From an uncultured Lachnospiraceae bacterium (GTDB taxonomy: Bacteria > Bacillota > Clostridia > Lachnospirales > Lachnospiraceae), in the NCBI GenBank assembly GCA_947178125.1, contig CAMWXB010000009.1, positions 1 to 64,000 on the forward strand: a stretch of DNA of 64,000 nucleotides, in the 5' to 3' direction. Of the stretch, positions 1 to 64,000 are shown piece by piece. The first letter of the stretch is position 1. Every line of letters begins with the position of its first letter. Both the position numbers and the translations under genes were made by a program. The notes under the pieces are model-generated. The model made no database searches. It worked only from the letters and a program-made list of their open reading frames with translations, and was not told the DNA's origin.

Positions 1-186
1 CTACATTAGATATCTTTTTTTTGCAAAAAATCCCATTTATATTTAAATTTTTTTATTTGTTAAAATTTACCATCTGCATAACATGATTTTAAAATACAGA
101 AGCAGTTTTATTCTATAATAAAATCATGTATAATACCCATAAACAATAGAAATTCATAAAAATCAGGTATGGAAAACGGAGCAGAT

Positions 187-1560
187 ATGGAACAGAAAAT
201 ACAGAAAAGCAAAAAACCGAAACACAGCAGAGAAAACATTCATATCACCTTTAATATGGCATGGCCTTCCATCGTAGAATCTTTCTTTGTTGCCTTTGCA
301 GGACTGGTGGATTCGCTGATGGTCAGCTCTCTCGGTTCTTATGCGGTAGCCGCCGTAGGACTTACCACGCAGCCCAAATTTATCGGCCTGTCGCTTTTCT
401 TTGCTTTAAATGTGGCTATTTCAGCCCTGGTCGCCAGACGGCGCGGGGAAGAAAATGCCAGAGAAGCGAACCGCATCCTCAGCACCGCTATTCTCTTTAT
501 CATTGCGGCCGCTGTGGTATTAAGTATTCTGCTCGTAGCTCTGGCAGACCCCATCATACATATATGCGGCTCCACGCCGGAAACACATGACAGCGCAGTA
601 GCTTATTTCAGGATTATTATGGGCGGCATGATCTTTAACTGCATCCAGATGGGCATCAATTCCGCCCAGAGAGGCGCAGGCAACACAAAAATTACCATGC
701 GCACGAACGTGACCTCTAACACAGTCAATATTATTTTTAACTATCTGCTGATCACCGGACATTTTGGTTTTCCCGCACTGGGCATTCACGGCGCAGCTCT
801 GGCGACCGTTCTCGGAACAGTTGTTGCATGTATCATGAGCATCCTGTCCATCCTGAAACCCGACGGATTTATCAGCCTTCCTTATATTATAAAAAATAAA
901 GTTTTCCCGGCGGCAGAGAGTTTTTTCCATCTCGTCAAAGTCGGATACAGCGTTTTCTTTGAACAGATTCTGATGCGCATCGGCTTCATGATGACTGCAA
1001 TCATGGCCGCAAAGCAGGGAACCGACGCAATGGCTGCCCATCAGGTGGGCATGAATATCATGGGGCTTTCTTTCTCCTTCGGAGACGGACTTCAGGCCGC
1101 AGCGGTAGCGCTGATTGGACGCAGCCTCGGCGCCGGAGACGAGGAGCTTGCCAAAGAATACGGCCGCATATGCCGAATGTTCGGCGGCATTATTTCCGTA
1201 TGTCTCGCAGTCATATATTTCTTCGGCGCCAAACCGCTCATGAACCTTTTCTTTGTAGAGGAGCACATTGTTGCCATCGGCGTGAGCATCATGCGTGTCA
1301 TCATCTTTGTTGTCGCATTTCAGATCAGTCAGGTCGTATACATGGGCTGTCTGCGGGGTGCGGGAGATACCTTTTATACCGCAGTTGCCTCCACTATCAG
1401 CGTCACCTTCATCCGTACCATCGGCTCTTATCTGGGCGGCTATGTATTCGGACTTGGCATCGTTGGTATCTGGCTGGGCGTTCTGGCGGATCAGATATCG
1501 CGTTTCCTTTTTGCTTCGACACGCTTTAAAAAAGGAAAATGGACACAGATTAAAATATAG
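187..1560 (+). CDS. MATE family multidrug/Na+ efflux transporter
   Basis: Integral membrane antiporter of the MATE family, expected to export drugs or metabolites in exchange for Na+ or H+. The roughly 457-residue product is built of about twelve hydrophobic segments in two similar halves, and the N-terminal half carries the family-like stretch AWPSIVESFF followed by the GLVDSLMVSSLG segment. An upstream in-frame ATG at 169 exists, but the ATG at 187 has a CGGAG ribosome-binding sequence five bases before it (177-181), so I prefer 187. It stands alone, with an untranslated gap before the next gene. The substrate cannot be inferred. Family assignment is secure; the exact start is less so. Confidence 0.9.
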   Translation: MEQKIQKSKKPKHSRENIHITFNMAWPSIVESFFVAFAGLVDSLMVSSLGSYAVAAVGLTTQPKFIGLSLFFALNVAISALVARRRGEENAREANRILSTAILFIIAAAVVLSILLVALADPIIHICGSTPETHDSAVAYFRIIMGGMIFNCIQMGINSAQRGAGNTKITMRTNVTSNTVNIIFNYLLITGHFGFPALGIHGAALATVLGTVVACIMSILSILKPDGFISLPYIIKNKVFPAAESFFHLVKVGYSVFFEQILMRIGFMMTAIMAAKQGTDAMAAHQVGMNIMGLSFSFGDGLQAAAVALIGRSLGAGDEELAKEYGRICRMFGGIISVCLAVIYFFGAKPLMNLFFVEEHIVAIGVSIMRVIIFVVAFQISQVVYMGCLRGAGDTFYTAVASTISVTFIRTIGSYLGGYVFGLGIVGIWLGVLADQISRFLFASTRFKKGKWTQIKI

Positions 1561-1600
1561 CGTTTTATAATTTCTTTATTCTTTCTTTATGTTTCTGTTA

Positions 1601-1629
1601 TTGATTATCTGTTCTATTTGATGTATAAC
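1601..1629 (+). promoter_or_regulatory. Probable sigma-A promoter of the hsp20 gene
   Basis: TTGATT (1601-1606) and TATAAC (1624-1629) are separated by 17 bases, about 80 bases before the hsp20 start. No CIRCE or other heat-shock operator was recognised nearby. Confidence 0.4.
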
Positions 1630-1710
1630 AAATATAAACAAAGGAACAGAGAATTGATTTCTCCGATTTCGGAAATAATAAACAGATATTATAAAGAAGG
1701 AGTGATTTTT

Positions 1711-2163
1711 ATGTTAAGACCAGCATTATTTGACAACCGTAGCTATAAACCCATGTTCTTTGAGGATTCATTCGACAAAATGTTCGACAATGCTTTCCGG
1801 GATTTCTGGGGTAACAATGAGTTGGAGCGGCACGATGCATTCAGAACAGATGTGATCGATCAGGGTGACAGCTATCTGCTTCAGGCTGAGCTGCCGGGAT
1901 TCCAGAAAGAAGACATCAACATCGATCTGAAAAATGACCTCCTGACCATTTCGGCTTCTCACAAAGAGGAAAAGGACGAAGAAGACAAGAACAAATATAT
2001 CAGAAGAGAAAGATATTACAGTTCTTATTCCAGAAGCTTCCGCGTGAACAATATTGAAGCCGGTGATATCGATGCCAGCTACAATAACGGTATCCTGGAA
2101 GTCAAATTTCCAAAGAAGGATATTGAGAACAAAGAAGCTGTCCGGAAAATTGAAGTAAAATAA
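1711..2163 (+). CDS. Hsp20/alpha-crystallin family small heat-shock protein
   Basis: ATP-independent holdase chaperone that binds unfolding proteins in the cytoplasm. The alpha-crystallin domain covers roughly residues 40-135 and ends with the conserved A-x-x-x-N-G-x-L pattern (SYNNGILEVKFPK), followed by a short C-terminal tail. At 150 residues it has the usual family length. The reading frame is open back to 1618, but the ATG at 1711 is preceded by an excellent GAAGGAG ribosome-binding site and matches the family N-terminus, so the shorter start is chosen. It is a single-gene unit with its own promoter and terminator. Confidence 0.95.
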   Translation: MLRPALFDNRSYKPMFFEDSFDKMFDNAFRDFWGNNELERHDAFRTDVIDQGDSYLLQAELPGFQKEDINIDLKNDLLTISASHKEEKDEEDKNKYIRRERYYSSYSRSFRVNNIEAGDIDASYNNGILEVKFPKKDIENKEAVRKIEVK

Positions 2164-2207
2164 CCTAACCTCATCGCTGTAAAGCAGAGGTAGATGTATA
2201 CCATATC

Positions 2208-2245
2208 AGAAGCGGCTTTTCATGAGCCGCTTCTTTTCTGTTCCT
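2208..2245 (+). terminator. Rho-independent terminator after hsp20
   Basis: A perfect 10-bp stem (AGAAGCGGCT at 2208-2217 pairing with AGCCGCTTCT at 2225-2234) with a 7-base loop is followed by a T-rich run. Confidence 0.85.
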
Positions 2246-2326
2246 TTTTGTTCCTTCAAAAACTTATCGACAACATTTTCTCATATGGTTTTCATTATTT
2301 TTCATCTTTTATTGTTTAAAATAGTA

Positions 2327-2354
2327 TTGACTTTTTATGTTATGCAAGTATAAT
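2327..2354 (+). promoter_or_regulatory. Sigma-A promoter upstream of the DRE-TIM synthase gene
   Basis: TTGACT (2327-2332) and a perfect TATAAT (2349-2354) are 16 bases apart, about 75 bases before the chosen start of the following gene. Confidence 0.65.
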
Positions 2355-2427
2355 TGTATACAATAATCCAATGTGATAAAGCTTTCACTATAAAAACACA
2401 GAGGCTATGGAAAGGTGTAAAAACATT

Positions 2428-3846
2428 ATGAAAAAAATATTGTACAACCAGCACACGCATCTGCTTGAAGAAAATCAATATGTCTACGGTCTTCAGGACG
2501 TTCCGTCACCGCAGCTGTTCCGGGAAATTTTTCCCTATGATATGGTTCCCAAGATTACATACAACCACCGTCATGTACCGATCAATATGCCTGAAGAAAT
2601 CTTCATTTCAGACACAACTTTCCGGGATGGCCAGCAGTCCAGAACACCCTATACGGTCGAGCAGGTCGTTGCTATTTATAAAATGCTGCACCGCCTTTCC
2701 GGCCCGAACGGCATTATCCGGCAGAGCGAATTTTTCGTATATTCGCCAAGAGACCGCGATGCCATCGAAAAATGTATGGAACTCGGCTATGAATTTCCGG
2801 AAATAACGACATGGATCCGCGCAACAAAAGAAGACTTTGCCCTTGCAAAAAGCATGGGTATTCAGGAGACCGGTATTCTCGTCAGCTGTTCTGACTACCA
2901 TATTTTCAATAAAATGGGGCTTACGAGAAGTCAGGCCATCGACAAATATCTCCGCGTCATCCAGGAATGTCTGGATGCGGGACTGCGTCCGCGATGCCAC
3001 TTTGAAGATATCACACGGGCAGATTTTTATGGCTTTGTCATTCCCTTTGCCATAAAACTGAAAGAACTCTCCGATGAATATCAGATTCCGATTAAAATAC
3101 GGGCATGCGATACATTGGGACTTGGTGTTTCCTATCCCGGCGTTTCCCTGCCGAGAAGCGTTCCGGGTATCATATACGGTCTGTCCCATTACGCAGGCAT
3201 TTCAAGCGATATGATAGAATGGCACGGTCACAATGACTTTTATAAAGGCGTTTCAAATGCGGGGGCGGCATGGCTTTACGGCGCTTCTACCGTCAATTGT
3301 TCTTTGCTTGGTATCGGCGAACGGACCGGTAATGTTCCTCTGGAAGCAATGGTCTTTGAATACGCTTCTTTCAAAGGTTCATTCGATGGTATGGACCCAA
3401 CGGTCATTACAGAAATTGCCGATTTTATTACAAAGGATACAAACTACACGATTCCGCCGATGACCCCATTTGTCGGTGAAAACTTCAACCTGACAAAAGC
3501 CGGTATCCACGCTGACGGCCTTCTGAAAGATGAAGAAATTTATAATATTTTTGACACCGGAAAACTGCTCAACCGTCCTCCGCTCGTTGCCATCAATAAC
3601 ATCTCCGGCGTGGCCGGAATCGCATACTGGCTGAACCAGTACTATAACAACACGGGCGAATCTGCAATTTCCAAGAAAGACCCCCTCGTTCTCTATATCA
3701 AAAAGTGGGTGGATGAACAATATGCGGACGGAAGGATTACCTATATAACAACTTCTGAATTAGTATCTTTAGTCGAGCAGTATCAGGCTCAAAATAATAT
3801 TTCTCAGTCAATAACCCCGCCGCAGACAGCGGAGCATGGAATTTGA
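2428..3846 (+). CDS. DRE-TIM metallolyase: isopropylmalate/homocitrate/citramalate or Re-citrate synthase-like enzyme
   Basis: Acyl-CoA/oxo-acid condensing enzyme of the LeuA/NifV/HMGL-like superfamily. The TIM-barrel signature DTTFRDGQQ lies near residue 65, HFEDITRAD follows, and the metal-binding HGHND and the GIGERTGN signature lie in the C-terminal half of the barrel. The product is about 472 residues and lacks the C-terminal LeuA allosteric domain, so it is probably not a standard leucine-pathway LeuA. Homocitrate, citramalate or Re-face citrate synthase activity are all possible; clostridia that lack Si-citrate synthase use such an enzyme. An ATG at 2407 is in frame, but the ATG at 2428 has GGAAAGGTG ten bases before it. 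It is monocistronic, with its own promoter and a downstream terminator. Superfamily is certain, substrate is not. Confidence 0.75.
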   Translation: MKKILYNQHTHLLEENQYVYGLQDVPSPQLFREIFPYDMVPKITYNHRHVPINMPEEIFISDTTFRDGQQSRTPYTVEQVVAIYKMLHRLSGPNGIIRQSEFFVYSPRDRDAIEKCMELGYEFPEITTWIRATKEDFALAKSMGIQETGILVSCSDYHIFNKMGLTRSQAIDKYLRVIQECLDAGLRPRCHFEDITRADFYGFVIPFAIKLKELSDEYQIPIKIRACDTLGLGVSYPGVSLPRSVPGIIYGLSHYAGISSDMIEWHGHNDFYKGVSNAGAAWLYGASTVNCSLLGIGERTGNVPLEAMVFEYASFKGSFDGMDPTVITEIADFITKDTNYTIPPMTPFVGENFNLTKAGIHADGLLKDEEIYNIFDTGKLLNRPPLVAINNISGVAGIAYWLNQYYNNTGESAISKKDPLVLYIKKWVDEQYADGRITYITTSELVSLVEQYQAQNNISQSITPPQTAEHGI

Positions 3847-3849
3847 TAC

Positions 3850-3930
3850 GCCCCAAGGGGCAGGGTATTGACCCTCGCGGCATTTGTCAACTGTCCGTGT
3901 AAGCACGGCTGTTTGACTCATTGCTCGCGG
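3850..3930. repeat. Compact intergenic element with small hairpins and a CTCGCGG direct repeat
   Basis: The segment holds GCCCC-AA-GGGGC (3850-3861), CTCGCGG twice (3874-3880 and 3924-3930), and between them nested complementary arms: GTCAA (3886-3890) with TTGAC (3913-3917) enclosing CCGTG-taag-CACGG (3895-3908). It is GC-richer than its surroundings. It could be one copy of a dispersed intergenic repeat or a processed transcript end. Only one copy is present in this window. Confidence 0.4.
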
Positions 3931-3947
3931 GAATAAATCCTTTTCTG

Positions 3948-3977
3948 AAAGAACGCCATATTCCGGGCGTTCTTTTT
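3948..3977 (+). terminator. Rho-independent terminator
   Basis: AAAGAACGCC (3948-3957) pairs with GGCGTTCTTT (3966-3975), with an 8-base loop and extra T residues after the stem. It separates the synthase gene from the VTC cassette. Confidence 0.8.
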
Positions 3978-4069
3978 ACATACTTTTTTCATTCTTTGAA
4001 CACAGAACCTTCATATTTTTGCCATATGATGGTTCTGGTAAATGTTACAGAAAGGAGCCAAACACCCGC

Positions 4070-4741
4070 ATGGATTTTCGCCATGAATGGAAGCATGAAA
4101 TCAATTTATCGGACGTGATCACACTAAGACAGCGCCTTCGGGCAGTTGCACAGCCGGATACACATACGATCGATGGCAGCTATGAAATCCGAAGCCTTTA
4201 CTTTGACAACCTGTCGGATAAAGCCCTGCGTGAAAAGCTGAACGGCGTCAACGTCCGCGAAAAATTCCGTATCCGATATTATAACGGAGATACTTCCTGT
4301 ATCCGTTTGGAAAAGAAATACAAAAAGGGCAGTCTCGGCAATAAAACAAGTGCGCTTTTGACAAAAGATGAAGCACGGGAAATTGTGAACGGCCATTTCG
4401 ATTGGATGCGGCAACACAAAGAACCGCTCATACAGGAATTTTATACCAAAATAACGGCACAGGGACTCCGGCCAAAAACCATTGTGGATTACACGAGGGA
4501 GCCTTACATATATCCGCCCGGCAATGTCAGGATCACCATCGACCGCCACATACGGACCGGCCTTTCCCACACGGATTTTCTGGACCCCGACTGCCCCACG
4601 GTTCCCATCAAAGACGATCCGGTCATTCTGGAAGTAAAATGGGATGCCTGGCTGCCGGATATCATCCGTAATGCCGTACAGCTGGAAAACTGCCATCTCA
4701 CCGCTTTTTCCAAATACGCGGCCTGCCGCATGTACGACTGA
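4070..4741 (+). CDS. VTC-domain (polyphosphate polymerase-like, CYTH tunnel fold) protein
   Basis: The 223-residue protein consists essentially of a VTC domain, the catalytic fold of the yeast Vtc4 polyphosphate polymerase and relative of triphosphate-tunnel enzymes. Residues that line the tunnel in the family are in place: K8 in an E-x-K-H start, the R67-x-R69 pair, E81-K82-K83, K92, R143, R154/R159, the E188-x-K190 pair and K215 in a FSKY motif. It has no membrane segment or SPX domain. The ATG at 4070 is chosen because an AGAAAGGAG sequence precedes it, though with rather long spacing; an upstream ATG at 4019 has no good site. It begins a three-gene set with a DUF4956 membrane protein and a CotH-like secreted kinase. 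Whether it makes polyphosphate or another phospho-polymer is unknown. Confidence 0.85.
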   Translation: MDFRHEWKHEINLSDVITLRQRLRAVAQPDTHTIDGSYEIRSLYFDNLSDKALREKLNGVNVREKFRIRYYNGDTSCIRLEKKYKKGSLGNKTSALLTKDEAREIVNGHFDWMRQHKEPLIQEFYTKITAQGLRPKTIVDYTREPYIYPPGNVRITIDRHIRTGLSHTDFLDPDCPTVPIKDDPVILEVKWDAWLPDIIRNAVQLENCHLTAFSKYAACRMYD

Positions 4742-4779
4742 CCAATTTTAATTCAAATTTCTGAAAAGGAGAATTCATT

Positions 4780-5451
4780 ATGACTTTTAACGACATTTTT
4801 AAATCAAATTTTCTGGAGAATGTTACCGGCGTCAGCATCTTTGACACATTGACAGCGTTAATACTGGCTTTCTGCCTCGGTCTTTTTATCTTCTTTGTCT
4901 ATAAAAAGACTTTTTCCGGCGTTATGTATTCCTCCAGCTTCGCCGTTACGCTGGTAGCCCTGACGATGATCACAACGCTGGTCATTCTTGCCGTAACATC
5001 CAATGTCGTGCTCTCCCTCGGTATGGTCGGTGCCCTGTCTATTGTCCGTTTCCGTACCGCGATAAAAGAGCCTCTGGATATTGCTTTTTTATTCTGGTCT
5101 ATTGCCGTAGGCATCGTTCTGGCCGCAGGCCTGATTCCTCTGGCCGTAATCGGCAGTCTCTTTATCGGCATTTTCCTGCTTCTATTTGTGAATCGGAAAC
5201 CGCATACCAATCCTTATATCATCGTTATTGATTGTACGGACCATGAAAGCGAACTGAAAGCGCTCGCTTATCTAAAAGAGCAAGTCAAGCGCGTTGTTGT
5301 AAAAAGCAAAACTGCAAGAAAAGGGGCCATTGAACTAAATCTGGATATTCGACTAAAAGATGACAATACAGACTTTATCAATACGCTCTCCGAAATGGAT
5401 GGTATCAACAGTGCCGTACTGGTCAGCTATAACGGTGACTACATGGGATAG
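4780..5451 (+). CDS. DUF4956 membrane protein
   Basis: Uncharacterised integral membrane protein of 223 residues. About four hydrophobic segments occupy roughly residues 20-140, including the conserved GMVGALSIVRFRTAIKEP loop; the C-terminal 80 residues form a soluble, probably cytoplasmic, ferredoxin-like domain. It starts after an AAAAGGAG site and lies 38 bases after the VTC gene and 9 bases before the CotH-like gene, so the three are almost certainly one transcript. In other bacteria DUF4956 proteins recur beside VTC and CotH genes. A role as membrane partner or channel for the VTC product is inference. Confidence 0.85.
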   Translation: MTFNDIFKSNFLENVTGVSIFDTLTALILAFCLGLFIFFVYKKTFSGVMYSSSFAVTLVALTMITTLVILAVTSNVVLSLGMVGALSIVRFRTAIKEPLDIAFLFWSIAVGIVLAAGLIPLAVIGSLFIGIFLLLFVNRKPHTNPYIIVIDCTDHESELKALAYLKEQVKRVVVKSKTARKGAIELNLDIRLKDDNTDFINTLSEMDGINSAVLVSYNGDYMG

Positions 5452-5460
5452 GAGGCCGCT

Positions 5461-7116
5461 ATGTCAGCAAGTAAATATATCGACAAAATCTGCTGTATCG
5501 CGCTCATTTTTGCTTTGTTCATTACTTTTCTTTTATCCAATATAGCACAATCAGAGGTGTTGCCAGTCAGCGCAGCCGCAGGATATGAATCCCGGCTGTT
5601 CAATACCGCGGCCGTGCATACGATTGATATCGTTATGGATGACTGGGATTCTTTTCTCGAAAACTGCACGGACGAAAAATATGTGGATTGTACGGTCATC
5701 ATCGACGGCGATGTATACCGAAACGTTGGGATTCGGGCAAAAGGCAATACTTCCCTGTCCTCGGTCGCCAATTATGGAAATGACCGGTACAGCTTCAAAA
5801 TAGAATTTGACCATTATGACAACGCTAATACCTACTATGGGCTGGATAAACTCTGCCTGAATAATATCATTCAGGATAATACTTATATGAAGGACTATCT
5901 TACTTACACGCTCATGTCTTCCTTTGATGTAAATGCACCTCTCTGCAGCTATGCCTACATAACGGTAAACGGTAAGGACTGGGGACTTTACCTTGCTGTT
6001 GAAGCCGTTGAAGAATCCTTTTTACAACGCTGTTATGGCAGCGATTATGGAGAACTCTATAAACCGGACAGCACGACGATGGGCGGCGGCCGCGGTAACG
6101 GAAGAAATTTTGACCAGGAAAAATTTGACGAACAGGGAGACTTTCCTCCGCACGATAGAACTGATATGCCTGAAAGACCTGACCGGTCCGACCCAGCCGA
6201 TATGTCTGAAAGGCCCGATTTGCCAGACTGGAATGAAAATGAATCTGATGGCCGAAGGTTTTCCGAATATGGCGATAGGATGCCGCCCGATGAATTTGAC
6301 GGCACGATGCCCGGCGTTAAGGATAATGTCATGGGCAGCAGTGATGTTTCCCTTATTTATACGGATGACGAATACGACAGTTATCCCAATATTTTTGAAA
6401 ATGCCAAAACGAATATTACAGACAGTGATAAGGACCGCCTGATTGCTTCCCTGAAGCTGCTGAATGAAGGTGAAAATATCGCGGATGTCGTCGATATGGA
6501 TGCCGTTATCCGCTATTTCGTGGTTCATAACTTTGTTCTGAATTTCGACAGCTATACCGGCTCCATGATACACAATTATTATTTGTATGAAAAAGACGGA
6601 CAGCTATCCATGATTCCATGGGATTACAACCTTGCTTTTGGCGGATTTAAGTCAGAATCCGATGCTACGGCACTGATCAACTATCCCATCGATACGCCGG
6701 TTTCCGGCGGAACCATTGATTCCAGGCCGATGCTCGCATGGATATTCAACAACGAAGAATATGTGGAACAATACCACCACTATTTTTCTGAATTTATTTC
6801 CGAATACTTTGACAGCGGCTGTTTTACAGATATGATCGACTCTCTATCGGATATGATTTCGCCTTATGTGGAAAAAGATCCGACAAAATTCTGTACCTAT
6901 CAGGAATTTCAGGAGGGCGTTACCACTTTAAAGGAATTTTGTATCCTGCGCGCCAAAAGCATAAGCGGACAGTTAAATGATTCTATTCCCTCTACAGATA
7001 CCGAGCAGGCCCAGGACGATTCTTCCCTGATCGATGGCAGCCACCTTTCCATTTCGGCTATGGGCGCCATGGATAAACGGATGGAGCCAAATATTTCTGA
7101 AGAGCGCAGTTTCTGA
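5461..7116 (+). CDS. Secreted CotH-like kinase family protein
   Basis: Member of the CotH family of atypical protein kinases, named after the Bacillus spore-coat kinase. Residues 1 to about 38 form a signal peptide or N-terminal anchor (hydrophobic core ALIFALFITFLLS). The CotH fold follows, with the IRAKGNTS motif near residue 90 and the MIPWDYNLAFGG catalytic-region motif near residue 385. Between them lies a low-complexity acidic insert (about residues 200-285) rich in D, G, P, R and E with PERPD-like repeats. There is no C-terminal membrane helix. It is the last gene of the VTC-DUF4956-CotH set, and its stop codon lies inside a terminator hairpin. Substrate unknown; a surface or coat protein is the natural guess. 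Confidence 0.85.
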   Translation: MSASKYIDKICCIALIFALFITFLLSNIAQSEVLPVSAAAGYESRLFNTAAVHTIDIVMDDWDSFLENCTDEKYVDCTVIIDGDVYRNVGIRAKGNTSLSSVANYGNDRYSFKIEFDHYDNANTYYGLDKLCLNNIIQDNTYMKDYLTYTLMSSFDVNAPLCSYAYITVNGKDWGLYLAVEAVEESFLQRCYGSDYGELYKPDSTTMGGGRGNGRNFDQEKFDEQGDFPPHDRTDMPERPDRSDPADMSERPDLPDWNENESDGRRFSEYGDRMPPDEFDGTMPGVKDNVMGSSDVSLIYTDDEYDSYPNIFENAKTNITDSDKDRLIASLKLLNEGENIADVVDMDAVIRYFVVHNFVLNFDSYTGSMIHNYYLYEKDGQLSMIPWDYNLAFGGFKSESDATALINYPIDTPVSGGTIDSRPMLAWIFNNEEYVEQYHHYFSEFISEYFDSGCFTDMIDSLSDMISPYVEKDPTKFCTYQEFQEGVTTLKEFCILRAKSISGQLNDSIPSTDTEQAQDDSSLIDGSHLSISAMGAMDKRMEPNISEERSF

Positions 7117-7136
7117 AACTGCGCTCTTCGATTTTC
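7099..7136 (+). terminator. Terminator overlapping the CotH-like stop codon
   Basis: GAAGAGCGCAGTTTC (7099-7113) and its exact complement (7115-7129) are separated by one base, and the TGA stop lies at the hairpin apex. A short T-rich stretch follows. Confidence 0.7.
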
Positions 7137-7145
7137 TGAGCCTGA

Positions 7146-7430
7146 TTAATTTCCTGCGCCATGTCTCATGGCTTTTCTGACTTCTTCTACATCATAGTTC
7201 GGTGCAAATGACTGTGCAGCACAATAAATTTCCTCTATGATCGAACGTTCTTCTTCCCAGTCTTCTAATATTTCCGCTATCGCTTTTCCTTTTCTAAGCA
7301 TTTTACAAACCATTTTGATCAAAAGATACTCCTCCCCTTCTTTTCGTCCTTCTTCCCTTCCCGCTTCTCTCGCTTTCTTCCTGGCCTCCGGTAGATTGTA
7401 ACCCTTGAAATTTTCAAACAGTTCACCCAT
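7146..7430 (-). pseudogene. C-terminal fragment of an Rpn-type PD-(D/E)XK nuclease/transposase
   Basis: The 94-residue product resembles only the C-terminal tail of Rpn (recombination-promoting nuclease, YhgA-like) proteins: a charged helix with GREEGRKEGEE, then LIKMVCKMLRKGK and a final FAPNYDVEEV segment. The nuclease domain itself, normally 200 or more residues further upstream, is absent. The fragment has a good GGAGAAAAAA-ATG start and may still be translated. Just upstream, the same strand reads as IEKPKEDLKRLENL in another frame, which could be a frameshifted remnant, but this is weak. Best read as a decayed gene. Confidence 0.6.
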
Positions 7431-7652
7431 TTTTTTCTCCTCAAGTTTTCCAACCTTTTCAAATCTTCTTTGGGTTTTTCTATCGTATCAGAAAATACGA
7501 CGCTTATTTCTGATGAAATATAAGACTCACACAGATTTTATATGAGACGAATATATTATATAGAATCGTACAAAAAAATGCAAGAAAAAGTTTTCCAGCA
7601 AAGAAAAACGCTTCACTGGGAACGTCTTTAAACTATCCGATTCCTCACCATT

Positions 7653-8075
7653 TTAATCCTCCAAAACAAAACTCTCAGATTGCAAATCACAGTAACGTCT
7701 ACCTTTTACCGCAGTAAATTTTAACACACAATAATCCGGGTCGTTCACACCCTGCTTATAGTACATCCTATCTCCGGGCTGCCAGATTTCCTTCTTTATT
7801 TCCTCATCCTGTAAAACTTCCATCGTACCGACCAACATAATGCCTTCATAGACAAAGCGCCCCCGTTTATAAAAATAAATACTCGCCTTTGGATTTTTCA
7901 TGTACTGTCCGGTACGCATGGAAGAAGTATTTGTTGAAAAATAAAAGCAATTCCCTTCCATTCTGCGCGGTGTAAACATTGCCTTGATATTCGGAAAACC
8001 ATCCTCATCCACAGAGGCAATGAATGCAGTCTTCTGTTTTTTTATAAATTCATAAATATATTCTCTCGTTACCAT
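7653..8075 (-). CDS. Pyridoxamine 5'-phosphate oxidase-like flavin/heme-binding protein
   Basis: A 140-residue split-barrel protein of the PNPOx-like superfamily, which bind FMN, F420 or heme. The family pattern is visible: an N-terminal helix, FIASVDEDGFPNIKAM, the FSTNTSSMRTGQYMKNPKASIYFY strand pair and a GTMEVL strand. It is too short to be a true vitamin-B6 oxidase and is better called a general stress or flavin-reductase-like protein. It lies downstream of the MarR gene on the same strand with a 47-base gap and is likely co-transcribed. A weak hairpin with a T-rich tail (about 7595-7630) may end this transcript. Confidence 0.8.
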   Translation of the reverse strand: MVTREYIYEFIKKQKTAFIASVDEDGFPNIKAMFTPRRMEGNCFYFSTNTSSMRTGQYMKNPKASIYFYKRGRFVYEGIMLVGTMEVLQDEEIKKEIWQPGDRMYYKQGVNDPDYCVLKFTAVKGRRYCDLQSESFVLED

Positions 8076-8122
8076 TTTCTGTTCCTCCTTGTCTGCAAAA
8101 AAACGAATCTACTTAACATTCC

Positions 8123-8581
8123 TCAGTGCAGCGGAAAATTTTCTTCATATTCTGCCAGAGTATCCCGTATCCGAACAAGATACCCTTCAAATTCTTTCAA
8201 CTCCTTTTCCGAAAAACCCTGATAGAAAAGAACTCCCATCTGTTCCGATACCGCTTCGTATTTTATCCGCATGGACTTAGCATACTCTGTAAGCGATATA
8301 ATTGTCTGACGGCGGTTCTCCGGGTTAATCGTTCTTTCCAGAAGCCCCTTCTGAACCATCCCGTCGATTACGATAGAAACTGTATTTTTGGCAAGCGATG
8401 TCTGACGGCTGATCTCGCTGACCGTAAGATGGTCTTTTTTCCAAAGTACAAATAAAATCCGCCCTTGTCCGCTGCTTATTTCAATACCGTTTTCAATCAA
8501 CAATTTTTCAAATATCCTGTCCTGAAGCTGTTTTATCTGGGTAATATAAAACCCGCCTTTTGTTTCCACAGTGTACCTCAT
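8123..8581 (-). CDS. MarR family transcriptional regulator
   Basis: A 152-residue winged-helix repressor of the MarR type. The recognition region LTVSEISRQTSLAKNTVSIVIDGMVQKGLLER lies at about residues 53-84 and is followed by the wing NPENRRQTIISLTEYAK. It is the first gene of a probable two-gene unit with the PNPOx-like protein. A 14-bp perfect palindrome lies just upstream and is a plausible autoregulatory operator. The ligand is unknown. Confidence 0.88.
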   Translation of the reverse strand: MRYTVETKGGFYITQIKQLQDRIFEKLLIENGIEISSGQGRILFVLWKKDHLTVSEISRQTSLAKNTVSIVIDGMVQKGLLERTINPENRRQTIISLTEYAKSMRIKYEAVSEQMGVLFYQGFSEKELKEFEGYLVRIRDTLAEYEENFPLH

Positions 8582-8595
8582 TTCTTATTAGAACA

Positions 8596-8609
8596 ATTCT
8601 ATATAGAAT
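8596..8609. promoter_or_regulatory. Palindromic candidate operator of the MarR gene
   Basis: ATTCTATATAGAAT is a perfect 14-bp palindrome 15 bases upstream of the MarR start codon, where MarR proteins often bind their own promoter. The assignment is inferred from position. Confidence 0.4.
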
Positions 8610-8648
8610 AATTAGAGAATAACATATTACACTTACAAAGTCAATACG

Positions 8649-9293
8649 TTACAAATCCTCTATTTCGTCCACTTCTTTACAGATTCCCCGGCATATCAGA
8701 CTGCGCATGGCATCTTTCTGCACTGTCTTACTATACTGCTTCTCACTTAAAAACATACCATAACTTAATACTTTAGAATAAACGCTCATTAACAGGTAAT
8801 TCTTCTTTTCCTGCGAAAGTGTTTCTTTTTCATTGAATACATCCTTTAACACCTGCTTCGCAACGCTTACCACCGGCTTTTCTCCGAATAATCTCTGCTG
8901 CTCTACCACTTCGCGAAAACGCCTGCTCGTAACGGCATTGCTGGATATGAGTTGAACAAGACGAAACAGACAATTCGTATTCGGAATCTGCTGCTCCATC
9001 TTACAGAGCACATAGTTTACTTTGTCAGACAGATTCTTTTCCTGGTCTATCCCTTTACAAATCGTCTGACAGAACATCTCCACATTATAAAAAATTGCCC
9101 TGGCGATCATTTCTTCTTTATCGGAAAAATACTCATAGGCGGTACCTTTCCCGATGCCGGCTTTTTTCGTTATCTCCGACACCGTAAGGCTGTTAAGGTC
9201 CGTTCCCTCTTCGAACAGCTCAAATACTGCCTGATAAATCGCCTTCACTTTCGGCGGACATTCCGCCCCCGTATTATCTTTTACTTTACTCAT
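8649..9293 (-). CDS. TetR/AcrR family transcriptional regulator
   Basis: A 214-residue TetR-type repressor. The N-terminal helix-turn-helix is clear (SLTVSEITKKAGIGKGTAYEYFSDKEEM, about residues 39-66), and the remainder is a variable alpha-helical ligand domain. It lies 69 bases downstream of the RND exporter gene on the same strand and is probably in its operon. A TetR-type inverted repeat in front of the exporter gene suggests that this protein controls the exporter and itself. Confidence 0.9.
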   Translation of the reverse strand: MSKVKDNTGAECPPKVKAIYQAVFELFEEGTDLNSLTVSEITKKAGIGKGTAYEYFSDKEEMIARAIFYNVEMFCQTICKGIDQEKNLSDKVNYVLCKMEQQIPNTNCLFRLVQLISSNAVTSRRFREVVEQQRLFGEKPVVSVAKQVLKDVFNEKETLSQEKKNYLLMSVYSKVLSYGMFLSEKQYSKTVQKDAMRSLICRGICKEVDEIEDL

Positions 9294-9362
9294 TTCTATT
9301 AAACCTTCCCGTCATGCCGCCTGCTGCGGCACAAACTCTTCACACTTTCATTCCAAAAATAA

Positions 9363-12300
9363 TCAATTCTCCAAATCTTCTTTCTTTTTCCTGTCCCTTG
9401 TAAAAATGTCATAAATGCAGGGAATAACGATCAATGTCAGCAGTGTACCGTAAATCAATCCGCCAATCGTTACAACAGACATCGGCTTCGACATATCCGC
9501 TCCCATATCATCGCTGAAAGCCATCGTACTCAATGCCAAAATCGTTGTCAGCGCTGTCATCATGACCGGACGGATTCTTGTTTTTCCGGCGGTAACAATG
9601 GCCTCCTTTTTTTCCATGCCTTCCGCGCGCAGCTGGTTCATATAATCTACGATGACGATACCATTATTAACAATAATACCCGACAGCATGACAAAACCGA
9701 TCATTGCGATAACGCTCACTTCACTTCCGCTGATGACAAGTCCCATAAATCCCCCTGTAAAAGCAAGCGGAATCGTGAACATAATGATAAAAGGCGAAAG
9801 CAGCGACTGGAACTGTGCCACCATGATCAAATACATGAAGATCAGTGCAAGGAGCAGCATCAGATAGACCTGTTCCATTGCATCATTTATCGTTTCGTTC
9901 TCACCGCTCATCGTAAAGCTGTAACCGCTTGGCATCTCATAGTTTTGCAGCGCTTTTTCCACATCGTCGGATACAAAACTGATATTATGACCATCTGCAA
10001 CAGAGGCGGTCACACCGATATAACGGCTCTGTTCCACACGATTGACCGATTTGGGGGCCTGTGTGCTTTCAAAGACGGCAATATCGGAAAGTTTGATTTT
10101 TTCTTTCGTACCGTCCTGTTTGCTTCTTTCAATTTCCAAATCCTTGACCAGATTTCTGGTCAGCTCTAAATCCTTTGCATTTTTCACATACACATCGTAC
10201 TCTTCTATCTCTGTTTCCAGTGTCGTAGCGCTCGTGGCATCCGCAAGCTTTGCCTGTATCTGCTGAAAAATCTGTGCAACTGTCAATCCATGCTCGATTG
10301 CTTTATTTCTGTCAATTATGATACGCAGCTCCCCGGTAGATTCTTCCAATCCGTCGGATACGTCTGCAGTTCCTTCCACACTTTCGACAATTGCCGCAAC
10401 ATCTCTTGCGATCTCCTGCAGTGTATCCAGTTCACGCCCTTTAATTTGAACGGTAATGCCGCTTCCGCCCAGTGCGCTCATATCCATTGTCGATGTCTCA
10501 ATCGCCGCTTCTGCCTGTGCCATTTCCAGAATATCCGCAATATTTACTTCAATGTCTCGTGCAATTTCCAGATTGTCCCTTTCCTTATCTTCCCGCAGAG
10601 AAATATAAAGTGAAGTAACGTTCGTAGAGGAATTTCCGCCGCCCGTCAGCATGCCCATGTTGGAAGTGCTTGCCATCGCACCGACATCCACAACTTCGTC
10701 CATTTCCATCAGTTTTTCCACTACCCGGTCCGTTACCTCCGCTGTCTCGGCAAGCGGCGTATCTTTCGGCAGCGTCAACGTCATGCTGATCTGTGTACTG
10801 TCCATATCCGGCATAAAGGCCGTTCCCTTTGCAAAAGACGCTTTCATGCTGACGACTAAAAGAACAATCACTAACAGCAGTACGACCGGCTTGAACCGCA
10901 GCGACAATCTCAATATTTTTTCATAGAATTTCATCAATACGCCAAAAAATTTTCCTTCTTTCTGCTCTCTGGCTTTGGAAAGCATTCCTGCTGCCATAGC
11001 AGGAACTACCGTCATGGCTATCAACAGACTTGCAAACAAAGAATAAGCAATCGTAAGGCCCATATCGACGAATAACTGTCTCGTGATGCCTTCCGTAAAA
11101 ACAATCGGAAGAAAGACGCATACCGTTGTAAGGGTAGATGCAATAATGGCTCCTGCTACCTCTCCCGCACCTTTTACGGCTGCCTCCTTCGCCGAATATC
11201 CTTCGCTTCGCATCCTGTAAATATTTTCGATAACAACAATGGAGTTATCCACCAGCATACCAACACCGAGCGCCAACCCTGACAAAGATATAACATTCAG
11301 TGTTATTCCGCTGAAATACATACACACAACTGCCGTGATCAGACTGATCGGAATCGAACATGCAACGACCGCCGTTGGACGCCAGTCTTTCAAAAATAAG
11401 ATCAGGATCAGGACCGCAAGAATGGCGCCGAACAATACATTATTGATAATGGAATCCATGATAAAATCAATATAAATTCCCTGATCCATCAGCGTAATCA
11501 GAATCAAATCTTCATTTTCTGCCTTTAACTGCTCAAACTTGTCCAGAATCCTGTCGGAAACATCGCCCGTGGAATAACCGGTCTGCTTCTGGATTGTGAC
11601 CATTATGCCGGGCGCGCCGTTCACATTTGCATAAATATCGCCGGAATTATCCGTCATGAACACATCCGCCACATCGCCGAGCGTAATGATATCAACACCG
11701 TCCATTTCGGTATTGATAAGCGGCATTTTTTTCAAAGCCTCAATATCTTCCGGTTTATCGCCTACCCTGACAAGATAGTCAATTCCTTCTTCCGTAACAT
11801 AGCCCGCCGGCATGGAAAAATTCTGTGCCGCCAATAGGGATTTCACCGTATCGACAGTAAGAATGCCATTCATATCAGCCTGGTCATACGCATTTTCCCG
11901 TGCCTCCTCCAGGTCTTCTTCCCCGTCCAATATCTGCTGTAACGCATCGGCAAGCTGTTCGGCGGTCTCATTTAGCTGCTCCTCGCCATCTTTTAACTGC
12001 TCCAATGCGGCATCAAGCTGTTCCTGACCGGCTTCAATCTGTTCTTCGCCCGCCTCCAGCTGTTTTTCACTCGCTTCTAACTGCGTTTCTGCCGTAGTAA
12101 TCTGAAGTTCACCGATGCTGATGACTGTCTGGGCATTGGCAAACTCAATGGCTGCTGTCAGATTCCCCTGGTATAGTTCAACAAGAGCGTTGTCCAGTTT
12201 ATCGATGTTGTCTTCAATCGTAGGAAGCTGTGCCTCCAACGCCGCGATCATTGTCTCCTGCATCGTGACCGTTCCGACAAGTTCTTCTCTCTGTGCTTTC

Positions 12301-13547
12301 ATCGCTTCTATACCGGCCGCTCCGCCCATCGCTTCAATAGCGCCGCTCAACGATTCTTTCATAGCCATTACACTTGCGATGATCTCCATATCGCTCATAC
12401 TGCTCATATCTACCGGAAGCAGCTGAGAAATAATCAATTTCTGCTCTTCTGTAAGAGAATTGTTAACATCCAACGACAGACTGTCTATCATATTAATCGT
12501 GGCAACCGCACTTTCATACTGTGCTACAGCCTCATCAATCTGCGTTATGCCGGCCTGTGCCGCTTCCTTCGCTGCCTGAGCCGACGCAATCTCCAGCGTC
12601 AGATGCGTTTTGGCCGCCTCCAGATCCGCTTTCGCCGTCAGAATTTCCGTCTCCGCTTCCGCCAGCTTTTTCGTCATTTCGCTCTTCTGATTGTCAAGTT
12701 CACTCTTTCCTTCCTCAAGCTTCGTTTTATTTTCTGCTATCTCAGCCTTTCCATCCTCCAGCTTCTGTTTATTTTCTTCCAATTCCACACGACTGTCATC
12801 GAGTTCCTGCTGGCTGTCCGCAATCTCCTGTTTACTATCCTCCAACTCCGTTCTCGCATCGGCCAGTTCTGCCTGACCGTCATATATCTCCTGTTTGCCG
12901 TCGGCCAGTTCCTGCTCCGCTTCCTTCATTTCTTCATCAATGGAAGAAAAGACCTGCTCGTTAATGGCATCGATTTTTTCCTGACGAATGATCACATTTA
13001 CGCTTTCCTCGAACAGACCGGTCGCGCTGGCCGAAGCTACGCCCTCGATACTTTCCAACTCCGGAAGAACAATGTTCTGTGTCATTTCACTGACTTCCGC
13101 GTCAGTCATACTCGTATTACCGACTGCCGCAATCATGATGGGCAGCATGTCCGGATTCAGTTTCATAATAATAGGGCTTCCAACAGAATCATCCCAATAG
13201 CTTTTAATTTGGTCCAGAGTTTCCCGAATTTCCAGAGAAACTGCATTCATATCCGCCGACTGTGCAAATTCCAGAATGACCATCGAATAATTTTCACTGG
13301 AGACCGAGCTGATTCCTTCTATATTGCTGACCGTCGCCATAGATGCCTCTACGGGCTGCGTTACTACCATTTCCACTGTCTCCGGACTTGCTCCGGGATA
13401 CGTTGTCATGACAATAACATAAGGCAGACTGATACTCGGTAACAAATCCGTAGACATCCTCGTAAAAGAAACAACGCCAAGGACAATCGCCAGAATGACC
13501 GCTACCAGAACGGTATAGGGTTTTTTTACACTGAATTTTCCTAACAT
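9363..13547 (-). CDS. Very large RND (AcrB/HAE1-type) efflux transporter with coiled-coil insert
   Basis: A 1394-residue proton-driven RND exporter, about 350 residues longer than AcrB. It opens with the first transmembrane helix and the LPSISLPYVIV and PGASPETVE porter motifs. Between about residues 200 and 553 sits a long insert of repeated E-L-x-x-x-x-x-E-L type segments, predicted coiled coil. The remaining porter domain and the transmembrane blocks follow, including GLALGVGMLVDNSIVVIENI and GIVVNNGIVIVDYMNQLR. A Gram-positive cell has no outer membrane, so the coil may replace a fusion protein or reach the cell wall. The start ATG has AAGGAG upstream. A TetR gene lies directly downstream. 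The substrate is unknown. Confidence 0.92.
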   Translation of the reverse strand: MLGKFSVKKPYTVLVAVILAIVLGVVSFTRMSTDLLPSISLPYVIVMTTYPGASPETVEMVVTQPVEASMATVSNIEGISSVSSENYSMVILEFAQSADMNAVSLEIRETLDQIKSYWDDSVGSPIIMKLNPDMLPIMIAAVGNTSMTDAEVSEMTQNIVLPELESIEGVASASATGLFEESVNVIIRQEKIDAINEQVFSSIDEEMKEAEQELADGKQEIYDGQAELADARTELEDSKQEIADSQQELDDSRVELEENKQKLEDGKAEIAENKTKLEEGKSELDNQKSEMTKKLAEAETEILTAKADLEAAKTHLTLEIASAQAAKEAAQAGITQIDEAVAQYESAVATINMIDSLSLDVNNSLTEEQKLIISQLLPVDMSSMSDMEIIASVMAMKESLSGAIEAMGGAAGIEAMKAQREELVGTVTMQETMIAALEAQLPTIEDNIDKLDNALVELYQGNLTAAIEFANAQTVISIGELQITTAETQLEASEKQLEAGEEQIEAGQEQLDAALEQLKDGEEQLNETAEQLADALQQILDGEEDLEEARENAYDQADMNGILTVDTVKSLLAAQNFSMPAGYVTEEGIDYLVRVGDKPEDIEALKKMPLINTEMDGVDIITLGDVADVFMTDNSGDIYANVNGAPGIMVTIQKQTGYSTGDVSDRILDKFEQLKAENEDLILITLMDQGIYIDFIMDSIINNVLFGAILAVLILILFLKDWRPTAVVACSIPISLITAVVCMYFSGITLNVISLSGLALGVGMLVDNSIVVIENIYRMRSEGYSAKEAAVKGAGEVAGAIIASTLTTVCVFLPIVFTEGITRQLFVDMGLTIAYSLFASLLIAMTVVPAMAAGMLSKAREQKEGKFFGVLMKFYEKILRLSLRFKPVVLLLVIVLLVVSMKASFAKGTAFMPDMDSTQISMTLTLPKDTPLAETAEVTDRVVEKLMEMDEVVDVGAMASTSNMGMLTGGGNSSTNVTSLYISLREDKERDNLEIARDIEVNIADILEMAQAEAAIETSTMDMSALGGSGITVQIKGRELDTLQEIARDVAAIVESVEGTADVSDGLEESTGELRIIIDRNKAIEHGLTVAQIFQQIQAKLADATSATTLETEIEEYDVYVKNAKDLELTRNLVKDLEIERSKQDGTKEKIKLSDIAVFESTQAPKSVNRVEQSRYIGVTASVADGHNISFVSDDVEKALQNYEMPSGYSFTMSGENETINDAMEQVYLMLLLALIFMYLIMVAQFQSLLSPFIIMFTIPLAFTGGFMGLVISGSEVSVIAMIGFVMLSGIIVNNGIVIVDYMNQLRAEGMEKKEAIVTAGKTRIRPVMMTALTTILALSTMAFSDDMGADMSKPMSVVTIGGLIYGTLLTLIVIPCIYDIFTRDRKKKEDLEN

Positions 13548-13570
13548 CGATATGTATGCTCCTTTTCCGT

Positions 13571-13586
13571 CCGACCAGTCGGTCGG
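13571..13586. promoter_or_regulatory. TetR-type operator in front of the RND exporter gene
   Basis: CCGACC (13571-13576) and GGTCGG (13581-13586) form an inverted repeat around AGTC, embedded in a run of GACCGACY-like half-sites typical of TetR regulators. It lies about 25-40 bases upstream of the exporter start codon, where a bound repressor would block transcription. Confidence 0.6.
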
Positions 13587-13597
13587 TCATACTGTTC

Positions 13598-13636
13598 AAA
13601 AAACCTGAAACGTTTTTACATTTCAGGTACTTTTTT
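13598..13636 (-). terminator. Terminator between tRNA-Tyr and the RND gene
   Basis: ACCTGAAA (13603-13610) pairs with TTTCAGGT (13621-13628); on the minus strand the stem is followed by six T residues. It probably ends the tRNA-Tyr transcript. The plus strand also carries a T run, so it could act in both directions. Confidence 0.65.
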
Positions 13637-13672
13637 AACCGTAGCCAAATCCTCTACGAAATAAATTTAGAA

Positions 13673-13754
13673 TGGATGGAGGTGGATTCGAACCACCGAA
13701 GCAATTTGCAGCAGATTTACAGTCTGTCCCCTTTGGCCACTCGGGAATCCATCC
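13673..13754 (-). tRNA. tRNA-Tyr (anticodon GTA)
   Basis: Read on the minus strand, the 7-bp acceptor stem GGATGGA/TCCATCC, a D-arm, the anticodon stem-loop GACTGTAAATC with anticodon GTA, a long variable arm and a GGTTCGAATCC T-arm are all present. The long variable arm is normal for bacterial tRNA-Tyr. The 3' CCA is not encoded and must be added by the CCA enzyme. Confidence 0.95.
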
Positions 13755-13779
13755 ATTTACAACTATCATTTATATCACA

Positions 13780-15918
13780 TCATCGTTCAAATTGCAAGAA
13801 ATTTTTCTTTTCCGGTCTGTCAAAAATATGCTGTAAGATAATCGCAGAGGTCGGCGGCAGCGTAATATTTACTTTTCCCGCTATAACAGGATATTCTTTC
13901 GATGCCGTCGTAAAACCTTCACCCGTTGTGAGAAGCAGCTGCCGCAGCATGCATTCTTTCGGCATACCGAGATGCCATACGGATAAAGAGCGCGTAATCT
14001 CATAATCGTTATTGTTGATCAGAATGACGGACTGCGCTTCTTTCGTAAAACGTCCATAGCCGATTACATTATAATCTTCCACAATATATTTCAGCGAACC
14101 TGTCAAAAACTCCTGATTCTGTTTATGAATTTTGATGATTTCCTTATGGAACTCAATTAACTCTTTATCTTCATGTCCCCATGGATATGTCCTTCTGTTG
14201 TCTGGGTCCGTAAAACCGCAGACACCCGCTTCATCTCCATAATAAATCGTCGGCGCGCCGATCCATGTCATCTGAATGACTACCGCTTCCCGAAAAACTG
14301 CCTTATTGATACCCTCATTTGCCGCTTCCGGCCCTAAGGTATTGGTTCTCCCAACACGCCTGTTCGTTCTTGTCAAAAACCGGGAATGGTCGTGATTGGA
14401 TAATTCATTCATCGCCGTCTGCAGAGACTGCATCGGAAAACACGCACAATGATGCTTCATTGCATTCCAGAAGCATTCCGCATTTCCATATAAATCTGTA
14501 CGATGGTCATCACTGTGCTTCTGCATACCGGTCAAAAACCAGGTGACAGGCTCCATAAAAGCATCGTAATTCATGACGGTATCCCACTCTCCGCCCTGCA
14601 GCCAGTCCTTCGGGCTTCCATAGTGCTCCGCCAGAATGATCGCATCAGGATTGGCCGTCTTGACCGCCTTCCGGAACTCTTTCCAGAAAATATGATTAAA
14701 TTCCGGGCTATGACCTAAATCGGCTGCTACATCCAGCCGCCAGCCATCCGCATTGTATGGCGGCGATACCCATTTTCCGGCAATATAAAGCACATAATTG
14801 AACAACTCCCTGGAATTTTCATAATTCAATTTCGGAAGTGTATTATGTCCCCACCAACCGTCATAAACCTCGTTATATGGCCATTTATGATCATCAAAGA
14901 ACTGAAAATAATCATGATACGGACTGTCTTTTGTAATATAGGCTCCCTTTTCATAACCATCCGCATTCTCGTAAATTCTTTCTCTGTCCATCCATTTATT
15001 GAAAGAGCCACAGTGATTAAAAACGCCGTCCAGAATTACCTTAATGCCCCGTCTGTGCGCCTCTTTGACCACTTCCGCAAAAAGCGCATTACTTGCTTCC
15101 AGATTTTCCCGATTGGAAATCCGGTTGATGTATTTTGTCGCTAACCGGTTCTCATGCTGCCCCGGCTGTAATACATCTCCGGTATCATTGACGATCTTCC
15201 CGAAATGTGGGTCGATATTATCATAATCCTGTATATCATACTTATGATTTGAAGGAGAAACAAAGAGCGGATTAAAATAAATTGCATCGATACCTAAATC
15301 CTGCAAATAATCCATTTTATCCAGAACACCCTGTAAGTCACCGCCGTAAAATTCCCGAACGCCCATCTGCGCCGGATATTTATTCCAATCATCGACTTTT
15401 ACGGTTCCATCATTAATATAGCGGTACTCATTTGTCAGAACATCATTCGAAGGGTCTCCGTTATAGAAGCGGTCCACATAGATCTGATAAAAAACAGCGC
15501 CTTTTGCCCAGTCAGGCGTTTTAAATCCCGGAATGATTTGAAAATGATAATGCTCATCAATATCTCTGACAACGCCTCGTGTATCAAAAATACAGGAAAT
15601 CACACCAGCAAAAATTTCAAAATAATAGACCAGCTTTTCATTTTCTAGCTGTTCCGTATGTTCATAATAATCAAAATATTCGTCCGATTCGGACTTTAAC
15701 ATCAAATGTTTTCCATTTTTATTTACAAAAAAAACTCTGTCAATATTATTCTTAGCAGAACGGAACCGAATCGTCACTTCTCCATAAGCGCTGGGTTCTG
15801 CCGGAGAAATATAATTTCCCGTTGTATCAGTGAACAAAGCTTTTCTGTTAAAAACAGGGCGCATCGATGAAATGTACTGATAACTCTGTTCTGCCTTTAC
15901 AAATCGGTTAAAATCCAT
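13780..15918 (-). CDS. Glycoside hydrolase family 13 alpha-amylase (neopullulanase/cyclomaltodextrinase-like)
   Basis: Hydrolyses alpha-1,4 (and perhaps alpha-1,6) glucan linkages of maltodextrins or cyclodextrins. An N-terminal beta-domain (about residues 1-130) precedes a GH13 barrel with all catalytic regions: DGVFNHCG, GWRLDVAADLG with the nucleophile Asp near residue 394, ILAEHYG with the acid/base Glu near 429, and SNHDHSR with the third Asp near 507. The length of 712 residues and the N-terminal domain suggest the GH13_20 neopullulanase group. There is no signal peptide, so the enzyme acts in the cytoplasm on imported oligosaccharides. It precedes tRNA-Tyr by only 25 bases on the same strand. 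Confidence 0.9.
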   Translation of the reverse strand: MDFNRFVKAEQSYQYISSMRPVFNRKALFTDTTGNYISPAEPSAYGEVTIRFRSAKNNIDRVFFVNKNGKHLMLKSESDEYFDYYEHTEQLENEKLVYYFEIFAGVISCIFDTRGVVRDIDEHYHFQIIPGFKTPDWAKGAVFYQIYVDRFYNGDPSNDVLTNEYRYINDGTVKVDDWNKYPAQMGVREFYGGDLQGVLDKMDYLQDLGIDAIYFNPLFVSPSNHKYDIQDYDNIDPHFGKIVNDTGDVLQPGQHENRLATKYINRISNRENLEASNALFAEVVKEAHRRGIKVILDGVFNHCGSFNKWMDRERIYENADGYEKGAYITKDSPYHDYFQFFDDHKWPYNEVYDGWWGHNTLPKLNYENSRELFNYVLYIAGKWVSPPYNADGWRLDVAADLGHSPEFNHIFWKEFRKAVKTANPDAIILAEHYGSPKDWLQGGEWDTVMNYDAFMEPVTWFLTGMQKHSDDHRTDLYGNAECFWNAMKHHCACFPMQSLQTAMNELSNHDHSRFLTRTNRRVGRTNTLGPEAANEGINKAVFREAVVIQMTWIGAPTIYYGDEAGVCGFTDPDNRRTYPWGHEDKELIEFHKEIIKIHKQNQEFLTGSLKYIVEDYNVIGYGRFTKEAQSVILINNNDYEITRSLSVWHLGMPKECMLRQLLLTTGEGFTTASKEYPVIAGKVNITLPPTSAIILQHIFDRPEKKNFLQFER

Positions 15919-15967
15919 ATAAGTAAGCCTCCATTATTCAAAATTACTGCTGCCTGCATCTATAAAG

Positions 15968-16003
15968 TAAAAAAGACAGCTTTGGAATCGCTGTCCTTTT
16001 TAG
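15968..16003 (-). terminator. Terminator downstream of ftsH
   Basis: On the minus strand GACAGC (complement of 15990-15995) and GCTGTC (complement of 15975-15980) form a hairpin with a 9-base loop, flanked by A- and T-runs. It lies about 140 bases after the ftsH stop. Confidence 0.7.
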
Positions 16004-16141
16004 AGAAGGTATTTCTTCTTATGGGGTATAGCAAAAAACTATATAATGTATTGGGGGTTACAAGTGTATAATAGCATAGCCTTAGAAAAGCTACAATCCA
16101 TAGGATTCACAAATATTACAATTTTCATTAATGTTTTTTGT

Positions 16142-17980
16142 CTAAATTGTACAATCCGGTTGTGAATAATCCCGGTCGAATAATGCTTCGAACTCTACTC
16201 TGCCAATCTTTTCCTTTTTCAAGAGCAGTTCAGCACAGGAATGCAGCACCTTCTCATGCTCCAGAATAATTTCCTTTGCCTTCCGGTAACATTCATCTAT
16301 GATTGACTTTACTTCCCTGTCGATTTCGCCGGAAATGCTTTCGCTATGGCTCTTGGCATGGGCTAAATCTCTTCCGATAAAGACCTCGTCGTCATCATTA
16401 TCATAATTAATAATGCCAATGTTTTCGGACATACCATACCGCGTTACCATACTGCGGGCCTTCTGGGTCGCTTTCTTAATATCGCTGTATGCCCCTGTTG
16501 TAATATCGTCGAAAATGATTTCCTCAGCAATACGCCCGCCGAGAGATACCATGATATCCTCTTTCATCTCACTCTTCGTCGTAAACATCTCATCCTTCTC
16601 GGGAAGCGGCATCGTATATCCCGCCGCCCCAAGTCCGGTCGGAATGATGGATACCGTATATACAGGACCGACATTTGGAAGCACATGGAACAAAATCGCA
16701 TGACCTGCCTCGTGATAAGCCGTAATCTTCTTTTCCTTATCGGATATGACGCGGCTTTTCTTCTCCGAACCGATACCGACTTTAATAAATGCCTTTTTGA
16801 TATCTTCCTGCTTTACAAAGACCCTTTTATCCATCGCCGCGTTGATTGCCGCTTCATTCAGAAGATTTTCCAAATCCGCGCCCGTAAACCCGGCCGTCGT
16901 CTGCGCAATCTGTTCCAGGTCAACATCATCCGCAAGCGGTTTATTCTTGGCATGGACATTCAAAATATCCTGCCTGCCGCCTACATCCGGTCTGGCAACA
17001 CTGATCTTTCTGTCAAAACGGCCCGGTCTCAAAATGGCAGGGTCCAGAATATCAACGCGGTTCGTCGCCGCCATGACGATAATTCCTTCATTGATGCCGA
17101 AGCCGTCCATCTCTACCAATAACTGGTTCAGTGTCTGTTCTCTTTCATCGTGGCCGCCGCCCATACCGGTACCACGCCGCCTTGCCACCGCGTCAATCTC
17201 ATCGATGAAAATAATACAGGGTGCATGCCTCTTCGCCTCTGCGAACATATCCCGGACACGGGATGCACCCACACCAACGAACATCTCTACGAAATCAGAA
17301 CCGGAAATGCTGAAAAACGGCACGTTTGCCTCTCCGGCAATCGCTTTGGCAAGCAGCGTCTTACCGGTACCCGGCGCACCCTCCAGCAGAACGCCCTTAG
17401 GAATCCTGGCGCCGACTTTGGTAAATTTACCCGGCTCCTTTAAAAATTCTACAATTTCTTCCAACTCTTCTTTTTCTTCTTTTAATCCGGCAACTTCATT
17501 TAAGGTAATCTTATTATCCCCAATCGAAAGCTTTGCGCGGCTCTTGCCGAAGTTCATCATCTTTCCGCCGCCGCTGCCTGCTGCATTCTGGGAATTCATC
17601 ATCACAAAGAAGAAAACACAGACGATCGTCACGAGCAGGACAGGGAATACACTGTTTAAGAACCAACTTTCCTCCGGCACATTCTCTACGGTCGGATCCA
17701 ATCCGTATCCTCTGACCAGACTTTCTGCTTCCATCGTATCCGTCACATATAAAATTTTTTCTTCTCCGCTCTTTAACGTGATTTCCAGAGAGCCTGTCGG
17801 CGTTTCTTTATTCGGGCAGATATTGACCATCGCCACTTCGCCGTTTTTTAACTGCGCCTCAAATTCTCCTTTTGTATAACCGCTGCCCTGTACTCTCAAC
17901 GTTCCAATCCACACGGTAAAAAGAAGAAGTCCAATAATAATCACAAAATATAAATAAAAATTTCTGCTATTCTTATTCAA
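16142..17980 (-). CDS. ftsH: ATP-dependent zinc metalloprotease FtsH
   Basis: Membrane-anchored AAA+ protease that degrades misfolded membrane proteins and regulators. Two transmembrane helices (about residues 8-28 and 108-127) flank an extracytoplasmic domain. The AAA domain has Walker A GAPGTGKT near residue 205, Walker B IIFIDEIDA and the second region of homology, and the protease domain has the zinc motif HEAGH near residue 421. At 612 residues it has the usual length. It is the last gene of the spoIIE-tilS-hpt-ftsH block, the same order as in Bacillus subtilis. Confidence 0.97.
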   Translation of the reverse strand: MNKNSRNFYLYFVIIIGLLLFTVWIGTLRVQGSGYTKGEFEAQLKNGEVAMVNICPNKETPTGSLEITLKSGEEKILYVTDTMEAESLVRGYGLDPTVENVPEESWFLNSVFPVLLVTIVCVFFFVMMNSQNAAGSGGGKMMNFGKSRAKLSIGDNKITLNEVAGLKEEKEELEEIVEFLKEPGKFTKVGARIPKGVLLEGAPGTGKTLLAKAIAGEANVPFFSISGSDFVEMFVGVGASRVRDMFAEAKRHAPCIIFIDEIDAVARRRGTGMGGGHDEREQTLNQLLVEMDGFGINEGIIVMAATNRVDILDPAILRPGRFDRKISVARPDVGGRQDILNVHAKNKPLADDVDLEQIAQTTAGFTGADLENLLNEAAINAAMDKRVFVKQEDIKKAFIKVGIGSEKKSRVISDKEKKITAYHEAGHAILFHVLPNVGPVYTVSIIPTGLGAAGYTMPLPEKDEMFTTKSEMKEDIMVSLGGRIAEEIIFDDITTGAYSDIKKATQKARSMVTRYGMSENIGIINYDNDDDEVFIGRDLAHAKSHSESISGEIDREVKSIIDECYRKAKEIILEHEKVLHSCAELLLKKEKIGRVEFEALFDRDYSQPDCTI

Positions 17981-18011
17981 AACAAACCTCTTTTCTTAAT
18001 AGAACCGCTAT

Positions 18012-18536
18012 TTAATCAAATTTTACAACGCCGATATAGGGCAGATTTCTGTATCGCTGGGCATAATCCAGACCATACCCTACGACAAATTCATCCGGAA
18101 TCTGAAATCCGGTATAGTCCGCCTTTACATCGACCACCCGCCTGTCCGGTTTATCCAACAGTGCACAGAGCTTCACATCTTCCGCTCCTCTGCTTCTCAT
18201 GAGTGAAAGCAGATAATCCAGCGTCCGACCGGTATCCACAATATCTTCCACGACCAGAACATGCCTTCCTTCAAGCGGTTCATCCAGGTCTTTTACAATT
18301 TTTACGACACCGCTGGACTCCGATGATGCTCCGTAACTGGAAACAGACATAAAATCTAATGATACAGGAACGGTAATCCTTTTGGCCAGCTCACATGTGA
18401 AAAAACTTGCTCCTTTCAAAATACAGACCAAATGAAGTTCTTTTCCCTCATAATCTCTGCTGATCTGCTCTCCTATCTGCCGAATCCTGGCATTGACTTC
18501 CTCTTCAGATAATAAAACTTCGACCCGTTCAGCCAT
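18012..18536 (-). CDS. hpt: Hypoxanthine phosphoribosyltransferase
   Basis: Purine-salvage enzyme that converts hypoxanthine or guanine plus PRPP into IMP or GMP. The PRPP-binding signature VLVVEDIVDTGRTL is present near residue 98, the family start region (VEVLLSEEEVNARIRQIGEQISRDY) and the pyrophosphate-loop neighbourhood LKGASFF are clear. The start overlaps the end of tilS by 8 bases, indicating translational coupling. The order tilS-hpt-ftsH is widely conserved in Firmicutes. Confidence 0.96.
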   Translation of the reverse strand: MAERVEVLLSEEEVNARIRQIGEQISRDYEGKELHLVCILKGASFFTCELAKRITVPVSLDFMSVSSYGASSESSGVVKIVKDLDEPLEGRHVLVVEDIVDTGRTLDYLLSLMRSRGAEDVKLCALLDKPDRRVVDVKADYTGFQIPDEFVVGYGLDYAQRYRNLPYIGVVKFD

Positions 18537-19989
18537 CGCTTTCCTCCTTCAACTGTACCTGTAAGATACGTTTTGTATTTTCATTCACCTTATAATACTG
18601 GCTGATGCGGTATCCCGGTATCCACAGTATATGCGGGCCATCCGCCAGTAAATAAATGCGTTCTCGCTGTATTTTGGGAATTTTCTCATTGATCATATAT
18701 TCCTTTATGGTTTTCTTCCGCAGAGCGCTGTCTATTGTCAGATAATCCCCCATTTTCCGCGTTCTGAACACTAAAACCGTAGTTATTTTATCATAATCAA
18801 ACCATTTCGTATATGTCTTTTTCGGAATATTTTGTTCTTTTTTGGAAAAAAACTCCTCTTTCGACACATATTGAAACGATACGTTTCCAAGACCCGGAAC
18901 CGTTATTTCTCCAGGAACCGTTATGGCGACCGGTAAATATTCTTCCTCGCAAAATTCTTTTTTCATGCGGCCCGCATTCTTTTTTTCTGTTCTCTTTAAC
19001 AGAAGCCTGTCATACTCTTTATAAGCTAACAGACCATAAGGAAGAAAAATCTCTCTGCTGCCATCCTTCTGCGTCAGCCGCATCAGTGCTTCGATATGCT
19101 CTTTCGTGATATCTTTCCTGTATGGCGTCAGCTGTTCCACATACCGTAACAGGATCCCTTTCTGCAGAAAAGGGTCTTCTTCCCGAAAAGCCGCAAGGTC
19201 CAGGGCCATATCGTTCTCTTCCCCGGAAAACATACACCTGTCATAAGCAAGGACGGTCTGCTTTCTGATAAAATCCTCTGTTTCTGCGAGAATCTCCGCA
19301 GCATCCCCGATATGTGCCGCGGCATTGGAGCAGATATGCTCTTCCGCATAAGATAAAATATGATGCCTGATCTTATTTCTTGTATAAAAATCTTCTTCGT
19401 TCGTACTATCCGTGCAAAAAGCAATCTTCTCTTCAATCAGATATGACTCTATTTCCTCCCGGCCAAGACACAGGAGAGGGCGAATGATCTTTTCCCGTAC
19501 CGGACGAATACTGCCAAGCCCCCGCAGACCGCTTCCACGAAACAAATGAAACAACATTGTCTCCGCTCTGTCATTTTGATTATGCGCGACCGCAATTTTA
19601 CAGACTTCTTCTTCCGCCAGCGCCTCTTCAAATGCCTGATAACGCAGCGCTCTTCCCGCTTCTTCCGGTGAAAGACCGTTTTCTTTCGCGTATCCTTCCA
19701 TATCCACTTTTTTCAGAAAAAAGGGAATCTCCCATTTCCGGCACAGTTCTTCTACATAATCGGCATCCTTCTGCGCATCTTCCCGGACGCCATGATGAAC
19801 ATGCACCACCATCAGCCGAAACGGAACTTCTTTTCTCAGTTTCTGTAATATAGAAAGCATACAGACAGAGTCCGCTCCGCCGGAAACACCGGCCAGAACC
19901 ATATCCCCCTCGGAAATCATCCGATAATTTTCAATATATGCCTTTACTTTTCCATAAATATCTTTTGTTTTTTTCAACCGAATCCGCAT
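18529..19989 (-). CDS. tilS: tRNA(Ile)-lysidine synthase TilS
   Basis: Modifies C34 of the minor tRNA-Ile (CAU) to lysidine so that it decodes AUA. The N-type ATP pyrophosphatase P-loop SGGADSVC is near residue 38-45 from this start, followed by HVHHGVREDAQKDADYVEELC, typical of TilS, and a C-terminal domain (about residues 370-480). The frame is open to a TTG at 20025, but that would overlap spoIIE; the ATG at 19989 is favoured, although its AGAAAGGG purine run sits unusually close to the ATG. It lies between spoIIE and hpt in the conserved order. Confidence 0.93.
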   Translation of the reverse strand: MRIRLKKTKDIYGKVKAYIENYRMISEGDMVLAGVSGGADSVCMLSILQKLRKEVPFRLMVVHVHHGVREDAQKDADYVEELCRKWEIPFFLKKVDMEGYAKENGLSPEEAGRALRYQAFEEALAEEEVCKIAVAHNQNDRAETMLFHLFRGSGLRGLGSIRPVREKIIRPLLCLGREEIESYLIEEKIAFCTDSTNEEDFYTRNKIRHHILSYAEEHICSNAAAHIGDAAEILAETEDFIRKQTVLAYDRCMFSGEENDMALDLAAFREEDPFLQKGILLRYVEQLTPYRKDITKEHIEALMRLTQKDGSREIFLPYGLLAYKEYDRLLLKRTEKKNAGRMKKEFCEEEYLPVAITVPGEITVPGLGNVSFQYVSKEEFFSKKEQNIPKKTYTKWFDYDKITTVLVFRTRKMGDYLTIDSALRKKTIKEYMINEKIPKIQRERIYLLADGPHILWIPGYRISQYYKVNENTKRILQVQLKEESDG

Positions 19990-19996
19990 CCCTTTC

Positions 19997-21187
19997 TCAG
20001 CAATAACGCCACATGCCGATAACAAGCACTGTCATATCATCCCGTATCTTCCCTTTGCTCTGATGAAGACAGTAATTCAATATCTGCCCCGCAATCTCTC
20101 CCGGATTTGTATGAGATATTTTTCCGAGCAGTTCCGGAAGAATTTCCTCTCCGATTCCCTGCTCCAGCGCATCCAGCACGCCGTCAGAAAGCATAATGAT
20201 GTAATCCCCGTCCTGAAGCTGCCTGTGTATCGTCTCAGGTTCTATCTGCTGGAAAACACCAAGCGGAAGATTCCGCGCCGAAAGCCTGTCCACCAGATGT
20301 TCCCTTTTAATATAAGTGCATGCTGCTCCTATTTTCATAAATTCGCAGGCTCCCGTATAAAGGTTCAGTTCACAAATATCCAGCGTGGACATATTTTGTT
20401 CCTGCTCCCCTGACGCCAGCGCCCCGTTAATAATCTGGACCGCTGCTTCTTTTCGGAATCCCGCTTCCAGAAGCCGCTCCATCATTTCTATGACCCGGCC
20501 GGATTCCTCACAGGCCTTTTCACCGGAACCCATGCCATCGGAAAGGATTGCGACCATTCTTCCCTGTTCTATTTCACAAAAAGAATAATTATCTCCCGAA
20601 ATTTTCTCCGTTTCCTTCGTTGCCTTTGCAAATCCGGTCAAAATATGAAAAGCCGGCTCTTCCATAAAATAATAAACATTCCATTCTCTTGCCATAAACA
20701 AAGGAGTATGATCGGATGCCCGAACCCTGACATTCATTGCCACTGAAATCAAATCAGCCACATCCTCCAGCGTGACCGCTTCCTGCATCTGTGTTTTCAT
20801 CATCAGGCTCATGGTCAGATGCCCGTCTTCGTTCTCCAGAATCATAAAATTTTTCAGAAGGATTCCCACATCTTTCAGGCAGTGGGCAACCTGTCTGTAT
20901 TTCCGCTCTCCTATTGGATGATACTGATAGGCCTCTTTGGCCACATTAGACATAATATTGGCCATTTCCTTTAAATGTTCTGCAAGCAGTCCTCTGCTTT
21001 CACACAGTTTTTTCTGCCAGAGATATTCCTGTCTGTCTTTATCTTCCGGGGAAATCTCTGCTTTTTCCTCTTCAAAAAGTTCTGCCAGGTCCTGAAAAGA
21101 CTCTGCGTAACCCAATAACTTCTGCCTGCCATATTCCGGTATTATTGTGACTATATTATCATCTTTTATTTCCGCCTGTTTTCTCAT
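19997..21187 (-). CDS. spoIIE: SpoIIE-type PP2C serine phosphatase lacking the membrane domain
   Basis: SpoIIE dephosphorylates the anti-anti-sigma factor SpoIIAA and so activates sigma-F in the forespore. The C-terminal PP2C-like domain is intact, with the metal-binding LSDGMGSG near residue 220, NMSTLDICELNLYTG and MLSDGVLDA near residue 333. Position between divIC and tilS identifies the locus. It is only 396 residues, against about 800 for the Bacillus protein, and contains no hydrophobic segment, so the multi-pass membrane domain is missing. The upstream region has no coding remnant that would restore it. A GGAGG site lies 12 bases before the ATG. Alternatively it is a soluble paralogue that took the locus. 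Confidence 0.8.
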   Translation of the reverse strand: MRKQAEIKDDNIVTIIPEYGRQKLLGYAESFQDLAELFEEEKAEISPEDKDRQEYLWQKKLCESRGLLAEHLKEMANIMSNVAKEAYQYHPIGERKYRQVAHCLKDVGILLKNFMILENEDGHLTMSLMMKTQMQEAVTLEDVADLISVAMNVRVRASDHTPLFMAREWNVYYFMEEPAFHILTGFAKATKETEKISGDNYSFCEIEQGRMVAILSDGMGSGEKACEESGRVIEMMERLLEAGFRKEAAVQIINGALASGEQEQNMSTLDICELNLYTGACEFMKIGAACTYIKREHLVDRLSARNLPLGVFQQIEPETIHRQLQDGDYIIMLSDGVLDALEQGIGEEILPELLGKISHTNPGEIAGQILNYCLHQSKGKIRDDMTVLVIGMWRYC

Positions 21188-21310
21188 ACCAACAACGAGC
21201 CTCCTTTTTTGCCATCTATTTAATCAATATATGTGAGGCCTGTCCGTATTATTCACCAAAATTTACAAAAATTATCCTGTTCTTTTTTATAGCATAAATT
21301 TTTATAGAAT

Positions 21311-21345
21311 AAAAAACAGATTTCGGATACTCTCCCAAATCTGTT
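21311..21345 (-). terminator. Terminator after divIC
   Basis: On the minus strand AACAGATTT and AAATCTGTT (complements of 21337-21345 and 21315-21323) pair and are followed by T residues. The stem base touches the divIC stop codon. It separates the yabP-yabQ-divIC unit from spoIIE, which must have its own promoter. Confidence 0.7.
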
Positions 21346-21650
21346 TATTTTTCGTCTTTAAAAATAATCTCGCCTTCATATACCAGACCGAGCTTATCTT
21401 TAGCCAGCTCCTCAACATACTTTTTTGTCTGTGTATATTTCCCATATTCCGCTATTTCTTCAGTCCGCATTTTTTCCGCATCGATTTCTTCCTGCAATGT
21501 CATTTCTTTCTGTTCGTAAGCCTCTTTTTTCCCACGAAGTTCGACGCTTTTAACTGTCACGACGACCAACATCATCAATACGACCATCGTGACCAGAAGC
21601 ATTCCGGTTCTATTCTGCCGCTTCTTGCGATATGCTATCTTTCTTGCCAT
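21345..21650 (-). CDS. divIC: Septum formation initiator DivIC/FtsB family protein
   Basis: Small bitopic division protein of about 101 residues that works with FtsL and DivIB at the septum. A short basic cytoplasmic tail (ARKIAYRKKRQNR) precedes one transmembrane helix (about residues 15-35) and an extracellular coiled coil ending in YVEELAKDKLGLVYEGEIIF, the family's conserved C-terminal motif. The frame runs up to a TTG at 21662, but the ATG at 21650, with TTGGGG upstream, fits the family. It follows yabQ by 18 bases. Confidence 0.92.
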   Translation of the reverse strand: MARKIAYRKKRQNRTGMLLVTMVVLMMLVVVTVKSVELRGKKEAYEQKEMTLQEEIDAEKMRTEEIAEYGKYTQTKKYVEELAKDKLGLVYEGEIIFKDEK

Positions 21651-21668
21651 TGTATACCCCAATACTGT

Positions 21669-22157
21669 TTAATGTTTACATAAAACTATTTTAAGTGTTT
21701 TTAGAATGCCAGTCAACTTATTTTTTATGAAATTTTGACATTTTCTTGATTTGTTTTTCAAAAATATTGCAAATCTTTTAATTACGGAAAACAGCCATTT
21801 TAGCGGTTTTACTATAATTTGTATAATACGAAATAGAAACCACATTATCTTGTATATACATGTTGACATAATATGTATGAACGGCTTGCTGATGACCAGT
21901 TTATAAAAAATCATCCCAAGCATGGCTCCCAATACCGTAAACCATCTCAGTACACCGTTATTCTCCCGATAAAGCATATAAAAAACACCCAGACCGCAGG
22001 CTGCCCAGAAAAGAAAATCCTCAAATGAGAGCCAGAAGAGATTATGCCTGATCAACTTTCTCAAAATCAGAAACCAGTCATAGGCAAAAGTGATCACAAT
22101 GCCCATTATAATAGAATGTAGGAAAAAGGTAATTTCCTGTATGATATCTTGACTCAT
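21669..22157 (-). CDS. yabQ: Spore cortex biosynthesis protein YabQ
   Basis: Forespore outer-membrane protein needed for cortex formation. About four hydrophobic segments lie in the first 110 residues, followed by a basic C-terminal tail, giving the characteristic YabQ pattern; its place between yabP and divIC is decisive. The frame is open upstream to 22205, but the ATG at 22157 has AGGTGG in front and starts 7 bases after the yabP stop, giving about 162 residues. Sequence similarity is low across this family, so synteny carries much of the weight. Confidence 0.88.
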   Translation of the reverse strand: MSQDIIQEITFFLHSIIMGIVITFAYDWFLILRKLIRHNLFWLSFEDFLFWAACGLGVFYMLYRENNGVLRWFTVLGAMLGMIFYKLVISKPFIHIMSTCIYKIMWFLFRIIQIIVKPLKWLFSVIKRFAIFLKNKSRKCQNFIKNKLTGILKTLKIVLCKH

Positions 22158-22164
22158 AGACCAC

Positions 22165-22455
22165 CTACTTGAACAGCCTTGCCAGCAAAGATTCTCCCTT
22201 GGCATTATAGCCGGCAGTTTCTGAATAAGTAAAACTGTCTATCCTGCCGTCTATGTCCACTTCTCCTTTGTCGAGCGACAGCCTGCTTACATGAAGTTCA
22301 TTTCCTTTTATCATCAACATTCCCTGTGTCGTTTCCAGCAAAATCTCATTGACATCAAAAGATAATACATCATTTACGCCGCTGATAGTACATGTCCTTC
22401 TATTCGTAAGCATCAGCTTATGCGAGCCCTTATTGATACTGTTCAAATCCTCCAT
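22165..22455 (-). CDS. yabP: Sporulation protein YabP
   Basis: A 96-residue member of the YabP/YqfC family, small beta-rich proteins required for cortex assembly around the forespore. The sequence alternates short strands, with NRRTCTISGVNDVLSFDVNEILLETTQGMLMIKG as the recognisable core and LDKGEVDIDGRIDSFTYSE following. It starts after an AGGGAGG site and lies directly upstream of yabQ, with which it is co-transcribed; together they imply that the organism forms spores. Confidence 0.93.
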   Translation of the reverse strand: MEDLNSINKGSHKLMLTNRRTCTISGVNDVLSFDVNEILLETTQGMLMIKGNELHVSRLSLDKGEVDIDGRIDSFTYSETAGYNAKGESLLARLFK

Positions 22456-22519
22456 ACATACCTCCCTGAAAACTTCTTCCAGTTAAGTGTATGCCCGATT
22501 TCCTGTCTTTAGAACCAGA

Positions 22520-22762
22520 TTACGTCAAATAACGGAACAACTCTTTCGCCTCTTCCTTCCGCACCGTTTCCTGAACGTCCAGAACCTCCACTTTTACCTC
22601 TTTGTTCCCAAACTGAATCGTGATCTTATCTCCTGCTTTTACATTCGCCGATGCCTTTGCAGGTTTATCATTGACAAAAACTCTCCCTGCATCGCACGCC
22701 TCATTTGCCACCGTCCGCCTTTTGATCAGACGGGAAACTTTTAAATATTTATCTAATCTCAT
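22520..22762 (-). CDS. rqcP: S4-domain RNA-binding protein RqcP (YabO)
   Basis: An 80-residue S4-domain protein. In Bacillus, RqcP binds stalled 50S-peptidyl-tRNA complexes and helps RqcH to add alanine tails during ribosome-associated quality control. The S4 RNA-binding pattern is complete: MRLDKYLKVSRLIKRRT at the start, then GRVFVNDKPAKASANVKAGDKITIQFG. It precedes yabP with a 64-base gap and follows the HU gene, as in many clostridia. Confidence 0.93.
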   Translation of the reverse strand: MRLDKYLKVSRLIKRRTVANEACDAGRVFVNDKPAKASANVKAGDKITIQFGNKEVKVEVLDVQETVRKEEAKELFRYLT

Positions 22763-22794
22763 AATAATCTATCCCTTTCTCACAATACGAGAAG

Positions 22795-22833
22795 GAAGAA
22801 AAAGACCTGTATTATGCCAAGCACATACAGGTC
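22795..22833 (-). terminator. Terminator of the HU gene
   Basis: GACCTGTA (22804-22811) and TACAGGTC (22826-22833) form the stem; on the minus strand it is followed by a T-rich tail (CTTTTTCTTCC). It lies between the HU and rqcP genes. Confidence 0.8.
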
Positions 22834-22861
22834 ATTCCTCTCGTCATCAATTTACAATTTC

Positions 22862-23134
22862 TTAGTTAAGAGAATCTTTTAAAGCCTTGCCTGCTTTGAA
22901 CTTAGGAGCCTTAGATGCAGGAATCTTCATAACGGCACCACTCTGCGGATTTCTACCTTCTCTTGCTGCTCTTTCGCTGACTTCAAAAGTACCAAAACCA
23001 ACTAACTGTACTTTTCCGCCTTTCTTTAATTCATCAGCAACAACATCTGTAAAAGCTTTCAATGCCTTCTCTGTATCCTTCTTGGATAATCCTGCCTGAT
23101 CAGCCATAGCTGCAACTAACTCTGTCTTGTTCAT
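22862..23134 (-). CDS. hup: HU family nucleoid DNA-binding protein
   Basis: A 90-residue histone-like protein that bends DNA and compacts the nucleoid. It shows the full HU pattern: MNKTELVAAMADQAGLSKKD, then the GFGTFEVSERAAREGRNPQSG signature at about residues 46-66 and a lysine-rich C-terminal helix. It has a strong ribosome-binding site (GAGGAGGAAC), a near-consensus promoter and its own terminator, consistent with high expression. Confidence 0.98.
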   Translation of the reverse strand: MNKTELVAAMADQAGLSKKDTEKALKAFTDVVADELKKGGKVQLVGFGTFEVSERAAREGRNPQSGAVMKIPASKAPKFKAGKALKDSLN

Positions 23135-23203
23135 TTTAGTTCCTCCTCTTTATATGAGTTTACATTGTCTTTAGAAGTCTCCATTTTGAAACATCTATGT
23201 CTA

Positions 23204-23232
23204 TTTATATACGTTTTCTAGCGTGTTGTCAA
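23204..23232 (-). promoter_or_regulatory. Strong sigma-A promoter of the HU gene
   Basis: On the minus strand a perfect TTGACA (23227-23232) is followed 17 bases later by TATAAA (23204-23209), about 70 bases before the HU start. Confidence 0.85.
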
Positions 23233-23301
23233 GCCATAAATGCCTTTTTACAAGGTTTTTCGAAAAATTTGCAGTTTTATTATATTATGTAAATGAGATT
23301 T

Positions 23302-24750
23302 CTAATTTTCAATTTCATTCCCACTGACCGTATTACCGCTGACAGTAGTCATATTCTCCGTACTGCTCCTGGAAGAACTCCGTGTACTTTGGCTTGAAGA
23401 ACTTCTGTTTCCACTGACCGTATCGTAATATTCCGGTTCCAGATCGGTAAAGGAATAGGTAATATCCTGTCCGTCATCATAGAGATAGACTGTATAGCTC
23501 TTTGCCTGATATCCGGTCTTTCTCAAGGTAATCGTATGGCTTCCTGTCACCTTCTTGAAATTGACCGGGGAAATACCTATATAATTGCCATCCAGATAAA
23601 CTTCCACATCCTGAGGAGCGTCAATATAAACTCTGTTTCCCGTTACCGCATTCTCTACTTCGCTGCTCTCACTGCTGTTTTCATTGTCTTTGCTGCTCTC
23701 GCTCTCATCTTCCGTCTCTTTCTCATCTTCCTCTTCCAATGTAAAGCTGATGCTCGCATATGCAGAACCTACCTGAATATGTTTCGTCAGGGACTGATAT
23801 CCCTCCGCTTCCAGCGAAATCCGGTGAATACCATAGGTAAGCTCCACCTCCTGGCTGATATCGACCGCTTCTCCGTCAATCTTTACTGTCGCTTCGGAAG
23901 GATTTACAGAAAATAAAATTTTTCCTGTTTTATCCGCTATAATTTCAAGATCCCCTACATCCAGCACGACCTCTTTATCTCTTTCAATCGTTACTTCTTT
24001 CAGACATTTTGCATTTCCGTTAGATAAAGATACCTGATAGCTTCCTTCCGGTACCGCCAGAAGCATATTATCCGTTATCTGCTGAATCACTGTGTTTCCG
24101 ACTTCAATCCAACCGCCCACTAATGCCTGATCATTGGAAAGACGAAGATAACCATGACCCTTCTGCACTTTAATACTGTATATTTCATGGTCAATACCGC
24201 TGAATGTCAGAACATCCTTATTTACGATATCCATTACTTCGACCCGTCTGCCATCCGATAAGACCACTACCTGGTCCGACAGGGAATATGTACCCGAACC
24301 AATCGTCGCTGTCCTGTTCATACCGCCCAGATCATAATTTTCAATATTATCATATACCCATGACTGCGGAGACAGCTGCACGCTCGCAAGCCTCTTCTTT
24401 CCTCTTAAAAAAGTGATGTCTACAATATCCCCTTCTTTGATCTGAGACATCGACATAGGACCTTCGTATCTGTCCTTCACATAAGTTGTCCCATCATAAG
24501 AAAGAGTATACTGTTTTCCTGTCGCTATGTTCATGAACGTAATATTTCCACTGTCAAAATCCGTAGAAAGTACTACCGCCGTATCTGCCGAATCGTAACT
24601 TCCGGCTTCCGCTACGACAAAATCGGTCCCTATCGTATTCTGGTCGTTCTCCCTGGCAAGACCGATATTGCTTGCCTGGGATGTACAACCGGTGATCACG
24701 AGCGCTAATACCATAACGCCAGTTACAAATGCTGATAATCTCTTGTACAT
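23302..24750 (-). CDS. PEGA-domain lipoprotein
   Basis: A 482-residue secreted lipoprotein of unknown role. The signal peptide ends with the lipobox VITGC (Cys22), so the protein should be anchored to the outer face of the membrane. Two PEGA-like beta domains can be seen: one around residues 260-325 (PSEATVKIDGEAVDISQEV then GIHRISLEAEGYQS) and one around 365-435 (VEVYLDGNYIGISPVNFKKV then GSHTITLRKTGYQ). They are separated by a Glu/Ser-rich linker, and the C-terminus is a serine-rich tail with a repeated TVSGN motif. It follows the CotS-like gene by 20 bases, suggesting one transcript. Confidence 0.85.
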   Translation of the reverse strand: MYKRLSAFVTGVMVLALVITGCTSQASNIGLARENDQNTIGTDFVVAEAGSYDSADTAVVLSTDFDSGNITFMNIATGKQYTLSYDGTTYVKDRYEGPMSMSQIKEGDIVDITFLRGKKRLASVQLSPQSWVYDNIENYDLGGMNRTATIGSGTYSLSDQVVVLSDGRRVEVMDIVNKDVLTFSGIDHEIYSIKVQKGHGYLRLSNDQALVGGWIEVGNTVIQQITDNMLLAVPEGSYQVSLSNGNAKCLKEVTIERDKEVVLDVGDLEIIADKTGKILFSVNPSEATVKIDGEAVDISQEVELTYGIHRISLEAEGYQSLTKHIQVGSAYASISFTLEEEDEKETEDESESSKDNENSSESSEVENAVTGNRVYIDAPQDVEVYLDGNYIGISPVNFKKVTGSHTITLRKTGYQAKSYTVYLYDDGQDITYSFTDLEPEYYDTVSGNRSSSSQSTRSSSRSSTENMTTVSGNTVSGNEIEN

Positions 24751-24770
24751 CCTGAATCCTTACCTTTCCA

Positions 24771-25757
24771 CTATTTTCGGAAAATCGCTTCCAGAAAATC
24801 CTGCTTCTCTTTGTCCTGTGCAAAAAGTTTCTCGAGCTTCTCCATATTGCGGCCGGGAATCCATGCTTTGCCGGAATTATAATAAAAATTGACGATCTTC
24901 CAAAATTTTTCCGGATAAGCAAAACGATAATATAACTGCATATAATCTTCTTCTGACAAAGTTTTCTCTTCATCATAGGAATGTATCAGAATATCCCCTA
25001 ACGTCTGCGACCAGTTATTCTTTTCAAGCAGCTTCCGCATAAAAAGATACAAATCCCTGACCGGATTATCCCGTATGCACTTTTCAAAATTAATCAGTGC
25101 CATGCCGGCCGATGTCCGTATAATATTATGATACTGATAATCGCCGTGACATACAATAGGAAATTCTTCCAAATTTGCACTTTTTCTTTCCTTCATATAA
25201 TAGCGCATTTCCTCAGTAACCTGCAATGCGCGGTCAAAAAAGTAATCATAATGCTCTATCAGATATATCTCAAAAGCGGTCTTCTGGCTCTTTTCACGCA
25301 GAAAACGACGCACTTTTTTCAACTCTTTATTATGCTTTTCATATTCTTTCTCAATATGAAAAACAGGCTGAGAAGACAGATTTTCCCATTCCGATAAATC
25401 CGCACAGTTATGTAGTCTGGCCAGTACGCGGACTGCCTGAGCACATTCCTCAATATCTCTGTTGTTACATTCTTTTCCTTCAAAATAACTTTTTACAATA
25501 TAAGGAATCTGATCCTGGTCATAAACGATCAGTTCGCCCTCTTTTGTACGCAGAATGGACTCGGCAAGCGGAAACCCGGCTTCCCTGATATGCTTTAACA
25601 ACGTATCCTGAAAAAAAATCTTATTTACAGGACCATTATACTCTTTTAAAATAAGAAGCCCTTTATCCGATTCACAAAGAATCGCACCTCTTCCTTTCCA
25701 GGTCCGGTTAACTTCTATCTCATAATTATCAAATAAACCGACAGATCTGTCATTCAC
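24771..25757 (-). CDS. CotS-like spore coat/aminoglycoside-phosphotransferase-fold protein
   Basis: A protein of about 328 residues with the kinase-like fold shared by CotS/CotI spore-coat proteins and aminoglycoside or choline kinases. The catalytic HGDYQYHN motif (H-G-D-x-x-x-x-N) lies near residue 206. The following metal-binding motif reads LINFEKC, with Asn where active kinases have Asp. The frame extends to a GTG at 25772, but that position lies inside the ribosome-binding sequence; GGGAGG fits a GTG start at 25757 with 7-base spacing. It is upstream of the PEGA lipoprotein gene. A spore-coat role is inferred from the family. Confidence 0.75.
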   Translation of the reverse strand: MNDRSVGLFDNYEIEVNRTWKGRGAILCESDKGLLILKEYNGPVNKIFFQDTLLKHIREAGFPLAESILRTKEGELIVYDQDQIPYIVKSYFEGKECNNRDIEECAQAVRVLARLHNCADLSEWENLSSQPVFHIEKEYEKHNKELKKVRRFLREKSQKTAFEIYLIEHYDYFFDRALQVTEEMRYYMKERKSANLEEFPIVCHGDYQYHNIIRTSAGMALINFEKCIRDNPVRDLYLFMRKLLEKNNWSQTLGDILIHSYDEEKTLSEEDYMQLYYRFAYPEKFWKIVNFYYNSGKAWIPGRNMEKLEKLFAQDKEKQDFLEAIFRK

Positions 25758-25834
25758 AAATATACCTCCCACACCAGATAATCCACATATCCTATCTTAT
25801 GAGAAAGTATGGAAAAGTATGATTTTTTTGTCGG

Positions 25835-27166
25835 TTAATCTTGCAAAGGCAGAAGAGAAAGCAGATATTCCTTCCGATTGCGTTCCGGTTCTTCTAAAAC
25901 CACTTCCAGCAGTTTATGAAGCGTCTGCCCGATTTCCCGGCCCGGCTTCATTCCTGCCGCGATCAAATCGCCGCCGGTCACTGCCAGGTCTTTCAGCGAA
26001 AGACAATCTTTTTTGGCAATGATATCCTCATAAATGACTTTCAATATTTCAAGGTCCTGCAGCTTTTCCTTCCTCTGATAATCACTCTGTGCCATAATAT
26101 CGGCATATTTTACGGAAAACAACAGTGGAAAAATATCTTCTCCTATATGATTTACCGCTTTCCTGACGCTCTTCGTATTATTTTCTATTTTCCAGTCGTG
26201 ATACCGGACGATTTTTCTGACTATATCAGTCGTATCATTATCAAATTTCAATCTTTTCATGATGCGGACAGTCATCTCTTCCCCAATTACCGCATGGCCA
26301 TGATTATGCGTGATACCCTCTTCATCAACCGTCAATGTTCCAGGTTTTCCGATATCATGAAAAAGCATTCCGAGGCGCAGCGCTTTATTGGGCTTCACAT
26401 AGGATAATGTATGTAAAATATGCTCTCCAACGCTGTAACAATGGTGCGGATTGTTCTGTTCAGTCTGCATGCAGATGTCAAATTCCGGAAATATCTGTTC
26501 GGTAATCCCGGTTTCATATGCAGTCCTGATATAATCCGGATGATCAGAAATCATAAGTTTCACCAATTCGACCTGAATACGTTCCGCACTGATCCTTCGT
26601 ATCGTCGGCGCAAGTTCTTTTATCGCCGCTTTCGTATTTTCCTCAATCGTATAACCGAGCTGCGCAGAAAAACGCACCGCCCGCATCATGCGCAGAGCAT
26701 CCTCCGTGAACCGTTCCCTGGCATCCCCGACACAACGAATCCGACCACACTCAATATCCTGTATTCCTTCATATAAATCAATCAGACCGTCCTTTTCATT
26801 ATAAGCCATCGCATTGATGGTAAAATCCCGGCGCCGTAAATCTTCCTTCAGACTTGCCGTAAAGGTCACATCTTTCGGATGGCGGCTGTCCTCATATTTC
26901 CCATCAATGCGATAAGTTGTTACTTCAAAGCCTTCCCTGTCGAGCATAACGGTAACGGTTCCATGTTGAATCCCGGTATCAATTGTCCTGTTAAAAAGCT
27001 TTTTCACCTCTTCCGGCTTCGCGGAAGTCGTAATATCCCAATCATCCGGTTCCCGCCCCAGAATAGAGTCCCTGATACATCCGCCGACCGCATAAGCCTC
27101 AAAACCTGCTGCCTGAATTTTTTCTATAATATCCTTTACCTTCCGGGGTAATTGTATACGCATCAT
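25835..27166 (-). CDS. cca: CCA tRNA nucleotidyltransferase with HD domain
   Basis: Adds or repairs the 3' CCA of tRNAs, none of which is encoded in the three tRNA genes here. The class II nucleotidyltransferase head has AVGGCIRDSILGREPDDWDITT, with the catalytic D-x-D around residues 41-43, followed by RRDFTINAMAYN and a neck domain (RMMRAVRF). An HD domain follows with MLFHDIGKPGTL. The 443-residue length and the extra HD domain match Firmicute enzymes. The ATG is doubled (ATGATG). It is separated by 62 bases from the CotS-like gene. Confidence 0.95.
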   Translation of the reverse strand: MMRIQLPRKVKDIIEKIQAAGFEAYAVGGCIRDSILGREPDDWDITTSAKPEEVKKLFNRTIDTGIQHGTVTVMLDREGFEVTTYRIDGKYEDSRHPKDVTFTASLKEDLRRRDFTINAMAYNEKDGLIDLYEGIQDIECGRIRCVGDARERFTEDALRMMRAVRFSAQLGYTIEENTKAAIKELAPTIRRISAERIQVELVKLMISDHPDYIRTAYETGITEQIFPEFDICMQTEQNNPHHCYSVGEHILHTLSYVKPNKALRLGMLFHDIGKPGTLTVDEEGITHNHGHAVIGEEMTVRIMKRLKFDNDTTDIVRKIVRYHDWKIENNTKSVRKAVNHIGEDIFPLLFSVKYADIMAQSDYQRKEKLQDLEILKVIYEDIIAKKDCLSLKDLAVTGGDLIAAGMKPGREIGQTLHKLLEVVLEEPERNRKEYLLSLLPLQD

Positions 27167-27230
27167 ATACTCCTCTATTTGGATAAATTTATATAGGAAG
27201 AAACCCTATTCCGGGCATTCTCCTTTGTAA

Positions 27231-27345
27231 GAAGAACGCCGCATTTTTGGCGTTCTTCAGGGTGAAAAAGGTTCGCTGTGCGAACCGTAGAAGTTCTTGG
27301 CGTTCCGCTCATTAGCGGAACGTCTTTAGAACTTCTTTTCACCCT
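27231..27345. repeat. Highly structured intergenic element: terminator hairpin plus three-armed inverted repeats
   Basis: GAAGAACGCC...GGCGTTCTTC (27231-27258) forms one hairpin. Next to it, AGGGTGAAAA (27259-27268) pairs with TTTTCACCCT (27336-27345) and encloses two further arms: GGTTCG/CGAACC (27270-27286), and AGAAGTTCT/AGAACTTCT (27289-27297 with 27328-27336) that itself contains CGTTCCGCT-catt-AGCGGAACG (27301-27322). The outer arm touches the TAG stop of the small minus-strand gene, so the element forms its 3' untranslated region. It may be a terminator, a structured RNA or an inserted palindromic element. Confidence 0.65.
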
Positions 27346-27577
27346 AGCCTATGCCGGGACCACGGAACAAAGTCGTCGGGTCTCCAAAATGGACATCTTC
27401 ATCTTCTTCTTTTAAGGAAGACGTCAGCCTGTCCAATTCTTTTTCAGATAAATTACTTCTATTTCTTTCGATATATTCTTTTTTCTCATCATCCGACATA
27501 TTGGAAAAACTGTCTGTTGCCAATTTATCCATTGCCGCGGCATATCCAAGCCCAAGGGGCATTTGATTATAATCCAT
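27344..27577 (-). CDS. Small conserved-looking protein of unknown function
   Basis: A 77-residue acidic soluble protein. It starts MDYNQMPLGLGYAAAMDKLA, followed by a helix-rich SNMSDDEKKEYIERNRSNLSEKELDRL segment and an acidic, glycine-ending tail. Its start has GGAAAGGAATG-type purines upstream. I recall similar small proteins with an N-terminal PLGFGMALAQN-like start and an MSEEEK helix in clostridia, but I know no function. The stop codon forms the edge of a large structured RNA element. It lies between the CCA enzyme and GH3 genes and is transcribed alone or from the GH3 promoter. Confidence 0.7.
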   Translation of the reverse strand: MDYNQMPLGLGYAAAMDKLATDSFSNMSDDEKKEYIERNRSNLSEKELDRLTSSLKEEDEDVHFGDPTTLFRGPGIG

Positions 27578-27677
27578 CGTATTTTCATTCCTTTCCGTAT
27601 TTTTTAGTACCAGATTAGAATATACAGAAAGAAATAAATTTATACTTTATCAGATACTGCAATGGACTTTGATCAAA

Positions 27678-29846
27678 TTATAACGTGTAAAGCCCTTTCA
27701 GGCGGATATCTTCACAGGAAGCTCCTACAAGAATTTCATAATCTCCCGCATTCACTGTAAAATCATGCTTATTGCTGTCAAAATAAGCAAAATCATGATG
27801 TGTTAAAGTCAACGTTATCTTTTCGGATTTTCCCGGCTGTAGTTTGACTTTTGCAAAGGATTTTAATTCTTTAGCAGGGCGCTCCACTTTTGGCGCAATT
27901 GGCGCGACATACAGCTGAACGACTTCTGCCCCCGCTTTTTTCCCTGTATTTTTAATACTAAAGCTTACTTTCAGCGCTCCTGTTCCATCTTTTTCCTGTT
28001 TCAGAGAAAGATTGCTGTATGCAAACTGTGTATAGGACAGACCATGCCCAAAACAGAAAGCCGGCGCGATTCTTTCTTTATCAAAGTATCGATAACCAAA
28101 ATAAAATCTCTCCGACAGGCTGATACTTCCGTGTATACCGGATTGTCCATTTTTTGCTGTAACACAGTCTTCATATCTGGCAGGAAAAGTTTCGGCAAGC
28201 TTACCGGAAGGATTTACCTCTCCAAAAAGAATTTCTGCAAAAGCATTTCCTGTTTCCATGCCTGCATAATAACTCCATAAAATCGTCTCCGCATGATGTC
28301 TCCACGGCATTTCCACAGGAGAGCCGCCAATCAGGGTAATGATTGCATCTTTTCTTACTTTCAAAAGTTCCTCGATGAGCATGTCCTGTTCGTAAGGAAG
28401 TTTCATGTCAGCCCTGTCAAGACCTTCGCTGTCAAAATCATGGTTCAGGCCGCCGACAAAAATGACTTCATCCGCTTCCTTTGCCGCCCGGAGCGCCTCT
28501 TCAAATAACTTCACATTCTGTTCATGAATCAACAGCTTTTCTTTTTCCTTCTGTGCTGCCTTTTCCTCTTCCTGCTCCTCTAAACTCTTCTCCTGCCAGT
28601 TCGTGTCAAAAATCTTTGGTTTCTCCGGCACATAATATCCGGGTACATAAATAACTTCCGTATTGCCGCCCAGATAAGCCTTTATCCCCATTAACGGACA
28701 TATCTCATAAAGCGCTTTGATTTCGGCGCTGCCGCCTCCATCGGAATGAACTTTTGCGGCATTTTGTCCGATAACAGCGAGTTTCCTGATCTTTTTTCTT
28801 TCCAACGGCAGTTTACCGTTCTCATTTTTCAGAAGAATCATGGATTCCTCCGCAGTACGCAGTGTTACTTCCCTGTGAACTGGATCATTGTAGCTTCCCG
28901 CTTTTCTCGTACTCTGCTGTTTTCCTATCATTTTCAGGCGAAACATCATCCGAAGAATGTTGCGCACTTTGCTGTCTACCACAGATTCCGGAACTTCACC
29001 TTTTTCAATCGCTTCTTTCAAAGGATTTGCCAGTTTATAATCATCAAAATCAGGATAAACTGACATTTCCACATCCATTGTGACCTCTGCCGCTTCTTTT
29101 GTCTTATGTACGGCGCCCCAGTCACTGATGACCGTACCGTCATACCCCCACTCTTCCCGAAGGATGCCATCGAGAAGCCGTTTATTCTCACAGCAATGCG
29201 TTCCGTTTATCCTATTATAAGCGCCCATCAGAGAATAAGAGCCGCCTTCCTGTACAGCTGCTTTAAAAGCCGGGAGATAAATTTCATACAATGTCCTGTC
29301 ATCCACAATGGTATCCACCATCAGACGGTCCGTTTCCTGTACATTGCATGCGAAATGCTTCACACAGGCTGCGACATCGTTCTCCTGTACTCCCTTGATA
29401 AAAGGAACTGCAAGAGCGGCAGCCAGTTTCGGATCCTCGCTCATATATTCAAAATTTCTCCCGCACAACGGGTCCCTTTTAAGATTGATACCCGGCGCCA
29501 GAATCACATCTTTTCCACGTCCCCGCGCTTCCTCCCCAAGAACATATCCTGCCTTCCAGGCAAGCTTCGGATTCCAGGAAGAAGCGAGCGCGCTGTTACT
29601 CGGCAGATAAGTCACATAGTCGTCATTGTTTCCTGACGGAACCCATTTTTCATTATGAAATTCGTTTCTGACGCCCATCGGACCATCAGAACATTTCAAA
29701 GGCGGAATCCCCAGTCTTTCTACCGCACCCGTCTGAAAAAGCCCTGCACCATGAATCATGGAAATCTTTTCATCCAGTGTCAATTCTTTTACTAATTTTT
29801 CAATCTGTTCCTCTGTTTTCTGATCACTTTTAAGAGCCCATTTCAT
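27678..29846 (-). CDS. Glycoside hydrolase family 3 beta-glucosidase-type enzyme
   Basis: A 722-residue GH3 enzyme that removes beta-linked glucose or related sugars from the non-reducing ends of oligosaccharides. The N-terminal barrel contains LAPGINLKRDPLCGRNFEYMSEDP, KHFACN and the nucleophile motif VISDWGAVH (Asp near residue 238). The alpha/beta second domain and the C-terminal fibronectin-III-like domain (FSIKNTGKKAGAEVVQLYVAP) follow. It has no signal peptide and therefore acts inside the cell. It is monocistronic or leads the small downstream gene; its substrate cannot be read from the sequence. Confidence 0.93.
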   Translation of the reverse strand: MKWALKSDQKTEEQIEKLVKELTLDEKISMIHGAGLFQTGAVERLGIPPLKCSDGPMGVRNEFHNEKWVPSGNNDDYVTYLPSNSALASSWNPKLAWKAGYVLGEEARGRGKDVILAPGINLKRDPLCGRNFEYMSEDPKLAAALAVPFIKGVQENDVAACVKHFACNVQETDRLMVDTIVDDRTLYEIYLPAFKAAVQEGGSYSLMGAYNRINGTHCCENKRLLDGILREEWGYDGTVISDWGAVHKTKEAAEVTMDVEMSVYPDFDDYKLANPLKEAIEKGEVPESVVDSKVRNILRMMFRLKMIGKQQSTRKAGSYNDPVHREVTLRTAEESMILLKNENGKLPLERKKIRKLAVIGQNAAKVHSDGGGSAEIKALYEICPLMGIKAYLGGNTEVIYVPGYYVPEKPKIFDTNWQEKSLEEQEEEKAAQKEKEKLLIHEQNVKLFEEALRAAKEADEVIFVGGLNHDFDSEGLDRADMKLPYEQDMLIEELLKVRKDAIITLIGGSPVEMPWRHHAETILWSYYAGMETGNAFAEILFGEVNPSGKLAETFPARYEDCVTAKNGQSGIHGSISLSERFYFGYRYFDKERIAPAFCFGHGLSYTQFAYSNLSLKQEKDGTGALKVSFSIKNTGKKAGAEVVQLYVAPIAPKVERPAKELKSFAKVKLQPGKSEKITLTLTHHDFAYFDSNKHDFTVNAGDYEILVGASCEDIRLKGLYTL

Positions 29847-29902
29847 ATCCTTGCCCAGCCTTTCTATCGACCTGCCATATATGACAGATAATCTGTATGT
29901 CT

Positions 29903-29931
29903 AGTATATCTGCTATTTTCTTTAATTACAA
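29903..29931 (-). promoter_or_regulatory. Probable promoter of the GH3 gene
   Basis: On the minus strand TTGTAA (29926-29931) and TATACT (29903-29908) are 17 bases apart, about 57 bases before the GH3 start. Confidence 0.55.
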
Positions 29932-29960
29932 TCATGAAAATTTTTTCATCTCTTTTTCAT

Positions 29961-29992
29961 AACCACTTATAAAAATTTTTTCATAAGTGATT
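29961..29992. promoter_or_regulatory. Inverted repeat upstream of the GH3 promoter, possible regulator-binding site
   Basis: AACCACTTAT (29961-29970) and ATAAGTGATT (29983-29992) form a 10-bp inverted repeat with one G-T mismatch around an AT-only spacer. It sits 30 bases upstream of the GH3 -35 box and just before the tRNA-Pro promoter. It could bind a sugar-responsive regulator; this is inferred from position only. Confidence 0.35.
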
Positions 29993-30007
29993 ATAAAAAA
30001 AGAAAAC

Positions 30008-30037
30008 TTGACAAACACCCATAACCTATTGTATCAT
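30008..30037 (+). promoter_or_regulatory. Promoter of tRNA-Pro
   Basis: A perfect TTGACA (30008-30013) and TATCAT (30032-30037) are 18 bases apart, about 28 bases before the tRNA 5' end. Confidence 0.7.
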
Positions 30038-30065
30038 CTTAGTTGTGCATAAGATTATTTTATAA

Positions 30066-30139
<74 letters not shown>

Positions 30140-30148
30140 CTAGAAAAG

Positions 30149-30210
30149 GATTGAGATATCTAAGCTATATTGAAGTCTTTCAATATAATTTAGATATCTC
30201 AATTCTTTTT
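30149..30210 (+). terminator. Long-stem terminator after tRNA-Pro
   Basis: A near-perfect stem of about 23 bp (ATTGAGATATCTAA from 30150 and TATATTGAA from 30166, paired with TTCAATATA from 30179 and TTAGATATCTCAAT ending 30203) with one internal 2x2 loop is followed by CTTTTT. Confidence 0.85.
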
Positions 30211-30481
30211 CCGGATTTAATTTGTAAATTATGAAATTGCGGTACTATTATAAGGAGGATTAAGAATCCTCCCCACAATAGCTCAGGAAAGAAATGGATT
30301 GTTTCTGCCACTGTATCTTAATAATCTTCTCTGTTATTCATAAATTTCTTCATGAATAATTTTCTTTCCCGATAAATTCCCCTTTTACGGGATTATTTTA
30401 CGATAACATACGCTACCGAACTGTTACTTATTTGGCAATTTTTGTAGTTTTTTCGGCAAATTTGGTAAATCCGGCAAAAAA
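30211..30481. other. Intergenic gap with one short hairpin and no gene seen
   Basis: Between the tRNA-Pro terminator and the trxA stop I find no convincing open frame or RNA gene on either strand. GGAGGATT-aag-AATCCTCC (30254-30272) is a perfect 8-bp hairpin without a clear T tail. The remainder is AT-rich and unstructured to the eye. Confidence 0.5.
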
Positions 30482-30802
30482 CTAAGACAGTATCTTATCG
30501 ATTTTCTCTTCCAATTCTTTTTGGGATACCGCACCTATGACTGTTTCTTTTATTTCTCCACCGACAAAGATTATCATCGTCGGAATCGACATAATCCCGT
30601 ATTGTGAAGCAATTTTATTTTCTTCATCAATATTACATTTTCCTACTTTTACCTTTCCGTCGTATTTTTCAGCCAGCTTCTCTACGACCGGCGCCATCAT
30701 TTTACATGGCATGCACCAGTCAGCATAGAAATCCACAAACACCGGAATATCGGAAGCGAGTACCTCCTCTTCGAAATTTGTGCCCGTAAATTTACACTCC
30801 AT
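30482..30802 (-). CDS. trxA: Thioredoxin with a CMPC active site
   Basis: A 106-residue cytoplasmic thiol-disulfide oxidoreductase. The fold signature FVDFYADWCMPCKMMAPVVEKLA is present, with the redox cysteines at 30 and 33; the cis-proline motif SIPTMIIF follows near residue 75. The active site is Cys-Met-Pro-Cys rather than the usual Cys-Gly-Pro-Cys, which would be expected to shift redox potential or partner choice. There is an extra Cys at residue 3. It lies 35 bases downstream of trmB on the same strand and probably shares its transcript. Confidence 0.92.
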   Translation of the reverse strand: MECKFTGTNFEEEVLASDIPVFVDFYADWCMPCKMMAPVVEKLAEKYDGKVKVGKCNIDEENKIASQYGIMSIPTMIIFVGGEIKETVIGAVSQKELEEKIDKILS

Positions 30803-30837
30803 ATTTTTTCTCCTTTCCTTTTATTTTATCATTTCCA

Positions 30838-31482
30838 TCATTCCGATGGGAAAACAATATATTTATAGATAGGATTCCCCATTGAAGAGAATCTTTCCTC
30901 ATATTCTGTCATGACATTTCCTTCCATCATATTTTTATCATTATGAAGGTCATAAGTCACCTGTTTCAAATGCCATCCGGCAGGCTCCAGTTCCTCCAGA
31001 GCAAATGTGAACAGCGCCTGATTATCCGTTTTAAATTCCAGATTTCCCTTTTTCGATAGTATGGCTCGGTACCTGTTCAAAAATTCACGAGAGGGAAGCC
31101 TTCTCTTCGCATGCCTGTCTTTCGGCCATGGATCAGAAAAATTCAGATAAATTTTATCGACTTCTCCTTCTCCGAAAACATCTGTGATTTCTTCCGCATC
31201 CATACGGATAAAATACAGATTGGGAAGTTCCTCTTTTTCCATTTTTTGAATACCGCGGATTAAAACACTGGAATATTTTTCGATACCAATATAATTAATC
31301 TCCGGATGCAGTCTTGCCATATCCATAATAAACCGTCCCTTTCCCATACCGATTTCTATCTGTATCGGATGAGAATTGCAAAACAACTCTTTCCAGTGAT
31401 TTTTCTTTTCTGTGGGATTTTGTATTACAAACCGGCTCTGGGCAATCGCTTCCCGGGAACCGGAAACATTTCGTAATCTCAT
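30838..31482 (-). CDS. trmB: tRNA (guanine-N7-)-methyltransferase TrmB
   Basis: Methylates G46 in the variable loop of tRNAs using S-adenosylmethionine. The SAM-binding motif IEIGMGKGRFIMDMA lies near residue 45, then YIGIEKYSSVLIRGI and the TrmB signature LNFSDPWPKDRHAKRRL near residues 113-129. At 214 residues the length is typical. It precedes trxA on the same strand. Confidence 0.96.
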   Translation of the reverse strand: MRLRNVSGSREAIAQSRFVIQNPTEKKNHWKELFCNSHPIQIEIGMGKGRFIMDMARLHPEINYIGIEKYSSVLIRGIQKMEKEELPNLYFIRMDAEEITDVFGEGEVDKIYLNFSDPWPKDRHAKRRLPSREFLNRYRAILSKKGNLEFKTDNQALFTFALEELEPAGWHLKQVTYDLHNDKNMMEGNVMTEYEERFSSMGNPIYKYIVFPSE

Positions 31483-31563
31483 AGGCAGATTTTTCCTTTC
31501 CGTGCGATATTATTTTACACTATTTTAAAATGTAAGAAAAGAACATCTTAAAAAATAGTATGG

Positions 31564-31592
31564 TAGAAAATTTCATATCCTAATGATATAAT
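31564..31592 (+). promoter_or_regulatory. Probable promoter of the D,D-carboxypeptidase gene
   Basis: A perfect TATAAT (31587-31592) preceded by TGA (extended -10) and a weak TAGAAA -35 box (31564-31569) at 17-base spacing lies about 70 bases before the start. Confidence 0.5.
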
Positions 31593-31658
31593 TTAAATAT
31601 TGAAAAAACAGCAATCAGAATTTTGCTGTGACCAGATTTTTTGGAGGTTTTGATACGC

Positions 31659-33182
31659 ATGTATTTTACTCATAGAAAAAAATTTCTGTCCCGTTTTATA
31701 TTAACAATTTTTTTAGGCGCTTTTCTTTTTCATGTTCATACGCTGACCACTTATGCAACGCATGAGGAACTGGAAGCGGAAGCAGAAGCGAGAAAACTTC
31801 TCCCCGTACAATCTGATGAAATTGAGAACTGGCCGACCGGACCACAGATAACTGCGCAGGCAGCTATCCTGATGGATGCCAATACCGGTATCATTCTTTA
31901 TGCAAAAAATATTCATGAAAAACTGTATCCGGCCAGTACGACCAAAATTCTTACTTCGCTGCTGGCTATAGAGAACGGTAATCTGGATGATATGGTCTCT
32001 TTTAGTCATGAAGCCGTTTTCAGCGTACCAGGGGATGGCTCCAATATGGGAATGGATGAAGGCGAATCGATCACATTAGAAGAAGCGCTTTATGGCATTA
32101 TGGTCGCTTCCGCAAATGAAGTTTCCAATGCCGTTGCGGAATATGTAAGCGGTTCTATCAGTGATTTTATAGAACTGATGAATACCCGCGCTGCACAACT
32201 CGGCTGCACGGATTCTCATTTTACTAACACAAACGGTCTTTTTGACGAAAACCACTATACATCCGCTTATGATCTTGCTCTGATTTCCAGCGTATTTTTT
32301 CAAAATGAAATGCTGTGTAAGATCAGCAACACGCCTCGTTATCATTTTGAAGCTTCTGCAACTCAGCCGGACGATTTTTATAAAAAAAATAAACACCTGC
32401 TTATTACGGGAGAAATACCCTATGAGGGCATAGTCGGCGGAAAGACCGGTTATATAGACCAGTCCAGACAAACGCTTGTTACCTGCGCGGAACAGAATGG
32501 CATGAAATTGATCTGTGTTGTTTTTAAGGAAGAATCTCCAAATCAGTTCACAGACACGGTAGAACTTTTTAATTATGGTTTCCAAAATTTCCAGATATTG
32601 AATGTCGCTGAAAATGAACAAAAGTTCAACATTGAAAATGTGAATTTCTTTCAGGCTGATAACGATATTTTCGGAAATTCAAAACCTATTTTATCAATTG
32701 ATATGGACAGTTATGTCATCGTTCCAAACATGGCCAGTTTTTCTGATTTAGATTCCACGATTGATTATGATATTGCGGAAGAAAACCATGTTGCTCAAAT
32801 CGACTATACTTATAATGATACCTATGTTGGAAGCGCCTATGTGAATCTTTCTGAATATGCTAAGACCATCTATCAATTTGAAACAGTAAAATCTTCTTTC
32901 GATTCCAATACTGATAACAACAATACGGAAGGAGTGGAAAAAGAAGAAACAGCTGTGTCTGCTTCACCTATACAAGACAATGAGGATGACGGTACGATTT
33001 TTATCAATGTTAAGAACGTATTGATCGGTCTTCTTATTTTCGCATCATTTTTTATCTGTCTTTTCATTATCCGGGCGCTCATTATTAATAACAATAACTC
33101 TAAACGCCGGAAAAATCGTGTGAACAGAAAAAAACACCGAAGAGAACGTATCCGCTCTAACTTCGATGATTTTGATTTTTAG
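31659..33182 (+). CDS. D-alanyl-D-alanine carboxypeptidase (penicillin-binding protein, DacF type)
   Basis: Serine peptidase that removes the terminal D-Ala from peptidoglycan stem peptides on the outside of the membrane. It has an N-terminal signal segment (FILTIFLGAFLFHV). All three penicillin-binding motifs are present: S93-T-T-K96, S151-A-N153 and K262-T-G. A C-terminal domain is followed by a transmembrane helix (about residues 451-475) and a strongly basic tail. Such a C-terminal membrane anchor, rather than an amphipathic helix, is less usual. The ATG at 31659 is chosen over a TTG at 31641 because the GGAGG site (31643-31647) lies between them. Its last 26 bases overlap the convergent exonuclease gene. 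Confidence 0.9.
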   Translation: MYFTHRKKFLSRFILTIFLGAFLFHVHTLTTYATHEELEAEAEARKLLPVQSDEIENWPTGPQITAQAAILMDANTGIILYAKNIHEKLYPASTTKILTSLLAIENGNLDDMVSFSHEAVFSVPGDGSNMGMDEGESITLEEALYGIMVASANEVSNAVAEYVSGSISDFIELMNTRAAQLGCTDSHFTNTNGLFDENHYTSAYDLALISSVFFQNEMLCKISNTPRYHFEASATQPDDFYKKNKHLLITGEIPYEGIVGGKTGYIDQSRQTLVTCAEQNGMKLICVVFKEESPNQFTDTVELFNYGFQNFQILNVAENEQKFNIENVNFFQADNDIFGNSKPILSIDMDSYVIVPNMASFSDLDSTIDYDIAEENHVAQIDYTYNDTYVGSAYVNLSEYAKTIYQFETVKSSFDSNTDNNNTEGVEKEETAVSASPIQDNEDDGTIFINVKNVLIGLLIFASFFICLFIIRALIINNNNSKRRKNRVNRKKHRRERIRSNFDDFDF

Positions 33183-34131
33183 CAGCCCTTTTTTCTTTTC
33201 GATGCTGCCTTGCCTGTTCCTGTTTTTTATAGATATTTTCTACATCTTCCTCGGAAATGAACTTTTCAGTCTTTATTATATAGACCAGATTATTTTCCGA
33301 TTTGCGAATCCTGATCTTGGATTTCATATGACCATGTATATCACAATATGAAACACAGTAATAATGTTTCCCATTCGGGGTGAACCATCTGATTCTTTTT
33401 TTCAGATTTTTATGACAAAGATAGCATTTCGTACTGATAATGTTCTTATCGTTCATAGCCTTAATTTTATTTTCAAATCCCCTGGAAATATATTTTGCAT
33501 AGGATTCCTGCGGCACTTTGTCAAAAATTGCATGTATTTCTTCTTTTTTACTTACAGGGATATGGAAGATATCGAACGAATAATTTTCCAGTACGTTTTC
33601 ATCGAGAAGGGCGAGTATTTTTGCAGTATAATAAGCATCGCTGAGCGCCCGGTGAAAAGGGATGTCCTTTTCAATATTCAAAAAATCAATCGCATACTCC
33701 AGTGATCTTCTGGATTTTCTGTCTTCAAAAGCAATACTGAAAAGCTTCTGAATATCCAGAAACCGAAAGGGTCTGTCTGATATGGGCTCCATTTGATAAT
33801 ACCGGATATTTCTCTGGAGCTCTACTAAATCCATAGAGCCCCATGTACAGAAGATATAATCATCTCCCCACCAATTCTGAAATGCCCGCATTACTTCCGG
33901 AAAAGTCTTTCCTTCTTCCAACTGTTCCATTTGAAGATGAATTAATTTTCTGGTAATATAATTCATTTCATGGTAGACTTGCGGTTTTATCAATTCATTA
34001 AATTCATCTGTCTTTTCCCGTCTGTCATTTAACTTGATCGCGCCGATTTCTATAATTTCAAAAGGAAGCTTTTCTTCTGTTTTTTCTGCGGCGCCCTGAT
34101 TCCATTCCAAATCCAAAATAATATAATTCAT
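33157..34131 (-). CDS. DEDDh 3'-5' exonuclease-domain protein with C-terminal Cys/His motif
   Basis: A protein of about 324 residues. The exonuclease (RNase T / DnaQ-like) fold is seen in YIILDLEWNQG (first Asp-x-Glu), the CTWGSMDLVELQRN block and FHRALSDAYYTAKI, the terminal H-x(4)-D motif. After about residue 230 comes a likely zinc-binding segment (CYLCHK ... CVSYCDIHGH) and a very basic tail, suggesting nucleic-acid binding. The ATG at 34131 follows AAAGGTGA at proper spacing; an earlier in-frame start at 34152 is less likely. The target (DNA or RNA) is unknown. It converges on and overlaps the carboxypeptidase gene. Confidence 0.85.
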   Translation of the reverse strand: MNYIILDLEWNQGAAEKTEEKLPFEIIEIGAIKLNDRREKTDEFNELIKPQVYHEMNYITRKLIHLQMEQLEEGKTFPEVMRAFQNWWGDDYIFCTWGSMDLVELQRNIRYYQMEPISDRPFRFLDIQKLFSIAFEDRKSRRSLEYAIDFLNIEKDIPFHRALSDAYYTAKILALLDENVLENYSFDIFHIPVSKKEEIHAIFDKVPQESYAKYISRGFENKIKAMNDKNIISTKCYLCHKNLKKRIRWFTPNGKHYYCVSYCDIHGHMKSKIRIRKSENNLVYIIKTEKFISEEDVENIYKKQEQARQHRKEKRAAKNQNHRS

Positions 34132-34246
34132 GAAAGATTCACCTTTGACCATTAAGCATTGTATTTTTTAATCATAACATAATCAAATTTACAGTACAAT
34201 CTTTCATAATTATTTTCTTCTGTCAATTCCAGCCAATCTGTAATAA

Positions 34247-36808
34247 TCATTTCTTCTCCTTATATTTTACGGCCTTTATTCTGCTTACTAACCGATACAT
34301 GACCTTGAATAATTTTTCCATATCCACAGGTTTTGCCATATGCTCATTCATTCCGGCATCTTTTGCCATTACAACATCTTCCTCAAATGCGTTTGCTGAC
34401 AGCGCTATGATAGGGACAGTTTTCGCGTCCGTTCTGTCCATACTGCGAATCGTCCGCGCTGCCTCAAATCCACTCATAACCGGCATCATCAAATCCATGA
34501 GGATACAGTCAAATGCTCCCTGCTCTGAAGCTGCAAAAATATCCACAGCGGCCTTTCCGTCTTTTGCAGTTACCACTTCCGCTCCCGCCTGTTCCAGAAT
34601 AAATTCCATAATCTCACAATTCACTTCATTATCTTCTACCAGAAAAACATGCATCCCGGAAATACCGGTATGAATATTTCTTTCCTCAGCGATAGGTTCT
34701 GCATCCCTTTTTGCATCAACTTGAATGGATATGATAACCCGAAATATGCTTCCTTTGCTGACCTGACTCTCCAGCTCGATAGTACCTTTCATCTGGTCCA
34801 CCAGTTTTTTCACTATGGACAGACCAAGGCCGACTCCGTTATAATCTGTTCTGGCACCGTGGTTCTCCTGCGCGAACGGTTCAAAAATATGTTTTTTGAA
34901 ATCTTCACCAATTCCGATTCCGGTGTCTTCAACTATGAACAGATATTCAGCAATTCCGTCTTTGTACGCTATTTCTTTTGCCTGCACATATACGGATCCA
35001 TTTGGATGATTGTATTTGATCGCGTTATCAATGATATTCATCAAAATCTGTTTCAGATGCAGCGGTTCCCCAATCAATCTGCTATGGTGCAGTTCCACTT
35101 CTTCCAGCACCAGGCGGATACCGGCTGCTTCCGCCTGAGAGGATAAAATTGTGATACAGTTCTCCAATATATCATGAAGATCGAACGGTTCTTCAACAAT
35201 CGTTGACCTTCCGCTCTCCAGCTTACTGACTTCCAGAACATCATTGACAAGAGACAGCAAATGCTCTGTCGATACACGGATTTTTTCTCTGCACTCCTTC
35301 TGCTTCTCCGAATCATTCTGACTTTTTTCCATGATTGTAAGCATCCCCATGATTCCGTTGATCGGTGTACGAAGATCATGAGACATGTGAGAAAGAAATT
35401 CACTTTTAGCCGAATTCGCCCGTCTTACTTTTTCCAACAGTTCCATAATTGCCTGTTCCTGCTTTCTTCGTGTTACCATCGTCTCTGTAATATCCTGATG
35501 GTATCCATTCAGACTGACGCCAGGCTTCTTAAACTTTTTATCGAGCACACCGCCGCAACGGACATAAATTTTCCCTAATGTCGGATGATTCCACGGATAA
35601 ACCACTTCAGAACGTCCATTCTCTAATATCTCCTGCACCGTTTCCTGTACCGTATCAACATATTCGACATCAATATTACGAAACCAGCTCTGATAACATT
35701 CTTCCGGTCCAATATCTTCACTCACACCCAAAAGCATCTGCATGGTTCTATCCGCATACATTCTTGGTTCACAGCCTTCTTCCAGTTCAATAGTCCAAAT
35801 TCCGGTTCGAGAACCTTCCAGGATTTCTTCAAGACTCTGTCTTGTTTCCTGCTTATATTTTTCCTCCTGTTCAACCACGGAATTTATATCCCGAAACGCG
35901 AAAATCGCGCTGTTTTCTTCTTCCTTTTTTCCTGTAACAGAAAAATGGATTTCCAGATTTTTTATACCATACGGATTATCCTTCACTTGATATCTGGCAT
36001 AAAATTTTTTTTTCGTTTTAAGCTGTGCAAGAACATAATCTTTTTTTGTCACAGTGCGGAGCCGTTCCTGATCTTCTGGCACCACAAACAAAGAAATATA
36101 CTGTTCCATAGCCGTATGATAACTCTTTTCAAAATAAATACTCTGATTATTCTTAGGTCGTTCATTTTCCCGATATATCTCACATTTATCCGTATCAAAA
36201 TCCACCTGATAAATACTCAGATAATCTACATTAAGAGCATAGAGAACATTATAACTCCGCTTTTGGAGTTTCCGGACCAAATTCCGCCATCTCAGGGAAG
36301 AAACAATAAAATGTGCCGTAATCTGGAGCATATTCGATGTGTATTCCAATGACTTCTCCGGCGGATTATCTACACCATAAAAACCGATGACCCTGCCGTC
36401 ATCATAAAGCGGAACTACTACAAGAGAATGTATATTCTGCTTTTTTAATGTCTCATATAAAATAAAATCTTTTTGCCGTATATCTTCCAGATTCTGAATG
36501 ACAATATGGCTACCGTCGCTGAATCTCTGATACCAGCTCGCACATACGGTTGGCGGAAGGTTCTGAAGATTTTCTTTTTGCGGCTGCACCCCATTAGCCA
36601 CCCATTCATAAGTATTGTTATCGCAGCCAGACTCATTCCGTTCAAAAATATAAGTCCGCTCTCCGTTCAAAGCCTTTCCCAAATATTCAAGCAGCACATC
36701 CAATGACCGATCCGGAGTCTCTTCCCGTAGAGCAACGCGAAGTCCCTCATTAATGACAGCCTCCAGATTTTGAATGCTCCGCGCCATGTTCTCCTGTAAA
36801 TTATCCAT
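34247..36808 (-). CDS. Soluble hybrid histidine kinase (GAF-PAS-HisKA-HATPase-REC)
   Basis: An 853-residue sensor kinase without membrane segments. In order: an N-terminal GAF-like domain (about residues 25-175), a second sensory region, a PAS domain (about residues 315-440), the HisKA phosphoacceptor motif SHMSHDLRTPINGI (His near 479), an ATP-binding domain with DNAIKYN near 598 and GVGLGLSIV, and a C-terminal receiver domain with VEDNEVN and the phosphoacceptor Asp in MDLMMPVMSG near 772. There is no adjacent response regulator or Hpt domain, so its partner lies elsewhere. The absence of membrane helices suggests an intracellular signal. Confidence 0.92.
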   Translation of the reverse strand: MDNLQENMARSIQNLEAVINEGLRVALREETPDRSLDVLLEYLGKALNGERTYIFERNESGCDNNTYEWVANGVQPQKENLQNLPPTVCASWYQRFSDGSHIVIQNLEDIRQKDFILYETLKKQNIHSLVVVPLYDDGRVIGFYGVDNPPEKSLEYTSNMLQITAHFIVSSLRWRNLVRKLQKRSYNVLYALNVDYLSIYQVDFDTDKCEIYRENERPKNNQSIYFEKSYHTAMEQYISLFVVPEDQERLRTVTKKDYVLAQLKTKKKFYARYQVKDNPYGIKNLEIHFSVTGKKEEENSAIFAFRDINSVVEQEEKYKQETRQSLEEILEGSRTGIWTIELEEGCEPRMYADRTMQMLLGVSEDIGPEECYQSWFRNIDVEYVDTVQETVQEILENGRSEVVYPWNHPTLGKIYVRCGGVLDKKFKKPGVSLNGYHQDITETMVTRRKQEQAIMELLEKVRRANSAKSEFLSHMSHDLRTPINGIMGMLTIMEKSQNDSEKQKECREKIRVSTEHLLSLVNDVLEVSKLESGRSTIVEEPFDLHDILENCITILSSQAEAAGIRLVLEEVELHHSRLIGEPLHLKQILMNIIDNAIKYNHPNGSVYVQAKEIAYKDGIAEYLFIVEDTGIGIGEDFKKHIFEPFAQENHGARTDYNGVGLGLSIVKKLVDQMKGTIELESQVSKGSIFRVIISIQVDAKRDAEPIAEERNIHTGISGMHVFLVEDNEVNCEIMEFILEQAGAEVVTAKDGKAAVDIFAASEQGAFDCILMDLMMPVMSGFEAARTIRSMDRTDAKTVPIIALSANAFEEDVVMAKDAGMNEHMAKPVDMEKLFKVMYRLVSRIKAVKYKEKK

Positions 36809-36922
36809 AAATACTGTCCTCCGTTCATCTCAATATTTTATGATCCAACACTCTTACACATTTTAAACAGATTCAAAAAGTTTTTTACTTTATTCAATAT
36901 TATTTCTATGGATATTATAAAG

Positions 36923-36958
36923 AAAAGCATTGAAAAATCCCATATTTTCAATGCTTTT
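36923..36958 (-). terminator. Terminator after tRNA-Arg
   Basis: AAAAGCATTGAAAA (36923-36936) pairs with TTTTCAATGCTTTT (36945-36958), a perfect 14-bp stem with an 8-base loop, immediately downstream of the tRNA on the minus strand. Confidence 0.8.
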
Positions 36959-36961
36959 CAG

Positions 36962-37035
36962 CGTTCCCGAGGTGACTTGAACACCCGACCTACCGCTTAG
37001 GAGGCGGTCGCTCTATCCAACTGAGCTACGGAAAC
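36962..37035 (-). tRNA. tRNA-Arg (anticodon CCT)
   Basis: The minus strand folds into a 74-base cloverleaf: acceptor GTTTCCG/CGGGAAC (one G-T pair), D-arm GCTCAGTTGGATAGAGC, anticodon stem ACCGC/GCGGT with loop CTCCTAA (anticodon CCT), and a GTTCAAGTC T-loop region. It decodes AGG. CCA is not encoded. Confidence 0.95.
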
Positions 37036-37081
37036 GTGTATAAATTTGTATGAAAAATTTGCAGATAAGCAAATCATTCAG

Positions 37082-37987
37082 TTATAAATCTGTGGATATA
37101 TCCGGATAATTAATATAACCCTGCATCCAGATAACACCTTTGAATCTGCGTCCTATCTGTGGCTCTCCGTATAAATCCTCGGCGTTAATACAGATATCAA
37201 ACTGTAAATCATTACAGTTCAACTTCATAAGATAAATTTCTTCTTTTGTCAACTTATTCACAGTTTTGGTATATTCCATAATTTCACCCAAAATAGAATA
37301 CTGATCACACTCTACACCATATGGCATAAAATAAGTATCTACCAAACTGAAAACATCTTCCTTTAATATTTTTCTGGAAATAGATGTATAGGTATCCATA
37401 TCCTCTAAAGTAAGGCTTTCTATTGCTTCCTCATCACCCTGTCTTGCGGCAGCGATCAATTGATTCCTGTTAATAGACGCTTTTTTAACACGCCGCATTT
37501 CCGTTTCATCTTTCACAATGGGAAGAATAATATTTCCCTTAATGGAAAGACCGGATAATGTAAGCGTTGTTCCTCTGATCGGAAGTAGATTCATCTGCTG
37601 TGCTTTGACATAAGGAATGATGTTCTGTAAATAAAATATCAAACTGACTCCAACTTTAATATCATCGCAGATACCGGCATAAGATTCCTTCTCTGCATGG
37701 CGTTCTACGGATACATCTTCGTAAGAACTCACTCCTCTTCCTTTTAGATAAGGATAAAAATAGTCAAATGTAAATTTATCATCCTCATCAAATTCTCCAC
37801 AGACAGCAATTCCCATATTTTCAGCAAAATCTTCGCAAAACTCTGCAAGTATGGTTTCCCCGCCATTAGACGTATAAGAACGATGCGATGCGCTTAAAAT
37901 AATATCAGTAACCAGCTTCTGCTGTTCTCTCCTGTCTATCAGCTTGCTAAAACCAATAGCCCGCATATATTTGTGCAAAGGTTTCAC
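37082..37987 (-). CDS. DUF3881 family protein
   Basis: An uncharacterised soluble protein of 301 residues that I associate with the clostridial DUF3881 family. It begins MKPLHKYMRAIGFSKLIDR, contains a central GTTLTLSGLSIKGNIILPI segment that looks like a buried beta sheet, and ends with the LNCNDLQFDICINAEDLYGEPQIGRRFKGVIWMQG region. There are no membrane segments or catalytic motifs that I recognise. It begins 6 bases after serS and is therefore the last gene of the parA-to-serS transcript. Family name is moderately sure; function is unknown. Confidence 0.75.
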   Translation of the reverse strand: MKPLHKYMRAIGFSKLIDRREQQKLVTDIILSASHRSYTSNGGETILAEFCEDFAENMGIAVCGEFDEDDKFTFDYFYPYLKGRGVSSYEDVSVERHAEKESYAGICDDIKVGVSLIFYLQNIIPYVKAQQMNLLPIRGTTLTLSGLSIKGNIILPIVKDETEMRRVKKASINRNQLIAAARQGDEEAIESLTLEDMDTYTSISRKILKEDVFSLVDTYFMPYGVECDQYSILGEIMEYTKTVNKLTKEEIYLMKLNCNDLQFDICINAEDLYGEPQIGRRFKGVIWMQGYINYPDISTDL

Positions 37988-37993
37988 CTCCCT

Positions 37994-39271
37994 TTATCTG
38001 ATTTCTGTCTTACCACCCATATATGGACGAAGAACTTCAGGAATGCGAATGGAGCCATCCTCCTGCAGATTATTTTCCAAAAATGCAATCAGCATTCTGG
38101 GCGGCGCAACAACCGTATTATTCAATGTATGTGCAAAATATTTTCCGTCTTTACCATTTACGCGTATTCTCAGTCTTCTTGCCTGTGCATCACCGAGATT
38201 AGAACAGCTTCCTACTTCAAAATATTTCTTCTGTCTTGGAGACCATGCTTCTACATCATAAGACTTTACTTTCAAATCTGCAAGGTCACCGGAACAACAT
38301 TCAATTGTTCTGACCGGAATATCTATCGACCTAAATAAGTCTACCGTATTTTGCCATAGTTTGTCAAACCAAATTTTAGATTCTTCCGGTTTACATACAA
38401 CAATCATTTCCTGTTTTTCAAATTGATGAATACGATAAACGCCGCGTTCTTCTATACCATGCGCTCCTTTTTCCTTTCGGAAACAGGGAGAATAACTTGT
38501 CAGTGTCTGTGGAAGATTTTCTTCCGGAACAATCGTATCGATAAATTTACCGATCATGGAATGCTCAGACGTACCAATTAAGTATAAATCTTCTCCCTCA
38601 ATTTTATACATCATGGCATCCATTTCTGCGAAACTCATAACACCGTCAACAACGGCACTTCGAATCATAAAAGGTGGAACACAATAAGTAAAACCTCTAT
38701 CGATCATAAAATCTCTCGCATAGGAAATAACAGCGGAATGCAGTCTGGCAATGTCTCCCATCAGATAGTAGAAACCATTTCCTGCTACCCTTCCTGCGGC
38801 ATCCATATCAATACCGTTGAACCGCTCCATAATTTCCGTATGATAAGGAATTTCAAAATCCGGAACAAGCGGTTCACCGTATTTTTTTACTTCCACATTC
38901 TCTGAGTCGTCTTTTCCGATTGGAACTGACGGGTCGATAATGTTCGGAATTGTCATCATATCTTTCTTAATCTTCTCACGAAGTTCATTTTCTTTTTCTT
39001 CCAATTGTGCAAGGCGCGCTGCGTTTGCGGATACTTCTGCCTTTTTGGCTTCTGCTTCTTCTTTTTTGCCCTGCCCCATCAATGCACCGATTTCTTTGGA
39101 AATCTTATTCCGGTTCGCACGAATGTCATCGGCTTCCTGCTGTGTTTTTCTGACTTCAGCATCCAACGCGATTACTTCATCTACCAACTCTAATTTGGAA
39201 TCCTGAAATTTCTTTCTAATATTTTCTTTAACAACATCAGGATTCTCCCTCAAAAATTTGATATCTATCAT
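37994..39271 (-). CDS. serS: Serine--tRNA ligase
   Basis: Class II aminoacyl-tRNA synthetase that charges tRNA-Ser (and tRNA-Sec). The N-terminal tRNA-binding coiled coil spans about residues 30-100. The catalytic core follows, with motif 2 region FRKEKGAHGIEERGVYRIHQFEKQE and motif 3 LNNTVVAPPRMLIAFLENN. The ATG at 39271 is chosen because AGGAGG precedes it by nine bases; the open frame extends to 39295. There is no T-box leader: the gene begins 25 bases after the HD-GYP gene and seems to be transcribed with it. Confidence 0.97.
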   Translation of the reverse strand: MIDIKFLRENPDVVKENIRKKFQDSKLELVDEVIALDAEVRKTQQEADDIRANRNKISKEIGALMGQGKKEEAEAKKAEVSANAARLAQLEEKENELREKIKKDMMTIPNIIDPSVPIGKDDSENVEVKKYGEPLVPDFEIPYHTEIMERFNGIDMDAAGRVAGNGFYYLMGDIARLHSAVISYARDFMIDRGFTYCVPPFMIRSAVVDGVMSFAEMDAMMYKIEGEDLYLIGTSEHSMIGKFIDTIVPEENLPQTLTSYSPCFRKEKGAHGIEERGVYRIHQFEKQEMIVVCKPEESKIWFDKLWQNTVDLFRSIDIPVRTIECCSGDLADLKVKSYDVEAWSPRQKKYFEVGSCSNLGDAQARRLRIRVNGKDGKYFAHTLNNTVVAPPRMLIAFLENNLQEDGSIRIPEVLRPYMGGKTEIR

Positions 39272-39296
39272 AACTATTATCCTCCTAATCTTCACA

Positions 39297-40358
39297 CTAG
39301 CCTATAACTTCTTTAATATAAATATTATTTACTTCCAACAAATCCTTTATAATATTTACAGCATCTCCATTCCTGTCTTCGACAATTCGAAGAACAGGCC
39401 TTCCCGGAAATTGTTTATTCTGTCGCATTACAATTCCGATTTCGCCTTCATTAGTACGAACATATGTTCCTGCCGGATATACTGCAGTAAACTCTAAGAA
39501 AATATCGACAATTCTGCCATCGTACTTAATATCTTTGAAATTTTTCAAATATTCTACTGCTTCATATACTTTAACTCTCTTACAACCGATTCCACATATC
39601 ATTTCATCAAAAACGTCACATACTTGTATAATGCGGCATTCCAACGGAATATCTGTTGCCTTCAAAGGATAACCGGAACCATCGATTCTCTCATGATGAT
39701 ATAATATCATATTTTTGCTTACATTGGAAATCCAATTTTCACCCTGTAAAGCAGAATATGCGTAAACAGGATGTTTTTTATACTCCGAATATTCAAATTC
39801 CGTCATTTCTTTTAAATCATGGTTCATATAATCAGCTGTCAAATAACGCAGTCCTAAATCATGCAACAGACAGCCAACACCAATATCATGCACCAATTCG
39901 TGCGAAAGATTCATGCGCAGTGCAACAACTGTCGCCAGACTACATATGCTGACAGAATGCTCATAAATATCTGAACTTCTTTCACGGATATCATATATTT
40001 GCTGGAGAACTTCTTCTTCCAAAATATTTATGATAATATGATCTGCTGTTTGACTTAATTCAACCAATTCCTCATTATGACAATAAGTATGCTTTTCCAG
40101 AATATCCTTGACTTTTGATTTAAAGGATTCTTCCAGGTCATTTTTCAAAATAGCAACGGATTCTTCTATTTCTTTTTCATCCCATATATATACTTCTTTG
40201 ATATTCAATTCTCTTAATTTGTCAATATAATCCTGACGCAATACAATTCCCTCAGATAATAATACATTATAATCGCTGGTCATTATATTGTTAGCTAAAC
40301 GCTCTTTACCCGTCAGCTCATCAATTTTGCATATCTTTTTAATCATACGTTCTACCAC
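39297..40358 (-). CDS. HD-GYP domain protein (putative cyclic-di-GMP phosphodiesterase)
   Basis: A 353-residue protein with an N-terminal region resembling DUF3391-type or PilZ-like segments and a central HD-GYP domain. The HD motif LLHDLGLR lies near residue 165 and the HHERIDGSGYP signature near residue 220; both are intact, so an active phosphodiesterase for c-di-GMP (or a related dinucleotide) is likely. It has no membrane segment or receiver domain. The start may be the GTG used here or the ATG at 40346; neither has a strong ribosome-binding site. It sits between the DUF4446 gene and serS with gaps of about 25 bases. Confidence 0.88.
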   Translation of the reverse strand: MVERMIKKICKIDELTGKERLANNIMTSDYNVLLSEGIVLRQDYIDKLRELNIKEVYIWDEKEIEESVAILKNDLEESFKSKVKDILEKHTYCHNEELVELSQTADHIIINILEEEVLQQIYDIRERSSDIYEHSVSICSLATVVALRMNLSHELVHDIGVGCLLHDLGLRYLTADYMNHDLKEMTEFEYSEYKKHPVYAYSALQGENWISNVSKNMILYHHERIDGSGYPLKATDIPLECRIIQVCDVFDEMICGIGCKRVKVYEAVEYLKNFKDIKYDGRIVDIFLEFTAVYPAGTYVRTNEGEIGIVMRQNKQFPGRPVLRIVEDRNGDAVNIIKDLLEVNNIYIKEVIG

Positions 40359-40382
40359 TTAATCGTTTTAATTATTTAATCC

Positions 40383-40898
40383 CTAGTCTTCTTCGCCTAT
40401 TGCAATATTTAATGCTTTTCTTTCTTCATCGCTGATTTCGATATCGTATTCGCCATGTTTAATTTCTTTTGTATAAGTATAGCACCCCTCCGTACTATGT
40501 ACCGAATTCAATATGAAACCATTATTATTTTCATCCAGAAGTGCAAGACAAAAACTTAACTGTCCGCCCATCTGACCATAAGCATCATATTTCACAACAC
40601 CGATTTTTTGAAAAGATTTTTCAAAATTTCTGTATAAGGTACGAATATCCTTTTCATTTTTTTCAATAGAAGTTTTAATGAATTTATTATCCTCATACAG
40701 ACCAAAAATATCTTTTTCCAGATTTTTTGCATTCTTTCCCAACATGAATTTTTTATATTTTTTAATCATTTTTGATAACTTGACCATTTGAATGATCACT
40801 AAAATTAATATGAGAAAAAGAAACGCAATCAACCCGATAAAAATGTATGTTATGTCAAGATTGCCAAGTCCTATCATCTTCAGTAAATCATAATTCAT
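40383..40898 (-). CDS. DUF4446 family membrane-anchored protein
   Basis: A 171-residue protein of unknown function. One N-terminal transmembrane helix (about residues 15-38) is followed by a coiled coil (about 40-95) and a conserved C-terminal domain with QKIGVVKYDAYGQMGGQLSFCLALLDENNNGFILNSVHSTEGCYTYTKEI. It begins 21 bases after parB and is clearly co-transcribed with it. In clostridia DUF4446 genes regularly follow parB, suggesting a link to segregation or origin positioning at the membrane; that is inference. Confidence 0.85.
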   Translation of the reverse strand: MNYDLLKMIGLGNLDITYIFIGLIAFLFLILILVIIQMVKLSKMIKKYKKFMLGKNAKNLEKDIFGLYEDNKFIKTSIEKNEKDIRTLYRNFEKSFQKIGVVKYDAYGQMGGQLSFCLALLDENNNGFILNSVHSTEGCYTYTKEIKHGEYDIEISDEERKALNIAIGEED

Positions 40899-40919
40899 TT
40901 TTTCTTTAATCTTCCTTCC

Positions 40920-41804
40920 TTAATGGGCACTTAATAAGCTTATAATTTTTTCCAAATCATCGTGTGAATAAAATTCAATTTCAATTTTACCGGAGCCGTT
41001 GCCCTTAGAAGCAATAGCCACTTTTGTTCCAAGTGACTGTTTCAATTTTTCCTCCACGTCCTGATAAATAACTTCCAAACTTTTATCTTCTTCTTTTTCC
41101 TTTTTAGGTTTTTCCGGTTTATTCAAATTTTTGACCAGTTTTTCAACATCGCGGACACTTAATTTTTCATCAAAAATTTTCTGTGCAACATTATACTGCT
41201 CTTCCGGATCTTCAATAGAAATCAATGCTCTCGCATGACCGCTGGAAATCATATCATCTATGATCATCTGTTGGACTTCATCACACAATTTCAGAAGTCT
41301 CATAGAATTTGTAACGGCAGTTCTGCTTTTGGACACTCTTTCTGCAACTTCATCCTGTTTCAAATTGAATTCTGTTAAAAGTCTTTTATAAGCAAGAGCT
41401 TCTTCAATCGGATTTAAATCTTCTCTCTGTATATTTTCAATCAAAGAAATCTCAACAATTTCCTGGTCAGTATAGTCTCGGATAATGACCGGAACCTCTT
41501 TTAGTCCTGCCAGTTTCGCTGCACGCCAACGGCGCTCACCGGCAATAATCTCATAATAAGTTTTCCTGTCTTGTACAAGAATAGGCTGCAATAAACCAAA
41601 TTGTTTAATTGAATCAGCTAATTCCTGTAGTGCATCTTCATCAAAATTTTTTCTTGGCTGTTCACGATTGGGTTCTATCTTTGTAATTTTTACAATCGTA
41701 TCCGGTTCTTTTTTTTCATCCGTATCTCTTTCTGCACTTTTTCCTTTTGTATCTACATTTGGAATTAGTGCATCCAGACCTTTTCCTAATCCTCTCGCCG
41801 CCAT
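40920..41804 (-). CDS. parB: Chromosome-partitioning protein ParB (Spo0J)
   Basis: CTP-dependent DNA clamp that loads at parS and organises the replication origin. The N-terminal ARGLGKGLDALIPN tag, which stimulates ParA, is present. The ParB/Srx CTP-binding domain carries ENIQREDLNPIEEA and GERRWRAAKLAG, and the helix-turn-helix KQDEVAERVSKSRTAVTNSMRLLKL recognises parS. A lysine-rich linker (about 215-235) leads to the C-terminal dimerisation domain. At 294 residues it is a typical Spo0J. It follows parA by 39 bases. Two parS-like sites lie upstream of parA. Confidence 0.97.
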   Translation of the reverse strand: MAARGLGKGLDALIPNVDTKGKSAERDTDEKKEPDTIVKITKIEPNREQPRKNFDEDALQELADSIKQFGLLQPILVQDRKTYYEIIAGERRWRAAKLAGLKEVPVIIRDYTDQEIVEISLIENIQREDLNPIEEALAYKRLLTEFNLKQDEVAERVSKSRTAVTNSMRLLKLCDEVQQMIIDDMISSGHARALISIEDPEEQYNVAQKIFDEKLSVRDVEKLVKNLNKPEKPKKEKEEDKSLEVIYQDVEEKLKQSLGTKVAIASKGNGSGKIEIEFYSHDDLEKIISLLSAH

Positions 41805-41843
41805 ACTTATAATCGTACTCCTTTTCTATCATTCAAATCAGTA

Positions 41844-42608
41844 TTAAAATTTTCTATTGATCACTTCATCAGCTAACAACATATATGCTTCTGCTCCTGC
41901 AGATTTAGGATCATAGATATGAATTGGCATGCCATGACTCGGTGCTTCCGCTAACCTGATATTTCTTGGTATCACTGTATTATAAACACTCTGGCTTAAA
42001 TGACTTTTAACATTTTCTACTACCTGCATCGAAAGATTTGTTCTGGAATCATACATTGTAAATACGACACCTTCCATATCCAAATCCGGATTTAATCTTT
42101 CTTTTACAAGATTCACCGTATGAATCAACTGGCTTAAACCTTCCAGCGCATAATATTCACATTGTATAGGAACAAGCACCGTATCCGCTGTCGTCATAGA
42201 ATTTATTGTCAACATACTTAAAGAAGGCGGGCAGTCTATAATAATAAAATCATATCTATCCTTTACCCAATCTACTTCATTTTTTAATATGTATTCTTTT
42301 TTATCAATTCCAATTAATTCAATTTCCGCTGCTGCAAGATTAACATTGGAAGGAATAATAGAAATTCCAGGAATAACATCTTTCAAAATACATTCTTCTA
42401 TAGAACATTCACTCAAAATCAATTCATAAATTGTATTTTCCAAATCATTTTTTTCAATACCAAAACCACTTGTTGTATTTCCCTGTGGATCGATATCAAT
42501 CACCAATACGTTCTTTCCTTTTGCTGCTAAGGATGCAGATAAATTGATTGATGTTGTTGTCTTACCTACCCCACCCTTTTGATTTGCTATTGCAATAGTT
42601 CTTCCCAT
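41844..42608 (-). CDS. parA: Chromosome-partitioning ATPase ParA (Soj)
   Basis: A 254-residue Walker-type ATPase that drives origin segregation with ParB and, in Bacillus, also regulates DnaA. The deviant Walker A motif KGGVGKTTTSINLSASLA with its signature lysine lies at residues 10-17, and the FIIIDCPPSLSMLT Walker B region is present. An ATG preceded by GGAGAAAAAT starts the gene. It is the first gene of a six-gene run. An extended -10 TGATATAAT (42705-42710 on the opposite strand) about 100 bases upstream may be its promoter. Confidence 0.97.
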   Translation of the reverse strand: MGRTIAIANQKGGVGKTTTSINLSASLAAKGKNVLVIDIDPQGNTTSGFGIEKNDLENTIYELILSECSIEECILKDVIPGISIIPSNVNLAAAEIELIGIDKKEYILKNEVDWVKDRYDFIIIDCPPSLSMLTINSMTTADTVLVPIQCEYYALEGLSQLIHTVNLVKERLNPDLDMEGVVFTMYDSRTNLSMQVVENVKSHLSQSVYNTVIPRNIRLAEAPSHGMPIHIYDPKSAGAEAYMLLADEVINRKF

Positions 42609-42842
42609 ATTCCATTTTTCTCCGATTCTTAGTATGAGTTTGCAACTATATATCTATAATCACAAATACGCGCTTTCAATACTTTCCTTTGTTTTGCGTC
42701 TACTATTATATCACTAATTATTTGTATAATCTATAAAATTACCAAAATTATTTATAAAATGTTAGCAAATAAATGTTTCACAATTTCTTTTAGATAGATT
42801 TTGAAATGTTTCACGATTTTTTTACAATATCTAGTATCAAAA

Positions 42843-42858
42843 TGTTTCACATGAAACA
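42843..42858. promoter_or_regulatory. parS-like site 1
   Basis: TGTTTCACATGAAACA differs from the widely conserved parS palindrome TGTTTCACGTGAAACA at one central base. It lies about 235 bases upstream of parA, near oriC. Half-sites TGTTTCAC occur at 42774-42781 and 42807-42814. Confidence 0.8.
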
Positions 42859-42891
42859 TTATCTTGATGATGGAAAAATTATGAATCAAAA

Positions 42892-42907
42892 TGTTTCACA
42901 TGAAACA
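42892..42907. promoter_or_regulatory. parS-like site 2
   Basis: A second exact TGTTTCACATGAAACA, 49 bases after site 1. Its last base abuts the first copy of the 97-bp direct repeat. Two identical sites with the same central variation suggest that this CACATG form is what the resident ParB recognises. Confidence 0.8.
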
Positions 42908-43003
42908 TTTTTCAATCTAATAACCATGCCTTTCCCACAACCTGCGACATTTGCGCCGCAGGCACAAATTCGCGGTTGAAAAATCTCTGATTTTTCAACC
43001 TAT
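42907..43003 (-). repeat. 97-bp direct repeat, copy 1
   Basis: Identical to 46183-46279 at 95 of 97 positions, with 86 continuous identical bases (42918-43003). Read on the minus strand it holds a perfect GGTTGAAAAATC/GATTTTTCAACC hairpin, a CCTGCG/CGCAGG hairpin, a GGGAAAGG purine run and an ATG followed by GTTATTA. It overlaps the stop codon of the response regulator at one end and the second parS site at the other. Confidence 0.9.
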
Positions 43004-43644
43004 ACTTTGATAATATTATTTTTAATTGCAAAAACCGCTGCCTGTGTTCTATCGGAAACATCTATTTTTTTAAAAATATTAGAAATATGATTTTTTACAG
43101 TACGTTCGCTAATATCCAGATTTAAAGCAATTTCTTTATTTGACATGCCATTTGCAACCTGAATTAATACTTCTAATTCTCTTTTTGTTAAAAAGTCAAT
43201 CTTATCCTTTTCGACATCTCTATTAGCCAGGTGAAAATTCAATTCAGGAATCAAACTTGGCTGTATATAAGTTTTTCCACTGAGCACCATAAAAATAGCC
43301 TTTTTCAATTCTGCTGACTCAGAATCCTTCATAATATATCCATCTACTCCATTATCAACAGCTTTGACCAGATATTCTACTTCGTTATGAAGAGTCAGCA
43401 TCAAGACTTTAACATCTGCTTTGTCTTCTTTTAATATTTTTAAAACTTCTATTCCATTTTTTTCTGGCATATTAATATCCAGCAAAAGAATGTCTGGATT
43501 ATATTCTTTCAATTTTTCCAGACATTCCAAACCGTCTCCGGCCTCCGCAATTACTTTTATAGTTCCGTCAAGTTCCAATAACTGTTTAATTCCTTCTCTC
43601 ATCAAATTGTGATCATCTGCAATCATAACTTTGATTGTATCCAT
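43000..43644 (-). CDS. NarL/LuxR family response regulator
   Basis: A 214-residue two-component regulator. The receiver domain has the acidic pair D10-D11 and the phosphoacceptor D56 in LLLDINMP; the C-terminal LuxR-type helix-turn-helix reads LTKRELEVLIQVANGMSNKEIALNLDISERTVKNHISNIFKKI. It lies 36 bases after the soluble histidine kinase gene, its evident partner. Its stop codon falls inside the first copy of the 97-bp repeat. Targets are unknown; the pair sits between parS and rsmG, where related genomes usually have no regulator that I know of. Confidence 0.93.
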   Translation of the reverse strand: MDTIKVMIADDHNLMREGIKQLLELDGTIKVIAEAGDGLECLEKLKEYNPDILLLDINMPEKNGIEVLKILKEDKADVKVLMLTLHNEVEYLVKAVDNGVDGYIMKDSESAELKKAIFMVLSGKTYIQPSLIPELNFHLANRDVEKDKIDFLTKRELEVLIQVANGMSNKEIALNLDISERTVKNHISNIFKKIDVSDRTQAAVFAIKNNIIKV

Positions 43645-43680
43645 TATTTTTTACGCTCCAAAATTATAATTTATATAAAA

Positions 43681-44337
43681 TTAAAAAGGTATTTCTATTT
43701 TAATACTTGTTCCTTTTTTAGAAGAGTTGATATTTATTTTCCCATTCAATAAAAAAACCGTTTCTTTCATCATAGATAATCCAAAGTGATAATCACTTTT
43801 ATCTATTTCTTCTTCATTAAAACCAATCCCGTTATCTTCTATTATTAAAAAGAATTTTTTTTCATGTTCTTTTAATGAAATATATACTTTATTTCCTTTG
43901 GAATGTTTGACTGCATTATAACAGCATTCTTGTATGAATCTCAAAATAGATATCTGTATTAATTTATTTTCACATGAAACATCATCAATGTCCGATACCA
44001 CTGTAAAATTATATTTTTTTCCCATCAAACTAAGCGATTTATCTATTGTAATTTTGAGACCCAAATCTTCTAAAGAAACAGGATACATATTATAAATGAC
44101 GGTGCGCATATCATTAATGATCTGTCGTAATTCCTGTTCTACAGTCGCAAATTCCAACTTTGCTTTTACAGGGTCTTTATCAATATAAATCGAGCCTAAT
44201 TCAATTTTATGTATTAAATGAGAAAGATTTTGTAAAGTGACATCATGCAAATCCTTTGCTATTCTCTGTCGTTCTTTTTCTCTGACATCAAGAATAGAAA
44301 AATTATTTTTTTCATTATTCTGAGATTTATTATTCAA
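43681..44337 (-). CDS. Short soluble histidine kinase (DegS/HisKA_3 type)
   Basis: A 218-residue kinase with no sensor or membrane domain. The HisKA_3 dimerisation motif EKERQRIAKDLHDVTLQNLSH places the phosphoacceptor at His31, and the ATP-binding domain shows ECCYNAVKHSKGNK and IIEDNGIGFNEEE and FGLSMM. Lacking an input domain, it must sense through a partner or through its short N-terminus. It is upstream of the NarL-type regulator. A degenerate parS-like sequence (14 of 16 matches) lies inside its coding region. The start has no strong ribosome-binding site visible. Confidence 0.9.
   Translation of the reverse strand: MNNKSQNNEKNNFSILDVREKERQRIAKDLHDVTLQNLSHLIHKIELGSIYIDKDPVKAKLEFATVEQELRQIINDMRTVIYNMYPVSLEDLGLKITIDKSLSLMGKKYNFTVVSDIDDVSCENKLIQISILRFIQECCYNAVKHSKGNKVYISLKEHEKKFFLIIEDNGIGFNEEEIDKSDYHFGLSMMKETVFLLNGKININSSKKGTSIKIEIPF
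43966..43981. promoter_or_regulatory. Degenerate parS-like site inside the histidine kinase gene
   Basis: ATTTTCACATGAAACA matches the two upstream parS-like sites at 14 of 16 positions, with the central TTTCACATGAAACA-type core almost intact. ParB often tolerates such half-degenerate sites; binding here is not proven. Confidence 0.4.
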
Positions 44338-44444
44338 AAGAATATACCAAGTTCAGACAAAATTCAAAAAAATCAATTGTCTGCCTTTCTTTACAGGGTT
44401 ACTACTATCATATAATAATTTTTAAGATAAGGAAAGAGTTTTAT

Positions 44445-44473
44445 TTGTAATCATTCAGATTATCTTATATAAT
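44445..44473 (+). promoter_or_regulatory. Promoter of the alpha/beta hydrolase gene
   Basis: TTGTAA (44445-44450) and a perfect TATAAT (44468-44473) are 17 bases apart, 35 bases before the start codon. Confidence 0.65.
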
Positions 44474-44508
44474 AAGGTGAGAAAGAGATTTCACATTGGA
44501 GGATCAAT

Positions 44509-45453
44509 ATGAATAAAAAAATCGTAACAATCAGCGCCTTATCATCTTCTGCTTTTACTGCTATTCATATAATTAACAGAACACAACATTTTCTCTACAC
44601 TTCCGGAAAACTTTTATCCTGTTCTGAAAACTATTTTTATAAATGGCGTTTTGGTCAGATCAAATATGATAAAAAAGGAAAAGGAAGTCCCATCCTTTTT
44701 GTACACGATCTGACAGTAGGAAGTTCAAGTTATGAATTTCACAGACTGGTCAATAATCTGACAGACCAACATGAAATTTACACATTAGATTTATTGGGAT
44801 ACGGTCTTTCCGATAAACCATCTCTTACTTATACATATAATTTATATGAACAACTGATAACTGATTTCATCAAAAATGTTATTGGAAGAAAAACTTCTAT
44901 TGTTGCAACCGGAAATTCAGTTCCATTTATGATCACAGCGTGTCATCATAATCCAGAACTTTTTGACAAAATGATATTTATCAATCCACAGAGTCTATAC
45001 AGTCAAAATCAGATTCCGTCCAAGCAGACGAAATTATTGAAATTTATATTTGAAACACCTGTTATTGGAACTTTTATTTACAATATACTCAATACAAAAC
45101 ATTCTTTTGAAAAAACTTTTAGAGACAAGTATTTTTATGATAAGTCTAATATAAAAGAAAAATATATTTTAAACTATATGGAAGCGTCGCAGCTATCCGG
45201 CTTTCATGCAAAATATTCTTTTGCATGCTTTACCGGAAAATTTATGAACACGAATATCATTCATTCTTTAAAAGAAGTCAATCACAGCATTCTTATGCTC
45301 GGCGGAGAAGAGAAAACAGATATCGAAACAACATTGGAAAATTATGCTTATTATAACAGTTCTATTGAAATAGAATATCTGCCCGAAACAAAACATCTTC
45401 CTCAATTGGAAGCTCCCGATAAAATATTGGAACAAATACAATTATTTTTATAA
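44509..45453 (+). CDS. Alpha/beta-fold hydrolase with unusual nucleophile elbow
   Basis: A 314-residue alpha/beta hydrolase of unknown substrate. The oxyanion-hole strand ILFVHDLTVGSSSYEF, the LDLLGYGLSDKP segment and the nucleophile elbow G135-N-S137-V-P are visible; a late Asp/Glu and the C-terminal histidine in ETKHLPQLEAP complete a plausible triad. The elbow has Pro where the G-x-S-x-G pattern has its last Gly. The N-terminal 30 residues are mildly hydrophobic and could anchor the protein. An AGGTGAG and GGAGG lie upstream. It runs against its neighbours and overlaps the rsmG 3' end by 6 bases. Confidence 0.8.
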   Translation: MNKKIVTISALSSSAFTAIHIINRTQHFLYTSGKLLSCSENYFYKWRFGQIKYDKKGKGSPILFVHDLTVGSSSYEFHRLVNNLTDQHEIYTLDLLGYGLSDKPSLTYTYNLYEQLITDFIKNVIGRKTSIVATGNSVPFMITACHHNPELFDKMIFINPQSLYSQNQIPSKQTKLLKFIFETPVIGTFIYNILNTKHSFEKTFRDKYFYDKSNIKEKYILNYMEASQLSGFHAKYSFACFTGKFMNTNIIHSLKEVNHSILMLGGEEKTDIETTLENYAYYNSSIEIEYLPETKHLPQLEAPDKILEQIQLFL

Positions 45454-46203
45454 AATATTTATCGGTTTCTTAGAAGGAACTCCTGCTTTTCTCGGATAAT
45501 TTGCAGGAGTTTCTTTTTGTTTATAAATGACTAATAAATTCCGGTAAATATCTGAACCGGGAATTTGAAACTCTACCTGATTTTCTATTCTGCCGCCCAA
45601 AATATCAATCGCATTTTCTGCAGTTTTCATTTCTTCTGCAAGCTTCTCTGATTTATAAGAAATAAAACGGCCTCCTGTTTTTACATAAGGAAGACAGTAT
45701 TCGGAAAGTGTTGAAAGGTTGGCTACCGCTCTGGAAACACACAAATCATACTGCTCTCTGAATCTTTTTTCTTTCGCATAATCTTCCGCTCTTCCATGAA
45801 GGATTTCAATACCATTTAATTTGAGATTCTCGATAACCACATGTAAAAAACCAACTCTTTTCTGCAGCGAATCAAGCAACGTCATCTTTAAATCTGGAAA
45901 AGCAATCTTTAAAGGAATACCGGGAAAACCGGCCCCCGTTCCGATATCCATGACAGACATAGCAGCATTCATATCACATGCTTTTACAAGAGAAAGACTA
46001 TCTATAAAATGCTTTTTACATACCTCGTCAAAATCAGTTATTGCAGTCAAATTCATAACCTGATTCCATTCTATCAATAATTCATAATATGACATAAACT
46101 GACACAATTGATTTTCATCGAGCGAAATATGAAATTCTGTCAAATCCTTTTTAAAATCTTCTAAAGAAACATTTGAATGATAATTTTCCAATTTAATAAC
46201 CAT
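45448..46203 (-). CDS. rsmG: 16S rRNA (guanine-527-N7)-methyltransferase RsmG (GidB)
   Basis: Methylates G527 in the 16S rRNA 530 loop. The SAM-binding motif MDIGTGAGFPGIPLKI is near residue 80, and MNLTAITDFDEVCKKHFIDSLS upstream is a clear RsmG signature. At 251 residues it is slightly long, with a basic C-terminal extension. The ATG start lies inside the second copy of the 97-bp repeat, with GTGGGAAAGGC directly before it; the next in-frame methionine would cut into the conserved domain, so this start is probably real. Follows mnmG as usual. Confidence 0.93.
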   Translation of the reverse strand: MVIKLENYHSNVSLEDFKKDLTEFHISLDENQLCQFMSYYELLIEWNQVMNLTAITDFDEVCKKHFIDSLSLVKACDMNAAMSVMDIGTGAGFPGIPLKIAFPDLKMTLLDSLQKRVGFLHVVIENLKLNGIEILHGRAEDYAKEKRFREQYDLCVSRAVANLSTLSEYCLPYVKTGGRFISYKSEKLAEEMKTAENAIDILGGRIENQVEFQIPGSDIYRNLLVIYKQKETPANYPRKAGVPSKKPINIL

Positions 46204-46279
46204 GCCTTTCCCACAACCTGCGACATTTGCGCCGCAGGCACAAATTCGCGGTTGAAAAATCTCTGATTTTTCAACCTAT
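46183..46279 (-). repeat. 97-bp direct repeat, copy 2 (mnmG-rsmG intergenic)
   Basis: Same orientation and 95 of 97 identity with 42907-43003. Here it fills the space between mnmG and rsmG and includes the rsmG ribosome-binding region, start codon and first seven codons. Copy 1 retains the corresponding bases but no rsmG frame follows it, so copy 1 looks like the derived one. Confidence 0.9.
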
Positions 46280-46305
46280 TATTCCTCTTTCTTCCGAATA
46301 TCAAT

Positions 46306-48213
46306 TTAACGACTGGAATGATATTTTTGTTCCATGTAAATCAAAAGAACAGAAATGTCAGCCGGAGATACTCCTGAAATTCTTGAAGCCTGTCCGACAG
46401 AAACGGGTCGATAAGCAGACAGCTTCTGTCTTGCTTCCAATCGAAGACTGCTGACATCCTGATAATCCAAGTCAGAAGGTATCCGTTTTTTCTCCATCTT
46501 TTTGAACTGTTCCACCTGTTTCATCTGTCTTTCAATATAACCTTCATATTTAATCTCAATCTCAACCTGTTCTATGACATCTTCTGACAGCCATTTTCTT
46601 TCCGGGTCAATTTCAAATAAAATCTCATAAGAAAGTTCAGGACGGCACATCAATTCTGCAAGATTTGTACCCGTTTTTAATAAAGAACTTCCATGAGCTT
46701 CCAAAAACTGCTGATGTTCTTTTGATGCACCGATTACGGTATTTTTTAAACGTTCGACTTCTTTATCAATTAAATATTTTTTATTTAAAGTATCATCATA
46801 TTGCCTCTTAGATACAAGACCAACTTCAAAACCTATTTTACGAAGACGCAGATCAGCATTATCCTGCCGAAGCAGTAACCGATATTCTGCTCTGGAAGTC
46901 ATCATCCGATAAGGCTCAAAATTTTCTTTTGTAACAAGATCATCTATCAGAACACCTATATAAGCCTGAGAACGATCAAGAATAACAGGCTCTTTTTCAA
47001 GAATCGTAAGAGCAGCATTCATTCCGGCTAACAATCCCTGCGCCGCTGCCTCTTCATACCCGCTGCTGCCATTGAACTGTCCGGCGCTGAAAAGCCCCTT
47101 TATTTCTTTAAATTCAAGCGTCGGGTATAATTGTCTTGAATCAATACAATCATATTCGATGGCATAAGCATTTCTGACAATCTTACATTGTTCCAGTCCC
47201 GGAACAGTCCGATACATGGCAAGCTGTACATCTTCCGGCAAAGAAGATGACATACCGCCTACATACATTTCATTTGTGTGCAGACCTTCAGGTTCTATAA
47301 AAACCTGATGTCTTTCCTTATCCGCAAATTTTACGACTTTATCTTCAATAGAGGGACAGTATCTTGGTCCTGTCCCTTCTATGATTCCCGCATAAATAGG
47401 AGAACGATCCAGATTATTTCTTATAATTTCATGCGTTTTTTCATTCGTATAAGTAAGCCAGCAGGAAACCTGATCTATCTGCACATCTTCCGGATTTGTA
47501 GAAAAAGAAAAAGGAACCACTCTTTCATCACCGAACTGCTCTTCCATTTTCTCAAAATCAATAGAGCGCTTATCCATCCTGGCCGGTGTCCCGGTTTTAA
47601 ACCGCCGTATTTTAATTCCAAGATTTTTCAAAGAATCGGTCAGATAATTAGCAGGCTGTAATCCATTTGGCCCGGTATATGTAATCGCCTCACCACAAAG
47701 ACATCTCGCTTTTAAATAAGTTCCCGTACATAAGATGACCGCTTTACATTCATAAACAGTTCCTGTAAAAGTCTTAATTCCTATAATTTGTTTAATCGTT
47801 TCTTTTTTATCATTATTTTCTATATTTTTTGAAATTATCTCACATACCTCAGCCTGCTTGATCGTTAAATTTTCCTGATTTTCCAAAACATTCCGCATAG
47901 CTCTGGAATATTCCGCTTTATCCGCCTGTGCACGAAGAGAATGTACCGCAGGACCTTTCGACCTATTTAACATCTTGGACTGAATAAAAGTTTTATCGAT
48001 ATTCTTACCCATTTCACCGCCAAGTGCATCAATTTCTCTTACCAAATGTCCTTTGGAAGTTCCTCCGACATTTGGATTACACGGCATCATTGCAATGCTG
48101 TCAATACTGACTGTAAAAATAACCGTTTCAAGTCCAAGCCTCGCACAGGCAAGCGCTGCTTCACATCCTGCATGTCCTGCTCCTACCACGCACACATCAA
48201 CTTGTTCATTCAT
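46306..48213 (-). CDS. mnmG: tRNA uridine-5-carboxymethylaminomethyl modification enzyme MnmG (GidA)
   Basis: FAD-dependent subunit that, with MnmE, installs cmnm5 at U34 of tRNAs. The dinucleotide-binding N-terminus [21 protein letters not shown] (read here in two parts, GAGHAG being the core) and [27 protein letters not shown] signature follow; [21 protein letters not shown] and the C-terminal helical domain complete the protein. At 635 residues it has the usual length. It lies 63 bases downstream of mnmE. Confidence 0.97.
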
Positions 48214-48276
48214 TTATACAATTCCTCCCTCAGTCTGCAAACTTAAAGCAGACGCAGAAAACGTCCTGTTCACAAC

Positions 48277-49698
48277 CTATTTTCCCATACAGAATCTGGA
48301 AAATATCTCATTCACCAAATCTTCTCCGACTTCTTCCCCGATAATCGTTCCAAGTGAAGCATATGCACTCATTAAATCGATAGAATAAAAATCTTCCGGC
48401 ATGGAATCTTCTATACTTTTTTTAACCTGCAGCATACTCTCACAGGCATCCTTCAAAGCTTCTTTATGTCTCATATTTGTAATATAAACTTCATCATTAT
48501 AAGACAAATCTCCATGCAGAAACATTTCTTTGATTGTTTTTATAAATAAAGTAATTCCTTCTTTTCTGGTCATGGAAGTTTTAATAATTTTTACACGATT
48601 TAAAAAAGAATCCTTCGCATCATTCTTTGATATTTCTGAAATGACTTCATATATTTTTTCTTCTGTTACATGAACATGCAGATCAGATTTATTTAAAAGA
48701 ATGATTACTTTTTTATCTGCTATCATCTGCATGATTTGAAAATCATTCTCATCCATCGGAACAGAAGCATCTATTACATAAATTATCAGATCAGCTTCTT
48801 TAACTACTTTCTTTGCTCTTTCCACGCCAATCTTTTCAACAATATCTTCCGTATTTCTGATTCCCGCCGTATCTATCATATTTAACGTGATACCATCAAG
48901 AGAAATCGTTTCCTCTAAAATATCCCTCGTTGTTCCGGCTATTTCTGTTACGATTGCCTTTTCTTCTCCGACAAGAATATTTAATAAAGAAGATTTTCCG
49001 ACATTCGGCCTGCCGACAATTACCGTATTGATTCCTTCTTTTAACAATCTTCCATCATCGGCGGAATTTAATAATTTTTGAAGTCTGCTACAAATCTTTT
49101 CTGTCTTTTCAAATAATCTTTCCGGATAATCATCCAGACTGATGTGTTCCGGGTCATCCAAAGCAGATTCGATAAAAGCGATTTCATACAAGATTTCTTT
49201 TCTTAAATCACAAACGATTTCAGAAACGGAACCTTTTAACTGTTTTATAGAACTTTGCAGTGCGAACTCATTTTTGGAAGAAATAATATCCATGACTGCT
49301 TCTGCCTTGGATAAATCAATTCTTCCATTCAAAAAAGCCCTTTTTGTAAATTCTCCCGGTTGGGCAATCCTTGCACCTGCATCGATTACGATATCCATAA
49401 TCTTTTGTAAAATAAAAATGCCCCCATGACAATTAATTTCAACAACATCTTCCATCGTATAACTATAAGGAGCTTTCATAATGGATACCATTACTTCATC
49501 GACGATCGTTCCATTTTTTTCAGCTATATATCCGTAATGGATTGTATGAGATTGATAAGTATCCAGACATTTTCTGTTCTGCTTATTTACAAAAACGGAA
49601 TGCACAGTCGAAATAGCATCTTCTCCGCTGACACGAATGATACCAATTCCTGAATTTGTCATAGCAGTCGAAATAGCTGCAATCGTATCCGTTTTCAT
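48277..49698 (-). CDS. mnmE: tRNA modification GTPase MnmE (TrmE)
   Basis: GTPase partner of MnmG in wobble-uridine modification. The N-terminal formyl-THF-binding domain begins DTIAAISTAMTNSGIGIIR. The inserted G-domain has G1 GRPNVGKSSLLN near residue 229, the G2/G3 stretch IAGTTRDI and DTAGIR, and G4 NKSD. The C-terminus ends FCMGK, the conserved C-x-G-K motif. At 473 residues it is full length. Starts 126 bases after the khpB stop, beyond a terminator, so it has a promoter of its own or depends on readthrough. Confidence 0.97.
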   Translation of the reverse strand: MKTDTIAAISTAMTNSGIGIIRVSGEDAISTVHSVFVNKQNRKCLDTYQSHTIHYGYIAEKNGTIVDEVMVSIMKAPYSYTMEDVVEINCHGGIFILQKIMDIVIDAGARIAQPGEFTKRAFLNGRIDLSKAEAVMDIISSKNEFALQSSIKQLKGSVSEIVCDLRKEILYEIAFIESALDDPEHISLDDYPERLFEKTEKICSRLQKLLNSADDGRLLKEGINTVIVGRPNVGKSSLLNILVGEEKAIVTEIAGTTRDILEETISLDGITLNMIDTAGIRNTEDIVEKIGVERAKKVVKEADLIIYVIDASVPMDENDFQIMQMIADKKVIILLNKSDLHVHVTEEKIYEVISEISKNDAKDSFLNRVKIIKTSMTRKEGITLFIKTIKEMFLHGDLSYNDEVYITNMRHKEALKDACESMLQVKKSIEDSMPEDFYSIDLMSAYASLGTIIGEEVGEDLVNEIFSRFCMGK

Positions 49699-49761
49699 AA
49701 GAGCCTCCCATTTCCTGATTTTCTATTTCTATTTTTCATTTCTATAGTAAAATATAACCTA

Positions 49762-49796
49762 TAAAAATTGGAATGTAAATAAATTTACATTCCAAT
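49762..49796 (-). terminator. Terminator of the rpmH-khpB operon
   Basis: ATTGGAATGTAAAT (49767-49780) and its exact complement (49783-49796) form a stem of 13-14 bp; on the minus strand TTTTTAT follows. It lies 29 bases after the khpB stop. Confidence 0.85.
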
Positions 49797-49824
49797 CTTT
49801 TATCAATCTTTAAACAATCCTTGT

Positions 49825-50460
49825 TTATGACCTACTGTATTTCTTCAATACCACAACAACATGACGGAAAGGTTCATCCCCTTCGCTGTGTGTCGTAACA
49901 TATTTATCATTCTGCAATGCGGAATGAATGATTCTTCTTTCATAAGGATTCATCGGCTCTAAAGATACGGGCCTCTTTGTCCTTTTTACTTTATAGGAAA
50001 TGTTCTTCGCAAGATTTTCAAGCGTTTCTTTTCTTCTCTGCCTGTAATTTTCCGTATCAACTTTAACATGAATATAATTCTCAACATCCTTATTCACTAC
50101 AAGAGATACAAGATATTGCAGAGAATCCAGTGTTTGGCCTCTTTTACCGATCAAAACACCCATTTCGTCGCCGCTCAGATCAATATTCATGGAATTATTT
50201 ACTTCATCATAATTGATATCAATAACAACAACAAGATTCATTGCTTCAAAAACGCTTTTTAAAAAGTCTCTTGCCATATCCTGGATGGAAGATTTTACTT
50301 TTGCTCTGATCAAAGCCGGCTTAGAACCAATTCCAAGAAAACCTGATGAACCCTCTTCCACTACTTCATATTCCAATTTATCACTTGTCACAACAAATTT
50401 CTGACATGCTTCCGTAATGGCATCATTAACTGTTTTTGCTGAAAATTCAATAAAATCCAT
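49825..50460 (-). CDS. khpB: RNA-binding protein KhpB (Jag/EloR)
   Basis: A 211-residue RNA-binding protein that in other Firmicutes forms a heterodimer with KhpA and affects cell elongation and sporulation. An N-terminal Jag domain (EFSAKTVNDAITEACQKFVV ... EEGSSGFLGIGSKPALIRAKV) leads to a KH domain with GVLIGKRGQTLDSLQYLVSLVVNK near residue 110, then an R3H domain with PMNPYERRIIHSAL and TTHSEGDEPFRHVVVV. It begins 11 bases after yidC, the conserved order near oriC. Confidence 0.95.
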   Translation of the reverse strand: MDFIEFSAKTVNDAITEACQKFVVTSDKLEYEVVEEGSSGFLGIGSKPALIRAKVKSSIQDMARDFLKSVFEAMNLVVVIDINYDEVNNSMNIDLSGDEMGVLIGKRGQTLDSLQYLVSLVVNKDVENYIHVKVDTENYRQRRKETLENLAKNISYKVKRTKRPVSLEPMNPYERRIIHSALQNDKYVTTHSEGDEPFRHVVVVLKKYSRS

Positions 50461-50471
50461 AACCTATTCTC

Positions 50472-51776
50472 CTACCTGTTATTCTTCTCATTATACTGCT
50501 TGACCATATTTGCCTTAGACGCAATGCTTCCCGGTTTGGCATTTTTATTGTAGTACTCCGTAGACTTCCTTACCGCTTCTTCTTTTTCTTCCTGTGTCAT
50601 GGAAGGTTTGGAAGATTTGCTCTGCGTATTTACATTTCTTGTGTTCATATTCGCGTAAGCATTTAATTTTTCCGCTCTGACACCGGCTTTTTCCAATTTC
50701 TTCTTCGCTTTTTCCGAATTCTTTTTGATAAGTTCATCCAAATCCATCTTATCAATATGTTTGTTGATGACAACCTGCTGAATACACCTTACTACTGCAC
50801 CCGCTATCCAGTAAAGACCAAGACCTGCAGGCAGTGTATAACAGAAGAAAGCTGACATGATAGGCATCATCATATTCATCATTTTCATAGACTGCATCAT
50901 GCTGCTCTGTTGGTCGTTCGCATTATTATTTGTTTCCTGCTGTGGCATTAATTTTACATTCAGCCACTGTGTGACAGCAGAAAGAACAGGAATTGCCAAA
51001 GCCGCTATTACCATCCCATAAGCTCCGGCCGCCATAGCTTCTTTTAATGTAAAAGAAGGTGAATTTGCTATATTCAATCCCAGAAAATTATTATAACGGT
51101 TCAACAGAGCGAGCGTATTATCCACATCGCCGGCCAGACTCGGAAATTTATCTTTAATACTGAGCCATTCCGTACTGGACGCCTTGTTCAATACATCGAT
51201 AAAAGTATTCTGAACATAAGTCGTTACACCGCTTGTAAAAGATTCATTGGCAAATTGTTTACTGTACATTCCTGCATTTTTGAAAGTCTGGACAAATTCT
51301 GAACTTCCACTCTGTGCAATCAGATTATCTACCAATGGGAAAAATGCGTTTTTAATACTGTTTACATATGCCGGCATATTATAAATAACACGATACAATG
51401 CCCACATGATCGGCAGCTGAATGAGCAACTGTACACAGCTTCCTGAAGGAGAAACACCATATTTTGCATAGACTGCCTGCGTTTCTGCATTCATTGCCAT
51501 CATGGAGTCATTATCTTTTTTATTTTTATACTTTGCCTGAATAGCCTGAAGTTCAGGATTCATCTTAGCCGAAAGCTTTGAAAACTTCTGCTGTTTGATC
51601 GTGAGCGGCATCATTAATAAATACATGACAATCGTAAATAAAATGATAGCCAGTCCGATATTTGGGATTCCGATCTTATCGATTACGAAAAAGATACCTT
51701 CCATTATATAACCTAATAACTTTGTAATAGGCCCTATAATAAATGTAGAATCCTGCGTTAATAAAATACCTGGCAC
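50472..51776 (-). CDS. yidC: Membrane protein insertase YidC
   Basis: Inserts membrane proteins alone or with SecYEG. It lacks a lipobox, starts directly in a hydrophobic region, and has five main transmembrane segments with the conserved AIILFTIVMYLLMMPLTIKQQK helix, the cytoplasmic coiled loop (SKLSAKMNPELQAIQAKYK) and the GLGLYWIAGAVVRCIQQ end. An extended extracytoplasmic loop (about residues 150-235) makes it longer than Bacillus SpoIIIJ, and a basic C-terminal tail (about 330-434) could contact ribosomes. It starts 27 bases after yidD. Confidence 0.95.
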   Translation of the reverse strand: MPGILLTQDSTFIIGPITKLLGYIMEGIFFVIDKIGIPNIGLAIILFTIVMYLLMMPLTIKQQKFSKLSAKMNPELQAIQAKYKNKKDNDSMMAMNAETQAVYAKYGVSPSGSCVQLLIQLPIMWALYRVIYNMPAYVNSIKNAFFPLVDNLIAQSGSSEFVQTFKNAGMYSKQFANESFTSGVTTYVQNTFIDVLNKASSTEWLSIKDKFPSLAGDVDNTLALLNRYNNFLGLNIANSPSFTLKEAMAAGAYGMVIAALAIPVLSAVTQWLNVKLMPQQETNNNANDQQSSMMQSMKMMNMMMPIMSAFFCYTLPAGLGLYWIAGAVVRCIQQVVINKHIDKMDLDELIKKNSEKAKKKLEKAGVRAEKLNAYANMNTRNVNTQSKSSKPSMTQEEKEEAVRKSTEYYNKNAKPGSIASKANMVKQYNEKNNR

Positions 51777-51803
51777 TCCTGTTTCCTCCTTATTATCGTT
51801 TTC

Positions 51804-52013
51804 TTACGGAACCGGATCATAACCACCTTTTGAAAAAGGATTACATCTTATAATTCTCCACAGAGCGAGCAGACCGCCTTTAACGGCCCCATATTTTTCC
51901 ACCGCTTCCAGACCATAATCAGAACATGACGGAATATAGGGGCATTTCGTACTTTTCATAGGAGAAATATATTTTTTATAGAACTTAATAAGATAAATAA
52001 AAATTTTTTTCAT
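51804..52013 (-). CDS. yidD: Membrane protein insertion efficiency factor YidD
   Basis: A 69-residue protein of the YidD family, which assists YidC-dependent insertion. An amphipathic basic N-terminus (KKIFIYLIKFYKKYISP) precedes the family pattern CPYIPSCSDYGLEAVEKYG and WRIIRCNPFSKGGYDPVP. It lies between rnpA and yidC in the conserved order. Confidence 0.95.
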   Translation of the reverse strand: MKKIFIYLIKFYKKYISPMKSTKCPYIPSCSDYGLEAVEKYGAVKGGLLALWRIIRCNPFSKGGYDPVP

Positions 52014-52047
52014 ATCAATTTCTAAATTGATGCACCTTCAGAATATT

Positions 52048-52395
52048 TCAACAAAAAAATATTTTTAAAATATGGTGCATTTTCGCAAGATGTAATAATG
52101 CGCTCTCGATTTCTTCATAACCAACGAAAGCTGCACTTTTTCTGGCAACGACTACTATATCTAAACCACTATTAAATATATTTTCATGTAGTCTGTAACT
52201 TTCTCTCACCAGTCTGGTAAAACGATGCCTTATGACACTGTTTCCTACCTTTTTACTGGCCGATATTCCCAATCTGTTCATCTCTGTGTTATTTTCCAAT
52301 ACATACATGACAAGATATTTATTCGCGTAACTTTTACCATGCTGATAAACATATTGAAAATCTTTGTTCTTTTTTAATGATTCTGAGAATTTCAT
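52048..52395 (-). CDS. rnpA: Ribonuclease P protein component RnpA
   Basis: Protein subunit of RNase P that helps to process tRNA 5' ends. It has the family start (FSESLKKNKDFQYVYQHGKS), a central GISASKKVGNSVIRH segment and a basic helix. The RNR signature, usually RNRxKRxxRE, here reads RHRFTRLVRE, with His for Asn and Thr for the first Lys. At 115 residues it has the usual length. It follows rpmH by about 55 bases. Confidence 0.94.
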   Translation of the reverse strand: MKFSESLKKNKDFQYVYQHGKSYANKYLVMYVLENNTEMNRLGISASKKVGNSVIRHRFTRLVRESYRLHENIFNSGLDIVVVARKSAAFVGYEEIESALLHLAKMHHILKIFFC

Positions 52396-52450
52396 TGATC
52401 AAATTACCTTCACTTCTCCAATAAGGAAAAAAAGGCCACATAAATGCGGC

Positions 52451-52585
52451 CTATGCTGATAATCTTTTTCTACCTTTTGCTCTTCTTGCAGCGATAACCT
52501 TTCTTCCGCCCTTTGTTTTCATTCTGGCTCTGAATCCATGAACTTTGGATCTCTGTCTCTTTTTCGGCTGATATGTCATTTTCAT
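52451..52585 (-). CDS. rpmH: 50S ribosomal protein L34
   Basis: A 44-residue basic ribosomal protein. Read on the minus strand it begins [18 protein letters not shown] and ends with [11 protein letters not shown], the complete L34 pattern. A near-perfect ribosome-binding site (AAAGGAGGTG) lies nine bases before the ATG. It is the first gene of the rpmH-rnpA-yidD-yidC-khpB unit, has a strong promoter and faces away from dnaA across oriC, the classic Firmicute arrangement. Confidence 0.98.
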
Positions 52586-52619
52586 TGCGATGCACCTCCT
52601 TTACAAACGCTCTCTCACC

Positions 52620-52652
52620 ATTTACGAAATAAATGTTATTTACGAAGTAAAT
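52620..52652 (-). repeat. Tandem 15-bp palindromic repeats in the rpmH leader
   Basis: ATTTACGAAATAAAT (52620-52634) and ATTTACGAAGTAAAT (52638-52652) match at 14 of 15 positions with an 18-base period, and each is a near-palindrome. They lie between the rpmH promoter and start codon, so they are in the 5' untranslated region, and could form two small hairpins or bind a protein. Confidence 0.6.
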
Positions 52653-52676
52653 ATCTGTCTGGAAAACAACACCTCT

Positions 52677-52705
52677 ATTTTATATAAATAAATTGGATAC
52701 GTCAA
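52677..52705 (-). promoter_or_regulatory. Promoter of the rpmH operon
   Basis: On the minus strand TTGACG (52700-52705) and TAAAAT (52677-52682) are 17 bases apart, about 90 bases upstream of rpmH. Confidence 0.75.
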
Positions 52706-53069
52706 GAGAATCCACGCATTTTGTCCCATATTTTATGAAAAATAAAATTTTTCAAAGAAAAAAATAATATCCACTTTACATAAATATATCCACATAATGT
52801 GGATAAGTTGTGTATAACTTTCTTTTCAATGCTAAAAACTTTTTCAATTCCTCCTGTTTATTACCTTTTTTATTACTTTTTTAATGTGCATTATGATATT
52901 CACACTTATACACAACTTTAAAATAATGATAAAAGGATATGTCAACCTGTCCATTATTTGTGGATAACTTATGAATTGAATTTTTATCTTTTTTATATTA
53001 ATATATATACAGGGGAGTTTTTGTATTATATCGAACACTGCATTTTTTTAGAAACAAGAGGTTTACAGA
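52706..53069. other. oriC: Replication origin oriC, left part (rpmH-dnaA intergenic DnaA-box cluster)
   Basis: The AT-rich gap between divergent rpmH and dnaA carries many DnaA boxes (consensus TTATNCACA): exact TTATCCACA on the minus strand at 52798-52806 and 52959-52967, TTATACACA at 52906-52914 (+) and 52809-52817 (-), and one-mismatch forms at 52786-52794 and 52896-52904. Close to dnaA there is a pure A/T stretch around 52984-53010 that could unwind or act as the dnaA promoter (weak TTGAAT at 52976-52981 with TAATAT at 52999-53004). DnaA probably autoregulates here. Confidence 0.85.
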
Positions 53070-54428
53070 ATGGATTCTATCAAGGATAATTGGGATTTGA
53101 TTAAAGAAACATTGAGGAAAGAATATGATTTATCGGATATTGCCTATTCAACATGGGTTGCTCCCCTCAATTTCTATAACATGGAAAATAATGTCGTCAC
53201 GATACTGATTCCATCCAATCAGTCTCATTTTTTAAATTACATTTCAAATAAATATAAAAGTTATTTTCAGGTAACTATTTCCGAAATGATGAACCATACT
53301 TATGATATCGCCTTTATTCTGGAAAAAGATGCCAATGAAGAAAATGAAATAAATAATCCGAAACAGAACCCTGTTTATAATATAAATTATGAAAATGCGA
53401 ACCTGAACCCGAAATATAATTTCAACACCTTCGTTGTCGGCAGCAATAATAAATTTGCGCATTCGGCATGTCTTGCTGTAGCGGAATCACCGGGTGAATC
53501 CTATAATCCTCTTTATATCTACGGTGGAGCAGGACTCGGAAAAACACACCTGATGCACTCTATCGGACACTTTATATTACAGCAGAATACAGATATGAAG
53601 GTATTGTATGTAACATCCGAAAAGTTTACGAATGAAGTCATTGAATCTATCAGAAGCGGTGACGCCAAGACAATGAGCAAATTAAGGGAAAAATACAGGA
53701 CTGTGGACGTCCTTCTCATCGATGATATTCAGTTTATCATCGGTAAAGAAAGTACACAGGAAGAATTTTTCCATACATTTAATACGCTCCATTCCGACGG
53801 AAAACAGATTGTCCTGACATCTGACCGGCCGCCAAAAGAACTGGAAACACTGGAAGAAAGATTCCGTTCCCGGTTTGAATGGGGACTGGTAGCTGATATT
53901 CAGCCGCCGGATTATGAAACAAGAATGGCTATTTTAAGAAAAAATGCTGAGAATTATAACAAAGAAATTGATAATGAAGTATTAGAATACATTGCAACGA
54001 ATATTAAATCCAATATCAGGGAACTGGAAGGAGCCTTTAACAAAATTCTTGCTTTTTCCAAATTAAACAATCTGGACATCAATCTGACGCATGCGGAAGA
54101 AGCTTTAAAGGATATCATTTATCCGGATGAAATGAGAGAAGTAACGCCTTCCTTAATTATTAATGTTGTAGCAGACCATTTTGGTATTACTCCTGATGAT
54201 ATCATGTCCAAGAAGAGAAATTCTGAACTTGTTCAGGCAAGACAGATTGTTATGTACCTTTGCAGAGACCTGACAGCGACTTCCCTTGCCGGAATCGGTA
54301 AACTCCTTGGGAAAAAAGACCATACGACAGTTATCCACGGTGTGAATAAGATTTCCGATGAAATTGTGAATAATGAAGAATTAAAAAATAAAATTGATAT
54401 TATTAAAAAGAAAATTATACCTTCATAA
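53070..54428 (+). CDS. dnaA: Chromosomal replication initiator protein DnaA
   Basis: AAA+ initiator that binds DnaA boxes and opens oriC. Domain I (about residues 1-85) binds helicase loaders and a short linker follows. The ATPase domain begins NPKYNFNTFVVGSNN with Walker A YGGAGLGKTHLMH near residue 155 and Walker B VLLIDDIQF. The C-terminal DNA-binding domain ends with the signature GKKDHTTVIHG. At 452 residues it is normal. An AAGAGG site precedes the ATG. It is flanked on both sides by regions with DnaA boxes. Confidence 0.98.
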   Translation: MDSIKDNWDLIKETLRKEYDLSDIAYSTWVAPLNFYNMENNVVTILIPSNQSHFLNYISNKYKSYFQVTISEMMNHTYDIAFILEKDANEENEINNPKQNPVYNINYENANLNPKYNFNTFVVGSNNKFAHSACLAVAESPGESYNPLYIYGGAGLGKTHLMHSIGHFILQQNTDMKVLYVTSEKFTNEVIESIRSGDAKTMSKLREKYRTVDVLLIDDIQFIIGKESTQEEFFHTFNTLHSDGKQIVLTSDRPPKELETLEERFRSRFEWGLVADIQPPDYETRMAILRKNAENYNKEIDNEVLEYIATNIKSNIRELEGAFNKILAFSKLNNLDINLTHAEEALKDIIYPDEMREVTPSLIINVVADHFGITPDDIMSKKRNSELVQARQIVMYLCRDLTATSLAGIGKLLGKKDHTTVIHGVNKISDEIVNNEELKNKIDIIKKKIIPS

Positions 54429-54706
54429 TTCAAAGATTGTTGATAAGTTAAGATAAATTATGAAGTTATCCTGACTTTTTAACATATTAAACGTTTTCTT
54501 TTTCCCTGAAAAATAGTATAATAAATAAGGTTATGCACATTTCAACATCTATTATTAAGATAGATTACGAAATATATAATAAATAAATATATACGGCGAT
54601 TCAGATTTTTATACCCGTTCGTCTGCGGAAGCAGACACTCAAGTTCAATAGTTAAAAGCGCTTTTCTTTTAACCTTGCCAATACTCAGAAAGGAAGTAAT
54701 ACACAG
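54429..54706. other. dnaA-dnaN intergenic region: oriC right part and structured dnaN leader
   Basis: This spacer has an exact TTATGCACA DnaA box (54531-54539), a near match TTATCAACA on the minus strand soon after the dnaA stop, and a very A/T-rich stretch (about 54545-54595) that is a good candidate for the DNA-unwinding element. Close to dnaN two hairpins occur: GTCTGC-ggaa-GCAGAC (54622-54637), with a GNRA loop, and GTTAAAAG/CTTTTAAC (54652-54674). A split origin flanking dnaA resembles that of Bacillus. Confidence 0.65.
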
Positions 54707-55816
54707 ATGAAAATTGTATGTAAAAAAGCAAATCTCCTAAGTGGTGTACAGATTGTTTCAAAAGCAGTACCAAGCAAGACTACAATGTCTATTCTGGAAT
54801 GTATTTTGATCGATGTAAGAAACGGCGAAATCAAATTGGCGGCAAATGATATGGAACTCGGTATTGAGACGAGAATCGAAGGCGAAGTTATCGAGAAAGG
54901 TATGATAGCTTTAGATGCAAAAATATTCCTTGAAATCGTAAGGAAACTTCCAGACAGCAATATCAAAATAGAAACAGACAGCAATTTAAAAACAGTGATA
55001 ACCTGTGAAAAAGCAAAATTCAACATTATTGGAAAATCAGGAGAAGATTTTTCTTATCTCCCGTTGATTGAAAGAAATGATTCCGTTGTTGTTTCACAGT
55101 TTACTTTAAAGGAAATCATAAGACAAACTATCTTTTCGATTGCTGATAATGACAATAATAAACTGATGACAGGAGAATTGTTTGAGATCAATGAGGATAC
55201 TTTAAAAGTTGTGTCTTTGGACGGGCATAGAATTTCCATCAGAAAGATTCAGTTGAAAAATACCTATTCTTCTAAAAAAATTGTTGTTCCAGGGAAAACT
55301 TTAAGCGAGATCAGTAAGATTCTTTCCGGTGATACGGACAAGGATGTTAATATTTTCTTTACGGACAATCATATTTTGTTTGAATTTGATGATACGATCG
55401 TTGTTTCCAGATTGATCGAAGGAGAATACTTCCGAATTGACCAGATGCTTTCCAGTGATTATGAAACGAAGGTCAGAATCAACAAGAAAGAATTTTTAAA
55501 TTGTATTGACAGGGCAACACTTCTTGTAAAAGAAGGAGATAAGAAACCTGTTATTATTAATATTACGGATGGCGCGATGGAATTGAAAATGAATACGATC
55601 ATCGGCAGCATGGATGAAGAAATCGATATTACAAAGGATGGAAAAGATTTGATGATCGGTTTTAATCCGAAATTTCTGATTGATGCGCTGCGGGTAATTG
55701 ACGATGAGGAGGTAGATCTGTATATGGTCAATCCAAAGGCACCCTGTTTTATCCGTGATGCGGAAGAAAATTATATTTATCTGATTCTTCCGGTTAATTT
55801 TACAACAGTCAGCTAA
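54707..55816 (+). CDS. dnaN: DNA polymerase III beta subunit (sliding clamp)
   Basis: Ring-shaped processivity clamp, a dimer of three-domain subunits. The 369-residue protein starts MKIVCKKANLLSGVQIVSKAVPSKTT and has the expected repeated fold, with FNIIGKSGEDFSYLPL, VVSLDGHRISIRK and the C-terminal YLILPV end. An AAAGGAAG site precedes the ATG. It follows dnaA after a long structured spacer and leads the rlbA-recF-gyrB-gyrA series. Confidence 0.97.
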   Translation: MKIVCKKANLLSGVQIVSKAVPSKTTMSILECILIDVRNGEIKLAANDMELGIETRIEGEVIEKGMIALDAKIFLEIVRKLPDSNIKIETDSNLKTVITCEKAKFNIIGKSGEDFSYLPLIERNDSVVVSQFTLKEIIRQTIFSIADNDNNKLMTGELFEINEDTLKVVSLDGHRISIRKIQLKNTYSSKKIVVPGKTLSEISKILSGDTDKDVNIFFTDNHILFEFDDTIVVSRLIEGEYFRIDQMLSSDYETKVRINKKEFLNCIDRATLLVKEGDKKPVIINITDGAMELKMNTIIGSMDEEIDITKDGKDLMIGFNPKFLIDALRVIDDEEVDLYMVNPKAPCFIRDAEENYIYLILPVNFTTVS

Positions 55817-55839
55817 CAAGTGTTTAAGAATGGATAATT

Positions 55840-56049
55840 ATGGAAAAAATAAAAATTAAGGATGAGTTTATCAAACTTGGCCAGGTCTTGAAATTTGCAG
55901 GTCTTGTAGAATCCGGTGTAGATGCCAAGATAGAGATTCAGGACGGCAATGTTCTTGTAAATGGCGAAGTGGAATGCAGACGCGGAAAAAAAATATATGC
56001 AGGTGACGTTATTGAGTTTAACGGACAGCAGATTAAGGTAGAAAACTGA
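55840..56049 (+). CDS. rlbA: S4-domain RNA-binding protein RlbA (YaaA)
   Basis: A 69-residue S4-domain protein found between dnaN and recF in most Firmicutes; a role near the ribosome has been suggested. The S4 pattern is visible in FIKLGQVLKFAGLVESGVDAKI and VLVNGEVECRRGKKIYAGDVIEF. Its stop overlaps the recF start (TGATG), so the two are translationally coupled. Confidence 0.93.
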   Translation: MEKIKIKDEFIKLGQVLKFAGLVESGVDAKIEIQDGNVLVNGEVECRRGKKIYAGDVIEFNGQQIKVEN

Positions 56050-57137
56050 TGATCATTAAATCATTGGAATTGGCAAATTACAGAAATTATGATTCCCTGG
56101 AAATTCATTTCAGCAGCGGGACCAATATTTTATACGGAAACAATGCGCAGGGAAAAACCAATATTTTAGAAGCAATTTATGTATCTTCTACAACAAAATC
56201 CCACAAAGGAAGTAAAGACAGGGATATTATTCATTTCAATCAGGAAGAAGCACACATCAGGACATTATTAGAGAAAGATGGTATTGAAAGCAGAATAGAT
56301 ATGCACCTTCGAAAAAGTAAATCGAAGGGAATAGCCATTGACGGACAGAAGATTAAGAAAGCTTCAGAACTTCTTGGATTATTAAATATTGTTTTCTTTT
56401 CTCCCGAAGACTTGAACATTATTAAGAATGGTCCGGCTGAAAGAAGAAGATTTGTGGATATGGAGTTGTGTCAGCTGGATTCTTTTTATCTGTATAATCT
56501 GAACCATTATAATAAAATCGTGAATCAGAGAAATAAACTTTTAAAAGATTTGTATTTTCAGCCGGAACTGCGGGATACGCTAAATATATGGGATTCTCAG
56601 CTTGTTTCTTTCGGAAGCAAGATCATCGAAAGAAGAGAATTATTTACAAAACAGCTGAATGAGATCATTTATGAAATACATAAAAAATTATCCGGTGATA
56701 AAGAAGAACTGAAGATTTATTATGAACCCGATGTTCTGATAGAAGATTATGAGCGTTCTCTGTCTGCAAATCAGGAAAGAGATATTAAATTAAAACAGAC
56801 GACGGTCGGACCCCACAGGGATGATTTTTCTTTTATGGTAAAAGATGTTGATATTCGTAAATTCGGTTCTCAGGGGCAGCAGAGAACGGCTGCTCTTTCT
56901 CTGAAATTATCGGAAATTGAACTGGTTAAAAAAATGATAAAAGACAATCCTGTTCTGCTTTTGGATGATGTTCTATCGGAACTTGACAGTAACAGGCAGA
57001 ACTATCTTTTGAACAGTATAGGAGATATTCAAACGATCATTACCTGTACCGGTCTGGATGAATTTGTGAATAACAGATTTGAAATCGATAAAGTATTTCA
57101 AATTGAAAACGGAAAAATTGTGGATAATGCTGTTTAA
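56049..57137 (+). CDS. recF: DNA replication and repair protein RecF
   Basis: SMC-like ATPase that helps to load RecA at gapped DNA. Walker A YGNNAQGKTNILEAIY lies near residue 31, the signature KFGSQGQQRTAALSLKLSE near 277 and Walker B PVLLLDDVLSELD near 305. The 362 residues match the family. It overlaps the rlbA stop by one base and precedes gyrB by 37 bases. Confidence 0.97.
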   Translation: MIIKSLELANYRNYDSLEIHFSSGTNILYGNNAQGKTNILEAIYVSSTTKSHKGSKDRDIIHFNQEEAHIRTLLEKDGIESRIDMHLRKSKSKGIAIDGQKIKKASELLGLLNIVFFSPEDLNIIKNGPAERRRFVDMELCQLDSFYLYNLNHYNKIVNQRNKLLKDLYFQPELRDTLNIWDSQLVSFGSKIIERRELFTKQLNEIIYEIHKKLSGDKEELKIYYEPDVLIEDYERSLSANQERDIKLKQTTVGPHRDDFSFMVKDVDIRKFGSQGQQRTAALSLKLSEIELVKKMIKDNPVLLLDDVLSELDSNRQNYLLNSIGDIQTIITCTGLDEFVNNRFEIDKVFQIENGKIVDNAV

Positions 57138-57174
57138 CAGGTTGAGAAATGAATTGAGAAAGGTATGGTAATAA

Positions 57175-59094
<1,920 letters not shown>

Positions 59095-59137
59095 GTATTT
59101 TCTCCAAGCTGAGAAAGGAACATGGTTATAAAAGAGA

Positions 59138-61705
59138 ATGGATGACCGTATTTTTGATAAAATTGAAGATGTAGACCTGAAGAAAAAGATGGAAGATTCC
59201 TACATCGATTATGCGATGAGCGTTATTGCGGCGCGTGCGCTGCCAGATGTAAGAGACGGTTTAAAGCCGGTACAGCGCAGGGTTCTTTATTCTATGATCG
59301 AACTGAATAACGGTCCCGATAAACCGCACAGAAAAAGCGCCCGTATTGTCGGTGATACAATGGGTAAATATCACCCGCACGGAGACAGTTCTATTTATGG
59401 AGCGCTCGTTAATATGGCGCAGGAATGGTCTACTCGTTATCCGCTGGTCGATGGACATGGTAATTTCGGTTCCGTAGACGGTGACGGTGCGGCTGCCATG
59501 CGTTATACGGAAGCAAGGCTGAGCAAAATTTCAATGGAGCTCCTTGCGGATATCAATAAAGATACTGTGGATTTTGTTCCGAACTTTGACGATACGGAAA
59601 AAGAACCTGTTGTTCTGCCGAGCCGTTATCCGAATCTTCTCGTGAACGGTACTTCCGGCATTGCAGTCGGCATGGCGACAAATATTCCGCCCCATAATCT
59701 GCGGGAAGTGATTTCTGCTGTTGTAAAGATTATTGATAATCAAGTTCAGGAAAACCGGCAGACGGAAATGGAAGAAATACTGGAGCTTGTAAAAGCGCCC
59801 GATTTTCCTACCGGGGGAATCATTCTCGGTACAAGAGGTGCGGAAGAAGCATATCGTACCGGCCGCGGTAAAGTCAGAGTGCGTGCCGTAACGAATATAG
59901 AGCCGATGGATAATGGTAAGAACCGCATTATCGTTACAGAACTTCCTTATATGGTCAATAAGGCAAATCTGATATTAAAAATTGCCGAACTCGTAAAATT
60001 AAAGAAAATTGACGGTATTACAGATCTCAGAGATGAGACGAACCGTGAAGGTATGCGGATTGTCATTGAACTCAGAAAAGATGTCAATGCAAACGTAATA
60101 TTGAATCAGCTTTATAAACATACCCAATTACAGGATTCTTTTGGTATTATTATGCTCGCTCTTATGGATGGGCAGCCGAAAGTCATGAATCTTTTGGATA
60201 TGCTCGGGTATTATCTTGATCATCAGAAAGATGTTGTTACACGAAGGACTAAATATGACCTGAATAAAGCAGAAGAACGGGATCATATTTTACAGGGATT
60301 ATTAATTGCTCTTGATAATATCGATGAAGTCATTCAGATTATCAGAAGCAGCCAGACGACACAGATTGCAAAAGAAAGACTGATAGAACGTTTTGCACTT
60401 ACTGATGTTCAGTCGCAGGCAATCGTCGATATGCGTCTGCGTGCTCTAACAGGTCTGGAAAGAGAAAAACTTGAAAATGAGCACAAAGAATTATTGGCAA
60501 AAATTGCGGAATTAAAAGCAATTTTAGCGGATGAAAAATTACTGCTTGGTGTTATCAAAGAAGAAATTATGATCATATCGGAAAAATTCGGCGATGACAG
60601 AAGAAGCAAGATTGGCTTTGATGTATATGATATCAATATGGAAGATTTGATTCCAAAAGACAATACGATCATTGCTATGACAAGCCTTGGATATGTAAAA
60701 CGTATGACAGTGGACAATTTCAAGGCACAGCATCGCGGCGGTAAAGGAATCAAAGGAATGCAGACGATAGAGGAAGATTACATAGAAGATCTTCTGATGA
60801 CAACGACACATCATTATCTGATGTTCTTTACCAATTATGGAAGGGTCTACAGATTAAAGGCATATGAGATTCCGGAAGCGGGACGTACGGCAAGAGGAAC
60901 GGCAATCATTAATCTGCTGCAATTAACGCCGGGCGAGAAAATTTCTGCTATGATACCGATTAAAGATTATGAAGATAATAAAAATCTTTTTATGGTAACA
61001 AAGAAAGGTATTGTAAAGAAAACTTCCATTCTGGAATACAGCAATGTCAGAAAAAAGGGACTTACAGCAATTAACCTTCGGGAAGATGATGAATTGATAG
61101 AGGTAAAATCTACCGATGAAAATACGGAAATTTTCCTCGTTACAAGACAGGGAATGTGTATCCGGTTCAAGGAAACAGACGTCAGAGCGACCGGAAGAGC
61201 ATCTATGGGTGTTATCGGAATGAACTTGTCGGACGATGACGAAATCATTGGTATGCAGTTAGATCATCAGGGAGATTCGCTTTTGATTGTATCTGAAAAC
61301 GGTCTCGGTAAACGTACTTATCTGGATGAATTTACAACACAGCACCGCGGCGGTAAAGGCGTGAAATGCTATAAGATTACGGAAAAAACAGGTAATGTAG
61401 TCGGCGTAAAAGCTGTTAACGATGACCATGAGATCATGATGATCACGACAGAAGGCGTTATCATTCAGCTTCGAATGGAAGATATCTCAACTCTCGGCAG
61501 AATTACATCCGGTGTAAAGATGATGAATCTGGAAGAAGATGTAAAAGTAGCTAAGATTGCCAAAGTACGGGAAAAGGTAAGCGATGGTAATCAGGAGTTT
61601 GAAAATATAGATGATGCGATGGAAGAGATACCGGAAGACGAGAAATATGGAGATATTTCTGATGATAATGAAGTGACTTTGCCGGAGGAGAAGGACGAAG
61701 CGTAA
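59138..61705 (+). CDS. gyrA: DNA gyrase subunit A
   Basis: DNA-cleaving subunit of gyrase. It begins with the [25 protein letters not shown] region and carries the catalytic Tyr in [11 protein letters not shown]. The quinolone-determining region reads [19 protein letters not shown], with Ser84, Ser85 and Gly88 at the positions of E. coli Ser83, Ala84 and Asp87. The C-terminal beta-pinwheel contains a GyrA-box ([10 protein letters not shown]) and several related blades. The 855 residues end in an acidic tail. A terminator follows. Confidence 0.98.
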
Positions 61706-61715
61706 ATGTTTCATA

Positions 61716-61747
61716 AAAGAGATGCTGATATATGGCATCTCTTTTTT
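61716..61747 (+). terminator. Terminator of the dnaN-gyrA transcript
   Basis: AAAGAGATGC (61716-61725) pairs with GCATCTCTTT (61735-61744), with a 9-base loop and further T residues following. Confidence 0.85.
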
Positions 61748-61799
61748 AAAAAACTGCTTACAGGTTGCGTAAGGTTGAAGGAAAAATGAGGAAATTAAG

Positions 61800-62333
61800 A
61801 TGAATACTTATATGTATGATAAAGTGAATAAAAATAAAATAGAAAAAAAAGATACAAGATTTATCTTAATTATTATTATAATAATGACCATTTCATTAAT
61901 TGTGGTCAGTTTATTCGCCTGGTCTTTTGGTTTTCGTTACCGGTTTTCTCATTTTCTTCAAAAACTTTCAGAATGTACTTCTTATGCAAAAGAGGAAGAC
62001 AGCCTTATCGTAGAGATAGATGGAAAACTTTTTAGAATAACAGATGATAATATGCAGGGAATTTTTAATTATATCACACTTAACAGTTATGGCAAAGAAA
62101 GCAAAGATTTGCCTGAAGGAAATCCGATAGTGCTTGATTATGGAAATGGAGCGATTATAAAATTATGGAGTGTACCGGCAGATAAGTATACGAACAGCAG
62201 TGGTCTTTTCGTACAATATGAAGATGCAGATGAAAATTCCTATTCTTATATCAATTATAAAATGACCCTTGATACAATTGTTACGCGGTATTTACTTTAT
62301 GATAATGTTGAAATAAAAGAAGAACAGATTTAG
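61800..62333 (+). CDS. Single-pass membrane protein of unknown function
   Basis: A 177-residue protein that I do not recognise. Residues 1-19 are polar and basic, residues 20-44 form one strong transmembrane helix (FILIIIIIMTISLIVVSLF core), and the remaining 130 residues form an acidic, probably extracytoplasmic, beta-rich domain that includes VEIDGKLFRITDDNM and IVLDYGNGAIIKLWSV. A GAGGAAATT site precedes the ATG. It lies 24 bases before the metallophosphoesterase gene, so the two are probably one transcript starting after the gyrA terminator. Confidence 0.7.
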   Translation: MNTYMYDKVNKNKIEKKDTRFILIIIIIMTISLIVVSLFAWSFGFRYRFSHFLQKLSECTSYAKEEDSLIVEIDGKLFRITDDNMQGIFNYITLNSYGKESKDLPEGNPIVLDYGNGAIIKLWSVPADKYTNSSGLFVQYEDADENSYSYINYKMTLDTIVTRYLLYDNVEIKEEQI

Positions 62334-62357
62334 AAGAAAAGAATATGGAGAACGACC

Positions 62358-63215
62358 ATGAAAATAGCAGTCATAGGGGATATTCACAGTAATCATATTG
62401 CATTGGAAACGTGTATTCGTCATGCACTGGATAGAAATGTAGATGAATTTCTTTTTCTTGGAGATTATATCAGTGACTGTCCTTATCCGCAAAAGACGAT
62501 GAAAGTCATTTATGAAATGAGCGAAAAATATAAATGTCTTTTTATTCGTGGAAATCGAGAAGATTATATGTTAAATCATAGAAGAAATCCGGAAAATGAT
62601 TGGACTTATTGTTCGGCAAGCGGTAATCTTTTATATACTTATGAAAATCTTTCTGAAAAAGATTTTGATTTCTATGAAAAATTGGATATTCATGGAATTT
62701 ATCATAAAGAAGGATATCCTTCTTTCCGATATTGTCACGGTTCTTTGACATCATCTACCGAATTATTGTTGCCTGAAAATGAAAATATGGAATCCATTAT
62801 GAAAAATCTGGATGTTGATCTGTTGATCAGCGGACATACACATATACAGGAGAGCAGAATGTATGGAAATAAGAAATTAATTCATCCGGGTTCTGCCGGT
62901 GTACCCTGGTATTATGGCGGAAAAAGCCAATATATGATCTTGCATGGAACAGATAATGAATGGAAAGAAGAATTTTTTCAGTTAGAATATGATGTGGATG
63001 CCGTTAAGAAAGAATTTGAAACTTCCGGTCTTGCTGAAAAATCTTTTTATTGGGCAAAGTTAGTTCTTCATAATCTTTATACGGGAGAAGATTTTACGAC
63101 GCCCTGTCTTCAGCTTGCGATGAAATTATGTAAGGAAGCAGAGGGAAGCGTAAATTGGCCGGACTTTTCGGAAAAATATTGGAAAACGGCGGCGGAAACA
63201 TTTGGGATTCAATAG
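62358..63215 (+). CDS. Metallophosphoesterase (calcineurin-like, YfcE/DUF2436-type fold)
   Basis: A 285-residue metal-dependent phosphoesterase. The five family motifs are in place: GDIHSN at residues 7-12, FLGDYISD near 34, IRGNREDY near 65, a histidine in YCHGS near 130 and GHTHI near 158, followed by HPGSAGVPW. These bind two metals for hydrolysis of phosphodiesters or phosphomonoesters. The substrate is unknown. A GGAGAACGACC sequence precedes the ATG. The C-terminal 100 residues are helical and outside the core fold. Confidence 0.88.
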   Translation: MKIAVIGDIHSNHIALETCIRHALDRNVDEFLFLGDYISDCPYPQKTMKVIYEMSEKYKCLFIRGNREDYMLNHRRNPENDWTYCSASGNLLYTYENLSEKDFDFYEKLDIHGIYHKEGYPSFRYCHGSLTSSTELLLPENENMESIMKNLDVDLLISGHTHIQESRMYGNKKLIHPGSAGVPWYYGGKSQYMILHGTDNEWKEEFFQLEYDVDAVKKEFETSGLAEKSFYWAKLVLHNLYTGEDFTTPCLQLAMKLCKEAEGSVNWPDFSEKYWKTAAETFGIQ

Positions 63216-63249
63216 GGAAGATTCAATTAGAAAGGAACAGAAATATTTT

Positions 63250-64000
63250 ATGAAAAATTTTTCAAAGAAAACATCGGAAGAATTAAGAAATAATCTGCGT
63301 GCGGTAAATCATAAAAGTTATCCTGCATATAAAACATTGGCGGGCAGTTATTCTTTTGGAAAATACACATTAAATATTGAACATGTGCAGGGAGATCCTT
63401 TTGCAGCGCCCTCAAGACTCAGTGTGGAAGTTGAACATAAAATTGCAGGATTTCCTGCATCCTATTATGGAACAAAGTGGAATAAAATTGCTTTGGAAGA
63501 CTATCTGATACGTCGTTTTCACAGACAGGCTGATAAATTTTGTTTTCAGGCAAAAGGTTCCGGGAAGAGCGGCATTATTACCGTTAGCCGCTGTGGACAG
63601 GAAATCATAGAAAGAACGGCATGTGAGATTACGGAAGATAATATTATTATAAGATTTGAAGTAGGATTTCCGGCAAATGGGCGTACGATCAACGCACCGG
63701 AATTGGAAAAAATTTTATTCGATTTTATACCCGTATGCGTGGAACAGAGTTTATATTATGATAAAACGCCGAAACAGGAATTGGAAAAAATAATTTTTCT
63801 TGCTGAAGATCAGTATTTTATCAGAGAAGAAATGAAAAAGCAGGATATTGTGGCATTTATTGCGGATGGTTCCATCTTACCGAGAGAAAGCGGCGTATCC
63901 GACAGACCGTTAAAAGATGGTATTCTTTTTCATTCTCCTGAAACGATGGCGGTGACGTTTCATCTTCCGCATAAAGGAAATCTTCGTGGCATGGGCATCA
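63250..64000 (+). CDS. ABC-class ATPase (pfam09818-like), N-terminal part, cut by the window end
   Basis: The frame opens at 63250 with MKNFSKKTSEELRNNL and stays open for 250 codons to the end of the window. It contains ADGSILPRESGVSDRPLKDG and ends FHLPHKGNLRGMGI, just before the position where members of the predicted ABC-class ATPase family (pfam09818) have their Walker A motif. These proteins have no known membrane partner or defined function. An AGAAAGGAA site lies upstream. It follows the metallophosphoesterase by 34 bases and probably shares its transcript. Confidence 0.85.
   Translation, partial: MKNFSKKTSEELRNNLRAVNHKSYPAYKTLAGSYSFGKYTLNIEHVQGDPFAAPSRLSVEVEHKIAGFPASYYGTKWNKIALEDYLIRRFHRQADKFCFQAKGSGKSGIITVSRCGQEIIERTACEITEDNIIIRFEVGFPANGRTINAPELEKILFDFIPVCVEQSLYYDKTPKQELEKIIFLAEDQYFIREEMKKQDIVAFIADGSILPRESGVSDRPLKDGILFHSPETMAVTFHLPHKGNLRGMGI

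Follow-up and report, generated by a model that had tools for sequence, protein, structure and literature searches.

A VTC-type tunnel protein and a DUF4956 membrane protein form a near-inseparable pair, joined in one clade by exchangeable surface proteins with a common anchor

Genes for a stand-alone VTC domain and for the membrane protein DUF4956 form a near-inseparable pair that co-diverges, as shown by their distribution over genomes and their correlated sequence distances. In the clade of the operon analysed here, the pair is accompanied by a third gene that encodes one of two mutually unrelated outer proteins, CotH or Cthe_2159, behind one N-terminal anchor. We give a probability of roughly 45% to the reading that the operon's products form a membrane-bound phosphate-polymer machine, in which a VTC-like polyphosphate-making pair is combined with an anchor-docked surface effector. 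Every one of the 43 genomes with VTC also has the partner, and the anchor tells which surface proteins are members; together these make a DUF a complex open to testing.

Organization of the operon

The window (the whole stretch of 64,000 nucleotides that was analysed) contains the VTC, DUF4956 and CotH genes in this order on one strand, as a compact operon at 4070–7116 with intergenic gaps of 38 bases (VTC/DUF4956) and 9 bases (DUF4956/CotH). Coordinates and Pfam matches bear out the three-gene grouping proposed in the first-pass annotation of this DNA. The features are as follows.

3950..3977, + strand: terminator-like inverted repeat followed by a T-run, the upstream boundary (by eye)
4070..4741, + strand: gene for a stand-alone VTC-type tunnel (TTM) domain of 223 aa, with no SPX or membrane part (Pfam, Vtc4 profile, residue mapping)
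4780..5451, + strand: gene for DUF4956, 223 aa, with 4 or 5 membrane helices and an ACT/ferredoxin-like C-terminal domain (predicted), MgtC-like (PF16316, AlphaFold2, Foldseek)
5461..7116, + strand: gene for a CotH-type atypical kinase of 551 aa with an N-terminal membrane segment (PF08757, 5jd9, alignment)
5461..5568, + strand: common N-terminal anchor, found also on Cthe_2159 ectodomains (HMM and alignment comparisons)
7100..7129, + strand: inverted repeat spanning the CotH stop codon, a candidate terminator (by eye)

The listed VTC reading frame begins at an upstream TTG at 4019 (4019–4741), and the ATG at 4070 was read from the sequence. By eye, a purine-rich stretch precedes all three gene starts, and the operon looks closed on both sides by the inverted repeats. 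The flanking genes (HMGL-like and Hsp20 genes upstream, a short open reading frame and a PNPOx-like gene downstream, by Pfam) look unrelated to it. Rfam at gathering scores identified three tRNAs and no other known RNA element in the window.

The three proteins

The VTC protein matched PF09359 (3.4e-40; 138.5 bits against a cut-off of 23), the single Pfam family over cut-off along its 223 residues, with no Pfam SPX match and no hydrophobic segment. A profile of 28 relatives matched the solved yeast Vtc4 chain 3g3q at 7.7e-17. For a comparison by residue, we used 13 Vtc4 positions fixed beforehand. Twelve of the 13 (K200, R264, R266, K281, K294, Y359, R361, R373, E426, K428, S457 and K458) recur unchanged in the window protein and are invariant across 28 aligned rows of relatives, the exception in the window being K455; E279 and D377, picked after the alignment had been seen, are identical as well. 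Except at K455, then, the tunnel residues are intact as first described, and they are conserved in homologues. Presumably, the retained residues are largely common to the tunnel superfamily, a point in favour of a tunnel-fold enzyme with some other product (a triphosphatase or nucleotide enzyme) and no polyphosphate. We regard this alternative as very unlikely: the loss of identity at K455 is consistent with it, as is our finding in the open-licence PMC literature of neither an assay of a bacterial VTC protein nor a demonstrated role for any prokaryotic one, but the six best sequence matches of the VTC profile are all Vtc4 chains, which score above Vtc2 and Vtc3. R264, R266 and E426 are among the retained positions, and these three residues were changed (R264A/R266A/E426N) in the Vtc4 complex as described in the yeast structure paper (PMC9911596).

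DUF4956 matched PF16316 (1.5e-12; 48 bits against a cut-off of 30.6). Its assignment as a membrane protein is borne out, with four or five helices in prediction, and the predicted architecture comprises several membrane helices and an ACT-like domain. The AlphaFold2 model (pLDDT 77.1) had 2lqj as its top Foldseek match (E 2e-3), and a DUF4956 profile found nothing better than E 2.4 among solved structures. DUF4956 also resembles MgtC, a likeness newly found here. The window protein reached 29.3 bits against NCBIfam MgtC/SapB (5.9e-7; below the cut-off of 214) and 10.7 bits against Pfam MgtC/SapB (below the cut-off of 31.4), and 17 of 30 DUF4956 members matched NF007431 at E ≤ 0.01 (best 5.5e-9). 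MgtC is usually regarded as a regulator, so that a channel is just one of two readings of DUF4956.

The third protein belongs to the CotH family (PF08757, 2.1e-63, 215 bits against a cut-off of 23.8) and matched B. cereus CotH 5jd9 at 2e-13, with D363 and D388 aligned to the motifs of that protein. From motif and spacing (25 versus 23), these aspartates probably correspond to D228 and D251 of B. subtilis CotH, at either of which changes are reported to inactivate the enzyme (PMC7821199). The window protein also carries an acidic insert at about residues 205–293. Its hydrophobic segment starts approximately 9 residues from the N-terminus and appears to resemble a membrane anchor more closely than a simple cleavable signal; of the proposed secreted CotH-like kinase, the family assignment thus stands, but plain secretion gives way to predicted anchoring. 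All 26 open reading frames of the local CotH set begin with a hydrophobic segment (three of these profile rows, L058, L066 and L076, have no Pfam CotH match there), and the spore-type CotH proteins of G124, G139 and G066 (contig C3) lack an N-terminal membrane segment.

Pairing of VTC and DUF4956 across genomes

Presence was counted at E ≤ 0.001 in 149 genomes of the window's own phylum, 198 genomes of a second phylum and 14 named controls, which may overlap with both samples; the phyla, Bacillota and Actinomycetota, respectively, are inferred from named near relatives and from locus L129. DUF4956 was present in 20 own-phylum genomes and VTC in the identical 20, and the same was true of 20 genomes in the second phylum and of three controls (Bacteroides ihuae, C. 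glutamicum and Methanosarcina acetivorans), of which C. glutamicum has a CotH match as well. Overall, 43 of 361 genomes carried both families and none carried one alone at this threshold.

The association extends to gene position. The neighbourhood search suggested along with the recurring grouping confirmed it: of 30 own-phylum DUF4956 genes, 27 have a VTC gene no more than 4 kb away, in every case on the same strand, and in the second phylum VTC is the same-strand neighbour of all 21 DUF4956 genes, with every gene counted alike and kinship ignored in both phyla. Two of the three misses lie at contig ends, and the third is on contig C68 of G000. Random grouping is further contradicted by the 19 of 30 own-phylum DUF4956 genes that also lie within 4 kb of CotH. 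Among 80 loci chosen as the best of at least 588 relatives, and hence close kin, VTC adjoined DUF4956 in 79; the remaining locus, L103, has merely 243 bases of upstream sequence. For 26 pairs, VTC and DUF4956 distances were correlated (r = 0.943, with 0 of 2000 permutations as high), and just 5 of 384 within-genome partner permutations, the real pairing included, matched the real one.

Exceptions occur at the level of individual loci: a lone VTC gene on C11 and a CotH–DUF4956 locus with no VTC on C68, both in G000. The window's own genome has six DUF4956, five VTC and seven CotH genes (one CotH gene appearing as two rows) and four complete sets, three of them in the order CotH-VTC-DUF4956. It also carries PPK1, so VTC is not the sole candidate polyphosphate enzyme there. 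A role for VTC in replacing a missing PPK1 was rejected, PPK1 being present in 9 of 20 cassette genomes and in 2 of 23 others; G298 is a cassette genome that lacks it.

Genomes with CotH mostly carry the VTC–DUF4956 pair as well (18 of 21 in the own phylum and 15 of 16 in the second). A strict rule that CotH with a membrane segment always accompanies the pair nearly holds, but is broken by G072, which has a lipoprotein-like CotH; G455, with a partial CotH match, is a possible second exception.

Two ectodomains behind one anchor

The third gene varies in kind. In the 80 loci (the best of at least 588), it was counted within 2.5 kb on the same strand as CotH in 57, Cthe_2159 in 22, neither in one (L114) and both in none. 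Since 22 of these loci have Cthe_2159 in place of CotH, phosphorylation by CotH cannot define the system. Nor is the third gene universal among VTC–DUF4956 pairs. No CotH gene lies within 4 kb in 8 of 27 own-phylum and 7 of 21 second-phylum pairs, and five of those eight own-phylum pairs adjoin a gene of the Cthe_2159 cluster instead (one member of this cluster was scanned, 6.1e-100). The Cthe_2159 family consists of beta-helix proteins for which binding to celluloses and to polygalacturonic acid is reported (PMC6712302).

The first 35 or so residues of the CotH and Cthe_2159 proteins are one sequence family in this clade, with the consensus MSTHKxIDxIC-(hydrophobic)-LFMNGxxLGI. An HMM of the CotH anchor recovered all 22 Cthe_2159 N-termini (best 1.1e-20), and the reverse HMM, built from Cthe_2159 N-termini, recovered 55 of 57 CotH proteins, both in the best 80 of at least 588 loci. 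Among 4590 open reading frames the CotH-anchor HMM found nothing beyond the two families at E ≤ 1e-3 (best outsider 0.042), and anchor identity was as high between CotH and Cthe_2159 (41.4%) as among CotH proteins (40.8%). A search of 150 whole family genomes gave matches in 29 at E ≤ 0.01; 25 of these were at E < 1e-9 (15 CotH and 10 Cthe_2159, the window itself being one of the 25), all 25 lay beside VTC–DUF4956, and the remaining four were weak and unrelated. The six other CotH genes of the window's own genome gave no anchor match in that search. These tests are partly dependent, in that some of the 150 genomes may equal or nearly equal the sources of the anchor rows.

The anchor is clade-specific: in the wider sample it occurs on 5 of 31 CotH- or Cthe_2159-type genes and is absent from all five Cthe_2159-cluster genes, several of which have lipoprotein-like starts. 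Because it is common to both ectodomains yet mostly absent outside the clade, the anchor is a property of the operon type rather than of either ectodomain. A neighbouring gene that codes for a binding partner would best account for its retention. On a tree of VTC plus DUF4956 from 102 loci (a quick tree, with SH-aLRT as its sole support), the ectodomain type switches at least seven times, against a shuffled mean of 26.7, and three of the switches are forced by strongly supported branches.

Relation to Pel loci

The same three families are known from Pel loci. The locus description in PMC7112168 has pelDEADAFG in one contiguous run with cotH, DUF4956 and a polyphosphate polymerase gene, and a 2025 report describes single deletions of the genes of the cotH-PPP-DUF4956 set in S. 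intermedius (PMC12345266). According to its account of these mutants, deletion of SIR_1593 (the polyphosphate polymerase) left aggregation and Pel in place, and deletion of SIR_1592 or of SIR_1594 (CotH) altered both, with more Pel and less aggregation upon loss of SIR_1592. We take SIR_1592 to be the DUF4956 gene; the phenotypes so described differ between SIR_1593 and SIR_1592, which indicates that the VTC and DUF4956 members are not equivalent in S. intermedius. The report also states that its own analyses detected synteny of the three genes nowhere but at the Pel locus (PMC12345266). The listing of C. perfringens NELoc-2 names VTC, CotH and proteins of 226 and 222 aa labelled 'tubulin/FtsZ' (PMC2879425), and the 'tubulin' of that listing is probably DUF4956.

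Contrary to the 2025 statement, the VTC–DUF4956–CotH set is not Pel-specific. The three families stand together in 57 of the 80 loci (the best of at least 588), and the window operon is not contiguous with pel genes, its neighbouring reading frames being other genes. PelG over cut-off was found in 4 of 149 own-phylum genomes, two of them among the 20 cassette genomes; the other 18, including the window's own genome (93% complete), have none, and a Pel-specific role was therefore rejected as the general explanation. A broader alternative, in which the genes are an accessory set that modifies or regulates one secreted polysaccharide (Pel or a similar polymer), seems unlikely to us. The published linkage and mutant phenotypes argue for it, as do one Pel-linked cassette copy (contig C5 of G105) and, in L064, a gene with weak glycosyltransferase matches that follows CotH; against these stand the scarcity of PelG in cassette genomes and the lack of any recurrent polysaccharide-like gene around the best 80 of at least 588 loci, among gene clusters common to at least four of them, whose first 60 residues were inspected by eye.

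The first-pass annotation had called the system undescribed, which holds in part. The grouping itself has been published, along with the S. intermedius deletions, as accessory genes of Pel loci, whereas the strict genome-level pairing of these known genes looks new, as does the retention of the anchor while the ectodomain is swapped; in the open-licence PMC literature we found no paper on the common anchor or on the exchange of CotH and Cthe_2159.

Neighbouring regulators

In 32 of the 80 loci (the best of at least 588), genes for response regulators and histidine kinases are found no further than 5 kb away, and two-component genes occur in 25 of the 45 loci among them that have enough flank. 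They are of OmpR type, by Pfam for one pair and by NCBIfam for three regulators. A PhoB/PhoR identity was considered but could not be assigned, as the NCBIfam scores listed, for five proteins, were all below cut-off. No two-component genes were found among the neighbouring reading frames listed for the window operon. A TTCA-N6/7-TTCA repeat, chosen after looking at the sequences, lies upstream of VTC in 18 of 31 two-component-linked loci versus 8 of 47 others, with shuffles giving 0.6–0.8. Upstream of VTC in the window, two TTCA copies 22 bases apart can be seen by eye.

These neighbours are consistent with a regulatory module that exports nothing, in which an MgtC-like DUF4956 senses or sets ATP or phosphate, VTC is its internal phosphate or polyphosphate partner, and a surface kinase or polymer is tuned. 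The MgtC likeness in both sequence and fold and the Pel and aggregation phenotype reported for the SIR_1592 mutant also point in this direction. Alone, however, such a module leaves unexplained why one anchor is found on unrelated ectodomains and why the polymerase active site has been kept, and we consider it possible but doubtful.

A possible polymer machine

The simple reading of so close a pair would be a split bacterial counterpart of VTC, with DUF4956, by analogy, as its membrane part. We arrive at the polymer-machine reading because of the strict pairing, the retained Vtc4 positions, the anchor-marked third gene and the yeast precedent, in which synthesis and passage of the chain through a basic membrane channel are described as coupled (PMC9911596). 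VTC would polymerise phosphate from ATP at the inner membrane face; DUF4956 may keep VTC at the membrane and, in the manner of the yeast VTC membrane part, gate or conduct the chain; and the third protein may dock onto VTC–DUF4956 through MSTHKxIDxIC, the conserved tip on the inner side of its anchor. The product, or a signal, would thereby reach the ectodomain outside, be it kinase-like CotH or Cthe_2159. The deletion of SIR_1593, described as having no phenotype, is a real objection to this reading, and the MgtC likeness, the genome's own PPK1, the exceptions to pairing, the non-universal third gene and the clade specificity of the anchor also count against it.

A bold extension of the split-VTC reading, which we hold to be improbable, is that the chain is threaded outward to the anchored effectors, where CotH would use polyphosphate as its phosphoryl donor and Cthe_2159 would bind it as an acidic polymer. 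Delivered polyphosphate is proposed as the donor because CotH lies outside, with no evident supply of ATP. If true, this would suggest how a surface kinase could work without ATP and would give bacteria a second way of making polyphosphate.

Comparison with known systems

With the eukaryotic VTC complex the window system shares a tunnel domain of Vtc4 type (12 of 13 preset positions) and a membrane partner. It differs in being split over two genes, in having no SPX domain and no vacuole, in its extra surface gene and in a membrane part that is MgtC-like instead of a Vtc membrane domain; a eukaryotic VTC complex is recognised by SPX and Vtc membrane domain in one chain, and the window VTC chain has neither. 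MgtC/SapB proteins may have membrane helices followed by a C-terminal ACT-like domain in common with DUF4956 as predicted; the sequence match is weak, and DUF4956 falls far under the MgtC cut-offs and is partnered with VTC. The CotH spore-coat kinases share the fold family and, by alignment, the two catalytic aspartates with the window CotH, which differs from the spore-type proteins of G124, G139 and G066 in its N-terminal membrane segment and has the acidic insert. Nearest in gene content are the Gram-positive pel accessory genes cotH-PPP-DUF4956(-DUF4832), represented by SIR_1592–1594 of S. intermedius, in which the same three families are neighbours; in contrast to that set, the system described here occurs in a genome lacking PelG, its clade swaps ectodomains behind a common anchor, and the loci of this clade often adjoin a two-component system.

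Paralogous cassettes in the source genome

The genome from which the window derives carries multiple paralogous cassettes of VTC, DUF4956 and CotH genes, not all of them complete, on contigs C43, C22, C25, C68, C53 and C11 (loci L020-L025). Three of these paralogous cassettes have the gene order CotH-VTC-DUF4956 and lack the anchor, the N-terminal segment of about 35 residues. Next to the C25 cassette are genes of the DUF6077 and FAD amine-oxidase families and, as judged by eye, an MBOAT-like gene; a LytTR/GHKL two-component pair adjoins the C43 cassette.

Among the cassette loci of relatives (L052-L076 and L077-L156), many have two-component genes and a TTCA-N6/7-TTCA repeat near VTC; this repeat, chosen post hoc, is a candidate operator.

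Other genes in the window

2407-3846, HMGL-like aldolase, a relative of homocitrate/isopropylmalate synthases, scoring far below the listed NCBIfam cut-offs
9363-13547, candidate RND efflux pump-like protein (1394 aa) with a long Glu/Gln/Asp-rich insert, both by eye
23302-24750, protein of 482 aa, PEGA domain at its C-terminus

Insert and C-terminus of anchored CotH proteins

In an alignment of the anchored CotH protein of the window (5461-7116) with its relatives, the kinase domain is interrupted by an acidic or Gly/Pro/Met-rich insert, and several of the proteins have a second hydrophobic segment at the C-terminal end. The Cthe_2159 consensus appears to end likewise in a second hydrophobic segment.
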